NCBI RefSeq assembly: GCF_009707365.1
Contig: NZ_CP046122.1
Coordinates: forward strand, 2,914,001-2,978,000
Direction of reading: 5' to 3'
Source of the DNA: Microlunatus sp. Gsoil 973
GTDB lineage: Bacteria > Actinomycetota > Actinomycetes > Propionibacteriales > Propionibacteriaceae
Length of the DNA stretch: 64,000 bases
Of this stretch, positions 1 to 64,000 are shown in pieces. A program made the position numbers and the translations under genes. Numbering within the stretch: position 1 is the first letter of the stretch; every line of letters begins with the position of its first letter. The notes below the pieces were generated by a model. That model saw only the letters and a program-made list of their open reading frames with translations. It had not been told where the DNA came from and searched no databases.

Positions 1-252
1 TTCGGCGATCCGGCCGACTCCGTCGATGGGCAGCTCGGGTGTGACCTCGGTGATCAACTCGCTCACGCCCGAGGCGGCGATCTCCGCCCGGCAGCCGGCG
101 AGCCAGTCCGCGTCGGAGAAGACCGGATCGGTGATGATCAACACCCGGCTGCCGAATCGTAAGGCTGTCGATGGAGCATGCCGAACGGCGCCGATCTCGA
201 ACAGGATCTCGGTCGGGAGGCGAAGCATTCCCAACGCCGCGTGATCACGCAT
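1..252 (-). CDS. Iron-containing alcohol dehydrogenase family protein, N-terminal part (cut by window edge)
   Basis: Only the first 84 residues lie in the window; the gene continues past position 1. The product begins MRDHAALGMLRLPTEILFE and then reads an N-terminal nucleotide-binding fold (GSRVLIITDPVF, then DWLAGCRAEIAASG), which resembles group III iron-dependent alcohol dehydrogenases and lactaldehyde or maleylacetate reductases. I chose the ATG at 252 because GGGAGG lies six bases upstream. This start overlaps the stop of the Ldh_2 gene by 8 bases, so the two are translationally coupled. The metal-binding histidines are outside the window, so substrate and family subgroup cannot be set. 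Confidence 0.7.
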   Translation of the reverse strand, partial: MRDHAALGMLRLPTEILFEIGAVRHAPSTALRFGSRVLIITDPVFSDADWLAGCRAEIAASGVSELITEVTPELPIDGVGRIAE

Positions 253-1276
253 GCGCGACCTCCCGATGCAGGTCGAGCAGGGCCGACCAGGTGCGGCTGC
301 TGAGCGGAATGCCCTCCGTTGCGCGGCGCATCCGGGTGCCTCGAGCCCGGTCCCCCGGAATCGACACCGCGCCGCGCCTGCCGCTCGCCCGCACCAGGTC
401 GAGGTACGCCGACACCCGTGGCAGCATCTCGGTCAACCCGAGCCGGTCCAGCCTGATCGCCATGAAGACGTCGCCCTTGGTGGCCGGGAACTCCGCGTCC
501 AGCGTGCCGCGGACGTCTGGCCCGAGAGCGCTGCCGGTCAGCACACCGACCAGACATTCCAGTGCGATGGCCAACGCGTAGCCCTTGGATCCGCCGAACG
601 GGGCGAGCGCACCCGAGGCGAGCGCCGATGCATCGGTCGTCGGCCGGCCGTCGGCGTCGACCCCCCAGCCCAGCGGCACCTTGAGGTCACGCGCTGCATG
701 ATCGAGGACCTTGCCCATCGACACCGCGGCCGTCGACATGTCGAGCACCAGGGGCGCCTCGGCCGTCGGGACGGCGATCGCGATCGGATTCGTACCGACC
801 ATCGGGGCCGTCCCTCCCCACGGATGGACCAGCGCTTCGCTGGTGGTGAAGGCCAGGCCGATCGCGCTGTCGGCCGCGATTCGCTCAACGTACGGCGCCA
901 ACATTCCGATGTGGTTGGAGTTGTTGACCAGGGCGATCGCGACGCCGGACGTCCCCGCCCGGTCGATCACCGCGTCGATGGCGCCGCGGGCGGCGACCGG
1001 TCCGAAGCTCCGGCCGCCGTCGATCGCGACAACCGCTTCGGTCAACCATCGAGGTGTGATCGTCGCCCCGGAAACGATCAGTCCCCTCCGCAGCCGACCG
1101 ACCAGCACCGGAAGCCGGCCGACGCCGTGGGACGGTTGTTCCCGCAGCTCACCCTCGATCAGGATGTCCGCCTGGCATTGAGCGTCGTCGACGCCGGCAC
1201 CGTTTCCGATCAGGACATCGGCGATCATCATGCGCAATCTGCCGACGTCGATCAGCATCGGGTCTGTTCGGGACAC
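245..1276 (-). CDS. Malate/L-lactate dehydrogenase family (Ldh_2) oxidoreductase
   Basis: A 343-residue NAD(P)-dependent 2-hydroxyacid dehydrogenase of the Ldh_2 fold (malate, lactate, ureidoglycolate and 2,3-diketogulonate reductases). Family signatures seen are SHGVGRLP near residue 49, NNSNHIG near 118 with the conserved histidine, GTNPIAIAVPT near 162, and GSKGYALA further on. The GTG start at 1276 is preceded by AAGGAG with good spacing. It overlaps an iron-type alcohol dehydrogenase and follows an IclR regulator gene on the same strand, suggesting a small catabolic unit for a hydroxyacid or sugar-derived acid. The substrate cannot be told from sequence. Confidence 0.85.
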   Translation of the reverse strand: MSRTDPMLIDVGRLRMMIADVLIGNGAGVDDAQCQADILIEGELREQPSHGVGRLPVLVGRLRRGLIVSGATITPRWLTEAVVAIDGGRSFGPVAARGAIDAVIDRAGTSGVAIALVNNSNHIGMLAPYVERIAADSAIGLAFTTSEALVHPWGGTAPMVGTNPIAIAVPTAEAPLVLDMSTAAVSMGKVLDHAARDLKVPLGWGVDADGRPTTDASALASGALAPFGGSKGYALAIALECLVGVLTGSALGPDVRGTLDAEFPATKGDVFMAIRLDRLGLTEMLPRVSAYLDLVRASGRRGAVSIPGDRARGTRMRRATEGIPLSSRTWSALLDLHREVAHA

Positions 1277-1394
1277 GGTCGACTCCTTCGGGTCGCAGGA
1301 CCGCCGTCGCTCTTGCGGCGATCATGACCCGCCGGAGGAAGCCGCCGCAGGCCGTGTCCCGTCTGGCAGGACACCGGCTCGCGGCCTGAGGGGT

Positions 1395-2183
1395 TCAGGA
1401 ATGTGCCATGGTGCTGTTCCGATGCCGGGGGCGATAGCCGAGGTTCCGGGACAACGCCATCGCCGACGCACGCACCGCCGGCGCGAACCGCTGGGCCTGG
1501 GAGACGCCGGTGGCTCCGGTGACCGAGATCGCACCGACCACCCGGCTCTGGGGACCCAGGATCGGCGCCCCGACGCAGAAGAGCCCCGGTTGGGACTCCT
1601 CCACGTCGAAGGCGATTCCCGTCTCCCGGACCCTGGCGAGCTCGCGGCGCAGCAGTTCGGGATCGGTGATCGTCTGCGGTGAGAGCCTGGGAAGTTCGCC
1701 GGAGAGCACCGATTCGATCAGGTCGTGTTCCGACTGGGCCAGGATCGCCTTGCCCAGAGCGGTGCAGTGCAACGGCAATCGGCCCCCCGCCCGGGAATGC
1801 GGGACGCGCAGGTTGCGCATGCTGATCTTCTCCACGTACATGATCTCCGTACCGTCCCGGACGGCGACATTGCAGGTCAGGCCGGTGACCTCGTTCAAAC
1901 TGTGTGCGAAAGGCAGCGCGATCTCGCGCAGGGTGCGCTGGCTGGGGGCGAGCTGACCAAGTTCGAACAACCGCAGTCCCAGCCGGACACCACGATCACC
2001 ACGTTCCAGGATCCCCGCGGCCAGCAGATCACCGACGAGGCGGTGCGTGGTCGACTTCGGCATCCCCGAGCGCCTGGCCATCTCCGAGACGCTCAGTTCG
2101 GGCCGGTTGACGGTGAACAGTTCGAGGAGAGAAAGCCCTCGACTCAACGAGGATCGCCGATCCTCGACCGTGCTGAGAGACAT
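1395..2183 (-). CDS. IclR family transcriptional regulator
   Basis: About 262 residues: an N-terminal winged helix (residues about 10-70, with SVSEMARRSGMPKSTTHR as the recognition region) and a C-terminal IclR effector domain (ALGKAILA, then VEESQPGLFCVGAPILGP, then GAISVTG). The ATG at 2183 is preferred over GTG at 2189 because AAGGA sits seven bases ahead of it. Its position just upstream of the two dehydrogenases on the same strand suggests it controls them in response to a small carboxylate or aromatic acid; that is inference from family habit. The 118 bases between this gene and the Ldh_2 gene hold no other recognisable gene. Confidence 0.9.
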   Translation of the reverse strand: MSLSTVEDRRSSLSRGLSLLELFTVNRPELSVSEMARRSGMPKSTTHRLVGDLLAAGILERGDRGVRLGLRLFELGQLAPSQRTLREIALPFAHSLNEVTGLTCNVAVRDGTEIMYVEKISMRNLRVPHSRAGGRLPLHCTALGKAILAQSEHDLIESVLSGELPRLSPQTITDPELLRRELARVRETGIAFDVEESQPGLFCVGAPILGPQSRVVGAISVTGATGVSQAQRFAPAVRASAMALSRNLGYRPRHRNSTMAHS

Positions 2184-2361
2184 GGTCACATCCTTGTGGT
2201 CCCACCGAGATCACGTCGGGCCGGAGCTGTCAGGAGAGACCCGGTCGCCCAACTAGTACCAACTTCCACCTGCGACCGGTGGCGGTCAGCCGGGCGTCCC
2301 GGATAGCGGGACGCAGCTCGTCGGCTGTTCGGCGAGACGTCGGCGGCCTCCCGGCACGGAA

Positions 2362-2390
2362 ACGGCCCGGGCTCACCAAGCCCGGGCCGT
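2362..2390 (-). terminator. Intrinsic-type terminator hairpin after the sulfur carrier gene
   Basis: A perfect 12-bp stem (ACGGCCCGGGCT against AGCCCGGGCCGT) with a 5-base loop, 38 bases beyond the sulfur carrier stop. There is no U-tract, as usual in actinobacteria. It marks the end of the riboswitch-thrC-carrier transcription unit and, being symmetrical, could also work for the opposite strand. Confidence 0.75.
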
Positions 2391-2428
2391 GGAACCAGCG
2401 CCGGCGCTGACGCCGACGCAGGACCTCA

Positions 2429-2705
2429 TCAGCCGCCGGCGACGGCCGGGATGATCGACACCTGGGCACCGTCGGGGACCTCGGCGTCCAGACCGCCGAT
2501 GAAGCGTACGTCGTCGTCGCCGACGTAGACGTTGACGAAGCGGCGCAGCGCACCGGTGTCGTCGAGGACCCGGGCCTTCAGCCCTGGGTAGCCCTGCTCC
2601 AGCGAATCGATCAGCTCGGAGATCGTGCCGCCGTCGGCCTTGACCTCCCTTCTCACCACCGGTGTAGGTGCGCAGGATGGTCGGGATGCGTACGGATGCG
2701 CTCAT
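2429..2705 (-). CDS. CysO/MoaD-like ubiquitin-fold sulfur carrier protein (frameshifted)
   Basis: Small beta-grasp carrier of about 91 residues once one extra G is removed. The first 19 residues (MSASVRIPTILRTYTGGEK) are read from 2705; from about 2648 the remainder continues in another frame (EVKADGGTISELIDSLEQG onward, then RFVNVYVGDDDVRF) and ends in PAVAGG, the C-terminal Gly-Gly that is adenylated and thiocarboxylated in ThiS, MoaD and CysO. It resembles mycobacterial CysO (SIPTILR, RFVN.YV, DVRF, PAVAGG). The run GAGAAGGGAGG has one G more than the expected GAGAAGGAGG. The start is two bases downstream of the threonine-synthase-like stop, so the two form an operon. If the extra base is real the carrier is dead; consensus error is likelier. 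Confidence 0.8.
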
Positions 2706-2707
2706 GA

Positions 2708-3985
2708 TCAGTTGTTGGCCTTCCAGAACTCTTCGAACGCGTCGTAACGCGGCTTGATGGTCGCCTTCGGTCCGACCTGGCTGCTGACGGCGTCCAGGGT
2801 CTTCAACCCGTCGCCGGAGTTGATGATCACGGTCTCGGCTGCCGGGTCGAGATCACCCTCGGCGATCAGCTTGGCGGTCACACCGACCGTGACGCCACCG
2901 GCGGTCTCACCGAAGATGCCCTCGGTGCGGGCCAGCCGACGGATGTTGGTGACGACGGTCTCGTCGTCGACGTCAGTGATCTTGCCGCCGGTCTTGCGCA
3001 CCACGTCCAGCACGTACGGCCCGTCGGCCGGATTCCCGATCGCCAGCGACTTGGCGATGGTGTCCGGCTTGACCGGGGCGACCACCTCGTGGCCGGCGCG
3101 GTACGCCTGGGCGATCGGCGAGCAGCCGGTGGCCTGGGCACCGAAGATCTTGTACGCCTTCTCCTGCACCAGACCGAGCTTGATCAACTCACGGAAACCC
3201 TTGTCGATCTTGGTCAGCTGGGATCCGGAGGCGACCGGGATGACCACCTGGTCGGGCAGCCGCCAACCCAGCTGCTCGGCGATCTCGAAGGCCAGCGTCT
3301 TGGAGCCCTCGGCGTAGTACGGCCGGACGTTGACGTTGACGAACGCCCAGTCGTCCTCCTCGCCGGCGATCTCGCTGGCCAGCTTGTTGACGTCGTCGTA
3401 GGTGCCCTCGATGGCGATCAGCGTTGTGTCGTAGACGGCCGAGGCGAGGATCTTCTGCCGCTCCAGGTTGGACGGCACCAACACCACCGACCGGATTCCG
3501 GCGCGAGCCGCTGCCGCGGCGACCGCATTGGCAAGATTGCCGGTTGACGGGCAGGCCAGCACCTGCAGCCCGAGCTCGCGGGCCGCCGACAGCGCAACGG
3601 CGACAACGCGGTCCTTGAACGAATGGGTCGGGTTGCCGGAGTCGTCCTTCACCCACAGCTGCCGCAGGCCGAGATCATCGGCGAGGTTGCGGGCGTCGAC
3701 CAGTCGGGTGAACCCGGGGTCGGTGGACCGGAAGGTCGCGATGTCGGCCGGAACCGGCAGCAGCGGCTGGTAACGCCAGATGCTCTTCGGTCCGCGTTCG
3801 ATCTGTTCGCGGGTGATCTGCGGGTATTCGTAGCCGACCTCGAGCGGCCCGAAGCACTCCAGGCACGCGTAGAACGGGCCGAGTGGGCTGGTCGCGCCGC
3901 AGGCCCGGCAGATCAGGTGGGTAGCGTTGCCGAATGCTCCGGGGCGACAGCCCGCGGGAGCCTCGGCGGCGAGCGCCGTCGTCAC
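2708..3985 (-). CDS. thrC: Threonine synthase-like PLP enzyme under a SAM riboswitch
   Basis: About 425 residues, fold-type II PLP enzyme. An N-terminal zinc ribbon has two Cys pairs (CRACG and CLECFGPLEV). The PLP lysine is in DDSGNPTHSFKDR; the phosphate loop is CPSTGNLANA; PVASGSQLTKI and INSGDGLKTLD complete the fold. Annotated as threonine synthase (O-phosphohomoserine to threonine), but NPTHSFKDR differs from the NPTGSFKDR of the usual hom-thrC-thrB enzyme, and control by SAM plus coupling to a CysO-like carrier point to sulfur amino acid metabolism. GTG at 3985 is chosen because AGCAGG precedes it and the riboswitch ends just upstream; the open frame to 4090 runs through the riboswitch. 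Function is uncertain between threonine synthase and a sulfur-inserting relative. Confidence 0.85.
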   Translation of the reverse strand: MTTALAAEAPAGCRPGAFGNATHLICRACGATSPLGPFYACLECFGPLEVGYEYPQITREQIERGPKSIWRYQPLLPVPADIATFRSTDPGFTRLVDARNLADDLGLRQLWVKDDSGNPTHSFKDRVVAVALSAARELGLQVLACPSTGNLANAVAAAAARAGIRSVVLVPSNLERQKILASAVYDTTLIAIEGTYDDVNKLASEIAGEEDDWAFVNVNVRPYYAEGSKTLAFEIAEQLGWRLPDQVVIPVASGSQLTKIDKGFRELIKLGLVQEKAYKIFGAQATGCSPIAQAYRAGHEVVAPVKPDTIAKSLAIGNPADGPYVLDVVRKTGGKITDVDDETVVTNIRRLARTEGIFGETAGGVTVGVTAKLIAEGDLDPAAETVIINSGDGLKTLDAVSSQVGPKATIKPRYDAFEEFWKANN

Positions 3986-4000
3986 AATGTCCCTGCTTTC

Positions 4001-4122
4001 ATCATCTTTCTCCCACGGCTTTCGTGGGAGTCGGAGTTGGCACCTTGCTCGGTCGACGGGAATCGCTCGAGCTGGTTGCCGGGGGATCATCGGGCCGTTC
4101 CCTCGCCCCCTCTGGATGAGCT
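4001..4122 (-). promoter_or_regulatory. SAM riboswitch (S-box, SAM-I type)
   Basis: The minus-strand leader shows the S-box core in order: a P1 5' arm CTCATC, then CAGAGGGGGCGAGGGA, CGGCCCGATGATCCCCCGGC, AACC, a P3 hairpin (GCTCG with CGAGC), AAGGTGCCAACTCC, a P4 hairpin with perfect 8-bp arms CTCCCACG and CGTGGGAG (4010-4030), and a closing P1 3' arm GATGA. The 3' arm of P1 ends only a few bases before the AGCAGG ribosome-binding site of the GTG start at 3985, and no separate terminator hairpin follows, so control of translation initiation is likelier than attenuation. S-adenosylmethionine binding would switch the thrC-like/sulfur-carrier operon off. Confidence 0.9.
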
Positions 4123-4270
4123 ATGGACAGCGTACGGTGTCGACCCCGCCCCGCACCTAACCGAATCTCATACTGTGATGCCAGTGCTCAATATATGAGA
4201 CGCCAGGCAGCCGCGGTCCGGCCGGAGGTCACCGAACGGGGCGCCCGCGACCTGCCCCACCCGGCCTAGA

Positions 4271-4726
4271 GTGGACTACATGCTCATGGCGATGATTCAC
4301 GCCGTCGAACCGATCGGGGGCGGTCGCCTCACCCGGGCACAGGCGCTGCGCCATTGGGGCAACTGGGTCAATCTGTCCACCCCGCTCGGGATGCTGGTCA
4401 GCCGGATCGGCGGTGCGCGGGTCAGGCGCGGACCGAGGGGCCTTTATCTGGCCGAGGGGTACCGGCTGAGCTTTCCGATCGCGTCCGCCTTCACCATCGG
4501 CGATGTGGTGATCACCGGTCGCGACTGGGACGACCTGTTGGCGGCGAGCCCGGATCTGCTGTCGCACGAGGAACGCCACAGCCGGCAGTACTTCGCCTGC
4601 CTCGGACTGCCGTTCTTCCCGCTGTACGGCCTGGCCATGCTGTGGTCCTACGTGCGGACCCGCTCCGTCGCGCTGGGCAACGCCTTCGAACGCGATGCGG
4701 GGCTGGCCGAGGGCGGCTATCTCTGA
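4271..4726 (+). CDS. Hypothetical protein with HEERH motif and hydrophobic C-terminal segment
   Basis: About 151 residues with GTG start at 4271; ATG codons at 4280 and 4286 are alternatives, and no clear ribosome-binding site separates them. I do not recognise the family with certainty. Visible features are a central segment GDVVITGRDWDDLLAASP, then SHEERHSRQY, an HExxH-like arrangement as in zinc peptidases but without a confirmed third ligand, followed by a hydrophobic stretch LGLPFFPLYGLAMLWSYV that could be membrane-associated. It is transcribed divergently from the SAM-riboswitch operon and converges on an APH-like gene. Function is unknown. Confidence 0.6.
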   Translation: MDYMLMAMIHAVEPIGGGRLTRAQALRHWGNWVNLSTPLGMLVSRIGGARVRRGPRGLYLAEGYRLSFPIASAFTIGDVVITGRDWDDLLAASPDLLSHEERHSRQYFACLGLPFFPLYGLAMLWSYVRTRSVALGNAFERDAGLAEGGYL

Positions 4727-4758
4727 GGGCCCATCCAGCCCCCGCTGCCGGCGCAAGA

Positions 4759-5685
4759 TCAGGCGTCGGCCAGCACGTTGCGGGCCATCGCCAACCGGTC
4801 CGAACGCCTGGCCGGCAGCGTGTGCCAGTAGTAGCTGAAGGTGCCCAGGGCGATCGCCAGCGCCCAGGCCCGGCCGCGCAACCAGGTCGCCTCGTCGACC
4901 CCCAGCCGTTCCCGGAAGGCATCGCGTGCTGTCGGACCGAAGAGTTCCCAGGCGCCGTGCAGGTCGATGGTCGGATCTCCCACCGACACGTTGAAGTCGA
5001 TCACCGCGGACAACCGGCCGTCGTTGATCAACAGGTTCTCGGCGACCAGATCGCCGTGATACCAGTGGTCCGACCCAGGGCGATCGGCGCCGGGCAGACG
5101 CAGCGCGTCCTCCCAGACCGCCACAGCCTGATCGAGGTCCAGATCGATGTCGGGGTTGGCCCGGCAGTCAGCGAGATAGCGGCGTACCGCGGAATCGTGT
5201 TCGGTCAGCGAGCGGCCGCGATAGCTGCGCAGCCGATGATCACGAACCGCCTCGTCGGTCAACGGGGTACCGCGGATGGCCAGGATGACATCGGCAAGAT
5301 CACCGGCCAGCCGGTGCTCGGCGGGGTCCGCGGGATCGTCGGGCCGGTGGGTCGCCGGACGCTCGCCGGGCAGCCAGCCCAAGATCGACCAGGCCTCCGG
5401 ATAGCCGAGATCCGGGTGCCCGACCGCCACCGTGCGGGGCACCGCCACGCCGAGCCGCGGGCGGAACACATCGGCCCAGTGCCGCTCACGTTCCAGAGCG
5501 GACCCGTTCCCGGGTTGCAGCGGCAGGCGTAGCAGAAGATCCTCACCCAGCCGGAACAGCGCATTGGTCGAGCCCGTCAGCTGCATCCGCCGGAGCGGCA
5601 GGCCGGCGTATTGCGGATACTGAGCTTCGAGCAGCGCCCGGACCAGGTCCGTATCGATCGGGATCTCGTCGTCGTGCAGCGTCAC
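4759..5685 (-). CDS. Aminoglycoside phosphotransferase-family (APH) kinase
   Basis: 308 residues of the APH/choline-kinase fold. Seen are the N-lobe (RMQLTGSTNALFRLGEDLLLR), the catalytic loop WYHGDLVAENLL near residue 207, and the metal-binding IDFNVSVGDPTIDL near 225 in place of DFG. This resembles chromosomal APH-family small-molecule kinases rather than any named resistance enzyme; the true substrate may be a sugar, amine or metabolite. Its 3' end lies 33 bases from the convergent hypothetical gene, and a DUF3263 gene is upstream on the same strand. Confidence 0.85.
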   Translation of the reverse strand: MTLHDDEIPIDTDLVRALLEAQYPQYAGLPLRRMQLTGSTNALFRLGEDLLLRLPLQPGNGSALERERHWADVFRPRLGVAVPRTVAVGHPDLGYPEAWSILGWLPGERPATHRPDDPADPAEHRLAGDLADVILAIRGTPLTDEAVRDHRLRSYRGRSLTEHDSAVRRYLADCRANPDIDLDLDQAVAVWEDALRLPGADRPGSDHWYHGDLVAENLLINDGRLSAVIDFNVSVGDPTIDLHGAWELFGPTARDAFRERLGVDEATWLRGRAWALAIALGTFSYYWHTLPARRSDRLAMARNVLADA

Positions 5686-5754
5686 CGCGCCATTGTCGCG
5701 ACGCGCCGGAACCAGGTCGAACGAATTGCCCAGGAACCCGATCAGCGGGGTCGC

Positions 5755-6066
5755 TCAGTTGTCCACGCTGAGATCGATGCCCAGCCGGCGCGCGGAGCGG
5801 TTGCGCTGTCGGGTCGCGCGCAGCCGCCGCAATCGCTTGACCAGCAGCGGATCGTGCGCCAGGGCCTCGGGCCGGTCGATCAGCGCATTGAGCAGTTGGT
5901 AGTAGCGGGTCGCCGACATCTCGAACCTGTCGCGAATGGCCTGTTCCTTGGCCCCGGCGAATTTCCACCACTGGCGTTCGAAGGACAGGATCTCGGCATC
6001 GCGGTCGCTGAGTTCGCCCGCCCGGTCGTCACCCGGAACGCTGACTGCCTCGTTCGCTGACACCAT
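5755..6066 (-). CDS. DUF3263 domain-containing protein
   Basis: 103 residues. The core LSDRDAEILSFERQWWKFAGAKE followed by AIRDRFEMSATRYYQLLNALID is the DUF3263 signature, an actinobacterial family with a helix-turn-helix-like look; the basic tail (VKRLRRLRATRQRNRSARR) suggests nucleic acid binding. The function is not established. It precedes the APH-like gene on the same strand by 69 bases and may be cotranscribed. The ATG start at 6066 is the only sensible one. Confidence 0.8.
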   Translation of the reverse strand: MVSANEAVSVPGDDRAGELSDRDAEILSFERQWWKFAGAKEQAIRDRFEMSATRYYQLLNALIDRPEALAHDPLLVKRLRRLRATRQRNRSARRLGIDLSVDN

Positions 6067-6143
6067 GCGGCCATCCTAAACGCAAATAACACTCATGTCA
6101 TTCAGTCCGTCGGCGAGGCGCCCGGATCGAAACCCACCGCGCC

Positions 6144-7230
6144 ATGCGGTTGGATAGCACCGTGACCGCCAAATCCGAACCAGTCACCACTGTGCCACGC
6201 GTCCGCTGGGGCATCCTCAGCACCGGCCACATCGCCGGCGTCTTCGCCCGCGACCTCGCGCTGATGCCGAGCGAGGCCGAACTCGGCGCAGTGGCCTCCC
6301 GAACGATCGACAAGGCCAAGACGTTCGCCGACGAGTACGGCTTCGCCAGGCCCTACGGCAGCTATGCCGAACTGGCAGCAGACCCCGATATCGATGTGGT
6401 CTACATCGCGTCACCGCACAGTGATCATTTCGCGTCGGCCAAGCTGTGCCTCGAGTCCGGCAAGTCGGTGCTGGTGGAGAAGCCGCTCACGGCGAGCGCG
6501 GCCGACACCGAGACGCTGGTCAACCTCGCCCAGGAGCGCAGCCTGTTCCTGATGGAAGCACTCTGGACCCGGACCAATCCCCCTGCTGCGCAAGGCGGCG
6601 GAGATCGCCACCTCCGGTGAACTGGGCCCGATCCGGCACGTCGACGTCAGCTTCGGCTTCCGGTTCACCGGTGACGATGATCATCGGCTGCTCAATCCCG
6701 ACCTGGCCGGCGGCGCGGTCCTCGACCTCGGTGTCTACCCCACCCATGTGGTGAACCTCTTCCTCGGAGAGCCGGCAAGCGTGCACGGCGCGGGCTACCG
6801 TGCCCGCACCGGGGTCGATGCTCACACCGCGGCGGTCTTCTCCTATCCCGCGACGCCCGAGCGCCCCGCGGCGACGGCGTCGCTGCTGTGCACCCTCGAC
6901 CTGACCCCTGCCAACCGGACGACGGTCTACTGCGAGGACGGGCGGATCGAGATCGGCAACGTGGTCAAGCCGGAATCGATCACCGTCGTTCGCGGCGGAC
7001 TCGGCGATCCGGCCGACGGTACGCCGACCGAAACCAGCGAGGAGCTGGTCACCCAGCTTCCGGGCGGCGGCTACACGTTGCAGGCCCAGGAGGTGATGCA
7101 CCGACTCCGCAGTGGCGAGTTGGAGTCACCGCTGGTTCCCTGGGCTGACACCCTCGGCGTGGCCCGCACGCTGGACCGCTGGATGGGCGTGGTGGAAGGG
7201 CCGGGCAGGGTCGAGGCGGTCGACCGGTGA
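6144..7230 (+). CDS. Gfo/Idh/MocA family oxidoreductase (frameshifted)
   Basis: About 360 residues when one base is removed. The first half (WGILSTGHIAGVFARDL; YIASPHSDHF; SVLVEKPLTA, the EKP catalytic signature; LFLMEALWTRTNP) runs in one frame to about 6580. The rest (LLRKAAEIATSGELGPIRHV; GGAVLDLGVYPTHVVNLFLG; ending VEAVDR) is one frame over. The junction is a run of five C at 6579-6583; four would restore a perfect family sequence. The family uses NAD(P) to oxidise or reduce sugars, inositols or dihydrodiols. It overlaps manA by GTGA, which hints at carbohydrate metabolism. A start at GTG 6162 is possible. Confidence 0.8.
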
Positions 7231-8423
7231 AGCGCCTGGTCGGCAGGATCCAGCCGTACGCCTGGGGTTCGACCACCGCACTGCCCCAGTTCCTCGGCAC
7301 CGAGCCGACCGACGATCCGCAGGCCGAGCTATGGCTCGGGGCACATCCGCTGGCCCCGGCCGGCCTGGTCACCGACGAAGGTGAGCAGCCGCTGGACGCC
7401 GCGATCGCGGCCGATCCCGCCGGCTGGGTCGGCGCCGCATCGGTCGATCGCTTCGGGCCACGGCTGCCGTACCTGATGAAGGTGCTGGCGGCGGCGCGAC
7501 CGTTGTCCCTGCAGGCCCATCCGGACCGGGCCCAGGCTGAGGACGGGTTCGCCCGCGAAGAGGCGGCCCGGATTCCGCGGGACGCGCCGGAGCGGACCTA
7601 CCGCGACAACTGGCCCAAGCCCGAAGCGCTGTGTGCCCTGGGAGATTTCGAGGCGCTCTGCGGGTTCCGGGAACCGGCCGCGACGTACCAACTGTTCACC
7701 GCCCTCGGCGTGCCCGCGGCCACCGATCTTGTTTCCCCGCTGCAGTCGGGCGGCGCGGCCGAGCTCGAGCAGGTGTTCGGAACCCTGCTACGGATGCCGG
7801 ACGCCCGGTCGCTGGTCATCGCCGTCGCCCGGGCCGCCTCGGTCCTGGCATCCGAGCCGGGCCCGGTCGGCCGGTTCGCCAGGACCGCGGCGGAGATCGG
7901 CTCCTACAACCCGGGCGATCCCGGAGTGCTGGCCGCCCTGCTGATGAACCGCGTCTCGCTGCACAAGTACGAGGCCCTCTACCTGCCGGCCGGCAATCTG
8001 CACGCCTACCTCAGGGGCCTCGGCGTCGAGATCATGGCCAACTCCGACAACGTGCTGCGCGGCGGGTTGACCGGCAAACACATCGACATCGACGAGCTGC
8101 TCCGCCTCCTCGATTTCACCCCAGGGCCGGTCGGGCCGGTTCCGATCGAGCAGGTCTCCGAGGCCGTGTACCGCTACCGGACCCAGGCACCGGAATTCGC
8201 GCTGTGGCGTGTCGACGTCGATCACGCACCCAGCGACGGGACCGCCGTACCGGCGCACGGATCGGGCCGGGTCGTGCTCTGCGGTGACGGTTCGGTGACG
8301 CTGAGATCGGCTGGCGTTGATCTTGGTCTGGGTCGCGGGCAGTCGGCGTACCTATTGCCGGAGGAGGCGGCCGTTGTCCGCGGTGCCGGTGCGGTGTTCG
8401 TCGGGGCGTCCGGGCTCAGTTGA
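7227..8423 (+). CDS. manA: Mannose-6-phosphate isomerase, class I
   Basis: 398 residues; interconverts mannose 6-phosphate and fructose 6-phosphate. The zinc-site elements are visible: LSLQAHPD near residue 94, YRDNWPKPE near 127, and a C-terminal cupin block with NRVSLHKYEALYLPAGNLHAYL and GVEIMANSDNVLRGGLTGKH. Length fits the type I enzyme. The GTG start shares GTGA with the stop of the frameshifted oxidoreductase, so the two are translationally coupled. In actinobacteria manA feeds GDP-mannose for glycolipids and glycoproteins; here it may also serve mannose catabolism. Confidence 0.93.
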   Translation: MKRLVGRIQPYAWGSTTALPQFLGTEPTDDPQAELWLGAHPLAPAGLVTDEGEQPLDAAIAADPAGWVGAASVDRFGPRLPYLMKVLAAARPLSLQAHPDRAQAEDGFAREEAARIPRDAPERTYRDNWPKPEALCALGDFEALCGFREPAATYQLFTALGVPAATDLVSPLQSGGAAELEQVFGTLLRMPDARSLVIAVARAASVLASEPGPVGRFARTAAEIGSYNPGDPGVLAALLMNRVSLHKYEALYLPAGNLHAYLRGLGVEIMANSDNVLRGGLTGKHIDIDELLRLLDFTPGPVGPVPIEQVSEAVYRYRTQAPEFALWRVDVDHAPSDGTAVPAHGSGRVVLCGDGSVTLRSAGVDLGLGRGQSAYLLPEEAAVVRGAGAVFVGASGLS

Positions 8424-8428
8424 TCGCG

Positions 8429-8452
8429 GCTCGGGTGATCATCGAACCGAGC
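8429..8452. terminator. Hairpin between convergent manA and dehydrogenase genes
   Basis: GCTCGG and CCGAGC form a 6-bp stem around a 12-base loop in the 35-base gap between two convergent genes. Position suggests a weak bidirectional terminator; there is no T-tract. Confidence 0.4.
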
Positions 8453-8458
8453 GACAGT

Positions 8459-9469
8459 TCAGGCGAGCAGGTCGCGACGGTCGGCCGGCACGCGGAAGCG
8501 CAGCGGCTCGCCGGCGGCGATCCGGTTGATCTCGCTGACCGCGCCATCGGCCATCCGATCGAGCTCACGGCCCTTTGACCCGGCCAGATGCGGGGTGAGC
8601 ACGACGTCGGGCAGGTCCCACAGCGGGGAGTCCTCCGGGAGAGGTTCGGGATCAGTGACGTCGAGGATCACCCGGATCCGCCCGGTCGCGGCTTCCTTGA
8701 TCAACGCTTCATGATCGACGATCTTCCCGCGTGCTGTGTTGATGAACGTGGCGCCGTCAGCCATCCGGCCGAGCAGCTCGCCGGTGATCATCCCGATCGT
8801 CTGCGGCAGCAAGGGCGTGTGCAGGCTGACGATGTCGCAGGTGGCGAAGAGTTCCGCCAGTTCGATCTTGCTCGCGCCGAGGGATTCGATCTCGTCCGTC
8901 GGGCAGTACGGATCGGCGATCACCACCTCGAGGTCGAAGGGCAGGAGCAATTCCGCGACCCGGCGGCCGACCTTCGACGCGCTGATCAGGCCGACCCGCT
9001 TGCGGTAGTTGCCGGCACCGACGTAGACCGACTCGTCGGGGAACTTCCGGGTCCGGCGGTGCTCCTCGATGACCGGCAGCACCCGCTTGTTCTCCAGCAG
9101 GATCATGGCCAGGACGTACTCGGCCACCGGCAACGCGTTCAGGTCGGCCATCGAGGAGACCGGGAGGTCGCGGGACCAGACCCCGTCACCGGCGATCGTC
9201 TTCACCGTTCCGGCCGCATGGACGACGGCCCGCAGCCTTGGGGCGTGACCCAGTACGTCCTCATCGATCGTCGGGCAGCCCCAGGACGTGAGCAGAACGT
9301 CCACCTCGGCCAGCGCCGCCCGGGCGGCCGGATCCTCGAAGCTGGTGATCACGCCGGGCAGCAGATCGACGCGGTCGCTCAGCGCGTCCAGTTCGCCGTG
9401 GCCGAACTGCCGGGCGGCCACCGCTTCGCCCATCGCCAGTCCCACCCGTACCCGGTCACCGTGACTCAC
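8459..9469 (-). CDS. D-isomer specific 2-hydroxyacid dehydrogenase (NAD-binding)
   Basis: 336 residues of the D-2-hydroxyacid dehydrogenase family (phosphoglycerate dehydrogenase/glyoxylate reductase-like). The Rossmann region is degenerate: RVGLISASKVGRRVAELL in place of the usual GxGxxG. Catalytic blocks follow: VSLHTPLLPQT, FINTARGKIVDHEAL (Arg), VTDPEPLPEDSPLW (Glu) and TPHLAGSKG (His). GTG at 9469 has GAGGAGG four bases upstream. Convergent with manA. The substrate cannot be told; such solitary members often reduce or oxidise sugar-derived 2-keto acids. Confidence 0.88.
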   Translation of the reverse strand: MSHGDRVRVGLAMGEAVAARQFGHGELDALSDRVDLLPGVITSFEDPAARAALAEVDVLLTSWGCPTIDEDVLGHAPRLRAVVHAAGTVKTIAGDGVWSRDLPVSSMADLNALPVAEYVLAMILLENKRVLPVIEEHRRTRKFPDESVYVGAGNYRKRVGLISASKVGRRVAELLLPFDLEVVIADPYCPTDEIESLGASKIELAELFATCDIVSLHTPLLPQTIGMITGELLGRMADGATFINTARGKIVDHEALIKEAATGRIRVILDVTDPEPLPEDSPLWDLPDVVLTPHLAGSKGRELDRMADGAVSEINRIAAGEPLRFRVPADRRDLLA

Positions 9470-9608
9470 TGGGCCTCCTCAGCCGGAACTCGTGCAGATC
9501 GCGGATCATCATGCCGGGCGGGATCGGCTGCGCGACTCCGGGGTGGTCGGCAATACTCCTGTCATGCATGTCTTGGAGACGGTGCCGGCCCGGTCAGGAC
9601 GCGGCCGA

Positions 9609-10642
9609 TGATCCGGCTGGGTCTGGTCGGCGCGGCGGACCCCCGGCACCGGCTGTTCCTTGCCGCCCTGCAGCGCCGGCGGGCAGGCGTACGCGTCGTC
9701 GGGCTGAGCGAGGCCGATCCCACGGTGCGCGAGAAGTTCGCCGTACAGCATGATCTGCCGACCTGGGCCGACCACCGCGAGCTGCTCACCGGCGCCGATC
9801 CGTCCCTGGTCACCGTCGCCCTGCCGGATCCCGGCCGGGCGGTGATCGATGCGCTCGACTCCGGAGCGGACGTCCTGGTGGCGCCGCCGATCTGCATCTC
9901 CTCCGCTGAACTGGACACGATCGGCCGGCTGGTCGCTACGACGGGCCGACGGGTCACCGTGCTCAACACCTACCGGGGCCACCCCGCCGCACGGACCGCC
10001 AAGGAGCTGATCGACGCCGGACGGTTGGGGCGCCCGGACCTGGTCACGGTGATCGTCGGACCCGAGCACGGGGCGGACCAGCTGCGGCTGATCACCAGCG
10101 AGGCGCTCGATCTCTTCGGCTGGCTGATCGGCGGCCGGCCCGGAACAGCCCGAGCGCTTCCGGCCGATCGGGCGGTCCTGGACGACGATCCCGAGGATGC
10201 CCTGGCGTTCGGGCAGTTGATCATCACGGTCGACGCGGTCGGCTCACTTGACAGCGAGGGCGACGGTGACGACGGTCCGATGGTGCTCGAGGTCCGGTGC
10301 CGCAGCGATGTCGCCTCGTCCTCGGCGATCGTCCAGGTCGCGGGCAGCGAGGGTGCGGTCGAGTGGGACGTCGCCAGCGGCCTGCTGCGGTCGGCGATCA
10401 ACGGCCGTGAGCCGGTGACCGTGTCGTGCGGCCCGTTCGTCGAACCCGCCGAATGGGTGCTGAACAATCTGGTCCGAAAGGCCCACCCGGTGATCGGCTG
10501 CGATGAGACTCTGGCATCGGCGCGCAGCTGGCTCGACCTGGCGGCCGCATCGGGCGGGTTCGCGCCCGACGGGCTTCTGGAGCCGCGTGGGAGAATCGAA
10601 CTCCCGACATTCGATTTACAAGATCGACGCTCTGCCAACTGA
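9609..10642 (+). CDS. Gfo/Idh/MocA-like oxidoreductase whose 3' end runs antisense through tRNA-Thr
   Basis: About 344 residues. The N-terminal MIRLGLVGAADPRHRLFLAA and the arrangement of ADHRELLTGADPSLVTVALP and DVLVAPPICISS match an NAD-binding Gfo/Idh domain, but the EKP signature is replaced by APP, so it may be non-catalytic or divergent. The open frame has no stop before 10642, so the last twenty or so codons are the complement of a tRNA gene and read GRIELPTFDLQDR, which is not family sequence. An earlier stop was probably lost, or the overlap is real. The ATG at 9609 is the first sensible start; the frame upstream is antisense to the 2-hydroxyacid dehydrogenase gene. Confidence 0.7.
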
Positions 10643-10653
10643 GCTAACGCGGC
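10581..10653 (-). tRNA. tRNA-Thr (anticodon TGT)
   Basis: On the minus strand all four stems close: acceptor GCCGCGT with ACGCGGC, D-stem GCTC/GAGC, anticodon stem TCGAT/ATCGA around loop CTTGTAA (anticodon TGT, reading ACA), and T-stem GGGAG/CTCCC around TTCGATT. Length is 73 with discriminator T; CCA is not encoded. It overlaps the 3' end of the oxidoreductase gene on the other strand by 62 bases. Confidence 0.95.
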
Positions 10654-10780
10654 CGGTGACACCTGTGCGACCGCCAATACTAGACAACCGATCCGGGCTC
10701 TGCTGAATCAACGGGACGGCGCGGCCCGTGGTGACCCGCCCGACCCTGCCCGGTCCGCCAGTCCGCCCCGTCCCGCAACC

Positions 10781-10841
10781 TCAAACTTTGTGCGTGAGGC
10801 GTCGAATCTCGGCGATTCGGGTGCACACCATCAAAGTTTGA
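10781..10841. repeat. 61-base intergenic inverted repeat (imperfect hairpin)
   Basis: Two 28-base arms flank a 5-base loop. The outer 10 bp (TCAAACTTTG/CAAAGTTTGA) and the inner 6 bp (CGAATC/GATTCG) are perfect; about half of the middle 12 positions pair. It lies between the tRNA-Thr gene and the 3' end of the sulfotransferase gene, both on the minus strand, so it would be read after the sulfotransferase and ahead of the tRNA. It could be a terminator, a tRNA leader structure or a small mobile repeat. Confidence 0.6.
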
Positions 10842-10892
10842 CCTTCGGAATTGTTGGGCCGGCGCGGCAGGGCCGCTACGGCGAGATGAGAA

Positions 10893-12095
10893 CTAGCGGT
10901 CCAGGCGGGACCGTACGCCTCGGGCAACGCGACGACCGAGCCTGCGCAGCCTGCGGGCGGTCCCGCGCGAGGTACGCCGCAGCGCCTGGGCCGCGCCGGA
11001 CCGGTGGTTCGGTTCCAGCGCCGCCAGCTCCTCTTCGGCAGTGGCCAAGGCCCTCTTGGTCTTGGTGAGTTTGTGATTGAGCCGCTCGATCTTGGCCGAT
11101 GCCTGACTGCGGGCCCGGTCCACCGCCGACGCCCTGGTGTCGCTGCTGATGGCGGCAGCGTCCCGGTACAGCCGGCCGTACCGGTCGGCCAGCGCGTCGA
11201 ACTCGGTACCAAGATCAGCATCGCCACCCTCGTCGGCGAGACGCTCGCAGGCTGCCCAGACGTCGTCGGCGAGCTGCTGCAGCGCCGGCGGGACGTCGAG
11301 TTCGTTCCAGCCGGTCCTGATCCGGTGCAGCTCGGGGCTGATGAAGTCGTCGACCGGGCTGGGTTCCCCAGGCGCCAGGGGCGCGGAGAATTCCAAGCCG
11401 AGTCCGTCGCGGACCCGGCCAAGCGCGGTACGCCAGTCGGCGAGCAGGTCGGTGTAACGCAGGTAGACCCGTCGCCGGCCGCGGGTCCGGCGCTCGGTGA
11501 GCAGGCTGACGTTGATCCAGCCGGCCACCTTGGAGATCGCGTAGTCCCGGGCCTTGCGTTCGTCGTCGATGTTGCCGTAGTAGGTCGAGCGGCTGCCGGC
11601 CACCTCGGTCGGATACCGCAACATCGTCAGATAGCTGATCGCCAGATCGTGCGCCCTGGCGGCTTCGGTCCACAGGTCGGTCAACCAGATCGATCGCGGG
11701 TCCTTGATCACCACCTGCCGATGTCCGTCGACCGCGCCGCCGAGCCAGTCCGTCAACCGGGAACGCGTCTGCTCGTCTGCTACCCGGGCGATCCGCCGGA
11801 CCGCGTTGGGGTCGGCGTCGAACTCGTACGTGTGAGCGCGGGCCAGCACCTCCTTCTGGAAGTCGACGACCCAGCGGGTCTCGTAGAAGCCGCGCTCGTT
11901 GCTCTCGTTCCGTCCGACGAGGGGAGGTGGTATGTGAACCCCCAGCTGGTTCAGTGCCCCGCTGACCGCGCTGGTCCCGCTGCGCCCCGGGCCGGTGACC
12001 AACAACAACCTCTGCCCCGTTGCCGGCTCCTGGTTGGATGCCCGCGGGCCCGAGCTGGGCTGATCAAGATCGGCCGCATTCCGCGGTTCCGGCAC
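10893..12095 (-). CDS. Sulfotransferase-family protein with basic coiled-coil tail
   Basis: 400 residues. Near residue 33 the phosphosulfate-binding loop is LVTGPGRSGTSAVSGAL, and VVIKDPRSIW near 150 and YLTMLRYPTEVAGSR match the 3'-phosphate region of PAPS-dependent sulfotransferases. The last 80 residues (KIERLNHKLTKTKRALATAE and an Arg-rich end) look like a coiled coil plus a basic tail, not part of the catalytic fold. Candidate acceptors are a glycolipid or cell-wall glycan. The gene stands alone, ending near a large hairpin; about 150 bases without a recognisable gene precede it. Confidence 0.75.
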   Translation of the reverse strand: MPEPRNAADLDQPSSGPRASNQEPATGQRLLLVTGPGRSGTSAVSGALNQLGVHIPPPLVGRNESNERGFYETRWVVDFQKEVLARAHTYEFDADPNAVRRIARVADEQTRSRLTDWLGGAVDGHRQVVIKDPRSIWLTDLWTEAARAHDLAISYLTMLRYPTEVAGSRSTYYGNIDDERKARDYAISKVAGWINVSLLTERRTRGRRRVYLRYTDLLADWRTALGRVRDGLGLEFSAPLAPGEPSPVDDFISPELHRIRTGWNELDVPPALQQLADDVWAACERLADEGGDADLGTEFDALADRYGRLYRDAAAISSDTRASAVDRARSQASAKIERLNHKLTKTKRALATAEEELAALEPNHRSGAAQALRRTSRGTARRLRRLGRRVARGVRSRLDR

Positions 12096-12247
12096 GGGTT
12101 GGCTCCTTCGGGTCGATCACCACAACCTGTTACCCCGGCGTCCAGTTCGACACCATACGGTCAGCACATCAGGCACATCGTGTCACGATCGGCTGTGAAA
12201 CCGCGGCAGCCGAAGGTCAGCTCGAACGCCGGTCGGACCGGCACCGA

Positions 12248-13888
12248 TCAGGGCTTGTGAAGTTGATCAACCACGGCCGGATCGTTCAGTCGGCCACGCA
12301 GGACGTAGTGCATCTTCTTCCCGGTTGCCGTACGGGGAAGATCATCAACGAAGCCGTACCGCCGGGGACGCTTGAAGTCGGCAAGCATCGGGCTCGCCAG
12401 GCAGTGCTTGTCCAGCTCGGTGGCCGTCAGACCGGCGTCCGACGGTTGGACGTAGGCGACGACAACCTCGCCCCAGCGATCGTCGGGAAGCCCGACCACT
12501 ATCGAGTCGACGACTCCGGGGTGCTCGTTGAGCACCTCCTCGACCTGCACCGGATGGACGTTCTCCCCACCGGAGATGATCATGTCGTCCTTGCGGCCGG
12601 CGATGGTGACGAACTCCGCCTCGTCCCAGGTGCCCAGGTCGCCGGAGTAGAGCCAGCCGTCGCGGAACTTGGCCTGCTGTTCGTCGGCCTTGTTCACGTA
12701 CGCATAACCCGACTTCAGTGACCGCATGATCACCTCGCCGGTCGTCGCACCGTCCTTTACGGCAAGATCATCGGGATCGGCCGGCCGATCTTCGTAGACG
12801 TTGACGACCCGGACATCGTCGTCGGTACACGCCTGTCCGGCGCTGCCGGCATGATCAGGAAGGTCGGCAGGCCGGAGGAAGGTGTTCCAGAACGCCTCCG
12901 TCGTGCCGTAACCGTTGAAGATCCGGGGCGTCAGCACCTCCTGGTAGCGCAGGCAGGCGGCCCGCTCCAGGGGCGCGCCCATCGTGACGATGCCGTGCAA
13001 CGTCTGCAGATTTCGCGGATTCTTCTCCTGGGCCGCGGCCAACAGCGCGAGGTTGGTCGGCGCACCGATCAGGAATGTCAGACCCTCCTGCTGAACGAGA
13101 TCGAGAACAAGATCAGCGTCGAAATGCTTCAAGATCACCGAAGCGGCGCCGACGTAGAACACCGGCTGCGGGCCGCCGGAAGAGATGCCGCCGCGGTGGA
13201 ACCAGGGCGTCATGTTCATGGTCTTGTCCTGCGGGGCCAGTGGGAAGTGCATGATCACGTCGTGAGCGCTGAGCACCTCGGCTGCGTTCGGCAGCGAGAC
13301 GCCCTTGGGCATCCCCGTGGTCCCGGACGTGTAGAGCCGCAGCGATTCGTCCCAGGCGGTCGCCTTGTCGTACGGCGTCGGGAGCCCAGGCTCGGCAGGC
13401 AGGTCCTCGTAGCGTTCGGCACCGTCGATTCCAGGCTCGCCACTGACCGCGACCAGGACGCCGGGCCGATGATCGGCAAGCTCCAGCGCGGTCCTGGTCG
13501 ACTCGGCAAGCGTGGCGTCGTAGATGAAGACCCGGGGCACGCTGTCGTCCAGTACGTGGGCCGTCTCACCCGGGGAGAACCGGAAGTTGATCGGGCACGC
13601 GATCGCACCGAGGTGCTCGATCGCCAGATACAGCTGGGCGAATTCGGCCGAATTGAAGAGCTGGTAGGTGACCACGTCACCCGGTCCGACCCCGCGGTCG
13701 GCCAGACCTTGGGCGAGCCGGGCCACGACGTCGCCGAGTTCGGCGTAGGTCCAGCTGCCGGCCGAACCCGGATCGATCAACGCCGGCCGGTCCCCGAAGC
13801 GTCGGACGTTGCGCCAGAAACCTGCCAGATAGGTGAAGTTGGCGTCGAACGTGGCGCGATAGGCGCTGTTGTCGTAGCGGTATGGCAT
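12248..13888 (-). CDS. AMP-dependent acyl-CoA synthetase/ligase
   Basis: 546 residues of the ANL superfamily. The P-loop is LYTSGTTGMPKGVSLP near residue 185; FNGYGTTEAFWN carries the adenine-binding A5 motif; YSGDLGTWDE, GRKDDMIISGGENVHP and the C-terminal lysine in RTATGKKMH are present. It activates a carboxylic acid to acyl-AMP then acyl-CoA. The sequence resembles medium-chain or aromatic acid ligases, so substrate is open. It sits upstream of nothing obvious on its strand except the sulfotransferase; a ketoacyl synthase gene precedes it by 83 bases, so both may serve one fatty or polyketide acid pathway. Confidence 0.9.
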   Translation of the reverse strand: MPYRYDNSAYRATFDANFTYLAGFWRNVRRFGDRPALIDPGSAGSWTYAELGDVVARLAQGLADRGVGPGDVVTYQLFNSAEFAQLYLAIEHLGAIACPINFRFSPGETAHVLDDSVPRVFIYDATLAESTRTALELADHRPGVLVAVSGEPGIDGAERYEDLPAEPGLPTPYDKATAWDESLRLYTSGTTGMPKGVSLPNAAEVLSAHDVIMHFPLAPQDKTMNMTPWFHRGGISSGGPQPVFYVGAASVILKHFDADLVLDLVQQEGLTFLIGAPTNLALLAAAQEKNPRNLQTLHGIVTMGAPLERAACLRYQEVLTPRIFNGYGTTEAFWNTFLRPADLPDHAGSAGQACTDDDVRVVNVYEDRPADPDDLAVKDGATTGEVIMRSLKSGYAYVNKADEQQAKFRDGWLYSGDLGTWDEAEFVTIAGRKDDMIISGGENVHPVQVEEVLNEHPGVVDSIVVGLPDDRWGEVVVAYVQPSDAGLTATELDKHCLASPMLADFKRPRRYGFVDDLPRTATGKKMHYVLRGRLNDPAVVDQLHKP

Positions 13889-13971
13889 GGTCCCCTCGAT
13901 CCCCTTCCACCCGATCCTCGTCGATCGGTCACGACTCCATCGATCGGCGTCGGCTCACCGAACGATGCCGG

Positions 13972-15270
13972 TCACTGTACGGCGCTGAACACCGCGACAC
14001 AGTTCTGACCACCGAATCCGAACGCGTTCGTAGCGGTGATCCCGACCGGCATGCGCCGCGCAACGTTGGGAACATAGTCCAGATCGCAGTCGGGATCAGG
14101 CGTGTCGAGGTTGATCGTCGGTGGCACCACCTGGTCACGAATGGCCAGCACCGAGGCCATCGCGCCGAGCGCGCCCGCCGCGCCGATCAGATGCCCGACC
14201 ATCGACTTGGGGCTGCTGATGGCGAGTTTGCCGGCGGATTCCCCGTACGCCTGGTGCAGCGCCGCGGTTTCGGTGCGGTCGTTGGCCTTGGTCGAGGTGC
14301 CGTGGGCGGCGACGTAGTCCACCTCGTCGGGTTTCACCCCGGCGTTGCGCAGGGCGGCGGAGATCGAGTTGGCGGCGTACGTGCCGGTCGGCTCGGGAGC
14401 ACTGACGTGAAAGGCATCGGCGGTGAGCGCGCCACCGGCCACCGAGGCGTACGGCTTCACACCCCTCCGTGCGGCGTGTTCGGCGGATTCGAGCACGGCA
14501 ACCACTGCGCCCTCACCGAAGACGAACCCGTCGCGGTCGGCGTCGAACGGCCGGGATGCCTTGGCCGGATCACCGTCGTACTTGCTGAGCGCGCCCATCG
14601 CCTGCAGACCGGCGAACATGGCAGGGGTGATGGCGGCGTCGGTGCCCCCGCAGACCACAACATCGGCCTCGCCGGCGAGAATCAGCCGGCGGGCCTCGAG
14701 AAAGGCGTATACACCGCTGGCACAGGCCAGCGCGCTGGCCGTCACCGGCCCGTGCAGCCCGAGATCGATGGCCACCTCACAGGCCGGCATGTTGGTCAGT
14801 GACGATGACACGAAGTACGGGCTGATCCGGCCGGGTTGATCGCCCAGCAACTGCCGAGTCGCGTGTTCGATGGTGTCGAAGCCGGCTACCGCGGCATTGA
14901 TCACCACACCGACCCGCTGCGCGTCGATGCCGTCGGCCAGGTCGACCCGGTCCCGCTCGTCGCGCGGTACGTCGGCCTCAGGACCGATCAGGCCGGCGTC
15001 CAGCGCAGCCTCCCGGGCGGCTGTGACGGCAAGCTGGGTGAACCGCGTGGAGCGTCGCAGCCGCTTGCCGGTGACGACGCCCGCCGGGTCGAACCCCTTG
15101 ACCTCGGCCGCGATGTGCACCGCGAAATCGCTGGAGTCGAATTGGGTGATCTGTGCCACGCCGGAGGTCCCGGCTACCAGGGCCCGCCAGGTGCTCTCCC
15201 GATCGTTGCCGACCGGGGTGACCGCACCGAAACCTGTGATGACGACCTCATGGGTCAACGCGTTGGTCAA
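13972..15270 (-). CDS. fabF: Beta-ketoacyl-ACP synthase II (KAS II)
   Basis: 432 residues of the thiolase fold. The nucleophile Cys is in SALACASGVYA near residue 183; both histidines are present in AAHGTSTKAND and SMVGHLIGAAGA; GFGGQN closes the protein. It condenses acyl-ACP with malonyl-ACP. Compared with housekeeping FabF there is a long insert around 95-120 (PEADVPRDERDRVDLADGID), so it might be a specialised copy. It precedes an acyl-CoA ligase on the same strand; no acyl carrier protein or malonyl transferase lies nearby, as would be expected for the main fab operon. Confidence 0.88.
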   Translation of the reverse strand: MTNALTHEVVITGFGAVTPVGNDRESTWRALVAGTSGVAQITQFDSSDFAVHIAAEVKGFDPAGVVTGKRLRRSTRFTQLAVTAAREAALDAGLIGPEADVPRDERDRVDLADGIDAQRVGVVINAAVAGFDTIEHATRQLLGDQPGRISPYFVSSSLTNMPACEVAIDLGLHGPVTASALACASGVYAFLEARRLILAGEADVVVCGGTDAAITPAMFAGLQAMGALSKYDGDPAKASRPFDADRDGFVFGEGAVVAVLESAEHAARRGVKPYASVAGGALTADAFHVSAPEPTGTYAANSISAALRNAGVKPDEVDYVAAHGTSTKANDRTETAALHQAYGESAGKLAISSPKSMVGHLIGAAGALGAMASVLAIRDQVVPPTINLDTPDPDCDLDYVPNVARRMPVGITATNAFGFGGQNCVAVFSAVQ

Positions 15271-15425
15271 GCCCTGCTCCCACCTGTGCGCTTCGACGAC
15301 CGGCCGTCCACCCGCGTTGGCGAGAATTTGGCGTACGACTGGTCTTTAATTCTGGGCCCAACATAGAACCGCGCGTCCGATCGCGCCAGCGCGGGGGTCG
15401 GGCGCCGCCCGCATACGCTCGACCG

Positions 15426-15974
15426 ATGGGAACCATTGACACGACGGCGTGGGTGGCACCGACCGCGGTGGTGACCGGTGACGTGACACTCGGACCTGGT
15501 GCTCGGGTGCTGCACGGCGCGGTGGTCAACGGCGATCGCGGGCCGGTGATCATCGGCGCGGACGTTCTGGTGATGGAGAACGCTGTGCTGCGCGGGCGGC
15601 CGAAGCATCCCTTGCGGATCGGCGATGCGGTACTGATCGGACCGCACGCGCATCTGAACGGCGCCCGGATCGAGGACGAGGTCTTTCTCGCCACTGGTGT
15701 GTCGGTCTTCGCCGGTGCGGTCGTCGGTGAACGGTCGGAGCTTCGGATCAACAGCGTGCTGCACGTCAACTCGGTCCTCGCCGCCGACACCGTGCTGCCG
15801 ATCGGCTGGGTTGCGGCGGGCGATCCGGCGCAGTTGTTCCCACCGGACCGACATGAGGAGATCTGGGCGGTGCAGCAGGAGCTGGATTTTCCGATGACGA
15901 TGTACGGCGTGCCGCGTGGCACGTCGATGCGGGAGATCATGCGCCGACAAAGTGCGGCCTACGCTCCGGACTGA
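15426..15974 (+). CDS. Left-handed beta-helix (gamma carbonic anhydrase-like) protein
   Basis: 182 residues with hexapeptide repeats along most of the length (IDTTAWVAPTAVVTGDVTLG; VVNGDRGPVIIGADVLVMEN; IGPHAHLNGARIEDEVFLAT), typical of the gamma-class carbonic anhydrase/YrdA family, with a C-terminal helix (RHEEIWAVQQELDFP). The normal His triad is only partly evident (GPHAHL), so catalytic activity is uncertain; some relatives are acetyltransferases or have no known reaction. ATG at 15426. It is followed after 47 bases by a macro-domain gene on the same strand. Confidence 0.8.
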   Translation: MGTIDTTAWVAPTAVVTGDVTLGPGARVLHGAVVNGDRGPVIIGADVLVMENAVLRGRPKHPLRIGDAVLIGPHAHLNGARIEDEVFLATGVSVFAGAVVGERSELRINSVLHVNSVLAADTVLPIGWVAAGDPAQLFPPDRHEEIWAVQQELDFPMTMYGVPRGTSMREIMRRQSAAYAPD

Positions 15975-16021
15975 CCGACGACCTTCCGGACCCACGCGTT
16001 GGTTGTGGCTAACGTTGCGCC

Positions 16022-16525
16022 GTGACCGAGTTGCGATTCCTGCAGGGAGACATCACCGAGGTCGACGTGGATGCGATCGTCAACGCGGCGAACTCGTCCT
16101 TGATGGGTGGTGGCGGCGTCGACGGCGCCATCCATCGTCGCGGCGGCCCCGAGATCCTCGCCGAGTGCAAGGAGCTCCGCCGGACGCGATACCCCGACGG
16201 CCTGCCGACCGGTCAGGCGGTGGCCACGACCGCTGGTCGTCTGCCCGCGCGCTGGGTGATCCACACCGTCGGTCCGGTGTACGCCGCGTCGCAGGACCGG
16301 TCAGACCTGCTGGCCTCGGCCTTTCGCGAGTCGCTGCGGGTCGCCGATGAACTCGGGGCCGCAAGCGTCGCCTTCCCGGCGATCTCGGCCGGAATCTACG
16401 GCTGGCCCATGGACGATGCCGCCCGGATCGCGGTCACCACGGTGCGGTCGACGGACACGTCGGTACGCGAGGTGACGTTCGTGCTGTTCGGCCAGCACGC
16501 CTATGACGCGTTCACCTCGGTGTGA
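16022..16525 (+). CDS. Macro domain protein, O-acetyl-ADP-ribose deacetylase type
   Basis: 167 residues, a single macro domain of the MacroD/YmdB type. The ADP-ribose-binding elements DAIVNAANSSLMGGGGVDGAIH near residue 19, GGPEILAECKEL, YPDGLPTGQAVATTAG, VIHTVGPVY and FPAISAGIYGWP are all present. Members hydrolyse O-acetyl-ADP-ribose and remove ADP-ribose from acidic residues. GTG start at 16022. The stop overlaps the start of a GNAT acetyltransferase gene (GTGA), so the two are coupled, and the link between acetyl transfer and O-acetyl-ADP-ribose is suggestive but unproven. Confidence 0.92.
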   Translation: MTELRFLQGDITEVDVDAIVNAANSSLMGGGGVDGAIHRRGGPEILAECKELRRTRYPDGLPTGQAVATTAGRLPARWVIHTVGPVYAASQDRSDLLASAFRESLRVADELGAASVAFPAISAGIYGWPMDDAARIAVTTVRSTDTSVREVTFVLFGQHAYDAFTSV

Positions 16526-17007
16526 TCATGATCGCGGTCGGCGAATCGGTGCGGCTGCGCCGCTTCGACCCCGACGAGGCAGGGCAGGACCTGCTGGGTG
16601 CGTTGCTGACCTGGTATCGCGATCGCGACACCGTCCGCATGGTCGATGGGCCGAACGCGGACCGGTACGATGCGGATCGGTTGCTGCGGATGTTTCGTCA
16701 TTTGCGTGACACCGGCGAGCTCTTCCTGATCGAGGAGCTGACGCCGACGGGCTGGACGCCGATCGGCGACGTCACCCTGCAACCAAGCGGCATTCCGATC
16801 CTGCTGTGTCCGCCCGCCCGCGGCCGCGGGATCGGACGCAACGTTCTCCGAACCTTGATCACCTACGCGAGGGAAGCCGGGCGTACGGAGATCCTGGTCA
16901 ACGAGGTGTACGGCTACAACGATGCCGCGCGTCGGCTGTTCACCAGCGCAGGCTTCGTACCGATCGGAGAAACCGAACTCGGTCACCGCTACCGGCTGGA
17001 TCTGTGA
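16522..17007 (+). CDS. GNAT family N-acetyltransferase
   Basis: About 160 residues of the Gcn5-related acetyltransferase fold. The acetyl-CoA loop is represented by CPPARGRGIGRNVLRTLI near residue 97, and the C-terminal YGYNDAARRLFTSAGFVPIG is the usual motif B strand and helix. It likely acetylates an amine or amino group; the substrate is unknown. The GTG at 16522 overlaps the macro-domain stop; ATG at 16528 is an alternative two codons later. The two genes form a tight pair. Confidence 0.85.
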   Translation: MIMIAVGESVRLRRFDPDEAGQDLLGALLTWYRDRDTVRMVDGPNADRYDADRLLRMFRHLRDTGELFLIEELTPTGWTPIGDVTLQPSGIPILLCPPARGRGIGRNVLRTLITYAREAGRTEILVNEVYGYNDAARRLFTSAGFVPIGETELGHRYRLDL

Positions 17008-17421
17008 TCGCCTCGCAGCCAGTCCGGCGTGATCAACTGCGCAGCTTTCCCGGGTGATCAGGGGCGTGTCAGGTGCGTAGGGCGTGTTGCGGTGGATGGC
17101 GTTGAGGATGGGTTCCTGTCGGGGTCGATCTGCTCGGGTGGTCGCCACCAGACCCGTCCTCGCCGGTATTCGGCAGGCCACCCGTATTGGACGAACCGGT
17201 AGGGGTGGAACGGGCACACCAACGCCCGAGCTCTCGGTTCACCGGCCGGGATGCCGAGTAGGGCGATCAGGAACGATTCCGCAGAGACGAACAGGCGGAT
17301 CGGATTATCGATCCGACACCCCGTCGCCGCCATCAGATTGATCAACGTCTGACCGGACCGGTCGACAGCTGACCGCCCACCACAACGACAGTTGTGCTGA
17401 GCTGCCGCCGCCCGGTCCTCG
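17008..17421. other. 414-base region without an assured gene
   Basis: It lies between the convergent GNAT and kbl genes. It holds a possible 91-codon minus-strand frame (17058-17333, listed separately) and a short hairpin CACAAC-GACA-GTTGTG at 17381-17396, 26 bases beyond the kbl stop, that could help end kbl transcription. I see no RNA gene. Confidence 0.5.
17058..17333 (-). CDS. Possible small hypothetical protein or gene remnant
   Basis: A 91-codon frame starting at ATG 17333. The middle is protein-like, with G/C-rich third positions and ordered residues (LFVSAESFLIALLGIPAG; then CPFHPYRFVQYGWPAEYRRG; then VWWRPPEQ), but the last 20 residues are low in complexity and rich in Pro, Thr and Ser. 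There is no ribosome-binding site before the ATG, and the same frame stays open upstream into kbl. I do not recognise the family. It may be the C-terminal remnant of a lost gene. Confidence 0.3.
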   Translation of the reverse strand: MAATGCRIDNPIRLFVSAESFLIALLGIPAGEPRARALVCPFHPYRFVQYGWPAEYRRGRVWWRPPEQIDPDRNPSSTPSTATRPTHLTRP

Positions 17422-18600
17422 CTACTGGATCGCTTCCCGCGCCCGCTCGAACGCCGCAATCGCCCGGTCAAGATCATCGCGGGTATGCGCGGCCGACATC
17501 TGGGTGCGGATCCGCGCCTTGCCGCGCGGCACCACCGGATAGGAGAACGCCCGGACGTAGATCCCGTCGGCGAGCAGCTTGTCGGCCATCTGGCCGGCCT
17601 TGACCGCATCGCCGATCATCACTGGGACGATCGCGTGATCGGACTCGGGAATCTCGAAACCGCGGCGGGTCATCTCCGTTCGGAAGTACGTCGTGTTGTC
17701 CCGTAGTTGCGACAACAGGTCGCCCGATGACTCGAGAAGGTCAAGAGCCGCCACAGCTGCTGCGGCGATCGACGGAGCGAGCGAATTGGAGAACAAATAC
17801 GGACGGGACCGCTGACGGAGGATCTCAACGATCTCGGCTCGGGCCGCCGTGTAGCCACCGCTCGCACCGCCGAGCGCCTTACCGAGGGTGCCGGTGACGA
17901 TGTCGATCTTGTCCTGGACACCGAACAGTTCCGGTGTGCCGGCACCGTTCGGACCCACGAAGCCGACGGCGTGTGAGTCGTCCACCATCACCAGGGCGTC
18001 GTATTCCTCGGCGAGTTCGACGATCTTGTCCAGCGGGGCGACGTAGCCGTCCATCGAGAACACCCCGTCGGTTGCGATCAACCGATATCGCGCGTCGCCC
18101 GCCGACTGGAGCTGCGTTTCAAGATCGGCCATGTCGCGATTGCGATACCGCAGCCTGCGGGCCTTGGACAGTCGCACGCCGTCGATGATGCTTGCGTGGT
18201 TGAGTTCGTCGGAGATGATTGCGTCCTGGTCGGTCAACAACGTCTCGAACAGGCCACCGTTGGCGTCGAAACAGGAGCTGTACAGGATCGCATCGTCGGT
18301 CTTGAGGAAGCCGGAGATCTTCGCCTCGAGCTGCTTGTGCAGGGTTGTGGTGCCACAGATGAACCGGACCGATGCCATGCCGAATCCCCAACGGTCCAGA
18401 CCTTCGTGGGCCGCCTTGATCATCGCCGGATGATCGGCAAGGCCGAGATAGTTGTTCGCGCAGAGGTTGAGGACGGTCTGGCCGCCGACTCCGATCGAGG
18501 CCGACTGCGGTGTGTCGATCACCGATTCGGCCTTGTACAGCCCCTCGGTCCGCAACTGCTGCACTTCTGCGGAGAGCTGATCCTTCATCGACCCGTACAT
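17422..18600 (-). CDS. kbl: Glycine C-acetyltransferase (2-amino-3-ketobutyrate CoA ligase)
   Basis: 392 residues. Cleaves 2-amino-3-ketobutyrate with CoA to glycine and acetyl-CoA, the second step of threonine degradation. Family features: [14 protein letters not shown] near residue 47, the PLP-contacting [12 protein letters not shown], and the PLP lysine in [15 protein letters not shown] near 246. The ATG at 18600 shares its A with the tdh stop (TGATG) and has GGGAG upstream, so translation is coupled to tdh. The open frame extends another 750 bases upstream but that is tdh read out of frame. Confidence 0.95.
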
Positions 18601-19628
18601 CACTTCTCCCAACTCATGATCACTTTGCCACCGTGCCCGGAACGCGCCGTCTCGAAGGCCTTCTCGTATTCCGTGTGATCGAACCGGTCGGTGATCACCC
18701 CGGAGATGTCCAGACCGCTTTGCAGGAGTACCGACATCGCGTACCAGGTCTCGAACATCTCCCGGCCGTAGATGCCCTTGATCGTCAGCATGTTCAGCAC
18801 GACCGTGGCGATGTCGATGTTGACCTCGCCCGACGGGAGTCCCAGGACAGCGATCCGACCGCCGTGGGTCATCGAGGAGATCATGTCCCGGAGAGCGACC
18901 GGACTCCCCGACATCTCCAGGCCGACGTCGAAACCTTCCAACATGCCGAGCCGGCCGTAGGCCTCCCGCGGCTGGTGCTCCCGGGCATCCAGAGCAAGGC
19001 TCACTCCGAGCCGGGAGGCCAATTCCAGCCGGGACGGGCTCAGATCGCTGATCACCACGTTCCGGGCACCGGCGTGGCGGGAGATCATCGCCGCGATGAT
19101 GCCGATCGGTCCGGCACCGGTGACCAGCACGTCCTCGCCGAGCATCGGGAAGGTCAGCGCGGTGTGCACGGCGTTCCCGAACGGGTCGAAGATCGCGGCG
19201 ACGTCGAAACCGATCGGGTTGGTGTGCACCCAGACGTTCGACGACGGCATCGCGATGTACTCGGCGAATGCGCCGTCCAGCTGGACGCCGATGCCGCGGG
19301 TGTTGATGCACAAGTGCCGGCGTCCTGCGCGGCAGTTCCGGCAGCGGCCGCACACCAGGTGCCCCTCACCGCTGACCACGTCGCCGACGGAGACGTCGTT
19401 GACGGCAGGACCGGTCTCGACGACAACGCCGGAGAACTCGTGCCCGACGATCAGCGGAGCAGTCACGTGGGTCGCCGCCCAGTCGTCCCAGCTGTCGATG
19501 TGCAGGTCCGTGCCGCAGATCCCGGTCTGTTTGACCTCGATCAACACATCGGTCGGCCCTACCTGCGGTTCCGGCACCTCCGTCAACTCCAGCCCAGGAG
19601 CGGCCGCCGTCTTCACCAGCGCTTTCAC
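18600..19628 (-). CDS. tdh: L-threonine 3-dehydrogenase (zinc MDR family)
   Basis: 342 residues. Oxidises threonine to 2-amino-3-ketobutyrate with NAD. Catalytic zinc ligands lie in [14 protein letters not shown] and GHEFSG; the structural zinc lobe is [15 protein letters not shown]; cofactor binding is [16 protein letters not shown] at 19628 gives the family-typical beginning VKALVKT but has only a weak ribosome-binding site; ATG at 19658 is an in-frame alternative. tdh-kbl is an operon, and a divergent sdaA follows 370 bases away, so threonine and serine breakdown are grouped. Confidence 0.94.
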
Positions 19629-20000
19629 GATGTCGACCGTATTCCATCGGCGAACCATCCGGCCGACGGATCGGATCGGTGCCGACTGACGTCGGCATCG
19701 GGCGGTGATGGCAGGAGAGCGTGGTGGCCGAAGAAGCGGTGCCGGCTCATACCCGGCACCGCAGCACACGTACCCACGACGATTGAGGAGGACGCGTCAG
19801 CCCCAGTCTTGGTGGTCATCTGCCCGGCGATCGGTAGCGACACGCGTTCCACGCCGGGTCGACACCGCTGAGCATGCGTGCGTGCCGCGGTCGACGGCGG
19901 CGTTGGGGGCGTGTGCACATACTGGAACTATGAAGATGTCCGGACTGGAGCCGCGGCGGCACCCGCAACCGGCAATTGCCGATCGGAGTCTCGATCCGGA
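19629..20000. other. 372-base divergent intergenic region between tdh and sdaA
   Basis: It carries two perfect hairpins, GCCGAC-TGAC-GTCGGC at 19681-19696 and a stronger one at 19736-19762, and a short frame of 24 codons (ATG 19930 to TGA 20004) whose stop overlaps the sdaA GTG start. Both promoters must lie here, but I cannot set them with confidence. I looked for glycine-riboswitch core motifs and saw none. Confidence 0.5.
19736..19762. promoter_or_regulatory. Perfect 10-bp hairpin upstream of tdh
   Basis: GCGGTGCCGG and CCGGCACCGC pair around a 7-base loop, about 110 bases ahead of the tdh start and 240 ahead of sdaA. In the tdh leader it would form an RNA structure; it could equally be a terminator for stray transcription or a protein-binding site. 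Confidence 0.45.
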
Positions 20001-21398
20001 GTGAGTATCAGCGTCTTCGACCTGTTGAGCATCGGTATCGGCCCGTCGAGCTCACACACTGTCGGGCCGATGCGCGCCGCCGCACGGTTCGTCGGTGATC
20101 TTGATCACCATCAGCGACTTCGGCAGGTCGGCCGGGTCAGGGCGGAGTTGTTCGGGTCGCTGGGCGCGACCGGCCACGGACATGGCAGCGAGAACGCCGT
20201 GCTGTGGGGGCTGGAGGGCGAGGACCCGGAAACGGTCGACACCGACACCGCTCCCGACCGCGCAGCGAAGATCCGCAGCACCGGTCGGATCCGGCTCGCC
20301 GGTGTCCACGAGGTCGGTTTCGATCCCGATCACGATCTTGTCCTGCACCGGCGCAGGTCACTGCCGTTCCATCCGAACGGAATGACCTTCACCGCCTGGG
20401 ATGTGGACGGATCGCAGGTGATCGCCGAACGGACCTACTACTCGATCGGTGGCGGTTTCGTACTCGACGACGACGGGTCGGGACGTCCGAAGGTCCGCCC
20501 CGACCCGACCGCCGTCCCCTATCGGTTCGAAACGGCGGAGCAGTTGCTGGCGATCTGCCACCAGAATCAACGTGCGATTTCCGATGTCGCACTGGCCAAC
20601 GAGTGCGCACGGCGTTCGGAGGCGGAGGTCCGCGCCGGACTGCTTCGGATCTGGCGGACGATGGCCGATTGTGTCGATCACGGCTGCCAGACCTCGGGCG
20701 TACTGCCGGGCGGGCTGAAGGTACGACGCAGGGCCGCCGAACTGCACGACCAATTGGCCGCCTCACCGGCTTCGGACGCCGCCGTCGACCCGCTGGCTGC
20801 GATAGACTGGGTGACGCTGTGGGCGCTGGCCGTCAACGAGGAGAACGCCGCCGGTGGACGGGTGGTCACCGCACCGACCAACGGCGCGGCAGGCATCATC
20901 CCGGCGGTGCTGCACTACGCCGTACGCTTCGGGCCCGGTGTCGATCCGGCCAACCAGGACGACAAGATCATTCGCTTCCTGCTCACCGCCGGTGCGATCG
21001 GTGCCATCTACCAGCAGACCGGGTCGATCTCCGGAGCTCAGGTCGGTTGCCAGGGCGAGGTCGGCACTGCCTGTTCGATGGCCGCCGGCGCTCTGGCCGA
21101 ACTGCTCGGAGGCAGTGTTGATCAAGTGGAGAACGCAGCGGAGATCGGCATGGAGCACCACCTCGGGCTGACCTGCGACCCTGTCGGCGGCCTGGTCCAG
21201 ATTCCTTGTATCGAAAGGAATGCCGTCGCCTCGGTGAAGGCGATCACCGCAGCACGTCTTGCCCTGCGCGGGGACGGCCGGCATACGGTCAGCCTGGACA
21301 AGGTGATCAAGACGATGATGGAGACCGGTCGGGACATGAAGATCAAGTACAAGGAGACGGCACGCGGCGGGCTCGCGGTCAACATCGTCGAGTGTTGA
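20001..21398 (+). CDS. sdaA: L-serine ammonia-lyase (iron-sulfur type)
   Basis: 465 residues, single-chain enzyme with fused beta (N-terminal) and alpha domains; deaminates serine to pyruvate. [20 protein letters not shown] opens the beta domain, and the alpha domain has [30 protein letters not shown] and [19 protein letters not shown], which supply the three cysteines of the oxygen-labile 4Fe-4S cluster. GTG at 20001 is chosen because it starts the conserved sequence; GGAG lies about 12 bases upstream. With tdh-kbl and the glyA gene at 33 kb, the window can convert threonine to glycine, serine and pyruvate. A weak hairpin (CGCCGA/TCGGCG, 21402-21423) follows the stop. Confidence 0.94.
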
Positions 21399-21597
21399 TC
21401 TCGCCGATCACATCTCGTCGGCGCGCTGACCTGGGCAACCCTGCTCAGAGTCCCCACTCGCAGGCCGCTCGGACGAGCCCACGGATATCGCTTTCCACCC
21501 CGCCCTTGTCTGCGGGCCGACCGCATGTCATTCTTGGGCCAGTTTCTATCCACTACGGATCGTCGGGCACGTACCTGCCCGTGGAAGGAAGTGCGGC

Positions 21598-22689
<1,092 letters not shown>

Positions 22690-22730
22690 GGAGTGACGGC
22701 ATCCGCCTGAGCAGGACTGTCTCACGGCCA

Positions 22731-22764
22731 CGAGCCCCCGGCGCACTGTGCGTCCGGGGGCTCG
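22731..22764 (+). terminator. Strong terminator hairpin after the ABC ATPase gene
   Basis: A perfect 11-bp GC-rich stem (CGAGCCCCCGG with CCGGGGGCTCG) and 12-base loop, 41 bases after the stop; no T-tract. It separates the ATPase gene from the DUF4032 gene. Confidence 0.8.
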
Positions 22765-22820
22765 TCGCCGCCTATCCTGGTGAGCTCAACCTGAGTTCGC
22801 AGTGAGTTCGAAGGACTTCC

Positions 22821-24230
22821 GTGCCTCGTTTCCTGTCCGCCCGGCCTGATCCTCAGCTGATCACGCTGCCCTGGGGGACGCCGTTGGAGGACTGGCCGAC
22901 GGACAATCTCGTCGCGTTGCCGCGTGGCATCTCCCGCCACGTCGTCCGCTTCGTCCGGGTCGGCAAGGAGATCTACGCCTTCAAGGAAGTCGTCGAACAC
23001 CTCGCCCGGCACGAGTACGAACTGCTGCGCGACCTCAACCGCCTGGACACTCCCTCGGTCGAGCCGGTGGGCGTGGTCACCGAGCGGATCGACGCCGACG
23101 GCGACCAGCTCGACCCGATCCTGATCACCAAGCACCTGCAGTTCTCGCTGCCCTACCGCTCGCTGTTCAATCGCGGTGTCCGCCAGGACACGGTCAACCG
23201 GCTCGTCGACGCCATGGTGGTGCTACTCGCCCGGCTGCATCTCGTCGGCTTCCTGTGGGGCGACGTGTCGCTGTCAAACACCCTGTTCCGGCGCGATGCC
23301 GGTTCGTTCGCCGCCTATCTGGTCGACGCCGAGACCGGTGAACTGCACGAAAGCCTCACCGACGGCCAGCGCGAACACGACTTGTCCATCGCCCGGACCA
23401 ACCTCTTCGGCGAGTTCCTGGACGTCCAGGCGGGTGGCCTGCTGGACGAGTCACTGGATCCGCAGACCCTGGTGGAGACCATCGAGAGCCGGTACCGGGA
23501 GCTGTGGGCCGAGCTGACCGATGTCGAGGAGTTCGACGGCAGCGAGATGCACCGCATCGAGGGCCGCGTCCGGCGGCTCAACGCGCTCGGTTTCGATGTC
23601 GCCGAACTTGACATCACCACCGACTTCGCCGGGTCAACGGTGCGGATCCAGCCCAAGGTGGTCGACGCGGGCCACCATTCCCGCCGGCTGCTCCGGTTGA
23701 CCGGGCTCGACGTCGAGGAGAACCAGGCCCGTCGGTTGCTCAACGACCTGGACTACTTCCGTGCCCAGACCGACCAGCAGAACGGCGACGAGGCGATCGT
23801 TGCCCACCAGTGGCTGCAACAGCGGTTCGAACCTGTGCTCGAGGCGATCCCCACCGACCTGCGCGGCAAGCTCGAACCGGCGCAGATCTATCACGAGGTG
23901 CTGGATCACCGCTGGTTCGAGTCGGAGAAGGCGGGCCACGAGATTCCGATGCCGGAGGCCGCTCGGAGCTACGTACGCACCGTGCTGCGGAATCTGCCGG
24001 ACGAGCAGATCGAGGTGCCCGACGGCGACGAACTCAGCCGGTTGGAGAACCCGTACGATCCGTCCCAGGGCTACGCGGACGGCGACGGCGACAAGCCGTA
24101 CGACCCCTGGGAGGACGGGGACCTCAGTCCGGAGACCGGCACCGGCGGGCCCGAACCGGCCTTCGATCCGAACCGCCTCGACATCGAGGCACTACGGCGC
24201 CGGAGTGCCGAGCGCCAGAAGCAGCCCTAG
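22821..24230 (+). CDS. DUF4032 protein with kinase-like catalytic loop
   Basis: 469 residues. The N-terminal half has a protein-kinase-like look: a lysine strand (VRVGKEIYAFKEVVEH), HLVGFLWGDVSLSNTLFRR near residue 140, which resembles the GDxxxxN catalytic loop of lipopolysaccharide and RIO-type kinases, and AYLVDAETGEL in the place of the DFG metal site. The C-terminal half carries the DUF4032 domain, ending in a Gly/Asp/Pro-rich acidic tail. It is widespread in actinobacteria, with unknown role. GTG at 22821 follows AAGGA. A pirin gene begins 17 bases downstream, so they share an operon. Confidence 0.82.
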   Translation: MPRFLSARPDPQLITLPWGTPLEDWPTDNLVALPRGISRHVVRFVRVGKEIYAFKEVVEHLARHEYELLRDLNRLDTPSVEPVGVVTERIDADGDQLDPILITKHLQFSLPYRSLFNRGVRQDTVNRLVDAMVVLLARLHLVGFLWGDVSLSNTLFRRDAGSFAAYLVDAETGELHESLTDGQREHDLSIARTNLFGEFLDVQAGGLLDESLDPQTLVETIESRYRELWAELTDVEEFDGSEMHRIEGRVRRLNALGFDVAELDITTDFAGSTVRIQPKVVDAGHHSRRLLRLTGLDVEENQARRLLNDLDYFRAQTDQQNGDEAIVAHQWLQQRFEPVLEAIPTDLRGKLEPAQIYHEVLDHRWFESEKAGHEIPMPEAARSYVRTVLRNLPDEQIEVPDGDELSRLENPYDPSQGYADGDGDKPYDPWEDGDLSPETGTGGPEPAFDPNRLDIEALRRRSAERQKQP

Positions 24231-24246
24231 CAGGAGCGGAGGACGG

Positions 24247-25227
24247 ATGAGCAATCTCGAGATCGCCCCCGAGGAGACCGACTGCACCTCGGCGCCCACC
24301 GACGGCACCCTGCTCATCGAGGCTCGCAACGTGCCGCTCGGCGGGGTCCGTGGCATCACCGTGAACCGGACCCTGCCGTCGCGCCACGTGCCGACCATCG
24401 GCGCCTGGTGTTTTCTGGATCATTTCGGTCCGGCACCCGCCGACTCGATGGTCGTCCTCCCCCACCCGCACACCGCACTCCAGACCGTCACCTGGCCGTT
24501 GTCCGGCTCGATCCACCACCGCGACTCGGTCGGCTCGGACGTGACCGTGCGGCCGGGTGAGCTCAACCTGATGACGGCCGGACAGGGCGTGTCCCACTCC
24601 GAGATCAGCCTGCGCGGCCCGGACCCACTCCGCGGCCTGCAGTTGTGGGTCGCGCTGCCCGATGACGCCCTGACCGTCGTGCCATCGTTCGAGCAGCACA
24701 GCACGCTGCCGATCGTCGAGTCGGGCAACCTGACGGCGACCGTGCTGGCCGGTGAGTTCGGAGGCGTACGCTCCCCGGCGACCACCTTCACACCGCTGGT
24801 CGGTGCCCAGCTCTCCCTGCGCCCCGGCACCAGCATTGTCGATCTTCGGCGCACCTTCGAGTACGGCCTGATGGTGCTGGACGGAGCCGTCCGGGTCGAT
24901 GGGCGTACGCTTCCCAACGGCTCCTTGCTCTACCTCGGTCTCGGCCACGACGGCGTCGAACTGAGCACCGCGACCGACTCCCGGCTGATCATGCTCGGCG
25001 GCGAGCCGTTCGAGTCGGAGTTGATCATGTGGTGGAACTTCATCGGCCGCAGCCACCAGGACATCCTCGGGGCCAGGCAGGAGTGGGAAGATCATTCCGT
25101 ACGCTTCGGCGTGGTCCCGGGTCACGGTTCGGATTGGATACCCGCGCCACCGATGCCGATCACGATCTTGAAACCCCGCCGCCGAAGCAAACCGTCCCGC
25201 CGAACCGATGGAGAGGATCACCGGTGA
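24247..25227 (+). CDS. Pirin family protein
   Basis: 326 residues, two cupin domains. The N-terminal cupin has HPHTALQTVTWPLSG and SIHHRDSVGSD and then LMTAGQGVSHSE, giving the metal-binding histidines of the pirin family; WNFIGRSHQDI near residue 265 is a further family signature. Pirins are iron proteins with reported quercetin dioxygenase or redox-sensing roles; activity here is not predictable. ATG at 24247 has GGAGGA upstream. The stop overlaps the next gene by one base (TGATG). Confidence 0.9.
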   Translation: MSNLEIAPEETDCTSAPTDGTLLIEARNVPLGGVRGITVNRTLPSRHVPTIGAWCFLDHFGPAPADSMVVLPHPHTALQTVTWPLSGSIHHRDSVGSDVTVRPGELNLMTAGQGVSHSEISLRGPDPLRGLQLWVALPDDALTVVPSFEQHSTLPIVESGNLTATVLAGEFGGVRSPATTFTPLVGAQLSLRPGTSIVDLRRTFEYGLMVLDGAVRVDGRTLPNGSLLYLGLGHDGVELSTATDSRLIMLGGEPFESELIMWWNFIGRSHQDILGARQEWEDHSVRFGVVPGHGSDWIPAPPMPITILKPRRRSKPSRRTDGEDHR

Positions 25228-25508
25228 TGACGATCACGGTCAACGACGTACCGGAGAAGCACCGCTACGAGGCAACCGACGCGGACGGAACGGTCTACGG
25301 TCACGTCGAATACATCCGTGCCGACAGCAAGATCACGTTCACCCACACCGAGGTCGATCCGGCGGCCGAAGGGCAGGGCATCGGCAGCACATTGGCCCGC
25401 GCGGTCCTCGACCAGGCCAGGGCCGACGGCATCGCCGTACGCCCTATTTGCCCCTTCATCAAGGGCTGGATCGCCCGCCACCCCGACTACTCCGACCTCG
25501 TCCGTTAG
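25227..25508 (+). CDS. Small GNAT-type N-acetyltransferase (YjdJ-like)
   Basis: 93 residues. The product VNDVPEKHRYEATD, then TFTHTEVDPAAEGQGIGSTL, ARAVLDQARADG and CPFIKGWIARHPDY matches the short, single-domain GNAT family in which the acetyl-CoA loop is GQGIGS. It begins within the pirin stop (TGATG) and so is coupled to it. The substrate is unknown. Confidence 0.88.
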   Translation: MTITVNDVPEKHRYEATDADGTVYGHVEYIRADSKITFTHTEVDPAAEGQGIGSTLARAVLDQARADGIAVRPICPFIKGWIARHPDYSDLVR

Positions 25509-25580
25509 CGCCGAGGGGCCACACTCCCCTCGTCCGTGTTGCCCGATGCACCGACCGTCCCTGCCAGGAATGGAGAAACC

Positions 25581-26387
25581 ATGACCCAACAGCCGCACGC
25601 CGCCGGTCGCCCGATGCGGATCGGTGTCCAGATCCAACCGCAGCACGCCGACTATGCCGACATCCGTCGGACCGTCGATGCTGTTGAGGAACTCGGTGTC
25701 GACGTGATCTTCAACTGGGATCACTTCTTCCCGCTCTCCGGCGAACCCGACGGCAAGCACTTCGAATGCTGGACGATGCTGGGCGCGTGGGGAGAGCAGA
25801 CCAGCCGGGCCGAGATCGGTGCGCTGGTCACCTGCAACACCTACCGCAACCCCGACCTGCTCGCCGACATGGCCAGAACGGTTGATCACATCAGCTCCGG
25901 CCGGTTGATCCTCGCCATCGGTGCCGGTTGGTTCGAACGCGACTACGCCGAGTACGGCTACGAATTCGGCACCGCGGGATCCCGGATCGCCGCACTGGCC
26001 GAGGCGTTGCCCCGGATCAAGGCGCGTTGGGCCAAGCTCAACCCGCAGCCGACCCGGAGCATTCCGGTGCTGATCGGTGGCGGCGGCGAACGCAAGACAC
26101 TCAAGATCGTCGCGGAGCATGCCGACATCTGGCACGGCTTCGGCTCGGCGGAGACCTTGGCCCACAAGAACGGCGTGCTGGACGACTGGTGCGCCACCGT
26201 CGGTCGCGATCCGGCTGAGATCGAACGGGCCGGTGGTGCACCAAGATCACCTGATGACGGCGGCGATGCGCTCTACGAGGTCGGGACCCGGCTGTTGACC
26301 GTGGAATGCGATGGTGCGACCGGCTACGACCTCGGCCCGCTCAAGGAGTGGCTGGCCTGGCGGGACGAGAAGAACCGGAACGCCTAG
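25581..26387 (+). CDS. LLM class F420-dependent oxidoreductase
   Basis: 268 residues of the luciferase-like monooxygenase fold. RIGVQIQPQHADYADIRR opens the barrel; FNWDHFFPL, ALVTCNTYRNPDLLADMART, GRLILAIGAGWFERDY and PVLIGGGGERKTLKIVAEHA mark the F420-type subgroup. It transfers hydride to or from an organic substrate via coenzyme F420; the substrate is not predictable. ATG at 25581 is preceded by TGGAGA. It is 72 bases after the GNAT gene, and may be a separate unit. A weak hairpin (CTGCGG/CCGCAG, 26423-26448) follows. Confidence 0.88.
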   Translation: MTQQPHAAGRPMRIGVQIQPQHADYADIRRTVDAVEELGVDVIFNWDHFFPLSGEPDGKHFECWTMLGAWGEQTSRAEIGALVTCNTYRNPDLLADMARTVDHISSGRLILAIGAGWFERDYAEYGYEFGTAGSRIAALAEALPRIKARWAKLNPQPTRSIPVLIGGGGERKTLKIVAEHADIWHGFGSAETLAHKNGVLDDWCATVGRDPAEIERAGGAPRSPDDGGDALYEVGTRLLTVECDGATGYDLGPLKEWLAWRDEKNRNA

Positions 26388-26467
26388 CCCGGACCGGGTC
26401 CACCCGCAGGTAGGGGGTTGGCCTGCGGCCGCGCCGTTGCGACCGCAGACCACCCGAGCTTGACCGA

Positions 26468-27616
26468 TCACGCGTGCTTGAGCAACTCCCGGGCGATCAC
26501 CAGACGCTGGATCTGGTTGGTGCCCTCGAAGATCTGGGTGGCCTTGGCCTCGCGCATATAGCGTTCGACCGGGAATTCCCGGGTGTAGCCGTAGCCACCG
26601 AGCACCTGTACCGCGTCGGTGGAGACCTTCATGGCCGCGTCGGTGGCGGTCAGTTTGGCCACGGCCGCGTCCCGGCTGAACGGTTTGCCCGCGTCACGCT
26701 TCCGGGCGGCCATCAGATACGCCGCGCGGGCGTTGTCGACCGCAGCGGCCATGTCGGCCAGCAGGAATTGCAGGCCCTCGAATTCGGCGATCGTCCGGCC
26801 GAACTGCACCCGCTGGTTGGCGTACGACGAGGCCACGTCCAGCGCCGCCTGCGCAAGCCCCGTCGCCCCGGCCGCGATGCCGAGGCGTCCGGAATCCAGG
26901 GCGCCGAGAGCGATCTTCAGTCCCTCACCCTCGACGCCGATCATCCGGTCATCCGGGAGCGGCGCGCCGTCGAAGTAGACCGAGGCGGTCGACGATGCCG
27001 TCAGACCCATCTTGCGCTCGGGCTCGCCGATCGCCAGACCCGGGATGCCGGCCGGAACCAGGAAACAGCTCACCCCGTGATTGCGATCACCGCTGGTCCG
27101 GGCGAAGGTGAGGTAGTAGTCCGCCTGACCGGCATGACTGATCCAAGCCTTCTGACCGTGCAGTTCGTAGCCGGAGTCGCTGCGCTTGGCGCGTGTGGTC
27201 ATGGCTGCCACATCCGAACCTGCCTGCGGCTCGCTCAAGGCGTACGCCCCCAGCAGTTCGCCGCCCAACATGTCGGGCAGGAACCGGCCACGTTGATCAT
27301 CGGTCCCGTGGCGCACCAGCGCCAGGCAGGTCATCACATGCACCGAGACCCCGACACCGACACCCATCCAGGCGATCGCGACCTCTTCCAGCGCCTGCAG
27401 ATAGACCTCGTACGGCTGATCGAGGCCGCCCCAGCGTTCCGGGTACGGCATCCCGAACAGGCCGGCGCGGCCGAGCACCCGGAACTCCTCGCGCGGGAAT
27501 CGCGCTGCAGCCTCCGCCTCGCTCGCCCGCGGAGCCAGCTGCTCGCGGGCGATCTCGGCGATCAGGCCGACGAGTTCCGCCGCCTCAGGGGTCGGCAACA
27601 TCCGATCGACAGGCAT
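26468..27616 (-). CDS. Acyl-CoA dehydrogenase
   Basis: 382 residues, FAD-dependent alpha,beta-dehydrogenation of acyl-CoA in beta-oxidation or branched amino acid breakdown. Family motifs include AYALSEPQAGSDVAAM near residue 125, KAWISHAGQADYYLTFA and the C-terminal VQVLGGYGYTREFPVERYMR, with the catalytic glutamate in IFEGTNQIQRLVIAREL. The start ATG at 27616 has CAGGAGCG shortly upstream. A MarR regulator gene is divergent 111 bases away and could control it (inference). No partner transferase or hydratase is nearby. Confidence 0.94.
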   Translation of the reverse strand: MPVDRMLPTPEAAELVGLIAEIAREQLAPRASEAEAAARFPREEFRVLGRAGLFGMPYPERWGGLDQPYEVYLQALEEVAIAWMGVGVGVSVHVMTCLALVRHGTDDQRGRFLPDMLGGELLGAYALSEPQAGSDVAAMTTRAKRSDSGYELHGQKAWISHAGQADYYLTFARTSGDRNHGVSCFLVPAGIPGLAIGEPERKMGLTASSTASVYFDGAPLPDDRMIGVEGEGLKIALGALDSGRLGIAAGATGLAQAALDVASSYANQRVQFGRTIAEFEGLQFLLADMAAAVDNARAAYLMAARKRDAGKPFSRDAAVAKLTATDAAMKVSTDAVQVLGGYGYTREFPVERYMREAKATQIFEGTNQIQRLVIARELLKHA

Positions 27617-27727
27617 AACGCGCTCCTGCGGGAATTCCGTGCTGAAGATGCCTCACGGCTGAGGTTACACACGTCCTTTGGGCCGCGATGGCCCTCCGGG
27701 CACGCCGATTGCGGTTACGATTCGGAA

Positions 27728-28165
27728 ATGACCGACGATCTCCACCGCCTCGGTGAAGACCTGATAGCCACCTCAGCCCGGGTCGTCCGCTGGACACCGG
27801 CGGAGCGCACCAGTCTGAGTGTCGCTGCGACCCGGATCCTTTCCAGGTTGCGGGACGCCGGGCAGCTGAAGATCAGCGATCTTGCCGTGCAGGAACGCAG
27901 CTCGCAGCCGACCATCACCAATCACATCAAGCGGTTGGAGGAGTTGGGCTACGTCGAGCGACACTCCGATCCGCGCGATGCCCGGGTGTCACTCATCTCG
28001 GTGACCTCCAAGGGCCGGGCGCAACTGTCGGCCATCCGGCACGAGCTGGGTTCGTTCCTGGCGCCGCGGCTGGCCACCCTGTCCCCCAGCGAACGCAAGG
28101 CGTTGCGCACCGCGATCACCGCACTCAACCGGCTGGTCGATTCCGAGGGTGACAGCGCCCAGTGA
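27728..28165 (+). CDS. MarR family transcriptional regulator
   Basis: 145 residues. The winged helix has LSRLRDAGQLKISDLAVQ, SSQPTITNHIKRLEELGYV (recognition helix) and the wing HSDPRDARVSLISVTSKG, all typical of MarR. It is divergent from the acyl-CoA dehydrogenase and could be its regulator. The ATG at 27728 has no clear ribosome-binding site; TTACGAT a few bases upstream is -10-like, so a short or leaderless transcript is possible. Confidence 0.9.
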   Translation: MTDDLHRLGEDLIATSARVVRWTPAERTSLSVAATRILSRLRDAGQLKISDLAVQERSSQPTITNHIKRLEELGYVERHSDPRDARVSLISVTSKGRAQLSAIRHELGSFLAPRLATLSPSERKALRTAITALNRLVDSEGDSAQ

Positions 28166-28232
28166 ACGGGCGCAACTGACAGCAGGCGTCAACGAAAGTG
28201 CGTGTCGACTGGTCCGCAACTAAGCTTCAGCT

Positions 28233-29639
28233 GTGCCTTTTCGACTCTATGACTCCGCCACGCAATCCGTGCGGGACCTCGACACCGTGGTCCCGGGTCA
28301 GGTGTCGATCTACCACTGTGGCCTGACGGTCCAGTCCGCGCCGCATGTCGGGCACATCCGCAAGGAGGTCGTCTTCGATGTGCTGCGCCGCTGGCTGACT
28401 CATCTCGGCTACCGGGTCACGGTGATCGCCAACGTGACCGACATCGAGGACAAGATCCTCGCCAAGTCCAGGGAACAGGGCGTGCCGTGGTGGGCGCTGG
28501 CCTACCGGTTCGAGCGCGAGTTGCACGATGCGTACGCCGCGCTGGGCTGCATCCCGCCCGACTACGAACCGCGGGCCACCGGACACATCCCGGAGATGAT
28601 CGAGTTGATCAAGATCCTGATCGACCGCGGTCACGCCTACCCGGCCGCCGACGGCTCGGGCGATGTCTACTTCGACGTGCGCTCCTGGCCGGACTACGGT
28701 CGACTGTCCCGGCAGAAGATCGACGACATGGAGCCTGCGGAGGATTCCGAGCCGCGCGGCAAGAAGGATCCTCGGGATTTCGCGCTATGGAAGGGCCACA
28801 AGCCCGGCGAACCGGAGACTGCGTCGTGGGAGACCCCGTGGGGCCGCGGCCGCCCCGGATGGCACCTGGAGTGCTCGGCGATGGCCGGCAAGTACCTGGG
28901 CGACGAGTTCGACATCCATGGTGGCGGGATCGATCTGCGTTTCCCCCACCACGAGAACGAACTCGCCCAGTCCACCGCCGCCGGACGGCCGTTCGCCCGC
29001 TATTGGATGCACAACGCCTGGGTCACCGCGGCCGGGGAGAAGATGAGCAAGTCGCTCGGCAACGGCGCCCTGGTCAGCCAGGTCACCGAGGAGTACCCAC
29101 CGCGTGCGGTCCGGTTCTATCTGCTCGCTCCGCACTACCGCTCCGCGATCGAGTACTCCGACACCTCGTTGGCGGAGGCAACGGCCTCCCTGGAACGGAT
29201 CGACAACTTCGTCGAGCGGTCGAAGGATCTGGTCGGCCCGGTCGAACCGGAGCTTCCGGTCGGGTTCATCGCCGCGATGAACGATGATCTTGGTACGCCG
29301 GGAGCCCTCGCAGTGCTCTACACCGCCGTGAGAGAAGGGAATTCCGCGATCGAGGCCGGTGATCGAGAGGCTGTCGCCGACCGACTGGCCGAGGTAAGCG
29401 GCATGCTCGGCGTTCTCGGACTGTCGGCCGACGACCCGATCTGGCAGCGCCAGGGCGGCGATGACACAGCACTGGTCGCGGCCGTCGACGGACTCATCAG
29501 CGAACTGCTCAAACAGCGCGAGGATGCCCGGGCCCGCAAGGATTACGCCGCTGCCGACGGGATACGGGATACCTTGATCAAGCTCGGGGTGGAGATCTCC
29601 GACACCCCGCAGGGCCCGAAGTGGCGACTGCCGCGATGA
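28233..29639 (+). CDS. cysS: Cysteinyl-tRNA synthetase
   Basis: 468 residues, class I synthetase. The zinc Cys is in VSIYHCGLTVQSAPHVGH, which also carries the HIGH-like motif; GWHLECSAMA and HGGGIDLRFPHHENE hold the other zinc ligands; EKMSKSLGN is the KMSKS loop. The full-length C-terminal anticodon domain is present. GTG at 28233 lacks a ribosome-binding site, and TAAGCT 5-10 bases ahead is -10-like, so it may be leaderless. It is followed by rlmB after 25 bases. In related genomes carD-ispD-ispF usually precede it; here carD-ispF lie 23 kb away. Confidence 0.96.
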   Translation: MPFRLYDSATQSVRDLDTVVPGQVSIYHCGLTVQSAPHVGHIRKEVVFDVLRRWLTHLGYRVTVIANVTDIEDKILAKSREQGVPWWALAYRFERELHDAYAALGCIPPDYEPRATGHIPEMIELIKILIDRGHAYPAADGSGDVYFDVRSWPDYGRLSRQKIDDMEPAEDSEPRGKKDPRDFALWKGHKPGEPETASWETPWGRGRPGWHLECSAMAGKYLGDEFDIHGGGIDLRFPHHENELAQSTAAGRPFARYWMHNAWVTAAGEKMSKSLGNGALVSQVTEEYPPRAVRFYLLAPHYRSAIEYSDTSLAEATASLERIDNFVERSKDLVGPVEPELPVGFIAAMNDDLGTPGALAVLYTAVREGNSAIEAGDREAVADRLAEVSGMLGVLGLSADDPIWQRQGGDDTALVAAVDGLISELLKQREDARARKDYAAADGIRDTLIKLGVEISDTPQGPKWRLPR

Positions 29640-29664
29640 GCACCCGTCAGGAAGGTTGTTGATC

Positions 29665-30609
29665 TTGCCCGGAAACAGTCAGCGCAAGGGCGCCGTACGA
29701 CGCAAGGGCAAGGGCAACACCGCCGGCTCGGGCGGTCGGGTCCGGCGGGGCCTTGAGGGCAAGGGTCCAACGCCCAAGGCGGAGGATCGCCCGTACCACA
29801 AGGCGTACAGGGCGAAACAGACGCGCGACCGGCAGAGTGCCGCTCGTCCTCGGCGGACCACTCCCGCCAAGGGGGTCGGCCCGGAGTGGATCTTCGGACG
29901 CAATCCGGTGCTGGAGGCACTGCAGGCCGAGCTCCCGGTGCAGGCCGCCTATGTCGCCGAGGGCGCCGAACGGGACGACCGGCTGCGGGACATCTTCAAG
30001 ATCATCGCCGACCGCGGCATGACGATGTTGCAGACCAATCGCGCCGATCTTGATCGGATGACCGCCGGCGCCGTGCACCAGGGTGTCGCCATTCAGCTGC
30101 CTGCCTACGAATACAAGCATCCCGATGATCTGCTCGCCGAAGCCGGTCCGCAGCCGTTGTTCGTCGCTCTTGATCATGTCACCGACCCGCGCAACCTCGG
30201 CGCGGTGATCCGGTCTGCGGCGGCGTTCGGTGCCGACGGGGTGCTGATCCCGGAACGCCGCTCGGCGGGGATGACCGCGGCGGCCTGGAAGACCTCGGCC
30301 GGGGCTGCCGCGCGCATCCCGGTCGCGCGGGCGACGAACCTCACCCGGACACTGCAGAGCTATGCCAAGGCCGGCGTGTTCGTGGTCGGCCTGGACGGCG
30401 ACGGTGACACCGACATCGCCGACCTGCCCCAGGCCGGCGATCCGCTGGTGCTCGTCGTCGGCAGTGAAGGCGAGGGTCTGTCCCGGCTGGTTCGGGACGC
30501 TTGTGACACCGTCGCTGCGATCCCGATCGCGTCGTCGGTGGAATCGCTCAACGCCGGAGTGGCGACCAGTATTGCCTTGTACGAGGTGTCCCGGGCGCGT
30601 TCCCGGTGA
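29665..30609 (+). CDS. rlmB: 23S rRNA (guanosine-2251) 2'-O-methyltransferase RlmB
   Basis: 314 residues of the SpoU/TrmH family with a trefoil-knot SAM site. A basic actinobacterial N-terminal extension (PGNSQRKGAVRRKGKG) precedes the domain WIFGRNPVLEAL; motif 1 is DHVTDPRNLGAVIRSAAAFG, motif 2 LVVGSEGEGL and motif 3 IPIASSVESLNAGVATSIAL. TTG at 29665 is chosen because GGAAGG is nine bases upstream. It is in operon with cysS, a conserved actinobacterial pairing. It converges with a VOC gene with no intergenic gap. Confidence 0.94.
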   Translation: MPGNSQRKGAVRRKGKGNTAGSGGRVRRGLEGKGPTPKAEDRPYHKAYRAKQTRDRQSAARPRRTTPAKGVGPEWIFGRNPVLEALQAELPVQAAYVAEGAERDDRLRDIFKIIADRGMTMLQTNRADLDRMTAGAVHQGVAIQLPAYEYKHPDDLLAEAGPQPLFVALDHVTDPRNLGAVIRSAAAFGADGVLIPERRSAGMTAAAWKTSAGAAARIPVARATNLTRTLQSYAKAGVFVVGLDGDGDTDIADLPQAGDPLVLVVGSEGEGLSRLVRDACDTVAAIPIASSVESLNAGVATSIALYEVSRARSR

Positions 30610-30996
30610 TCACGGTCGGGTCGCGAGCTGGATCAGATTGCCGCAGGTGTCGTCGAGCACGGCGGTGGTGACCGGTCCCATCTCGGTCGGCGGTTGGGTG
30701 AACGTCACGCCGAGCGCGACCAGCCGCTCGTACTCCTGCTGGATGTCGAAGACCTGGAACTGGGTGTACGGGATCCCGTCGTCCACCAGCGCCTTCTTGA
30801 AGACACCCGCTGCCGGGTGCTGATCGGGCTCCAGCAGGAGTTCGGTTCCGTCCGGCCGGTCCGGCGACACCACGGTGAGCCAGCGATACTCGCCGAGCGG
30901 GATGTCCTGCTTCGTCACGAATCCGAGCTTCTCGGTGTAGAAGGCCAGCGCCTTGTCCTGGTCGTCGACCAGCACCGAGGTGAGGTTGATCAACAT
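30610..30996 (-). CDS. VOC family protein (glyoxalase-like)
   Basis: 128 residues, one vicinal-oxygen-chelate domain. Seen are VDDQDKALAFYTEKLGFVTK, RWLTVVSPDRPDGTELLLEP and the second half FQVFDIQQEYERLVALGVTF to DDTCGNLIQLATRP with the C-terminal metal glutamate replaced near the end. Members include antibiotic-binding proteins and dioxygenase-like enzymes; the function is not set. An ArsR gene lies 42 bases upstream on the same strand and may be its regulator. Confidence 0.88.
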   Translation of the reverse strand: MLINLTSVLVDDQDKALAFYTEKLGFVTKQDIPLGEYRWLTVVSPDRPDGTELLLEPDQHPAAGVFKKALVDDGIPYTQFQVFDIQQEYERLVALGVTFTQPPTEMGPVTTAVLDDTCGNLIQLATRP

Positions 30997-31037
30997 GTCG
31001 TCGCCTATCTGGTCGTTGCCTGTCCGGTCATTGCTGT

Positions 31038-31343
31038 CTAGTCAGTATCGAGAGACGTCTGCTGCCCGAGCCATCCCGCAACCGCGTCGCGCAGCGGAGC
31101 GAGATCGAGGTCGTGGAACTTGTACCGACCGTCCCGGCGGGCGTGCACCAGACCAGCCTGTTCGAGCACGTCCAGATGCTGCGACACGGCCTGTCGACTC
31201 AGATTCAGCTGATGACGCATCGTCAGTCGGGAACACAGCTCGAACAGCGTCTGCCCGTCCCGTTCACTCAGCTCGTCGACGATCAGCCGGCGAGCCGGAG
31301 CGGACAGCGCCTGGAACACATCGGATCGGGGTGCATCGGCCAT
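31038..31343 (-). CDS. ArsR family winged-helix regulator
   Basis: 101 residues. FQALSAPARRLIVDELSERDG and the recognition helix NLSRQAVSQHLDVLEQAGLV with wing ARRDGRYKFHDLD match the ArsR/SmtB fold of the ligand-less, stress-type subgroup; no cysteine metal-binding box is seen. The family often pairs with SRPBCC or VOC partners; here the VOC gene follows. It likely represses its own operon. Confidence 0.9.
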   Translation of the reverse strand: MADAPRSDVFQALSAPARRLIVDELSERDGQTLFELCSRLTMRHQLNLSRQAVSQHLDVLEQAGLVHARRDGRYKFHDLDLAPLRDAVAGWLGQQTSLDTD

Positions 31344-31378
31344 CTCGGCTCCAGAATAGGCAAGCGATCACTTACCTG

Positions 31379-32548
31379 TCAATGGTTGTGGGTCGTGGAC
31401 CGCGCGGACAAGGCGGGCCCGGCGAGCACGGCGATGCCCAGCACCAGCACCATCACACAACCGAGTGCGAAGGTCAGCGAGACGTGATCGGCGATCAGGC
31501 CGATCAGCGGTGGCGCGATCAGGAACGAGGCGTAGCCGAGCGTTGACACCACCGCGATCGCGCCGGCCGCGTTGTCACCGCCACGGTTCCCGGCGATCGT
31601 GATCACGGTCGGGAACACCACAGCCAGCCCCAGACCCCAAATTGCGGCACCGATGTAGGGCGCCACAGGACCCGGCACGAAGAGCACGACGGCGATCGCC
31701 AGGCAGGTCAACAAACCCGACATGCGCAGGACGGCCAGGCGGCCGAAACGATCGACGACGAAGCCGCCGGTCAGCCGGCCGAACGTACTGGTCACCGAAT
31801 AGGTCGTGTACGCGGCTGCCGCCAGGCCCTGGGGCAGACCGCGTTGATCATGGACGTAGAGCGCCAGCCAGTCCGAGGCCGTGCCCTCGCCGGTGTTGGA
31901 GAACAGGATGATCAGCGCGAGCAGCATGATGGCCGGAGTGATCGCCTTCATGGTCGGCCGGGATCGCTTTCCGTCCTGGGCGACGGGTGCCCGGTGATCG
32001 TTCCACCGCAGGGCGAAGACGATGTTCGCCGCGGCGGCGATCGGCAGCACGATCCAGAAATGGGTACCCATGCCCTGCCCGGTGGATGCCAGGATCGCGC
32101 CAACACCGGAGCCGAGCATGACCCCTCCGCTCCACAACCCGTGGAAGGCGGGCATCACCGCGCGTCCGGCGGCCTTCTCGGTCTCCGCGCCGTGTACGTT
32201 CAGCGCCAGCTCCCACAGGCCGAGCGCCGCCCCGGCGAGCAACAACATGAGACCGAAGAGCCACAGCGAATGCACCAGCGGCAGGACCGCAAGCGCGGCC
32301 GCCAGCCCTGTCCCGCCGGCCATGCAGACCGCACGGGCCGAGAACAGATGGATCAACCGGCCGCCGAACGGCAGCGTGACCAGAGAACCCAGCCCCATGC
32401 ACAGCAGCACCAGGCCGACCGCCGTCAGCCCCGCGTCCAACTGGTCACGTGCCGCCGGGATGCGGGAGACCCAGCTGCCGACCGTGACCCCGCACAGACC
32501 GAAACAGACGAAGACGGCCACAAGATCACGGCGTACCCCAGGCTGCAT
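31379..32548 (-). CDS. MFS transporter
   Basis: 389 residues with about 12 hydrophobic segments. GSWVSRIPAARDQLDAGLTA opens the protein, the loop 2-3 signature is PFGGRLIHLFSAR, and GLWSGGVMLGSGVGAILAST and RLTGGFVVDRFGRLAVLRMS occur later. The length and pattern match the YfmO/Bcr-like or fucose-permease-like single-chain exporters of actinobacteria; substrate is unknown. ATG at 32548. It sits between the ArsR gene and an SdpI-like gene on the same strand. Confidence 0.88.
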   Translation of the reverse strand: MQPGVRRDLVAVFVCFGLCGVTVGSWVSRIPAARDQLDAGLTAVGLVLLCMGLGSLVTLPFGGRLIHLFSARAVCMAGGTGLAAALAVLPLVHSLWLFGLMLLLAGAALGLWELALNVHGAETEKAAGRAVMPAFHGLWSGGVMLGSGVGAILASTGQGMGTHFWIVLPIAAAANIVFALRWNDHRAPVAQDGKRSRPTMKAITPAIMLLALIILFSNTGEGTASDWLALYVHDQRGLPQGLAAAAYTTYSVTSTFGRLTGGFVVDRFGRLAVLRMSGLLTCLAIAVVLFVPGPVAPYIGAAIWGLGLAVVFPTVITIAGNRGGDNAAGAIAVVSTLGYASFLIAPPLIGLIADHVSLTFALGCVMVLVLGIAVLAGPALSARSTTHNH

Positions 32549-32581
32549 GGAGAGAGTGTGCCGGACCGCTGCCCCGCCGAC

Positions 32582-32953
32582 CTAAACGCGTCTGGCCGCC
32601 CGCACCGCGACGACGGCGGCGACGACCACGCCGATGATCACGAATGCCAGGGCGGTGCACAGGAAGATCAGGTACCACAGCACAGTGCCGGCGGCGACGA
32701 CCGATCCGACAAGGGCAAGGAAGGCCACCAGAGCAGTGATCGTCAGCGGTCGGACGGCGGCCCGATGCCCGCCCTGCCAGGCCCGCTCCGAAGCCAACAG
32801 AGCAGGCAGCCGGATCCCGACCAACGGGTTCGGACCGATGGTTCCGCCGGCCAACATCCGGGAAACGCCGGCCAGCCCGGCCAGGGCGACCGTGATCAGC
32901 GCCGCCACCAGGATGGCCGGGCCAAGACCGGGGCCATTGTTCATCGGCGGCAC
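32582..32953 (-). CDS. SdpI-like membrane protein
   Basis: 123 residues with an N-terminal and two C-terminal hydrophobic segments. The central stretch IGPNPLVGIRLPALLASERA followed by WQGGHRAAVRPLTI is the SdpI/YhfL family signature; SdpI is the immunity and signalling protein for the SdpC toxin in Bacillus, but most actinobacterial members have no known toxin partner and none is visible here. GTG at 32953 is the longest start; ATG at 32944 is equally possible. Confidence 0.75.
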   Translation of the reverse strand: MPPMNNGPGLGPAILVAALITVALAGLAGVSRMLAGGTIGPNPLVGIRLPALLASERAWQGGHRAAVRPLTITALVAFLALVGSVVAAGTVLWYLIFLCTALAFVIIGVVVAAVVAVRAARRV

Positions 32954-33092
32954 CGGACCCTGAATCGTCCGGCTGACCGATCCAAGCGCATGGCGGCGAC
33001 CCTACCCCAGTGCACCGCGAGTGGGCGGCCGGAGGACGGCGGCACTAGATTTGGTCCCGCCCCGTCCCAGCCATCGAACCAGGGAGCCAGCT

Positions 33093-34550
33093 GTGTCCGA
33101 AACACTCGACACCACCGCAGCAGCCGCCAAAGCATCGGAGTCCTATCGGGCCGCCCTCTCGGTGATCGAGTCGATCGAGCCGAGGATCGCCGGCGCCATC
33201 CGTGCCGAGCTCGCCGACCAGCGGGATTCACTGAAGCTGATCGCGTCGGAGAACTACGCCTCCCCCGCCGTACTGCTGACGATGGGCAACTGGCTCAGCG
33301 ACAAGTACGCCGAAGGAACGATCGGACATCGGTTCTATGCGGGCTGCCAGAACGTCGACACAGTGGAGTCGGTGGCCGCCGAGCATGCCCGCGAGCTCTT
33401 CGGTGCCGAGTACGCCTACGTCCAGCCGCACTCGGGCATCGACGCGAACCTGGTCGCCTTCTGGTCGATCCTGGCCAACCGGGTCGAGACGCCGGCCCTG
33501 GCCGATCACGGTGTCCGGAGCGTCTACGACTTTTCCGAGGACGACTGGGAGGCGCTGCGCAGGAAGTTCGGGGAACAGCGAGCGGTCGGCATGTCGCTGG
33601 ACGCCGGCGGCCACCTGACGCACGGGTTCCGGCCGAACATCTCCGGGAAGATGTTCCACCAGCGCTCCTACGGAACCGATCCGGAGACGCAACTGCTGGA
33701 CTACGACGAGGTCGCCCGAATGGTCCGCGACTTCAAGCCACTGGTGCTGATCGCCGGCTATTCGGCCTACCCGCGGCGGATCAACTTCGCCAAGATGGCC
33801 GAGATCGCCCACGACAACGGCGCGGTGCTGATGGTCGACATGGCACACTTCGCCGGTCTCGTCGCCGGCAAGGTGTTCACCGGCGACGAGGACCCGGTGC
33901 CGCACGCCGATCTCGTCACCACCACGACGCACAAGTCGCTGCGCGGTCCACGCGGCGGCATGGTGCTGGCCAAGCAGGAGTTCGCCGCGGATGTCGACCG
34001 CGGCTGCCCGATGGTGCTCGGTGGACCGCTCTCGCACATCATGGCCGCGAAGGCGGTCGCCCTGGCCGAGGCCCGGACCCAGGAGTTCCAGACCTACGCG
34101 CAGAAGATCGCCGACAACGCGAAGGCGCTGGCCGACGGTTTCCTGAAGCGGGACGCAAAACTGGTCACCGGCGGAACGGACAACCACATCGTGCTGCTCG
34201 ACGTGTCCAGCTACGGCTTGACCGGACGGCAGGCGGAGTCCGCCCTGCTGGACTCGGGCATCGTGACCAACCGCAACGCGATCCCCAACGACCCGAACGG
34301 TGCCTGGTACACAACGGGTGTCCGGCTCGGTACTCCGGCCCTCACCTCGCGCGGTCTCGGAACGGACGACTTCGACCGCGTTGCCGAGTTGATCGTCGGG
34401 GTGTTGTCGGCCACGGAGCCGACAACCACCCGATCGGGCGCTCCGGGCAAGGCGAAGTACACGATGACCGACGGTGTTGCTGAGGCCACTCACAAAGCAG
34501 CCGAAGAACTTCTGGACAATCACCCGCTCTACCCCGGTCTGGAGCTCTGA
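33093..34550 (+). CDS. glyA: Serine hydroxymethyltransferase (long actinobacterial form)
   Basis: 485 residues; converts serine and tetrahydrofolate to glycine and methylene-tetrahydrofolate. Sequence blocks are [57 protein letters not shown] and the PLP lysine in [14 protein letters not shown] near residue 290. It is about 60 residues longer than E. coli GlyA, with an inserted segment around 145-185 ([18 protein letters not shown]), as in other actinobacteria. GTG at 33093 follows AGGGAG. It stands as a single gene, and completes the serine/glycine/threonine set with sdaA and tdh-kbl. Confidence 0.94.
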
Positions 34551-34590
34551 GCCGCCGCAGCCGGCCACTCGCCCACCTACACTGGCGGGC

Positions 34591-34932
34591 GTGTCCGGGA
34601 GCAAGATCGTATCCATGTCCGCCGTCGCCGCGGCGGTCGTCGCGCTGGCGGGTTGCTCGCAGACCAACCTGACCACGGAGGACGCGTACAAGATCGGCTG
34701 CCCGGCGATCGACGCAACCGTCGCCTCGGGAGCGGTTGCCAACGAGGTGGCGGTGACCACGCTGAGGGAAGTCCGCGACCGGTCTCATCCGTCGAAGGAG
34801 ACCAAGAAGTGGCTCAACGCCGCGATCACTCTGCTCACCTCCGACCACCCCAACGCGCTGTCCCGGCAGACCAAGAGCTTGATCATCAAGGGCTGCAAGG
34901 AGAACGGCTACCCGCTGCAGAACCTGCGCTGA
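34591..34932 (+). CDS. Small hypothetical lipoprotein
   Basis: 113 residues from GTG 34591. The signal peptide VSMSAVAAAVVALAGC ends in a lipobox LAGC, so the mature protein would be a short lipid-anchored domain (EDAYKIGCPAIDATVASG; WLNAAITLLTSDHPNALSR; IIKGCKENGYP) with two more cysteines that may form a disulfide. I do not recognise the family. It lies 40 bases after glyA and just before an ArsR promoter. Confidence 0.7.
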   Translation: MSGSKIVSMSAVAAAVVALAGCSQTNLTTEDAYKIGCPAIDATVASGAVANEVAVTTLREVRDRSHPSKETKKWLNAAITLLTSDHPNALSRQTKSLIIKGCKENGYPLQNLR

Positions 34933-34946
34933 GAAAGCGGCCGGTC

Positions 34947-34980
34947 TTGACAATAGTTGCCGCCATCGCTAACTATTGTC
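34947..34980 (+). promoter_or_regulatory. Promoter overlapped by a palindromic ArsR-type operator
   Basis: TTGACA at 34947 and TAACTA at 34970 are spaced by 17 bases and would fire just before the GTG at 34984. The 10-bp perfect inverted repeat GACAATAGTT and AACTATTGTC (34949-34958 and 34971-34980; spacer 12) covers both promoter boxes. A dimeric ArsR bound there would block transcription. The start of transcription would be at or within a few bases of the GTG codon, giving a leaderless mRNA. Confidence 0.8.
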
Positions 34981-34983
34981 TCT

Positions 34984-35316
34984 GTGGCGCAACAAACAGC
35001 GATCTTCGCCGCCTTGGCGGATCCCAACCGGTTGCGCGTCGTCGAACTCCTCGGTGAGCGCCCCTATCGAGCGGGCGAACTGGCCGAGCGGGTGGGGATC
35101 TCGGCGCCGGTGATGAGCCGGCATCTGCGCCAGTTGCTGCAGGCCGGACTGATCACCGACACCCGCGACCCCGGCGACGCGCGGGTGCGGATCTTCCATC
35201 TCCGGCCCGAACTGATCACCGCGCTGCAGTCCTGGCTCGACCAGGTGCAGGCGCACTGGGATGAACAGCTCGGATCCTTCAAACGGCATGTCGAGCAGAA
35301 GGGGCGTATGTCATGA
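34984..35316 (+). CDS. ArsR family transcriptional repressor
   Basis: 110 residues. FAALADPNRLRVVELLGERP, GELAERVGISAPVMSRHLRQ (recognition helix) and the wing TRDPGDARVRIFHLRPELI match the ArsR subgroup that controls SRPBCC (AHSA1-like) genes. The GTG at 34984 follows a promoter and palindromic operator within four bases and lacks a ribosome-binding site, consistent with a leaderless, self-repressed message. Its stop overlaps the start of the SRPBCC fusion gene (ATGA), so both are made together. Confidence 0.92.
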   Translation: MAQQTAIFAALADPNRLRVVELLGERPYRAGELAERVGISAPVMSRHLRQLLQAGLITDTRDPGDARVRIFHLRPELITALQSWLDQVQAHWDEQLGSFKRHVEQKGRMS

Positions 35317-36818
35317 GCACCGAAACCACCCGCACCGAGGCGAGGTCCGCGGTCGACGTTGCGGTCGACCCGTCGACCGCGTTCACCGTCTTCACCAGCG
35401 AGATCGACCTGTGGTGGGTCCGCGGCCCGATCAACCACTACAACGCGTCGACGATCACCGAACTGCGCATCGAGCCGGGCGTCGGCGGTCGCGTCGTGGA
35501 GATCTGCGACGAGGCGACCGGGGACATCGACGCCCGGGAACGGGTCACCGTCTGGGAACCCGGACGACGTCTGGTACTGACCGGGGATGTCATGGAGGTC
35601 GACGTCACCTTCACCAAGATCGAATCCGGGACCCGGGTCAGCGTTCGGCAGTATCTGCTGCCCGGTGCCGATCCGGCCCAGGCCGGCTTCGGCTGGGTGA
35701 ACATGTTGTACACCTACGACGCGTGGCTGCGTCGGCGGGACACCGCGGACCGGCGGCCGCGGGAGATCGACCGACTCGGCGTCGCGTTGTACTACCGGGA
35801 TCCGGCTGAGGCCGCCCGCTGGCTGCGATCGGTCTTCCGGCTCGGTGACTGGGATGTCGATCATGCTCCGGAGCCCGGCGACAGTCCGGACTGGATCGAG
35901 TTCCACGTCGGCAACAGCCTGGTGATGTTGTTCGCATCAGACGATCATGATCAACCGGTTCATGATCACGACGTCTGGGTGTTCGTCGACGACCTGCAGG
36001 TGCATTTCGATCACGCACGGGCGGCCGGCGCCGAGATCATCTCCGGAATCAGCACCCACGGCTCGATGACCTACCGAGCGGCCGATCTTGAGGGCAGGCA
36101 CTGGACGTTCGTCCAGGCACGACCGACGATGCGCCTCGGTCCCGGGCCCGTCGACGAACTGGCGGCGGCCGCAGGCCGTGGTGACGACACCGCGGTCAGG
36201 TCGATCATCGGCCGGGTGGACCCGCAGCGCGCCGGCTTGCTGCTGCATCACTTCGTCCGAACCGGTGATCTCGCTGCGGTCAAGATCCTGCTGGCGGCCG
36301 GCGTTGATCCCGACGTCACTGACGAGACAGGCGCGACCGCACTGCACCATGCCGCCGGTGTCGGCGATCTCGACAGCATCACCGCCCTGATCGCCGGCGG
36401 CGCCGACCTTGATCTGCGTGATCATCAGCACAATTCCTCGCCGGTGCTGTGGGCGCGGGAGGAAGGACACCCCGAGGCCGTCAGGTTGTTGCTGGATCGC
36501 GGTGCCCGGCTCAACGCACCGGATGCTGCCAAACTCGGCCTGACCGGGATTCTCGACGGCTTCCTCAGCGACGTGCCGGCGTCGCGTGACCGGGCGGTCG
36601 GCTGGCCGACGCCGCTGGCCGGGGCAATTGCCGGCGGCCAGATCGGCAGCGTACGGCTGCTGCTGGAACGCGGGGCCGATCCCGAAGCACCGACCGGCCA
36701 CGGCGACAGACCGTTGGACTGCGTCAGGTGGGCGCCGGATGAGAAGTCACGGACTGCGATCCAGACCCTGCTCACCACCCACGGTGCTCAACGGGCCGGA
36801 GTGTCGCCGAGGTCATGA
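35313..36818 (+). CDS. SRPBCC-VOC-ankyrin repeat fusion protein
   Basis: 501 residues with three parts. Residues 1-140 are an SRPBCC/AHSA1 domain (VDPSTAFTVFTSEIDLWWVR; VTVWEPGRRLVLTGD). Residues about 150-270 are a VOC domain (LGVALYYRDPAEAARWL; DWIEFHVGNSLVMLF; MTYRAADLEGRHWTFVQ). Residues about 285-490 hold four or five ankyrin repeats (GDLAAVKILLAAGVDPDVTD; TALHHAAGVGDLDSITALIA; HPEAVRLLLDRGARLNAPD; QIGSVRLLLERGADPEAPTG). Such a chain would bind a small ligand and a protein partner. It follows an ArsR gene and abuts the next gene end to end. The combination is unusual and its role is unknown. Confidence 0.85.
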   Translation: MSTETTRTEARSAVDVAVDPSTAFTVFTSEIDLWWVRGPINHYNASTITELRIEPGVGGRVVEICDEATGDIDARERVTVWEPGRRLVLTGDVMEVDVTFTKIESGTRVSVRQYLLPGADPAQAGFGWVNMLYTYDAWLRRRDTADRRPREIDRLGVALYYRDPAEAARWLRSVFRLGDWDVDHAPEPGDSPDWIEFHVGNSLVMLFASDDHDQPVHDHDVWVFVDDLQVHFDHARAAGAEIISGISTHGSMTYRAADLEGRHWTFVQARPTMRLGPGPVDELAAAAGRGDDTAVRSIIGRVDPQRAGLLLHHFVRTGDLAAVKILLAAGVDPDVTDETGATALHHAAGVGDLDSITALIAGGADLDLRDHQHNSSPVLWAREEGHPEAVRLLLDRGARLNAPDAAKLGLTGILDGFLSDVPASRDRAVGWPTPLAGAIAGGQIGSVRLLLERGADPEAPTGHGDRPLDCVRWAPDEKSRTAIQTLLTTHGAQRAGVSPRS

Positions 36819-37985
36819 TCAGCCGATGATCATCGCCTTGTCGATGTCGGCCTGATCGACACCACCGTTCAAGGCGGCGTAGAAGGGATGTCCGGGCACC
36901 AACTCGGCACGATCGACCGGCCCACCGTTGAGCGACGACGCGTACAGGGCGCTGACGAACTCCATCGTCGGTCGGGTGCTGGCCAGCGTGGTCTCGTGCG
37001 TCCGGCCGGCCAGCAGGTCATCGACCAACCGGCTGATCTGGGCCTGGTGGTTGCTCGGTGCGTCCTCACCCGCCGACGCGGTCCACGGATTCCATTCCGC
37101 CTCCGCAGCGGACGCGTCCGCATCGCGCTCTCCCGGGTTGAGCCCGAAGGTCGCCGCACGGGCCGCGTCCGGCGCGGGATGGAACGACCAGTCGGCATCG
37201 GAGTAGCCGTACAGATGGTCGACCTCGAGCGATCCGCCGTCGGTGTCGATCCGGATCCGGCTCAACTCGTTGGGTGACAGCAGGCTGTTGATCACGGTCC
37301 CAACCGCGCCGTTCTCGAAGATCACCGTCGCCAGGGAGACGTCCTCGAACTGCACCGGTCGGTCGAGCCGGACAGCGGTCGCGGTGAGCGTCTTCCACGG
37401 CCCCAGCAGGTGCAACAGCAGGTCGATCTGATGGATGCCGTGCCCGAGGGTCGGGCCGCCGCCCTCACCGACCCAGGTGCCGCGCCAGTCGGGATCGAAA
37501 TAGCTCCGCGGCCGGAACCACAGAGTCTCGCACACCGCCACGCGTGGCGTACCCAGCTCGCCGCCGGACAACAGCCGGTGCGCCCGCTGGGCGCCGGAGC
37601 CGTGCCGGTGTTGGAAGATCACATAGACCTTGCCGTCACTCTCGGCCTCCGCCTCGGCCAGTGCGTCCAACTCCGCCAGGCTGAGCACGGGCGGTTTCTC
37701 CAACAGGACCGAGGCTCCGGCGGCCAGCGCCTGCAGTGCGATCTCGGCATGGGTGCCGGGCGGCGTCGGCACCGACACCAGGTCGGGCTGCTGCTCGGCC
37801 AGCAACTCCTCGGCGCTGCCGTAGGCGCGGGATCGGTACTTCTCGGCGTAGCCGTCGGCACGTTCCTTGATCACGTCCGCAACGCCGACCAGCTCGGTGC
37901 TGCCGGTGGCCAGGTAGCCGGCGGCGTGACGATTGCCGATGTTCCCGCAGCCGACGACGGCGACCTTCAAGGGTCCGTCTGCCAT
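36819..37985 (-). CDS. Gfo/Idh/MocA family sugar oxidoreductase
   Basis: 388 residues. The Rossmann motif is VAVVGCGNIGNRHAAGYL; SVLLEKPPVLSLAELD has the EKP catalytic signature and GHGIHQIDLLLHLLG the conserved histidines in the C-terminal domain. NAD(P)-dependent sugar or inositol dehydrogenase family. ATG at 37985, with AAGGAG ahead, is chosen over TTG at 37988. It is ten bases downstream of a second Gfo/Idh gene, forming an operon next to arabinosidase genes. Confidence 0.92.
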   Translation of the reverse strand: MADGPLKVAVVGCGNIGNRHAAGYLATGSTELVGVADVIKERADGYAEKYRSRAYGSAEELLAEQQPDLVSVPTPPGTHAEIALQALAAGASVLLEKPPVLSLAELDALAEAEAESDGKVYVIFQHRHGSGAQRAHRLLSGGELGTPRVAVCETLWFRPRSYFDPDWRGTWVGEGGGPTLGHGIHQIDLLLHLLGPWKTLTATAVRLDRPVQFEDVSLATVIFENGAVGTVINSLLSPNELSRIRIDTDGGSLEVDHLYGYSDADWSFHPAPDAARAATFGLNPGERDADASAAEAEWNPWTASAGEDAPSNHQAQISRLVDDLLAGRTHETTLASTRPTMEFVSALYASSLNGGPVDRAELVPGHPFYAALNGGVDQADIDKAMIIG

Positions 37986-37995
37986 CAAACTCTCC

Positions 37996-39042
37996 TTATT
38001 CAGCGGCTCCGCGGAGGGTCGCGTTCTGCTGCGCGACCAGCGCCAACCGCATGGTTTCGAAGGTGTGTTCCTGCGGCGCCGCGGTCTGGGTCCGATCGCG
38101 CACGTCGTTGATCAGGTTCGGGTAGTAGTCCAGGGTGACGTCGGAGCAGTCGACGTATTCGGTGCCGTTGTTGTCGGCGAGGAAGAGGTGGTTGCCGCCG
38201 GGGCGGCCCTCGATGTCGATGTACTTGCGCATCTCGATGTAGCCCTCCGTACCCAACACCATCAACCGGCCGTCGCCCCAGGTCGGCAGGCCCTTGGGCG
38301 TGTACCAGTCGACCCGGATGTAGCCCTGGGCCCCCTCGCTGCGCAACAGGATCTCGCCGAAGTCCTGCAGCCCCGGGGTGTCCGGATTGGCGAAATTGCC
38401 GACGGTGCTGGCCACCACCTCGGCCGTCGTCGAATCGGTGAACCAGAGGAATTGATCAATCTGGTGAGAGGCGATGTCGGCCAGGATGCCGCCGTAGCGG
38501 GCCTTGTCGTAGAACCACTCCGGCCGTCCCTTGCCACCGGCCAGGTGGGCACGGTCGCCGACCCGGTGCGGGCCGAGTCCGAGGGTCTGGACGACCTTCC
38601 CGATCCTGCCCTCGCGGACGAGCTCGCCGGCCTTGCTGACCGCCGGCACCTCGAAGCGTTCGGAGAACGTCACCGACCAGAACCGGCCGGTGTCGGCGAC
38701 CGTCTGCCGGATCTCCTCGAGCTGATCAAGAGTCGTGCAGCCCGGTTTGTCGACCACGACGTCCTTGCCCGCCTTCATCGCCTGCACCGCGATCGGACCG
38801 CGCCGATCGGGAACCGCCGCAGTGACGATCAGGTCGATGTCGTCCCGCTCGATCAATTCGTCGACCGAGTCAACGAACGGCACGTCGGACCTCTGCTCGC
38901 GCAGCTGCTGGGCGACAGCGGCGTTCGGGTCGTCGGTGGCCATTCCGACGAGCTCCGCACCTGCCCGGACCAGGCCGCCGACCTGTCCGAAGATGTGGGC
39001 ATGATCAAGACCGACGGCTGCGAAGCGAACTGGCTGGTTCAT
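37996..39042 (-). CDS. Gfo/Idh/MocA family oxidoreductase
   Basis: 348 residues. RFAAVGLDHAHIFGQVGGLV is the nucleotide-binding strand, VVVDKPGCTTLDQLEEI has a DKP variant of the EKP signature, and ADIASHQIDQFLWFT carries the C-terminal histidine. ATG at 39042 follows GGAAGGA. It is the first gene of a two-gene operon with the next Gfo/Idh oxidoreductase. The divergent LacI regulator gene about 390 bases away may control it. Confidence 0.9.
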   Translation of the reverse strand: MNQPVRFAAVGLDHAHIFGQVGGLVRAGAELVGMATDDPNAAVAQQLREQRSDVPFVDSVDELIERDDIDLIVTAAVPDRRGPIAVQAMKAGKDVVVDKPGCTTLDQLEEIRQTVADTGRFWSVTFSERFEVPAVSKAGELVREGRIGKVVQTLGLGPHRVGDRAHLAGGKGRPEWFYDKARYGGILADIASHQIDQFLWFTDSTTAEVVASTVGNFANPDTPGLQDFGEILLRSEGAQGYIRVDWYTPKGLPTWGDGRLMVLGTEGYIEMRKYIDIEGRPGGNHLFLADNNGTEYVDCSDVTLDYYPNLINDVRDRTQTAAPQEHTFETMRLALVAQQNATLRGAAE

Positions 39043-39428
39043 GGTTTCCTTCCGGATCTACTCGTACGCCTTCGGCCTCAGTCTGCCGACGGCCCGCGCG
39101 GTTGCCTACCCATTGCAGTCGGTTGCTATGGTGATGATCATTTGGGTCGCGCAGCGATCGGAGCGGTGCCCTCGGGGCGGGTCGCTCGGCCTGGCGCCGC
39201 CGTTTCCGCGCGGCGGACGCGAGGTCCTGATCAGGAAACATGATCAGGATCGGTCGCGCCAGGTTGCGGAGTTCGTCTCCGGTCATCCCACGACAGGTCA
39301 TCATTGTCCTCGCACGCCGCTCGTTTGCTCTTGCACTCTATTGCCGAACCGGACGATACTGCAAACGTTTGAGTTGTCTGTCGCGAGAAGCGGCAGTCTG
39401 AGACCAGTTTCGGAAGGGCGGGCTCTCG
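39043..39428. other. 386-base divergent regulatory region
   Basis: It lies between the Gfo/Idh operon and a LacI gene. It contains a LacI-type palindrome (39362-39371, listed separately) and a pair of GATC-centred palindromes, CCTGATCAGG and the near copy ATGATCAGG (39226-39251). No gene or RNA is seen. Confidence 0.5.
39362..39371 (+). promoter_or_regulatory. LacI-type operator (CAAACGTTTG) upstream of lacI gene
   Basis: A perfect 10-bp palindrome with the central CG that LacI-family recognition helices favour, about 58 bases ahead of the LacI-family start. TTGCAC (39333) and GATACT (39355) lie 16-18 bases apart just upstream, so the operator would sit at the transcription start and give autoregulation. 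Confidence 0.6.
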
Positions 39429-40436
39429 ATGGAGCGAAGTCACGCGACGATCCGCGACGTCGCCACCGCGGTCGGTGTGTCACCGGCAACCGTGTCCCGG
39501 GCCCTGGCCCGTCCCGAGATGGTCGCCTCAAAGACCGCGGAGCGGGTCCGCAGGGCCGCCGAGCAGCTGGGTTACTCGCCCAGCCCGCAGGCCAGGTGGC
39601 TGCACACCGGCAAGTCCGAGGCCATCACCCTGGTGCTGCCCGACATCACCAACCCGTTCTTCTTCGACCTGATCCGCGGAGCGCAACACGAGGCCGCGCG
39701 AGCCGGTTACACCCAGATGCTGGTCGACACAGAGGAGCTCGATGACCAGGAACGTGCCCACCTGATCGCTGCCCGCCGGACGTCCGACGGCGCGGTGCTG
39801 GCCGGGCCACGACTGTCCGATGCCGATCTTGCCGAGCTGTCGCAGAAGTTCCCGATTGTCAGCGTCAACCGGCGGATCAAGGGGGTTCCCAGTGTGCTGA
39901 TCGACACGCTGCCGGCCCTGGAGGCGGTCGTCGACCATCTTGCCGAGCTCGGACACCGCGAGATCGCCTATCTCGGCGGCCCCGAATCCGCCTGGTTCGA
40001 GCCGCGCCGCTGGCACGCGGTCGAGTCGGCGGCGGATCGGCACAAAATCGGTTGCCGGCGGCTGGGCTTCCACCCGCCGACCCTCGATGCCGGAGAGCAG
40101 GCAGCGGGGGCGGTGGCCGGAGGAACTGAGACAGCGGTGATCGCGTACAACGATCTCCAGGCGTTGGGCCTGCTGCGCGGGCTTGGCAGTCTTGGGGTGG
40201 GCGTTCCGGATGAGATCAGCATCGTCGGCTGTGACGACATCTTCGGCGCCGATCTCGTCCAGCCGTCCCTGACCACGGTCGCCGGCTCGGCGGAGCTTGC
40301 CGGCGAGCTGGCAACGCAGGCGCTGCTCGAGCGGGTGACCACCGGAAAGAACCCCCGGCGCCCCAACCGCACCGTCCCGGCCGAGCTGAGGATCCGGACG
40401 TCAACGGGTCCCGCGCCACGACGGGTCGGCCGCTAG
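39429..40436 (+). CDS. LacI family transcriptional regulator
   Basis: 335 residues. The N-terminal helix-turn-helix is TIRDVATAVGVSPATVSR, with hinge YSPSPQARWLHTGKSEAI, and the effector domain follows (VLPDITNPFFFDLIRGAQHE; SVNRRIKGVPSVLIDTLPAL; DLVQPSLTTVAGSAELAGEL), a periplasmic binding protein fold for a sugar. It likely represses the divergent Gfo/Idh operon and perhaps the convergent GH51 gene. A LacI-type palindrome sits upstream of its own start. Confidence 0.93.
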   Translation: MERSHATIRDVATAVGVSPATVSRALARPEMVASKTAERVRRAAEQLGYSPSPQARWLHTGKSEAITLVLPDITNPFFFDLIRGAQHEAARAGYTQMLVDTEELDDQERAHLIAARRTSDGAVLAGPRLSDADLAELSQKFPIVSVNRRIKGVPSVLIDTLPALEAVVDHLAELGHREIAYLGGPESAWFEPRRWHAVESAADRHKIGCRRLGFHPPTLDAGEQAAGAVAGGTETAVIAYNDLQALGLLRGLGSLGVGVPDEISIVGCDDIFGADLVQPSLTTVAGSAELAGELATQALLERVTTGKNPRRPNRTVPAELRIRTSTGPAPRRVGR

Positions 40437-40469
40437 CCGGACTCGTCGGCCGACCCGTCGTGATCGCGA

Positions 40470-41981
40470 TCAGGCCAACGTCAGCGCCGCCCAGGACAAC
40501 GGGGGCAGTTCGACGGTCAGCCGGTGGCCGTCCAGGGTGTAGGAGGTCAGCTGGCCGAGGGTGACCCGGTCCTGGCGGTCCAGCGTGTTGGCCGCGTGCC
40601 GGTCGTCGTCCGCGATCAGCACCGCGTCCTGCACCGCTGCCCCCGGCAGGGCGGTCAGGTCGACCTCGACCGTGCTCGGCCCACCATGATCACGATTGAT
40701 CAGGAACAGGCTGGTGTTGCCGGTCTCCGGGTCGTGGCTGCCGGCGGCGTCGATCGTTGCGACCTCGCCGTAGGCGGCGGTCTGGTGGGTGTCGGAGTCC
40801 AGGGTCAGCCGCAGTGCTGATCCGACGGCCCGCCGGGCGGTCTCGGCGAACGGGTAGAAGGTCGTCTGCCGCCAGGCCGGCCCACCGGGTTCGGTCATGA
40901 TCGGCGCGATCACGTTGACCAGCTGGGCGAGACTCGCGGCCCGTACGCGATCGGCGTGCCGCAGCAGGGAGATCAGCAGATTGCCGACCACGACCGCATC
41001 GGTGACCGAGTAGACGTCCTCGAGGATGCGTGGCGCCTTGGGCCAGTTGTCCAGGCCGCGGATGGTGTTCTTCTCCTTGTCGCGGACGTTGTACCAGACG
41101 TTCCACTCGTCGAAGGAGATGTTGATCTTCTTGTCGGTCTTCAGCCCTGCGCCGACCGCGTCGGCGGTGGCCACAACGGAGTCGATGAACCGGTCCATGT
41201 CGACGCCGGAGGCCAGGAAGCTGTCCAGGTCACCGTCCTTCTCCTCGTAATAGGCGTGGCAGGAGATGAAGTCGACGTCATGGTAGGTGTGCTGCAGCAC
41301 GGTGTGTTCCCAGCTGCCGAAGGTCGGCATCCGCCGGTTGGAGCTGCCGCAGGCGACCAGCTCGACCGACGGGTCGAGTTGCCGCATGCCCTTCGCGGTC
41401 TGGGAGGCGATCTTGCCGTAGTCCTCGGCACTGCGATGGCCGAGCTGCCACGGCCCGTCCATCTCGTTGCCCAGGCACCACATCGTGATCGTGAACGGAT
41501 CCGCGGCACCGTTGGCGATCCGCTGGTCGGCCAGGGTCGACCCGGACGGCACGTTGGCGTACTCCAGCAGGTCGATGGCCTCCAGGACGCCGCGGGTGCC
41601 GAGGTTGATCGCCATCATCGGCTCGACACCTGCCGCCCGCGCCCAGGTCATGAACTCGTGGACTCCGACCTCATTGGTCTCGGTCGAGTGCCAGGCAAGA
41701 TCGAGTCGCGTCGGTCGCTGGTCCCGCGGGCCGATGCCGTCCTCCCAGCGGTAGCCCGAGACGAAGTTGCCTCCCGGGTAGCGGACCGTCGAGACGCCGA
41801 GTTCCCGGACCAACTCCAGGACGTCGGTGCGGAAACCGTCGGCATCGGCGGCCGGATGTCCCGGCTCGTAGATGCCGTCGTAAACGCAACGCCCGAGGTG
41901 CTCGACGAACGATCCGAAAAGTCGCCGATCAATGCTGCCGACCTGGAATGCCGGGTCGATGACAATGCGTGCTGAGGCCAT
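40470..41981 (-). CDS. Alpha-L-arabinofuranosidase, GH51
   Basis: 503 residues, without signal peptide, so cytoplasmic. A TIM-barrel catalytic domain with acid/base Glu173 in MWCLGNEMDGPWQ and nucleophile Glu292 in SFDEWNVWYNV, then a beta-sandwich. VRYPGGNFVSGYRWEDGIGP near residue 66 is a GH51 hallmark. It removes terminal alpha-L-arabinofuranose from imported arabino-oligosaccharides. ATG at 41981 has no clear ribosome-binding site. It converges with the LacI gene and is divergent from the phosphodiesterase gene. Confidence 0.95.
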   Translation of the reverse strand: MASARIVIDPAFQVGSIDRRLFGSFVEHLGRCVYDGIYEPGHPAADADGFRTDVLELVRELGVSTVRYPGGNFVSGYRWEDGIGPRDQRPTRLDLAWHSTETNEVGVHEFMTWARAAGVEPMMAINLGTRGVLEAIDLLEYANVPSGSTLADQRIANGAADPFTITMWCLGNEMDGPWQLGHRSAEDYGKIASQTAKGMRQLDPSVELVACGSSNRRMPTFGSWEHTVLQHTYHDVDFISCHAYYEEKDGDLDSFLASGVDMDRFIDSVVATADAVGAGLKTDKKINISFDEWNVWYNVRDKEKNTIRGLDNWPKAPRILEDVYSVTDAVVVGNLLISLLRHADRVRAASLAQLVNVIAPIMTEPGGPAWRQTTFYPFAETARRAVGSALRLTLDSDTHQTAAYGEVATIDAAGSHDPETGNTSLFLINRDHGGPSTVEVDLTALPGAAVQDAVLIADDDRHAANTLDRQDRVTLGQLTSYTLDGHRLTVELPPLSWAALTLA

Positions 41982-42112
41982 GGCCAGACTCTAGTTCATC
42001 GTTGTAACCGAAGATAAGCCCGGTTGGACCGTAGGCTCTCGACGGAGCGGATCGTCCCGGGTGAGATCCGCCACGGGATCGAAGGACCGATGACATTGGG
42101 AAGGATTGCATT

Positions 42113-42862
42113 GTGAGCTTTGCGCTCGTCGGCCATCGAGGAGCCATGGCCGAAGCTCCGGAGAACAGCCTGGCCTCCTACCGGGCAGCGGAGGAGATCG
42201 GCGTTGCCGAGGTGGAGACCGATGTCCGGATCAGTGCCGACGGCCAGTTGTTCATGCTGCACGACGCGACGCTCGACCGCGTCGCCGCGGATCCGGCTGG
42301 TGAGGGCCTGGGTGAAGTCGCCGGGCTGCCCTGGTCGGTGATCGGTGCGGTCGACATCGGAGGTGGCGAGCGGGTCCCTACGCTGCAGCAGATGTACGCC
42401 GCGACGACCCGGACGATCCAGCTGGAGATCAAGGCGCTTGAGGCGATCAATGCGCTCGCTGATTACCTTCGCGACCATCCCGGCGATGCCAGGCGCACCA
42501 TCCTGACCAGCTTCTCGGTCGCTGCCATGAACCGGGTCAGCGACCTGCTGCCCGACATCCCGCGCGGGGTGATCGTCTCCGCCTGGACCGACGCGCTCGA
42601 TCATGACGGCGGGCCGGAGGGATTGATCAAGGAAACCGGATCGGTCCGGGTCCACTCCGGCTGGGACGGGTTGACCGCCGATGTCGTCTCCGAGCTCCAT
42701 GATGTTGGTCTTCCGGTCCACGCCTGGCCGTGCCGGGACCGTGCCGATCTGCACAACGCGCTCGAGCTCGGCGTGGACGGTACGACCTGTGACGATCCGC
42801 GAACAGCGCTGGGCTGGCTGGCCGACGAATCGGTCATCCGTGCCGAGTCCGGCAGGGATTGA
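42113..42862 (+). CDS. Glycerophosphodiester phosphodiesterase family protein
   Basis: 249 residues of the GDPD TIM-barrel family. GHRGAMAEAPENSLASYR, EVETDVRISADGQLFMLHD and LEIKALE supply the metal-binding Glu and Asp and the catalytic His pair (HRG and HD). It hydrolyses glycerophosphodiesters to glycerol 3-phosphate. The GTG at 42113 has GGAAGGA upstream. It is followed by an SDR gene 23 bases on. Its place in a sugar locus suggests a role with phosphorylated or glycerol-containing glycans, but this is inference. Confidence 0.9.
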   Translation: MSFALVGHRGAMAEAPENSLASYRAAEEIGVAEVETDVRISADGQLFMLHDATLDRVAADPAGEGLGEVAGLPWSVIGAVDIGGGERVPTLQQMYAATTRTIQLEIKALEAINALADYLRDHPGDARRTILTSFSVAAMNRVSDLLPDIPRGVIVSAWTDALDHDGGPEGLIKETGSVRVHSGWDGLTADVVSELHDVGLPVHAWPCRDRADLHNALELGVDGTTCDDPRTALGWLADESVIRAESGRD

Positions 42863-42885
42863 GCCGCACGCATTAGGTTGGCGTC

Positions 42886-43635
42886 ATGATCTTCGACCTG
42901 ACCGGACGGACGGCGCTGGTCACCGGCGGTGCCCGTGGTCTGGGACGCGGCATGACCGAGGGCCTGCTGGCTGCCGGAGCCGACGTGATCACCGCGCAAC
43001 GGGGAACGATCCCTGATGATCTTCAACGGTACGCATCGGAGCTCGACCGGACCGTGACCGCCGTCCGGCTGGATCTGACCGACCTCGATCAGGTCGAGCG
43101 GGTGATCGGGGATCTGCTGGGCGGGCGGCAGATCGACATCCTGATCAACAATGCCGGCCTGCAGCACCGGGATGATTCGGTCGACTTCGCGATGTCCGAC
43201 TTCGATCGGGTGCTGCAGGTGAACCTGCGTGCGGTCTTCCGATTGTGCCAGCTGCTCGGCGGGCCGATGTTGGACCGCGGTTACGGCAAGATCATCAACA
43301 TCGCGTCGATGGTCAGTTGGTCCGGTGGCTACCGGGTGCCGGGCTACGCCGCGAGCAAGGGCGCGGTCGCCCAGCTGACCAAGGCGCTGTGCAACGAGTG
43401 GGCGGCACGCGGAGTCAACGTCAACGCCATCGCACCGGGCTACATGGACACCGAGATGAACGCGGCGCTGATCGCCGACACCGCCCGCAACGAACAGATC
43501 AGCGCCCGGATCCCGGCCGGACGGTGGGGCACCCCGGCCGATCTGGCCGGTGTCGCCGTCTTCCTGGCATCACCGTCCGCCGACTACATCCATGGAGCGA
43601 TCATCCCGGTCGACGGCGGCTGGTTGGCACGTTAA
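42886..43635 (+). CDS. SDR family oxidoreductase (2-deoxy-D-gluconate 3-dehydrogenase-like)
   Basis: 249 residues. Cofactor site TGGARGLGRGMTEGLL, NNAGLQHRDDSVDF, the catalytic tyrosine and lysine in VPGYAASKGAVAQLTKAL and the C-terminal GAIIPVDGGWLAR are all present. KduD-like members reduce 2-deoxy- or 5-keto sugars. ATG at 42886. Convergent with the second permease gene. The pentose or deoxysugar substrate is not certain. Confidence 0.88.
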   Translation: MIFDLTGRTALVTGGARGLGRGMTEGLLAAGADVITAQRGTIPDDLQRYASELDRTVTAVRLDLTDLDQVERVIGDLLGGRQIDILINNAGLQHRDDSVDFAMSDFDRVLQVNLRAVFRLCQLLGGPMLDRGYGKIINIASMVSWSGGYRVPGYAASKGAVAQLTKALCNEWAARGVNVNAIAPGYMDTEMNAALIADTARNEQISARIPAGRWGTPADLAGVAVFLASPSADYIHGAIIPVDGGWLAR

Positions 43636-43658
43636 TCGAATGATTCGCGGACTCCGAT

Positions 43659-44615
43659 TCAGCCTTTGACCCCGGTCAGAGTGACACCTTCGACGAAGTA
43701 ACGCTGGAGGAAGAAGAACAACAAGATGATCGGGAGGATGACGACGGTGGAGGCCGCCATCAGGTAACCCCACTGAGCGGTGTACTGCCCCTGGAAGGAA
43801 GCCAGTCCCAGTGCCAGCGTGAACTTGTTGTCGCTGCTCAGATAGAGCAGCGGGCCCAGGAAGTCGTTCCACACGCCGATGAAGGTGAAGATCACCACCA
43901 CGACGATGACGGGCTTCGACAGCGGCATGATGATCGTCCAGAACACCCGCCACGGGCTCGCACCGTCGATGTAGGCAGCTTCGTCGAGCTCGAACGGGAT
44001 CGTCAGGAAGAACTGGCGCATCAGGAAGATGTTGAAGACGCCGCCGCCGGCGCCGGCGAACCACGCCGGGACCATCAACGGGATGAACGTGTTCAGCGCC
44101 TGGAGCTCGCTCCACATGATGAAGGTCGGGATCAGCGTCACCGCGTAGGGCAACATCACGCTGGTCAGCAGAATCGCGAACACGACATTGCGCCCCCGCC
44201 ACCGCAGCCTGGAGAAGCTGAAGGCGGACACGGCACACGTCAGCACCGTTCCGGTGATCACCACGAATTCGATGGTGATCGTGTTCAGGAAGTACAGCGC
44301 GAACGGTTGGGCGGTCAGTGCACCGGAGAAGTTGCCCCAGGCGAACGGCCTGGGCCACCACTCGGGCGGAGCGATCAGAATCTGGTCGTCGTTCATCAGA
44401 GCACTGCGGACCAGCCAGAGGAACGGGATGAGCATCGCCGCAGCGCCGACGATGAGCACCAGCCACAGGACGACCCGGCCGGCCGTCCGGCCCGGCCGGT
44501 GACCATGCGGTCGCAGGCCCGACGTCGGCGCGACGCGGCCGCGGGGCCGTCGATCGGTTCGTCCCGTCGAGGACTCTCGCTCTTCTGCTCCGACGGGGAT
44601 GGTCTCCTGGCTCAT
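43659..44615 (-). CDS. Carbohydrate ABC transporter permease (MalG-like)
   Basis: 318 residues, six membrane segments from about 50 on. The cytoplasmic loop motif for the ATPase is EAAYIDGASP with WRVFWTIIMPLSKP, typical for CUT1 permeases, and the C-terminus is FLQRYFVEGVTLTGVKG. ATG at 44615 shares ATGA with the stop of the upstream permease. It is the last gene of the arabinoside uptake operon (GH127, binding protein, two permeases). No ATPase follows. Confidence 0.95.
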   Translation of the reverse strand: MSQETIPVGAEERESSTGRTDRRPRGRVAPTSGLRPHGHRPGRTAGRVVLWLVLIVGAAAMLIPFLWLVRSALMNDDQILIAPPEWWPRPFAWGNFSGALTAQPFALYFLNTITIEFVVITGTVLTCAVSAFSFSRLRWRGRNVVFAILLTSVMLPYAVTLIPTFIMWSELQALNTFIPLMVPAWFAGAGGGVFNIFLMRQFFLTIPFELDEAAYIDGASPWRVFWTIIMPLSKPVIVVVVIFTFIGVWNDFLGPLLYLSSDNKFTLALGLASFQGQYTAQWGYLMAASTVVILPIILLFFFLQRYFVEGVTLTGVKG

Positions 44616-45542
44616 CGGGCGTCCCCCATCTCGTAGTAGACCCAGCTCCGGGCGTTGCGGAACAGCAACAGGGTGACGATCAGGACGATCACGAACAGCA
44701 CCCAGGCCAGAGCCGCGGCATACCCCATCTGCCCCTGGGTGAAGGCCTTCGTGTACAGGTAGTAGATGTAGAAGAGCGTCGCGTTGTTCGGGCCGCCCTG
44801 GGTCATCACGTAGGCCTGGTTGAAAACCTGGAAGGTGGCGATGACGCCGGTCACCAGGTTGTAGAAGATCGTCGGTGTCATGAACGGCAGGGTCACGCTG
44901 CGGAACCGTGCCCAGGTGCCCGCACCGTCGATCGACGCCGCTTCGAGGAGCTGGCGCGGGATGCCCTGGAGACCCGCAAGGAAGATCACCATGGCGTTTC
45001 CGAAGCCCCAGGTGCTCATCAGGATCAGCGATGGGATGGCGGTGCGCTCGCTGTAGATCCATTGCGATGTCGGCAACCCGGCACCGCGCAGGAGGGCGTT
45101 GAGCAGTCCGGAAGTCGGGATTGAAGATCCAGATCCACAGGACCGCGCTGGCGATCGCGGGCACCAACGTCGGCAGGAAGTAGATGGTCCGCCAGAAGGA
45201 AAGACCCTTGATCTTCTGGTTCAGCAGCATGGCTATGACGAAGCCAACGATCAGCACCAGAGGTACCGAGCCGATGGTGTAGTACGCCGTGACGGTCAGC
45301 GACTTCCAGAACAAGTGATCATGGACGAGGGTGTGGTAGTTCTTGCCGCCGATGAAGCGCGGCGACAGACCGATCGTCCAGTCGGTGAGGCTGAACACGC
45401 CCGAGGCGATCATCGGTCCGATCGTGAAGATCAGGAAACCGGCGATCGCCGGCAGCGCGAAGATCCATCCCCATCGCTGCTCGACACGCCCGAGACCGGA
45501 GAGCCGTCGACGCGGCGATCGTGCCGTGGCCTCGACGGTCAC
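44612..45542 (-). CDS. Carbohydrate ABC transporter permease (MalF-like), frameshifted
   Basis: About 309 residues once one extra base is removed. The start (RWGWIFALPAIAGFLIFTI; LSFWRTIYFLPTLVPAIAS) runs in one frame to LWIWIFNPDF near 45112; the rest (GLLNALLRGAGLPTSQWIYS; EAASIDGAGTWARF for the ATPase loop; YVMTQGGPNNATL) is one frame over to 44612. The doubled CC (TTCCGG in place of TTCGG) near 45110 is the likely error. GTG at 45542 shares GTGA with the binding protein stop. With the frameshift the reading frame runs on into the next permease, creating a false 627-residue fusion. Confidence 0.85.
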
Positions 45543-46924
45543 GACAGATCGCCCTGGGGATAGCTACCTTTCAACAGCGGCTGGACTTTCCCAGCGACCA
45601 TCCTGCACACCTCGGCCGCCGACTTCTTGCCGTTGTCCACCTGCTGCAGCGGCGGTGTGATGAGCTCGGAGATGGCGCTGCTGTTCTTGATGCTCTGGGT
45701 CCAGGTCGCCACGGCATTGTTCAGCGCGTAGTCGATCACGGCCGACTTGAACTCCGCCGGGTGCGCCTTGTTCTTGGTCCAGAGGTCGATCAGCTTCGGA
45801 TCGGTGTAGTACTTCTTCTCCAGTGGCATCCACAGTCCGTCGGAGAAGAGCTTCACCTTGGCAGGATCGTTGTGATACAGGTACAGCTCGAGTGCCATCT
45901 CCTTGTTCTTGGTCGCGCCGAAGATCGAGGTGGCGCCGCCCTGTCCGATGGTGACTGGCTTGGCGTACTGAGGCAGCACTCCCATGCCGAAGTCAAGATC
46001 ACTCTGCGCCATGTCCAGTAGATCCCACTGGCCGTCTGCCACCATGGCGATACGGCGGGTCTTGAGCTGAACGGTCGTCGTCGGAGCGTTGTTCCCCAGC
46101 TGCGTCGTCGTCGGCGCGACGTGATACTTGTAGGCAAGATCAGCGATGTCCTGGAAGACCTTGACCGTTGCTGCGGAATCCAACGTGCACTGTGTGCCGT
46201 CCTCGCTGAAGAAGGAGCCGCCGTTACTGCGAACCAGAGCTTCGGCGTTGAGCCCGAGCACGGTGCCGATGGAACAGCCGAACTGCCGGATCTTGGTCGG
46301 ATCGAAGCCGGACTGGTCCGCACTCCTGCCGTTCTGATCGAGGGTCAACTTGTGGGCCATCTCGACGAAGTCGTCCCAGCTCCAGGCCTTCGACGCGTCA
46401 GCCGGGGGAACGTCGAGCCCTGCGTCGCCGAACGCCTTGCGGTTGTACCACAGCAGCTGGACTTCGTTGGCCGTCTGAATGCCTGCCAGTTTGTCCTGGC
46501 CGTACCAGAAGTAGGTGTAGGGCAATCGATCCTTCAGGCCCGGGTACTTGTCGACGTAGTCGTACAGGTTCAGCAGGTTCCCGGCTGTGCCGAAGCGGAA
46601 GCAATCGGGCGCACCGAGATAGGCCAGGTCCGGTGAGCGATGGCTGGCCACAAGAGTGTTCAGCTTGGTGGTGTAATCGTCCGGGGTGTACAGCGGCTTG
46701 GTCGTGACCTTCTTGTGCGAGTCTTGGAAGCTCTTGAGCATTGCCTCGATGGCCGTCTTCTCGAAGGACGAGCCCCAGTACATGAACTGCAGTTCGCTCG
46801 TTGATCCTCCGGTCACGCTCTCTCCGCCACAGGCGGCCAGACCGGGGATCGCTGCTGCGGCGGCGCCGAGCCCGGCGAACCGGAACAGCTCTCGGCGGTT
46901 CGGCCTCCAGGTGGGTGAACTCAT
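45539..46924 (-). CDS. Extracellular sugar-binding lipoprotein (ABC family 1)
   Basis: 461 residues. The signal NRRELFRFAGLGAAAAAIPG followed by LAAC has a twin-arginine motif and a lipobox, so export by Tat and lipid anchoring are likely. The mature part has the family 1 solute-binding fold (LQFMYWGSSFEKTAIEAMLK; PDLAYLGAPDCFRFGTAG; ATSIFGATKNKEMALELYLY). It should bind an arabinose-containing oligosaccharide, judged from neighbours. ATG at 46924. It lies 72 bases after GH127 in one operon. Confidence 0.95.
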   Translation of the reverse strand: MSSPTWRPNRRELFRFAGLGAAAAAIPGLAACGGESVTGGSTSELQFMYWGSSFEKTAIEAMLKSFQDSHKKVTTKPLYTPDDYTTKLNTLVASHRSPDLAYLGAPDCFRFGTAGNLLNLYDYVDKYPGLKDRLPYTYFWYGQDKLAGIQTANEVQLLWYNRKAFGDAGLDVPPADASKAWSWDDFVEMAHKLTLDQNGRSADQSGFDPTKIRQFGCSIGTVLGLNAEALVRSNGGSFFSEDGTQCTLDSAATVKVFQDIADLAYKYHVAPTTTQLGNNAPTTTVQLKTRRIAMVADGQWDLLDMAQSDLDFGMGVLPQYAKPVTIGQGGATSIFGATKNKEMALELYLYHNDPAKVKLFSDGLWMPLEKKYYTDPKLIDLWTKNKAHPAEFKSAVIDYALNNAVATWTQSIKNSSAISELITPPLQQVDNGKKSAAEVCRMVAGKVQPLLKGSYPQGDLS

Positions 46925-46996
46925 GTGATTCTCCTTTGAATACGAGCTACGTCCCTCTTTGGGGGAGGAGGTTGGTGCGGGCCAGGCGCGCCGGTC

Positions 46997-48871
46997 TCAG
47001 ACGGACGGAATCCAGACCCTCATCGGTTGCGGACCACGGTTGGCCCACAAGTGGTAAGGAATGGCGATCAGCTCGGTGCTTCCTCGGGAGAGCGTGGGTC
47101 CGGGGTGCCGGCTGTAGCCCGGTGACACCGCGTCGCGATCAATGACAGCTCCCTTGGCCCTGACGACCACAATGCCCTCCAGCAGGGCCGATTCCTCTTC
47201 GGTCAGAGGCTCGGACGGGTCCAGAGCAAGATCATCCGGAGCTGCCCCGTCCGGCTGATCCTCGCGCTCCAGGGCGTAGACCAGCGGCCCGCGCTCGACC
47301 GCAACACAGCCGCGCACTGCGTCAACTCGCGGGTCGGCGACGGTCAGCCGCGGCGCCAGCGGAAGTTCGAGAACGAGCTGGTCATCCGGCTGCCAGATCC
47401 TGTTGATCTTGGCGTACGTCCCGGGCTCGACCGGTTGACCGGCGAGCGTGGCACCCTGTGCCCACGCGGGGATCCGGACGCTGATCGCCTGCCCGACCTG
47501 CGGAGCCGATTCGACGGTGATCGTCACCGTTCCCCGCCACGGGTACTGCGTGTCAACCCTCAGACCAAGATCACCCGTACTGATCGCACCCGGGACGTAC
47601 TGGTGGATCTGAACGCCGTCGCCGTCGCTGCTGGCGACGTAGCCTTCGAGGCTGGCGAACGTTCGCATCACGTTCGGGGGACAACAGGCGCAGCCGAACC
47701 AGCCCAGTCGCCCGTTGGCAGGGCTGCGCTCGGTGTCTGCCAACGCGTTGTCGCGCAACTGCAGCGGATTCACATAGAAGTACCGGTCTCCCGACAGCGA
47801 GACCCCTGGCAGCACACCGTTGTAGAGCATCCGTTCGATCTGGTCGGCGTAATCCGGCTTGCCTGTGGCGAGGAGTAACCGCCATGCCCATTGCAGGCCG
47901 CCGATGGCCGCGCAGGTCTCTGCATAGGCGCGATCGGGAGGCAACTCGTACGGATCGCCGAACGCCTCGCCCTCCCAGCGAGATCCGAGGCCGCCGGTCA
48001 GATACTCCTTCTCGTTCGCCATGGAGGCGAACTGGACCTCGAGCGCATCGAGCAACTCCTGATCATGAGTCTCCACCGCGACGTCGGTTGCTCCTGCCGC
48101 CAGGTAGACCGCGCGGACGGCATGACCCTCGACTGTGGTCTGTTCCCGGACCCGGACCCGGTCGGAGAAGTAGGCGGGCGCAAGGCCGTAGCCGGCGATC
48201 AGGCCGGTGCCGCGGGCGTCGACGAAATACTGCGCAAGATCGAGATACCGTCGTTCCCCGGTCTCACGGAAAAGCTCGACCAACGCCATCTCGATCACCG
48301 GGTGGCCGTCGACATCGTGTCGGAGATCCGGCCCGAACGTCTCCGCGAGATGGTCGGCGACCTTGATCGCGATGTCCAGCAACTCCGGCCTGCCGGCCGC
48401 CCGATTGAGCGCCACCGCTGCCTGGATCAGGTGGCCGTAGCAGTAGAGCTCATGATGATGCGGAAGGTTGACGTAGCGTCCACCGTCGCGGACCGGGACA
48501 ACGGAGTTGAGATAGCCGTCGGGCTCCTGGGCGTCGGCCAGCAGGCCGACGATGCCGAGAATGTCGTCCAGGAGACCCTCGTCGGGCTGCCGTCCGTATT
48601 CCCAGGCGGCACCTTCCAGCCACTTGTAAACGTCGGAGTCGGCGAAGATCGGGCCGACCGGCTCACCGGTCGTCCGCCCGGCGGCGATCTCCAGGTTGAG
48701 CAGGTTCTTGAACTCCCGGAGTTGCTGCAGACCGGTCGGGATCGCGGCTTTGCGGTTGCGATCGGCCCGGGTGGCCCACAGGCCGCCGGTGATCCGGACG
48801 TCACCGGGTGCGATCGGCCGGAAGGCCGACCAGGCGTTGGCAGTTGGCTGTGCCGGTCCACCAGTGGTCAT
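46997..48871 (-). CDS. Beta-L-arabinofuranosidase, GH127
   Basis: 624 residues, cytoplasmic. It has an (alpha/alpha)6 barrel followed by beta-sandwiches. The zinc-cysteine site is complete: Glu318 and Cys320 in RAYAETCAAIGG and Cys396-Cys397 in FGCACCPPNVMRTF, with acid/base Glu302 in GEAFGDPYEL at the spacing of Bifidobacterium HypBA1. It releases beta-L-arabinofuranose from hydroxyproline-linked or arabinan oligosaccharides by retaining hydrolysis with a cysteine nucleophile. It is the first gene of an operon with binding protein and permeases, behind a LacI-type operator. Confidence 0.95.
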   Translation of the reverse strand: MTTGGPAQPTANAWSAFRPIAPGDVRITGGLWATRADRNRKAAIPTGLQQLREFKNLLNLEIAAGRTTGEPVGPIFADSDVYKWLEGAAWEYGRQPDEGLLDDILGIVGLLADAQEPDGYLNSVVPVRDGGRYVNLPHHHELYCYGHLIQAAVALNRAAGRPELLDIAIKVADHLAETFGPDLRHDVDGHPVIEMALVELFRETGERRYLDLAQYFVDARGTGLIAGYGLAPAYFSDRVRVREQTTVEGHAVRAVYLAAGATDVAVETHDQELLDALEVQFASMANEKEYLTGGLGSRWEGEAFGDPYELPPDRAYAETCAAIGGLQWAWRLLLATGKPDYADQIERMLYNGVLPGVSLSGDRYFYVNPLQLRDNALADTERSPANGRLGWFGCACCPPNVMRTFASLEGYVASSDGDGVQIHQYVPGAISTGDLGLRVDTQYPWRGTVTITVESAPQVGQAISVRIPAWAQGATLAGQPVEPGTYAKINRIWQPDDQLVLELPLAPRLTVADPRVDAVRGCVAVERGPLVYALEREDQPDGAAPDDLALDPSEPLTEEESALLEGIVVVRAKGAVIDRDAVSPGYSRHPGPTLSRGSTELIAIPYHLWANRGPQPMRVWIPSV

Positions 48872-48904
48872 CGAGCGGTCTCCTTCGAGCGCTAAAGAAA
48901 CGTA

Positions 48905-48952
48905 GGAAAAGCGTTTTCCCGAAAGCTATTACTGATTGCGTGACGCCGTCAA
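48905..48952 (-). promoter_or_regulatory. GH127 operon promoter with LacI-type operator
   Basis: The palindrome GGAAAAGCGTTTTCC (48905-48919) is centred on CG as in LacI-family sites. On the minus strand TTGACG (48952-48947) and TAATAG (48931-48926) form a plausible promoter (15-base spacing; AATAGC or ATAGCT would give 16-17) immediately upstream of the operator. The adjacent divergent LacI gene at 49034 is the likely regulator. Confidence 0.65.
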
Positions 48953-49033
48953 CGCCTCAGGTCGGAATCGCGTAGCATTCCAGCACTTGCAGGAAGCCAA
49001 GTGGAGGAAACGAGGGGAAACCAGGAGGTGGAG

Positions 49034-50070
49034 ATGACCAGCCTGCAGCGGCCGGTTCGCATCACTGACGTGGCAGCGCTGGCCGGCGTCTCCCCGGCAC
49101 TGTCTCCAAGGCGCTGAACAACACCGGATCGCTCAAGGAGAGCACCAGGCAACGGATCAAGGCGGCCGCGGAACAGCTCGGCTTCGTCCCCGACCCGGAC
49201 GCCCGTTGGCTGGCCGCCCGGCGCAGTTACACAGTCGGACTGCTCAGCGTCGACGCCGCGGGCCGGTTCAGCATCCCGGTCATGCTGGGTGCGGAGAACG
49301 CCCTGGCGGCCGGCGAGATGTCAGCGCTGATGGCGACCACCCGCTACGACCCGGTGCGGGAGGCGTACCACCTGCGGACCTTCCGGGCGCGCCGGGTCGA
49401 CGGCATCATCGTCACCGGGCGGACCACCGATCCGCGGCCGCCGATCCGGACCGACATCCCGGTCGTCTACGCCTTCGCACCCTCGACCGATCCCGTCGAC
49501 GCATCGGTCGTTCCCGACGACGCCGACGGGATGGCCAAGATCATCGATCATCTCCTGGACCGTGGCAGGCGGCGGATCGCCCACATCGGCGGCCGACCGC
49601 ACAAGCACGCCTCAGAGGTGCGGGCCGAGACGGCCATCGCCGCACTGAGGGAGCGCGGGTCGACCCTGGCCGCTCCCCCATTGTTCGGCGAGTGGAGCGA
49701 GGAGTGGGGTCGCCGGGCGGTTGATCAACTCCTTGACGCGCTCGGCGGCGTTGATCAGCTGACCGAACCGTCCAGCGGAAGGGATCTTGGGGTCGATGCC
49801 ATCACCTGCGGCAGCGATCAGATCGCTCGAGGCGTCACCGACCGGCTCCGGGAACTCCGGATACCCGTCCCGCAACGGATCGCGGTCACCGGCTTCGACA
49901 ACTGGGAAGTGATGGCCCTCGCCAGTCGGCCACCGCTGACGACGATCGATCTGCTGCTGGAGGACCTCGGACGTCGGGCGGCCGAACTGCTCCTCGACGC
50001 CATCGCCGGCCGCCCCCACCACGGCATCGAACTCACCCCGATGGAGTTGGTCCCCCGCTCGTCGACCTGA
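49034..50070 (+). CDS. LacI family regulator (frameshifted in helix-turn-helix)
   Basis: About 345 residues when one G is restored. The beginning (RPVRITDVAALAGVSP) ends at the run TCCCCGG near 49092-49097, and TVSKALNNTGSLKESTRQRI continues in the next frame with the rest of the effector domain (DARWLAARRSYTVGLLSVDA; HIGGRPHKHASEVRAE; RIAVTGFDNWEVMALASRPP). A GGG in place of GG would give the family sequence GVSPGTVSKAL. ATG at 49034 has GGAGG ahead. It is divergent from the GH127 operon and probably represses it. If the lesion is real, the operon is constitutive. Confidence 0.85.
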
Positions 50071-50082
50071 TGAGCCTGCCGT

Positions 50083-51798
50083 TCAGCGGGCGAACAGCGT
50101 CCCGTTCACGGTGATGATGAAGTTCCGCAACGAGTGGGGCAGATCAGCCAACTGCCAGTCGTCCGGCCCGTGGTACCAGCTGAGATCCTCCGAGTCGGGC
50201 TCGTCGTCGTCATCGGCGGCGACGATGGCGTCCAGCCACCGTTCGGCGCCGCCCAGCACGACCGCGTACGGCAGCACCTCCGACAACTCCGACAGCTCGC
50301 GCCCGGGCGGCATCCGGTCGGTCGGCGTGCTCAGCAGATCCGAACGCAGCGCGCCGAGACCGGCCAGCAACGCCGACCCCTGCGCCGTCCGAGCCGGCAT
50401 CTCCTGGCCGATGAACATCAGTCCGAGAGACAACAGGATGAGCGCGATACCGACCAGTCCGAACTCCGTGAAGGCCGCCAGCAGCGCTGTGATCACCACA
50501 GCGGCGATCACACCGGCCAGCCCAGCCCGGGTCCACGTGTTGCGGGTGGCGTCCGGGCGCCGTTGGAACCAGCCGTTGGCGACCATCTCGTCGTACAGCT
50601 CCGACTGCACCCGCGACGAGGACTCGCGAATTCTGCTCCCGAGTTGGGAGACCAGCGCACCCTCCCCGGCGGGCGCGACCGCGTCCAACAAGGCCTTCTC
50701 GAAGGGACGAAGATCATCCGGCGCCTGGTTCTCGGCCGTTCGGGTCAGCTGCCAGTCCGTCCGGGCGTACTTGCTGGTCGGCGGCAGTTCGGTGATCAGG
50801 ACATGACCGCGGACCGCCAGGTCGAGCAGGCTTGCGGTGATGTCGATCGGATCAACCCGCTCGTCGACCACGGTTCCGACGTGGCCCGGACGAATGTCCC
50901 CCACCACCCGGAATTCGGACTGTCCCTCGGCGACCGGCACGAATTCGGCCGGTTTGCGGACGTCGTCCCCCGGGGTGCTGTCCCTGCCGATCCGGCGATG
51001 TGCCGCCACCAGGCCGAGGCCCCCGAGCACCAGCAGACCGATCGCGATCCCCAGCGGCAGAGGTTTGACCGAGAAGGCCCTGGCCAGCGACCAGTGCTCG
51101 ACGATCTTCTCGTTGATTGGGACGGCGTTCGCCGGGAAGCCGATCTCCACGGCCACGACCTCGCCCTCCCCACGCGGCCCGTCGTGGAAGGTCGGAGTCT
51201 GTGAAGCGACCGCCGAGTAGTCCGAACACGGCGTAGTAGCGTTCGGCGGCCCGGAGGTGCAGTCGACGTAGCTGAGGGTGCCCGGGATGCTGACCTGCGC
51301 GGTGAACTCCCGGACGCTCAGCGACAGTCCCTGCAGGAAACGCCAGTGCAGCGCCGGATTGCCACCGTTGTTGATCACCGCGCCGGCGACTGTGTAATCG
51401 AGCGTGGCGGTCCTCGCGCTGCCCGGTCGGAAGGCGACCGTGGTCAGGTCACCGCTGCGGTCCGTCGTGGGAGTCAGGTTCTTGCCGTCGGCGGTTGCGG
51501 TGATCCCGCTGAGGTCGTACTCACGGGTCCGGTCACCGACCAGTGTCTCGCCGGTCTCGAAGGTCTGTCGGACCTCCGACGGTGCCGTCCCGGAGAAGGT
51601 GATCTTCTGCTGCACCTTCAGAACCCCGCTGCGATCCAGCGTTGCCACAACATCGACCGCGCTCGCGGAGCCTTCGGCGTGCGCTGCGGGAAGGACACCG
51701 GACAGGACCTGCCCGACAAGAAGCACGCCGACCAACGCTGCGGCTGCGGTCAGGAGACGCCTGGCCACTGAATGTCGCTGAACTCTCTGGTGCACCAA
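50083..51798 (-). CDS. DUF2207 family membrane protein
   Basis: 571 residues. A signal peptide (LLTAAAALVGVLLVGQVLSG) is followed by an extracellular DUF2207 domain (DVVATLDRSGVLKVQQKITF; LHWRFLQGLSLSVREFTAQV), a membrane segment (PLGIAIGLLVLGGLGLVAAH) and a cytoplasmic region with further hydrophobic pairs near residues 430-460. Acidic C-terminus. The role is unknown; members occur widely in actinobacteria. It converges with the LacI gene 12 bases away and is divergent from the metallopeptidase gene. Confidence 0.82.
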   Translation of the reverse strand: MVHQRVQRHSVARRLLTAAAALVGVLLVGQVLSGVLPAAHAEGSASAVDVVATLDRSGVLKVQQKITFSGTAPSEVRQTFETGETLVGDRTREYDLSGITATADGKNLTPTTDRSGDLTTVAFRPGSARTATLDYTVAGAVINNGGNPALHWRFLQGLSLSVREFTAQVSIPGTLSYVDCTSGPPNATTPCSDYSAVASQTPTFHDGPRGEGEVVAVEIGFPANAVPINEKIVEHWSLARAFSVKPLPLGIAIGLLVLGGLGLVAAHRRIGRDSTPGDDVRKPAEFVPVAEGQSEFRVVGDIRPGHVGTVVDERVDPIDITASLLDLAVRGHVLITELPPTSKYARTDWQLTRTAENQAPDDLRPFEKALLDAVAPAGEGALVSQLGSRIRESSSRVQSELYDEMVANGWFQRRPDATRNTWTRAGLAGVIAAVVITALLAAFTEFGLVGIALILLSLGLMFIGQEMPARTAQGSALLAGLGALRSDLLSTPTDRMPPGRELSELSEVLPYAVVLGGAERWLDAIVAADDDDEPDSEDLSWYHGPDDWQLADLPHSLRNFIITVNGTLFAR

Positions 51799-51932
51799 GC
51801 GCCCCTTCTCGGTCGGTTCCGGCCGGTCGGCCCGGACGTCGGAATTGGTCCTTGCCGGGCCTGCTCGGTGGAAACTATCCCACAGCGAGGGCAGATCGAG
51901 GTTGCACCGTCAGGCCATTAGGGTTGGTGATC

Positions 51933-53026
51933 GTGACTCAGCAGCAATGGGGACGTCGACAGCCTGGCAACGTGCCGGGCGGGCAGTTCGGCAGGGCGCC
52001 CCAGGGCTGGCCACAACCCCCGGCCGGCCGAATTGGCGTCCCGATCCGTCGGGCGGCATGGGCGGGCAGCCGTGGCCGGCACCGCCCGGTTCGTTCCGGC
52101 CGCCGGCGCAGCGGAGCAACCCGCTGAAGAAGGTCCTGGCCGCCGTCATGACCCTGGTTGCGGCTGCGCTGGTCGGACTGGTCGTGGTCAACCTGGTCGT
52201 CGGGTCCGGCACCGCCGTCGCCTATCAGAACGACAGCTACAAGGTCCCGCCACCGGACGAGAACCCGCCACCGCTGCCCGCGCCGGACACCTACGGCCAG
52301 GCCAGGCAGTGGATCACCGCCAACAAGCTCTACGACCAGTCCATGCCGTTGCCGATCCGGTGCGAGCTCAAGCCGATCACCGATCAGTCGACCGACGCCG
52401 AGTTGACAACCCACCTCAATGACCTGATGGCCTGTCTGGTGCGCGCCTGGGAGCCGCCGGTAACAGCGGCCGGCTACCAGATCGTCCGACCGAGTGTGAC
52501 CATCTACGGAGATTCGGTGACCACCAAGTGTGGCAAGGCCGGCGGCGGCAACGCCTTCTACTGCCCGGCCGATCAGCAGGTGTACTACAGCCGTACCCTG
52601 CCCGACGTCGTCGCCGATCTGAAGGGATCCAAGTGGGGTCCGGATCTGGTGCTCGCCCACGAGTTCGGCCATGCCGTCCAGGCCAGGACCGGGATCCTGA
52701 TCTCGGCCGACGGCCTGGAGCAACAAGCCGGCATGAAGACAGCCGAGGGCCTGGAGATGAGCCGTCGGGTCGAGACCCAGGCGGACTGCTTCTCCGGACT
52801 GTTCCTGCGCGCGACGTCGCAGTCGCTCGGCATCAGGCAGAGCGATGTGCCGGCGATGGAAGTGATCTTCGTCGCCATCGGCGACGACACCCTCAGCCAG
52901 GACCCGGCGATCGAGTCGACCCACGGCCATGGCGACAATCGGCTCTATTGGGCTCGGCAGGGCCTGGGAACGTCCCAGGTCGGCAAGTGCAACACGTTCA
53001 CCGCCCCGTCGGGCAAGGTCAAGTAG
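51933..53026 (+). CDS. Neutral zinc metallopeptidase (YpfJ-like), frameshifted near N-terminus
   Basis: About 364 residues if one base is restored. From GTG 51933 the product begins [20 protein letters not shown], continues [11 protein letters not shown], and near 52027-52032 switches frame to [21 protein letters not shown] membrane segment follows ([20 protein letters not shown]), then the zinc domain with [17 protein letters not shown] (HEFGH) and [16 protein letters not shown] region ([15 protein letters not shown]). The Gly/Pro/Gln-rich head is cytoplasmic, the protease outside. GTG to stop is one base short of a multiple of three. The 3' end overlaps the convergent ispF by 8 bases. Confidence 0.82.
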
Positions 53027-53525
53027 CGGGTCGCCCGCCCGGGCTCTCGGACCGGATCAGCAACGCTGTCGCGATCGCCGCGATCCCCTCACCACGTCCG
53101 GTCAGCCCGAGACCGTCGGTCGTCGTCGCGGCCACCGAGACCGGGGCACCGACGATGGCTGAAAGCACCGACTCGGCCTCCTGACGGCGCGAACCGAGTC
53201 TCGGCCGGTTGCCGACCACCTGCACCGCTGCGTTGCCGACTCTGAACCCCGCCCGGCCGACCAGCCGTACGGTTTCGGCAAGGAAGGCGGTCCCCGCCGC
53301 GGCGGCCCATTCCGGTCGGTCTGTGCCGAAATTGCTACCGAGGTCGCCCAGACCCGCGGCACCGAGCAGGGCATCGCAGATCGCGTGACATGCGACGTCG
53401 CCGTCGGAATGCCCCTCCGGACCACAGTCCTCGTCCGGGAAATACAACGCCGCCATCCACATCGGCCGGCCGGCCACCAGGCGGTGCACATCGACGCCGA
53501 TGCCGGTCCGGAAGTCCGGTGCCAT
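53019..53525 (-). CDS. ispF: 2-C-methyl-D-erythritol 2,4-cyclodiphosphate synthase
   Basis: 168 residues, fifth enzyme of the MEP isoprenoid pathway. The metal ligands are in GVDVHRL (Asp and His) and the CDP-binding and active-site blocks [29 protein letters not shown] and [19 protein letters not shown] are present. The usual upstream partner ispD is not here; carD is the preceding gene on the strand, 113 bases away past a terminator. Its stop overlaps the metallopeptidase gene end. Confidence 0.94.
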
Positions 53526-53588
53526 CTGTGTGCTCCCTGCTAATGGTCGAGCGACTAAGAATCACGCAACAAGGATCAGGCAGAGGAA

Positions 53589-53616
53589 GGGCGGGCACCC
53601 GGATGGATGCCCGCCC
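53589..53616 (-). terminator. Terminator hairpin between carD and ispF
   Basis: GGGCGGGCA and TGCCCGCCC form a perfect 9-bp stem around a 10-base loop, 22 bases beyond the carD stop. It implies ispF has its own promoter or depends on read-through. Confidence 0.7.
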
Positions 53617-53638
53617 ACTTGTCAGTCTTTCCGCTGCC

Positions 53639-54124
53639 TCAGGAGGCCAGAACTTCCTCGAGCAGCTCCTCGGCCTTGTCCTCCTCGATCTTCTCGGCAA
53701 GCGCGAGCTCCGAGACGAGGATGTGCCGGGCCTTGGCGAGGATCCGCTTCTCACCGGCGGAGAGCCCACGCTCCCGCTCCCGGCCCCACAGATCACGGAC
53801 AACCTCGGCCACCCGCATCACGTTGCCGGAATGAAGCTTCTCGATGTTGGCCTTGTAGCGCCGCGACCAGTTGGTCGGCTCAACGGTTCGTGGGGCCCGG
53901 AGGATGCTGAACACCCTCTCCAGGTCCTCAGATCCCACCACATCCCGCACTCCGACGAGATCGAGATTGCAGGCCGGAACCCTCACGACGAGGTCGTTCT
54001 GGCCGACGATGCGTAGTACGAGATAGAGCTGGTCCTCGCCTTTGATCTTGCGAGTTTCGATGTCCTCGATGACGGCCGCCCCGTGATTGGGGTAAACCAC
54101 CGTTTCGCCGACTGTGAAGGTCAT
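53639..54124 (-). CDS. carD: CarD family RNA polymerase-binding transcription factor
   Basis: 161 residues. The N-terminal RNA polymerase interaction domain is [20 protein letters not shown] and then [11 protein letters not shown]; the C-terminal helical DNA-binding domain holds the wedge tryptophan in [17 protein letters not shown] and [20 protein letters not shown]. CarD stabilises open promoter complexes at rRNA and many other promoters. ATG at 54124. It faces a divergent lipoprotein gene across 410 bases. Confidence 0.96.
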
Positions 54125-54534
54125 ATTTGTCTACCTACCCCTTTCGCGACCTCCAGTTTAGCACGCTCTCAGGGTCTGGTAGCCAGCGTTTGTGCTAGCC
54201 AGAGCCACAATCGGCGATGACGAGAGGTTGACAAACCACGGTCGGATGTGCTTCGCGCTGCTAACCATCTCAGATTCGGACGGCCTCCAACGCCCACTCA
54301 CGCGTGGTGTGAAGACGTCGAGAGAAGGTTTCCGGGAGGTGCCTGGTGAGGGCTGATCGCAGCACATCCAAGGCTAGCGCGGCACTCCAAACCAGGGGTG
54401 TGGACGACTGGCCGAAACCGCCGGGCGACCTTGGCTGCGCGGCGGGCCGGGCACTCGCTAGGCTGACGACGATCGTCTGTAGTAGATCGTCGGAACAGAA
54501 CGTCGACTGGCCGAGCACTAGGAGTAGGACCACG
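54125..54534. other. 410-base divergent region upstream of carD and a lipoprotein gene
   Basis: No gene is recognised. On the minus strand TAAACT (about 54154-54159) is -10-like for carD. On the plus side TAGGCT (about 54459) and the palindrome GACGATCGTC lie ahead of the lipoprotein. A direct repeat TAGCCAG occurs twice near 54180-54205. None is decisive. Confidence 0.35.
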
Positions 54535-55101
54535 GTGAAGCAGATTTCGCAGACCTCGAGGACGGCCGGGAAGCGCGGCCGGATCGGTGCGGCGGCGGCC
54601 CTGAGCGCACTGCTGCTCGCCCTGTCAGCATGCGGCTTCAACGTCCAGACCCTGCAGCCCTACACCCCGTCCGACGGCGTGGACATCTATGTCGGCGCCG
54701 GCCCGAACGGCCAGCCGACCTCTTCCACGATCAAGGTCGGCGGTCTGATGATCATCGCCAAGACTCCGACATCCGGTTTCCTTTCGGCGACCATGGTGGC
54801 GCAGGACGACGACTCGCTGACCAGCGTGACCGGCAACGTCCTCAAGCCTGACGGAAGCACCGGCGACGCCCTGACCGTCGACGTCGCAAACCCGATCAGC
54901 GTGGGCGGGAACGAGGCGGTGGTGCTGGTCGACCAGTCACCGGTCACCGTCAAGGCGGCCTCGCTGCCGGCCGGCCTGAACGCCAGCCTGACTCTCACCT
55001 TCACCAAGGCCGGCTCCCAGCAGGTCACCGTCCCGATCGTCGACGGCAACAACTCGACGTATGCGACGGTCCAGCCGAGCGCTCCTGCCAGCAACGGTTG
55101 A
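54535..55101 (+). CDS. Secreted lipoprotein of unknown function
   Basis: 188 residues from GTG 54535 (AGGAGT ahead). A long signal peptide (GRIGAAAALSALLLALSAC) ends in a lipobox LSAC; the mature region (TPSDGVDIYVGAGPNGQPTS; VGGLMIIAKTPTSGFLSATM; GLNASLTLTFTKAGSQQVTV) predicts a beta-sandwich and is rich in Thr, Ser and Gly. It is reminiscent of LpqE/PCuAC-like lipoproteins of actinobacteria near carD, but I cannot confirm the family. No copper-binding His/Met motif is evident. Confidence 0.75.
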   Translation: MKQISQTSRTAGKRGRIGAAAALSALLLALSACGFNVQTLQPYTPSDGVDIYVGAGPNGQPTSSTIKVGGLMIIAKTPTSGFLSATMVAQDDDSLTSVTGNVLKPDGSTGDALTVDVANPISVGGNEAVVLVDQSPVTVKAASLPAGLNASLTLTFTKAGSQQVTVPIVDGNNSTYATVQPSAPASNG

Positions 55102-55750
55102 GCTACCCGCAGCCGCTGAGGTTCAGCGACAGGTCGGCCGGGCGCATCAGCCAACGGTCGGATCCTGCACCCTCCGGTCGGTTGACGGAGACTGCCGACT
55201 TTCTCGCCGCTGCGCCGATGCGCAGCGGGGACCGACGCCAAAAGAATCGTGGATGACAACTGGCTGCCGGAGCCCTGCTCGCTGCGGGGTACCTGGTGCT
55301 GGCAACCGGGCCGGCCCATGCCGACCCCGGCACTCACCCTCACCGCCTCTCCGGCAGCCTGTCGCCGCAGGTACGCGGACGACAGGCCGTCGGGCACGTC
55401 GACAGTTCTGCACTGATGACCGTGCAACTGTGGCTCAGGCCGCGGACGTCGGCAGACGCCTTGCTGCCGCCGTGAGCATCCCGGGGACATCCGACTACCA
55501 CCGCTTCCTGTCGCCGTAGCAGTACACAGCGAAGTACGGACCGAGCAAGGCCACCGTGCAGAATGCGTTCTTGGTCACGATCGAGCGGTACCGGGTGCCG
55601 GGCCCGCACGGCAGCACCCGGACGATCCGCTCCAACGACCGCGAGGTCACCCTGCCCGCCACCATCGCCTCCAAGGTCCTTGCCGTCACCGGTCTGGACA
55701 ACGTCCAGCCACAGACCTTCCACAGCCGCACCCCGCGCGCGAACATCAAG

Positions 55751-55777
55751 TGACCCGCCCCGGAGTTTCCGGAGACC
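55751..55777 (+). repeat. IS terminal inverted repeat, orfB-side end
   Basis: Begins TGACCCGCCCCGG and ends GGAGACC. It pairs with the inverted copy at 57053-57079 with about four mismatches. The first TGA of the repeat also provides the stop for the truncated upstream peptidase fragment. Confidence 0.9.
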
Positions 55778-55789
55778 GGATTTTGTGGT

Positions 55790-56707
55790 TCAGCCGGTTT
55801 GGCTGAGCCGGGCTTGGTGGGTGTAGTGGAACTGTTCGGCTTGGACCGGGGTGAAGTCATCGATCGACTCGTGGGTGCGTTCGGTGTTGAACCAGTGCAC
55901 CCAGTCCAGGGTCTGGATCTCGACATGATCACGGCCCCGCCAAGGCCCGCCCGGCCAGATCAGTTCGCTCTTGTAGAGGCCGATCTGGGACTCGGCCAGG
56001 GCGTTATCGTAGGCGTCCCCGACGGTGCCGACGGAGGCATCGACGCCGGCATCGACCAGCCGCTGGGTGAAGGCGATCGAGGTGTACTGACTGCCGGCAT
56101 CGGTGTGGTGCACCAGCCCGGACAGGTCGGTGATCCCGTCCTTGCGGCGGATCCAGATCGCCATCTCCAGGGTGTCCAGCACCAGGTCGGTGGTCATCGA
56201 GGTGGCCGCCCGCCAGCCGAGGATCCGGCGGGAGAACACATCGAAGACGAACGCCACATAGACCATTCCTTCCCAGGTCGGGACGTAGGTGAAGTCGGCA
56301 CACCACAGCTGGTTGGGCCGACTGGCCACGAAGGCCCGGTCGACCAGGTCGGTCGGCCGCTCGGCCTTCTGGTCTGGGACCGTGGTCCGCGGCGCCTTGG
56401 CCCGGGTGATGCCGCTGATGCCGAGCTGGCGGAACAGCCGCTCCACCGTGCAGCGGGCGACATCGTGACCCTTGCCGCGTAGCCGCAGCCACATCTTGCG
56501 GGCACCGAGCAGCCGGGCGAACTTGCCGTTCCGCTCGGCCTGGATCAAGTTGATCAACTCCTGATCTCGTAGGTTTCTCTTACTGGGTTGACGATTGCGA
56601 GCGTCGTAATAGGTGGACGGGGCGATCGGGCAGCCGTGCTCGGTCAGCACGGCACAGATCGGCTCGACCCCGAACCGGTCCCTGTACTCGGCGATGAAAT
56701 CGACTAG
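55790..56707 (-). CDS. IS3-family transposase OrfB (DDE integrase)
   Basis: About 305 residues, read by -1 frameshift from orfA; the frame is open from within the orfA end (VLVDFIAEYRDRFGVEPIC), and GTG at 56650 could serve as an internal start. The rve integrase core has the DDE triad: Asp in QLWCADFTYVPTWEG, Asp in HHTDAGSQYTSIAFTQRL and Glu in YDNALAESQIGLYKSEL. The HTH_21 region (FARLLGARKMWLRLRGKG) precedes it. It catalyses copy-out/paste-in transposition together with OrfA. Confidence 0.93.
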   Translation of the reverse strand, partial: LVDFIAEYRDRFGVEPICAVLTEHGCPIAPSTYYDARNRQPSKRNLRDQELINLIQAERNGKFARLLGARKMWLRLRGKGHDVARCTVERLFRQLGISGITRAKAPRTTVPDQKAERPTDLVDRAFVASRPNQLWCADFTYVPTWEGMVYVAFVFDVFSRRILGWRAATSMTTDLVLDTLEMAIWIRRKDGITDLSGLVHHTDAGSQYTSIAFTQRLVDAGVDASVGTVGDAYDNALAESQIGLYKSELIWPGGPWRGRDHVEIQTLDWVHWFNTERTHESIDDFTPVQAEQFHYTHQARLSQTG

Positions 56708-57027
56708 GACCGGTGTGGGCGGTCGAGCTCCGCCGCGAAGAAAGCCGACGCGGCCTTCAAGATCTCATTCGCCCGGCGCAGCTCGGCGTTCTCCTTCTTC
56801 AACGCCTTGAGCTGGGCCGACTCCTCGCTAGTCACCCCGGGCCGCTGACCGGCATCGATCTCGGCCCGACGGACCCACTTGCGCAGGGTCTCGGCCGAAC
56901 CAATACCAAGCTTGGCCGCGATCGACTTGATCGCCTCAAACTCTGACGGGTAGTCGCCCTTGGTATCAGCGACCATCCGGACCGCGCGCTCCCGCAGCTC
57001 CTTGGGGCATGACGAGGGACGTGACAT
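56704..57027 (-). CDS. IS3-family transposase OrfA (HTH)
   Basis: 107 residues. A helix-turn-helix (CPKELRERAVRMVADTKGDY; IKSIAAKLGIGSAETLRKWV) and a leucine-zipper-like coiled coil (EESAQLKALKKENAELRRAN) used for dimerisation and terminal repeat binding. Its TAG stop at 56704 lies inside orfB, giving the -1 overlap expected for a frameshifted OrfAB fusion. Confidence 0.93.
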   Translation of the reverse strand: MSRPSSCPKELRERAVRMVADTKGDYPSEFEAIKSIAAKLGIGSAETLRKWVRRAEIDAGQRPGVTSEESAQLKALKKENAELRRANEILKAASAFFAAELDRPHRS

Positions 57028-57052
57028 AAGGCTTCATCCTTCCAACGAATGA

Positions 57053-57079
57053 AGTCTCCAGACATCCCGGGGCGGGTCA
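57053..57079 (-). repeat. IS terminal inverted repeat, orfA-side end
   Basis: On the minus strand it begins TGACCCGCCCCGG and ends GGAGACT. The transposase orfA starts 26 bases inside this end. Confidence 0.9.
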
Positions 57080-58442
57080 AAGAGCGCTGCGGCAGCGGAC
57101 AGTAACTGTTCGACCTACTACGGGCAGAAGGTCAAGAAGGGACTGCTGAAGTATCGCGGCGCGACCGCGTTCCCCTACGCAGTGTGCGGCTACACCGGCA
57201 GGCAGTTGCGGGCGGCGTACGGGATGAACTCCAGCAATAACGGCGCGGGTCAGACGGTCGCCTACATCGAGATCGGTACGCCGTACAAGATGGTCAAGGC
57301 GTTGACCCGCTTCGCCAAGCTCGGCGGACTGCCGAAGCCGAAGGCGGTCAACTACCAGGAGCTCTCGCTGGGCCGGGGCAACGCCTGCGGCAATCCGTTC
57401 GACATCGAGGAACAACTGGATGTCGAGGCGGTACGCGATGGCACCCGGCGCCCGACATCTGCTCGTCGGCGGGGACGGTTGCACCGCGAGGGACTTCGGC
57501 GCGCAGGCGCTCTTCGATGCCGATCTTGCCGTGATCAACGGGACGGGGAACGCGCCGCTCGCCACCATTGCCTCCAACTCCTGGGGTCTGACCGACGAGT
57601 CCGTGCCCGGCGACTTCGTCGACGTCATGCACCAGATCCTGGTACGGGCGGCCGCCGAAGGGGTCGGAATGTACTTCGCCTCCGGTGACGATCCGGGTGT
57701 CTTCGTGCCGGCGAGCGATCCGTTCGCCATCTCGGTCGGCGGCACGAGTCTGGGCATCGGCGCCAGGAACCAGCGCCTGTTCGAGACCGGTTGGTCCAAC
57801 CAGTATCTGGAGGTCGGCGCCAAGGGCTACATCAACGACGGCATCAACCGCAGCGCCGCGGGCGGTGGCACCAGCCTGATCTGGAAGCAACCGAGGTATC
57901 AGCGTGGCGTGGTTCCGGCATCGGTTGCGCTGCCTGGAGTCGGCGACACCACCGAGCCGCGACGCGTCGTACCCGACATCTCGGCGGTCGCCGATGCCTT
58001 CACCGGAATCCAGCAGGTGGATGTCGAATCGATCAAGAAGGGCGACAGCTACTGGGTGTTCGCCGACGGCGGCACCAGCCTCTCCTCTCCGCTGGTCGCC
58101 GGGATGGTGGCAACGGTCCAACAGCGCGGCGGGCAGCTCGGCTTCGCCAACCCAGCCCTGTACGCGCTAGCCGGCACGAACGCCGTACACGACGCGCTGC
58201 CGGTGACCAGGTCGACACCGGCCAAACGGGCCGCGGTCTTCTGCCCCGAGTCCAACGACCTGTGCGGCATCGACAGCCTGCAGACTCTGGATTCCAGGAT
58301 CGCGCCTACACCGCGCAGGGCACCACCAAGGGCTACGACACCATGACCGGGATCGGCACGCCCAACGGCCAGACCTTCATCAAGGCGCTGCGGACCCTGT
58401 TGATCAACCAGCCATGATCAACTGACCGTCCCACGATCCCAT

Positions 58443-58473
58443 CACCGGACCGGCAGCCGCAGCCGGGCCGGTG
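58443..58473. terminator. Bidirectional terminator between peptidase remnant and prs
   Basis: CACCGGACCGGC and GCCGGGCCGGTG form a 12-bp stem with one mismatch and a 7-base loop, 26 bases after the peptidase stop and 12 bases beyond the convergent prs stop. Confidence 0.65.
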
Positions 58474-58484
58474 GCGGGTCCGTG

Positions 58485-59474
58485 TCATCCGTAGGTCGGT
58501 TCGTCGCTGAACAGGCTGCTTACCGACTGCCCGGAGCTGATCCTGCGCACGGCCTCGGCGAACAACGGCGCGACCGACCGGGTGACCAGGTTCGGCAGCC
58601 GCTTCTCCGGCGCCAGCGGCACGGTGTTGGTGATCACGATCTCGTCGATGCCGGTCTCACCCTTCAGGCGCTGGATCGCCTTCCCGGTCAACAACGCGTG
58701 AGTACAGGCCAGTGAGATCCGCCGGACATCGCGGTCGCGCAACCGCGCCAGGAGCTCGACGATCGTTCCGGCGTTGGCGACCTCGTCATCGAAGATGATC
58801 ACGTTCTTCCCGACGACGTCACCGACGATGGTGTCGATCACCACCCTGTCATCGGCCAGCCGTCGCTTGGAGCCGGCCGCGACCGGCAGACCGAGCTTGC
58901 GGGCCAACTGGGCCGCCACCTTGGCGTTGCCGAGGTCGGGCGAGACCACGACCGTGTCGGTGAGGTCGGTCTGCTTGAAATGAACGGCAAGCTCGTGCAC
59001 CGCGTTCAGATGATCAACCGGGATCGAGAAGAAGCCGTGCACCTGCGGGGCATGCAGGGCCATCGTGACCACCCGAGTCGCCCCAGCCGTGGCGATCATG
59101 TCGGCGACCAACCTGCCGGCGATCGAGATCCGGGGCGCGTCCTTCTTGTCCGAGCGGGCGTAGGCGTAGTGCGGGATCACCGCGGTGATGTGTGCCGCCG
59201 ATGCGCCGCGGGCGGCGTCGAGCATCAGGCACAGTTCGACGAGGTTCTCCTGCACCGGCGGGACCAGCGGCTGCACGATGAACACATCCCGCTGCCGACA
59301 GTTCGCCCGCAGTTGAACCTGCAGGCAGTCGTTGCTGAAGCGGGTTGTCCGGCGCGGCGCCAGCTCGATCCCGAGAATGTCGCACATCTCCTCGGCGAAC
59401 TCTGGATGGGCCGACCCGGAGAAGACTGTGATATCGCGAAGCGTTCTGTCGTTCTGCAAGCCGTCGCTCAGCAC
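58485..59474 (-). CDS. prs: Ribose-phosphate pyrophosphokinase family protein
   Basis: 329 residues of the Prs fold; makes PRPP from ribose 5-phosphate and ATP. Signatures are VFSGSAHPEFAEEM, DVFIVQPLVPPVQENLVEL, VIPHYAYARSDKKDAPRISI and VVSPDLGNAKVAAQLARKL. The PRPP loop is FDDEVANAGTI rather than the common DDMIDTGGTI, so it belongs to a divergent branch. It may be a second Prs or have a modified role; I cannot exclude it is the only one. ATG or TTG near 59474 starts with LSDGLQNDRTLRDITVFSG. Confidence 0.88.
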   Translation of the reverse strand: MLSDGLQNDRTLRDITVFSGSAHPEFAEEMCDILGIELAPRRTTRFSNDCLQVQLRANCRQRDVFIVQPLVPPVQENLVELCLMLDAARGASAAHITAVIPHYAYARSDKKDAPRISIAGRLVADMIATAGATRVVTMALHAPQVHGFFSIPVDHLNAVHELAVHFKQTDLTDTVVVSPDLGNAKVAAQLARKLGLPVAAGSKRRLADDRVVIDTIVGDVVGKNVIIFDDEVANAGTIVELLARLRDRDVRRISLACTHALLTGKAIQRLKGETGIDEIVITNTVPLAPEKRLPNLVTRSVAPLFAEAVRRISSGQSVSSLFSDEPTYG

Positions 59475-59541
59475 GGGGTCACTCTATCGGCGACCTATCG
59501 TTCCGCCCGCATCGGTGAGCGGGCGGAGCTCTCTGTGCGAC

Positions 59542-60105
59542 TCATGCCTCCCGGGCGATCGTCTCCCGTTCCAGACGCCCGTCGATGCTGGCCACGATCC
59601 GCTCACTGATCCGGCCCAGTTCCTGAAGTTGGTCGCTGTCAAGGGCGTCGACGACCAGCTCGCGGGCCGTGGTGACGTGACGCGGAGCGGCCGCGACGAG
59701 CAGCTCGTATCCCTCATCGGTCAGGATCGCGTTGGTGCACCGGCCGTCGGTCGGATCGGGTTCCCGGCGGACCAGGCCGCGTCGCTCCAGCCGAGTCATC
59801 ACATGGGAGAGCCGGGACAGTTCGGAATAGGTGAACATCGCCAATTGGCTCATCCGCATCGTGCGCTGCGGTGCATCCGACAGCCCGGCGAGCACGTAGT
59901 ACTCGACGAAGCTCAGCCCTGAGTCGCGTTGCAACTGCGATTCAAGTGCCGAGGGAAGCCGCGCGATCAACAGGGTGAGGGCACGCCAGACCTGGAGTTC
60001 GGACTCCGAGAGCCAGCGCGGCTCGGCGGCGGCGTCATCGCCGGGCCGCCGGCTGTCCTCGCGCTCGGTATGTCCGGCGTCCTGGGAGACGGCTTCGTTG
60101 GACAT
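59542..60105 (-). CDS. MarR family transcriptional regulator
   Basis: 187 residues; ATG at 60105 follows TTGGAGC. Winged helix: QLAMFTYSELSRLSHVMTRL, then ERRGLVRREPDPTDGRCTNA and ILTDEGYELLVAAAPRHVTT. It is divergent from an FMN reductase, and two palindromic sites of the same half-site (CTTGAA) lie in the gap, so it most likely represses both genes and responds to a quinone or oxidant. The N-terminal tail (about 25 residues) is acidic and variable. Confidence 0.9.
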   Translation of the reverse strand: MSNEAVSQDAGHTEREDSRRPGDDAAAEPRWLSESELQVWRALTLLIARLPSALESQLQRDSGLSFVEYYVLAGLSDAPQRTMRMSQLAMFTYSELSRLSHVMTRLERRGLVRREPDPTDGRCTNAILTDEGYELLVAAAPRHVTTARELVVDALDSDQLQELGRISERIVASIDGRLERETIAREA

Positions 60106-60166
60106 GGCTCCAACCCTAGGGTGCGAGCAGGTCCCGGCGGGACGATTCTGAGGATCCCGGAGTCTC

Positions 60167-60216
60167 ACTTGAAGCTTCATACGAAATGCCCTACGCTTTC
60201 ACTTGAAGGTTCAAGT
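60167..60216. promoter_or_regulatory. Paired palindromic MarR operators
   Basis: ACTTGAAGCTTCA at 60167-60179 (core TGAAGCTTCA) and ACTTGAAGGTTCAAGT at 60201-60216 (perfect 7-bp arms) share the CTTGAA half-site. Their starts are 34 bases apart, about three helix turns, so two dimers would sit on one face. They lie between the MarR start (60105) and the FMN reductase start (60262). Confidence 0.8.
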
Positions 60217-60261
60217 CTACCCCTCTGCAGAATGGCCTCTCCGGGCCGGAAGGGATCACTA

Positions 60262-60831
60262 GTGAGTGACCTGAAGATTGCGATCATCCTCGGTAGCACC
60301 CGGCCTGGCCGCAACGGCAAGGCCGTCGCCGACTGGGTGTTGGCCAAGGCGTCCGAACGGTCCGGCGCCCAGTACGAACTGGTCGATCTCGCCGACTACC
60401 CGCTTCCCCACCTCGATGAGGTGATGCCTCCGTCGGTCGGGCAGTACCAGAACGCGCACACCTTGGCGTGGGCGGAGAAGATCGCCGGCTACGACGGCTT
60501 CATCTTCGTAACTCCGGAGTACAACCACTCCACCTCGGCAGTGCTGAAGAACGCCATCGACTACCTCTACGCCGAGTGGAACAACAAGGCTGCGGGCTTC
60601 GTCAGCTACGGGTCACTGGGTGGCGCCCGCGCCATAGAGCACCTGCGGGGCGTCGCATCGGAGCTGCAGATCGCCCACGTCCGTCAACAGCTTTCCTTCT
60701 CGCTGTTCCACGACTTCGAGAACTTCTCCGAGTTCAACCCGGGCCCCCAGCACGAAGAGTCCGCCAAGGTTCTCTTCGACCAGCTCGAGGCCTGGGCCAC
60801 GGCGCTCAAGCCGGTGCGCCAGGCGGCATGA
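60262..60831 (+). CDS. NADPH-dependent FMN reductase (flavodoxin-like quinone reductase)
   Basis: 189 residues. The flavodoxin fold has the FMN phosphate loop GSTRPGRNGKAVADWV near residue 10 and the signature TPEYNHSTSAVLKNAIDYLY near 80, then GFVSYGSLGGARAIEHLR, all typical of the ArsH/ChrR-like family that reduces quinones, chromate or azo compounds. GTG at 60262 follows GGAAGG. It is the likely target of the divergent MarR regulator through the twin operators. A hairpin follows the stop. Confidence 0.92.
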   Translation: MSDLKIAIILGSTRPGRNGKAVADWVLAKASERSGAQYELVDLADYPLPHLDEVMPPSVGQYQNAHTLAWAEKIAGYDGFIFVTPEYNHSTSAVLKNAIDYLYAEWNNKAAGFVSYGSLGGARAIEHLRGVASELQIAHVRQQLSFSLFHDFENFSEFNPGPQHEESAKVLFDQLEAWATALKPVRQAA

Positions 60832-60855
60832 TCAACTGATTGAACGATCAACGCG

Positions 60856-60891
60856 GACGGCCGGTCATCCCAACGCGGACGACCGGCCGTC
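60856..60891. terminator. Terminator hairpin between FMN reductase and regX3
   Basis: GACGGCCGGTC and GACCGGCCGTC form a perfect 11-bp stem with a 14-base loop. It sits between convergent gene ends and could serve both; the unit AACGCGGACG occurs twice, once in each half. Confidence 0.7.
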
Positions 60892-60938
60892 TGCCTTGTG
60901 CGGACAAACGCTGCGGGTGCACCGCGGACCGACCAGCC

Positions 60939-61616
60939 TCAGCCCTCGAACTTGTAACCAAGGCCCCGTACCGTGACCAGCAGTGTGGGGTTGGCCGGAT
61001 CGGGTTCGATCTTGGTCCGCAACCGCTTCACGTGCACGTCGAGGGTCTTGGTGTCACCGACGTAGTCGGCACCCCAGATGCGGTCGATCAGTTGGCCCCG
61101 AGTCATCACGCGTCCGGCGTTGCGCAGCAGCATCTCCAGCAGTTCGAACTCCTTGAGCGCCAGCTTCACCCGCTCCCCGTTGACCGACACCTCATGCCGC
61201 TCGACGTCCATCCGGACACCGGAGGATTCGACGATGTCGGGCAACAGTTCGACGTCCTGGCCCCGCCGCAATACGGCGCGGATCCTGGCGACGAGCTCGC
61301 GGTGGCTGAACGGCTTGGTGACATAGTCGTCGGCGCCCAGTTCCAGGCCGACGACCTTGTCCACTTCGGAGTCGCGGGCAGTGACCATGATCACCGGGAC
61401 GGCGGACCGCGCCCGAAGCTGCCGGCAGACCTCCGTGCCGGGGAGCCCCGGCATCATCAGGTCGAGCAGCACGATGTCGGCGCCGACCCGGTCGAACTCG
61501 GCAAGGCCCCTGGTTCCGTCGGCGGCCTCGACCACCTCGAAGCCTTCCTTGCGCAGCATGTAGGACGTGGCTTCGCGATAGGACTCTTCGTCCTCGATCA
61601 CCAGCACACGGGTCAT
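60939..61616 (-). CDS. regX3: Phosphate response regulator RegX3 (OmpR/PhoB type)
   Basis: 225 residues. The receiver has the acidic cluster LVIEDEESYRE, phospho-acceptor Asp in DIVLLDLMMPG, Thr in MVTARD and Lys in DYVTKPFSHRE; the C-terminal winged helix (EFELLEMLLRNAGRVMTR; TLDVHVKRLRTKIEPD; VRGLGYKFEG) binds PHO boxes. It controls phosphate uptake genes. ATG at 61616 shares ATGA with the senX3 stop. A matching PHO box lies upstream of phoU in this window. Confidence 0.94.
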   Translation of the reverse strand: MTRVLVIEDEESYREATSYMLRKEGFEVVEAADGTRGLAEFDRVGADIVLLDLMMPGLPGTEVCRQLRARSAVPVIMVTARDSEVDKVVGLELGADDYVTKPFSHRELVARIRAVLRRGQDVELLPDIVESSGVRMDVERHEVSVNGERVKLALKEFELLEMLLRNAGRVMTRGQLIDRIWGADYVGDTKTLDVHVKRLRTKIEPDPANPTLLVTVRGLGYKFEG

Positions 61617-62839
61617 CTGACGATCTCCTGTGGTTCGGATGTACGGCTGGGCGCCGGCTCCGCGTCGCTGCGAGGACGGCCGTCGGGCGAGTGCTGGCCT
61701 ACTGCCGGCGTCGGCAGGGACAGGGTGAAGGTCGAGCCCTGCCCCGGCTGGCTCCAGACCGAGACGTCGCCACCGTGGGCAGCGACGATGTGCTTGACGA
61801 TGGACAGGCCGAGCCCGGTTCCACCGTTGGCCCGACTGCGGGCGAAGTCGACCCGGTAGAACCGTTCGAAGATCCGCCCGATGTCGGCCCGGGAGATTCC
61901 GATCCCGTTGTCGGAGACGGTGATCTTGACGATCTCGTCCTGATCACGTTTCGCTGTTGATGCCGCGACGGCGACCCGCGCTCCGGGGTCGGAATAGATG
62001 ATCGCATTGGCGATCAGGTTCCCGACCGCCACGACCAACTGGTCGTGGCTGCCCAGCACCGTGCTTCCGTGCTCCCCGCCGACCGTTACCGAGATCTCGC
62101 GGCGTTCGGCGTCCGCGCCGTACCGCTGGATGGCGTCCTTGAGCACATCGTCGACCTCGACCATCTCGGCGTGCGCCAGCGGATCGTCGGCCTGGACGCG
62201 GGACAGATCGATGATCTGTTGCACGAGTTCGCTGAGCCGGTCCGACTCGATCGACAGCCTGGCGGCGAACCGATGGACCGCCTCGGGATCGTCGGCTGCC
62301 TCGGCCACGGCCTCGGCGAGCAGTGCGACGGCTCCGATCGGTGTCTTGAGTTCGTGGCTGACATTGGCGACGAAGTCGCGCCGGGTCGCTTCCACCCGCC
62401 GGGCGGCCGTCAGGTCCTCGGCGACGACGACGATCAATCCCCTGCCCAGCGGTGCGACTCTGGCCTTGATCACGACTTCGACACTTCCCGAGCCGCCCCG
62501 CTTGAACTCGAGTTCCGCGCTGCGAGCCACCCCGTCCTCGCGGACGTCCCGGACCATCGTCTGCAACACTGGCACCACCAGCCGGCTGCCACGCACCAGG
62601 CCGAGGGACCTGGCCTGTCTGGTGGCTTCCACGATCGCACCGTCGGGTCCGACCAGTACCGCCGACGACCCGATCGCAGAGAGCACCTCAGACACCCCCT
62701 CCGGCACCGCCCGGTGCTGCTGCGACGACTGATCGTTCGCGGCGTCGGAGGATCGCTTCCGGTTGCTGAGCAGCCAGACGGCGAAACCGCCGACCAGCAG
62801 CCCGACGGCCAGCCCCAGACCGACAGCTCCCGCGTTCAC
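61613..62839 (-). CDS. senX3: Phosphate sensor histidine kinase SenX3
   Basis: 408 residues. One N-terminal membrane segment (AVGLGLAVGLLVGGFAVWLL), a PAS-like domain (SAIGSSAVLVGPDGAIVEAT), HisKA with the phospho-acceptor His in NVSHELKTPIGAVALLAE, and HATPase with NLIANAIIYSDPGARV, DNGIGISRADIGRIFERFYR and GGTGLGLSIVKHIVAAHGG. GTG at 62839 is the start that places the membrane segment first; its ribosome-binding site is weak. Operon with regX3; divergent from phoU. Confidence 0.94.
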   Translation of the reverse strand: MNAGAVGLGLAVGLLVGGFAVWLLSNRKRSSDAANDQSSQQHRAVPEGVSEVLSAIGSSAVLVGPDGAIVEATRQARSLGLVRGSRLVVPVLQTMVRDVREDGVARSAELEFKRGGSGSVEVVIKARVAPLGRGLIVVVAEDLTAARRVEATRRDFVANVSHELKTPIGAVALLAEAVAEAADDPEAVHRFAARLSIESDRLSELVQQIIDLSRVQADDPLAHAEMVEVDDVLKDAIQRYGADAERREISVTVGGEHGSTVLGSHDQLVVAVGNLIANAIIYSDPGARVAVAASTAKRDQDEIVKITVSDNGIGISRADIGRIFERFYRVDFARSRANGGTGLGLSIVKHIVAAHGGDVSVWSQPGQGSTFTLSLPTPAVGQHSPDGRPRSDAEPAPSRTSEPQEIVR

Positions 62840-62912
62840 ATGCTCGATACTAAACCGACATTTCACGCCCACCTGACCGCTGATATGCCCTTGAGCACAA
62901 TGGCAATCGAGG

Positions 62913-62945
62913 GTTCGGGAAGTGTTCACGATCCGTTCATCAGCA
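62913..62945 (+). promoter_or_regulatory. PHO box of three 11-bp direct repeats
   Basis: GTTCGGGAAGT, GTTCACGATCC and GTTCATCAGCA follow one another without gaps, each starting GTTC at 11-bp spacing. The last two match the GTTCAYY half-site of actinobacterial PhoP/RegX3 boxes. It lies 74 bases from the senX3 start and 158 from phoU, so it may control both. Confidence 0.8.
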
Positions 62946-63102
62946 GCCTCGGACCTGGTACCGGCCGTTCCTAGGATGATCCGGTCCCGTCGAACCAACG
63001 GCGGGTAACGGTGGTCCGGGCCGGATTGCACCGTTCGGCTGATCGGGTTCGGGCCGCTATGTTCGGATCACTGTCACCAGCGCTGCGGGAACGAGGCTGT
63101 TC

Positions 63103-63813
63103 ATGCGGGATTCCTACCAGGAGGAACTCAACGAGGTCCTGGACGACCTCGTGAGCGTCTCGAACGCCGTCTCAACGGCCGTACAGGACGCAACCAGCGC
63201 TCTGCTGGACGCAGACATCCACCTCGCGGAGACCGTGATCAGTGGCGACTCCGAGATCGACGTCACCTGTTCGGCGGTCGAAGACCACACGTTCTCGCTT
63301 CTTGCCCTGCAAGCACCGGTGGCCAGCGAGCTGCGCCTGATGGTCGCCACCCTGCGGATGATCGCCGAATTGGAACGGACCGGTGATCTTGCGGCCCACA
63401 TCGCCAAGATCGCCAGGATGCGCTATCCCGAACGCGCCGTACCCGAGGGCCTGCGTCCCAACTTCGTACGGATGGGTGAGGTCGCGCAGCAGATGGTGAC
63501 GACTGCCGGAAGCGCGCTGAAGCAGCGCGATGTCGCAACGGCCAGGAATCTGCTCGAGCAGGACCAGGAGATGGACGAGCTACGCAGGTCCCAGTTCCGC
63601 ACCCTGCTCGGCGACGACTGGCCCTACGGCGTGGAGGCCGCAGTCGACGTCGCCCTGCTGGGCAGGTACTTCGAGCGGATCGCCGACCATGCGGTCTCAC
63701 TGGCCCGTCGGATCGTCTTCGTCGTGACCGGGGAACTCCCGGACGGAGACGTCTGGGCCGAGGCGGAGCAGTCGGGCAGCCGCGGCTGGCCGGTCGCCGA
63801 CGCCGAGCACTGA
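63103..63813 (+). CDS. phoU: Phosphate transport system regulator PhoU
   Basis: 236 residues, two PhoU three-helix bundles (residues about 5-110 and 115-215). The conserved stretches ISGDSEIDVTCSAVEDHTFS, LRMIAELERTGDLAAHIAKI and ALLGRYFERIADHAVSLARR contain the E/D-rich metal sites. PhoU restrains the Pst transporter and SenX3 signalling. ATG at 63103. It is divergent from senX3, and the start of pstS follows 156 bases downstream on the same strand. Confidence 0.95.
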   Translation: MRDSYQEELNEVLDDLVSVSNAVSTAVQDATSALLDADIHLAETVISGDSEIDVTCSAVEDHTFSLLALQAPVASELRLMVATLRMIAELERTGDLAAHIAKIARMRYPERAVPEGLRPNFVRMGEVAQQMVTTAGSALKQRDVATARNLLEQDQEMDELRRSQFRTLLGDDWPYGVEAAVDVALLGRYFERIADHAVSLARRIVFVVTGELPDGDVWAEAEQSGSRGWPVADAEH

Positions 63814-63838
63814 ATCCGCAGCTTCGGATTCAACTTCC

Positions 63839-63871
63839 GTTCACCTCAGGCACGCCGGCCCGCCACCTCAT
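63839..63871 (+). promoter_or_regulatory. Possible PHO box ahead of pstS
   Basis: GTTCACCTCAG at 63839-63849 is a good PHO half-site; at 11-bp spacing GCACGCCGGCC and CGCCACCTCAT follow, the last sharing CACCTCA. It lies about 100-130 bases ahead of the probable pstS start. Weaker than the senX3-phoU box. Confidence 0.5.
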
Positions 63872-63969
63872 CCTCTTAGCGTGCCGCGCAGAAACGAGAT
63901 TCTGCGGTCGCGTACGTCCCTGACGCCCATGTCCAGCGCCCCGCAGTTCCACAACAACTGAGGTGACCC

Positions 63970-64000
63970 TTGAAGCTCAAGAGACTCATCATCCCGGCCG
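63970..64000 (+). CDS. pstS: Probable phosphate-binding protein PstS, first codons (cut by window edge)
   Basis: A TTG at 63970 with AGGTGA five bases upstream opens LKLKRLIIPA, a basic start followed by the beginning of a hydrophobic signal peptide. Only ten codons are in the window. The PHO-like box upstream and the phoU neighbour make pstS the likely gene; this is inference and cannot be proved from ten codons. Confidence 0.5.
   Translation, partial: MKLKRLIIPA

Follow-up and report, generated by a model that had tools for sequence, protein, structure and literature searches.

The window analysed here, a 64,000-nucleotide stretch of the Microlunatus sp. Gsoil 973 genome, in our reading carries a metM-metO operon controlled by a SAM-I riboswitch, in which the PLP enzyme MetM would make homocysteine from O-phosphohomoserine and the sulfur of a carrier protein; we put the probability of this reading at about 90%. 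The function of MetM in this organism is predicted by orthology, with substrate, sulfur donor and product presumed to be those of the Streptomyces enzyme. The genome itself contains the gene set and its riboswitch, a separate true ThrC and MoeZ, and no MetX was found in it. According to PMC12172450, Hasebe et al. 2024 described MetM of Streptomyces as a homocysteine synthase that converts O-phosphohomoserine to homocysteine, and S. albulus metM has a SAM riboswitch upstream. A preliminary description of the window had deduced that O-phosphohomoserine and a carrier thiocarboxylate would yield homocysteine, which the match to S. albulus MetM/MetO and the orthology support; the deduction was right in kind, but already in print for Streptomyces.

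Table 1. Features of the metM-metO region, in window coordinates
Feature	Position	Strand	Basis
G+C-rich hairpin of 13 bp downstream of metO, possibly a terminator	2362–2390	−	Fold of 2340–2428, z −3.3
3′ portion of metO, ubiquitin-fold sulfur carrier with a PAVAGG terminus, out of frame with the start; break near 2650 in the assembly	2429–2659	−	ThiS match, tblastn, structure match, identity to relatives
5′ portion of metO, roughly the first 19 codons, in frame with ATG 2705; downstream limit approximate	2649–2705	−	tblastn with the genome's own CysO, giving two pieces in two frames
metM, ThrC-like PLP enzyme, 425 aa, N-terminal four-cysteine ribbon, lysine motif NPTHSFKDR; proposed homocysteine synthase acting on O-phosphohomoserine	2708–3985	−	TIGR00260, PF00291, orthology with Streptomyces MetM, clade markers
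Shine-Dalgarno-like AGGGA, 4 bases past the aptamer and 4 bases ahead of the GTG start	3990–3994	−	Sequence
SAM-I (S-box) riboswitch aptamer, metM-metO leader	3999–4122	−	Rfam RF00162 match

metM and the threonine synthases

The ThrC-like PLP enzyme with an NPTHSFKDR motif read in the preliminary description was borne out by its frame (Table 1) and by profile searches, which gave 264 bits for TIGR00260 (curated cut-off 167) and 226 bits for PF00291. Its GTG start at 3985 is the predicted one, and the open frame extends to 4090, within the aptamer. Among solved structures, threonine synthases come closest (173 bits). Exceeded by the window enzyme, TIGR00260 thus fails to separate MetM from ThrC, and since the curated model passes MetM as threonine synthase, metabolic reconstructions of genomes like this one may arrive at a methionine auxotrophy or a pathway gap that is not real.

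Phylogenetic analysis separated the two enzymes. In a tree of 64 rows (31 ThrC, 32 MetM and L078), ThrC split off at 100/98 and MetM at 99/97; L078, a relative at 34% whose genome encodes MetM as well, sat on a long branch outside both clades and was excluded from the residue counts. MetM and ThrC are fixed differently at 37 columns (at least 93% per group), 19 of these wholly. Four N-terminal cysteines occur in 32/32 MetM rows compared to 0/31 ThrC rows, of which 30 are match segments starting at residue 8–18 of the genome's own ThrC, though the full-length own ThrC is without the cysteines too. Two proteins of the genome score above the TIGR00260 cut-off: the window MetM and the ThrC of a hom-thrC-thrB operon whose three products all exceed their models (the adjacent lysA and rho were named by reading translations only). 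A second thrC in just such an operon had been proposed as a check in the preliminary description, and its presence means that the window gene is not the only threonine synthase candidate of the genome. The window enzyme is 36% identical to this second protein and, given the separate clade and the fixed differences, is not its orthologue. Judged by the tree, identity, riboswitch linkage and the carrier, it is an orthologue of Streptomyces MetM.

An isozyme of threonine synthase, beside which the carrier and the SAM control would be incidental, could also score 264 bits against a cut-off of 167, and published records offer some precedent. A cyanobacterial ThrC from Microcystis that is 51.6% identical to S. 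albulus MetM, encoded next to a metO-like gene annotated as a putative sulfur carrier, had threonine synthase and deaminase activity and appeared not to work fully as MetM (PMC12172450). Similarly, the S. lividans SAM riboswitch before SLIV_16930-SLIV_16925 is filed under threonine biosynthesis (PMC8079986); judged from the listing alone, this looks like the same operon as metM-metO. We nevertheless regard the isozyme as very improbable, because the true thrC lies elsewhere in the hom-thrC-thrB operon, the MetM clade is distinct, its S-box linkage in the order is complete (102/102), and a carrier adjoins metM in all 29 order relatives examined (the best 29 of 101). A plain second threonine synthase was rejected on the tree, the fixed differences and the riboswitch linkage.

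Even less probable is a CysM/CysO-like role for the pair, with cysteine or a different sulfur amino acid as the product. The carrier is indeed paralogous to the genome's own CysO, with 55% identity over 73 aa for its 3′ piece, but a complete mec-cysO-cysM set lies elsewhere, the SAM riboswitch points to methionine, and MetM scored just 45 bits on the cysteine synthase model TIGR01136 (cut-off 344), outside the CysK/CysM type. Moreover, the Streptomyces enzyme is reported to make homocysteine (PMC12172450). We rejected a CysM-like cysteine synthase because of these scores and because mec-cysO-cysM is encoded separately.

The SAM-I leader

The S-box riboswitch that the preliminary description had placed at 4001–4122 was recovered by RF00162 at 3999–4122 (−) with 77 bits (gathering threshold 44.4; E 2.4e-16), the match covering the full model (positions 1–108). 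It was the sole S-box found across the 4.91-Mb single-contig genome. The 13 bases between the end of the aptamer and the metM start codon are too short for a terminator, so the riboswitch likely acts by translational control, as judged from the leader geometry only. Folding the leader revealed no ligand-dependent or P1-dependent change at the Shine-Dalgarno of metM: whether it was folded free, with P1 forced, or with the 5′ strand of P1 open, four of the five Shine-Dalgarno bases were paired each time.

At the other end of the operon, the terminator that had been described after the carrier stands as a strong hairpin (z −3.3 for the folded region) but not as a canonical T-run terminator: a scan of 2200–4400 for promoters and terminators found neither.

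Two further RNAs were detected in the window. RF01497 matched an ALIL pseudoknot, a frameshift signal typical of IS3-family elements, at 56618–56746 (−) with 68 bits, and an msiK RNA (RF01747, 59 bits) lies at 21537–21593 (+).

The carrier gene and the proposed route

The ubiquitin-fold carrier of the preliminary description, with its PAVAGG end, is present in the window, where the 3′ part of metO matched ThiS (PF02597, 48.8 bits) and shares 68% and 74% identity with the two intact relatives chosen for comparison. Its nearest solved relatives are 4n6e chain B, at 75 bits, and the mycobacterial 3dwg chain C, at 68 bits. Taking ATG 2705 as the carrier start also gives the described two-base gap to metM, but that start and PAVAGG lie in different frames. 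The frame from ATG 2705 (110 aa) had no Pfam match at E 0.01 and does not reach PAVAGG, and the frame that contains PAVAGG is missing the N-terminal stretch of the carrier. When the genome's CysO was used as a tblastn query, it matched both pieces in different frames with an overlap near 2650. Both carrier halves are thus present, in two frames, and metO is frameshifted in this assembly. By comparison, the carrier beside metM is one uninterrupted frame ending in Gly-Gly in 29/29 relatives of the same order (the best 29 of 101 further genomes with MetM). We disfavoured the internal GTG 2659 as the real carrier start, as it loses the N-terminal stretch encoded by the 29 relatives examined.

The break most likely represents a sequencing or assembly error. 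A Gfo/Idh/MocA oxidoreductase gene at 6144–7230 (+), about 4 kb from metO, is also split, with PF01408 in one frame and PF22725 in the other, and two split genes within 5 kb make assembly indel errors the likelier cause. A codon-phase scan of the window listed 33 switches, many of which read as antisense artefacts or ordinary gene junctions; three sites viewed closer read as antisense noise, and only the split at 6144–7230 was backed by family matches. A real frameshift, which would leave the operon decaying without a carrier of its own or MetM supplied by CysO, is what the assembly literally presents, with the start and the PAVAGG end in different frames, and the genome does have its own CysO. 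We consider it unlikely given the split in an unrelated gene, the apparently intact metM and riboswitch, and the lack of a detected MetX as a fallback. Less credible still is the specific form in which the frameshift is genuine and tolerated and, with no MetX found, MetM takes sulfur from the paralogous CysO after C-terminal trimming; if true, one carrier would serve both cysteine and homocysteine synthesis. CysO itself (L019 7112–7399, +) reads two residues beyond Gly-Gly, PAVAGGAR, and would have to be trimmed, for which the JAB protein encoded immediately upstream is a possible candidate.

The partners that the proposed route would need are encoded elsewhere in the genome. The MoeZ-like and Mec-like proteins that the preliminary description had suggested seeking were both found, the former as a MoeZ with ThiF and rhodanese domains (696 bits, cut-off 647) and the latter as a JAB (Mec-type) protein in the separate mec-cysO-cysM cluster. 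In the proposed route, Hom and ThrB would supply O-phosphohomoserine, and MoeZ, as adenylyltransferase and rhodanese, would turn the Gly-Gly terminus of MetO into a thiocarboxylate. MetM would then eliminate phosphate from O-phosphohomoserine on PLP and add the carrier sulfur, giving homocysteine, either directly or with the help of a Mec-like protease, to be methylated by methionine synthase. With enough SAM, the leader would close and metM-metO would be switched off. A MetX search of the genome returned just one 21.8-bit fragment. The genome also encodes a cystathionine gamma-synthase-type enzyme, which scored 644 bits on PRK07811 (cut-off 513), and a weaker second relative that reached 320 of the 440 bits required for cystathionine gamma-lyase, so another route to homocysteine is possible.

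Distribution and known systems

MetM orthologues were found in 102/147 genomes of the order, each with at least 614 bits to the window protein; at E 1e-60 there was only one further match, with 207 bits. MetM and the S-box share the same 102 genomes, and the S-box lies upstream of MetM on the same strand in every one, 11–96 nt ahead of where the protein match begins. One genome, G022, has an extra S-box away from metM (G022:C101:1779–1865). At least two thrC-family copies (E 1e-50) were present in 101/102 MetM genomes (G064 has one), compared to a single copy in 45/45 genomes without MetM. MetX was counted above 300 bits, the curated cut-off of 500 bits being reached by no genome or control; on this measure it was present in 44/102 MetM genomes versus 41/45 without MetM, with four having neither (Fisher p 1.9e-8, kinship ignored and G032, at 164 bits, scored as without MetX). 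Given that 44 of the MetM genomes also have MetX, MetM is not always the sole route and the absence of MetX is no strict rule.

Beyond the order, 94 of 246 genomes in a phylum sample had MetM at E 1e-90. For at least 57 of these 94 genes, one of the 150 S-boxes listed lay between −60 and 500 nt away, and the other 93 of the listed S-boxes are located away from MetM. Among 19 more distant MetM loci (L059–L077), 15 had a carrier gene within the fetched stretch and four did not (L066, L074, L075 and L076). Named Streptomyces and Kitasatospora orthologues numbered 80 of 584 confirmed, among the matches listed; the window MetM is 62.9–65.6% identical to these 80, a carrier is nearby at 80/80 of the loci, and an S-box is upstream in 20/20 of those given to Rfam. 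A plasmid collection gave a single match, a Nonomuraea gerenzanensis record (64.5%). The carrier tails at loci L059–L158 vary: 20/95 end in Gly-Gly-Cys and 3/95 have other tails past Gly-Gly, so some MetO may need a protease before activation.

The MetM/MetO gene set of Streptomyces is thus now seen in 102/147 sampled genomes of another actinobacterial order, with an unbroken riboswitch linkage and a partly complementary pattern of MetM and MetX. Part of this spread may be in print already, as Hasebe and co-workers reportedly found MetM/MetO to be widespread. In their Streptomyces system, metO is said to follow metM, and thiocarboxylated MetO is said to be the sulfur donor in vitro.

Four known systems bear comparison. 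With ThrC (TIGR00260), the window enzyme shares the fold family, the lysine motif and probably the substrate O-phosphohomoserine; it differs in its low identity to the own ThrC (36%), its separate clade, the 37 fixed differences and the four-cysteine ribbon. Homocysteine is also made from a carrier thiocarboxylate by HcyS/MetY of Wolinella succinogenes, but with an unrelated PLP enzyme and O-acetylhomoserine. The mycobacterial CysM/CysO/Mec/MoeZ system likewise pairs a PLP enzyme acting on a phosphorylated substrate with a ubiquitin-fold carrier bearing a Gly-Gly thiocarboxylate, charged by MoeZ; mycobacterial MoeZR forms the CysO thiocarboxylate (PMC3227635). There, however, O-phosphoserine is converted to cysteine, and CysM belongs to another PLP subfamily; a CysM/CysO/Mec set is also present in the window's genome, but the sole S-box is not there. 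The closest counterpart is S. albulus MetM/MetO, with which the window shares a ThrC-like enzyme, a sulfur carrier gene, an upstream SAM riboswitch and a true ThrC elsewhere, and MetM is 63–66% identical to the 80 listed Streptomycetaceae orthologues, which may or may not include that of S. albulus. Unlike S. albulus MetM/MetO, the window comes from another order of the same class, and its carrier frame is broken in the assembly.
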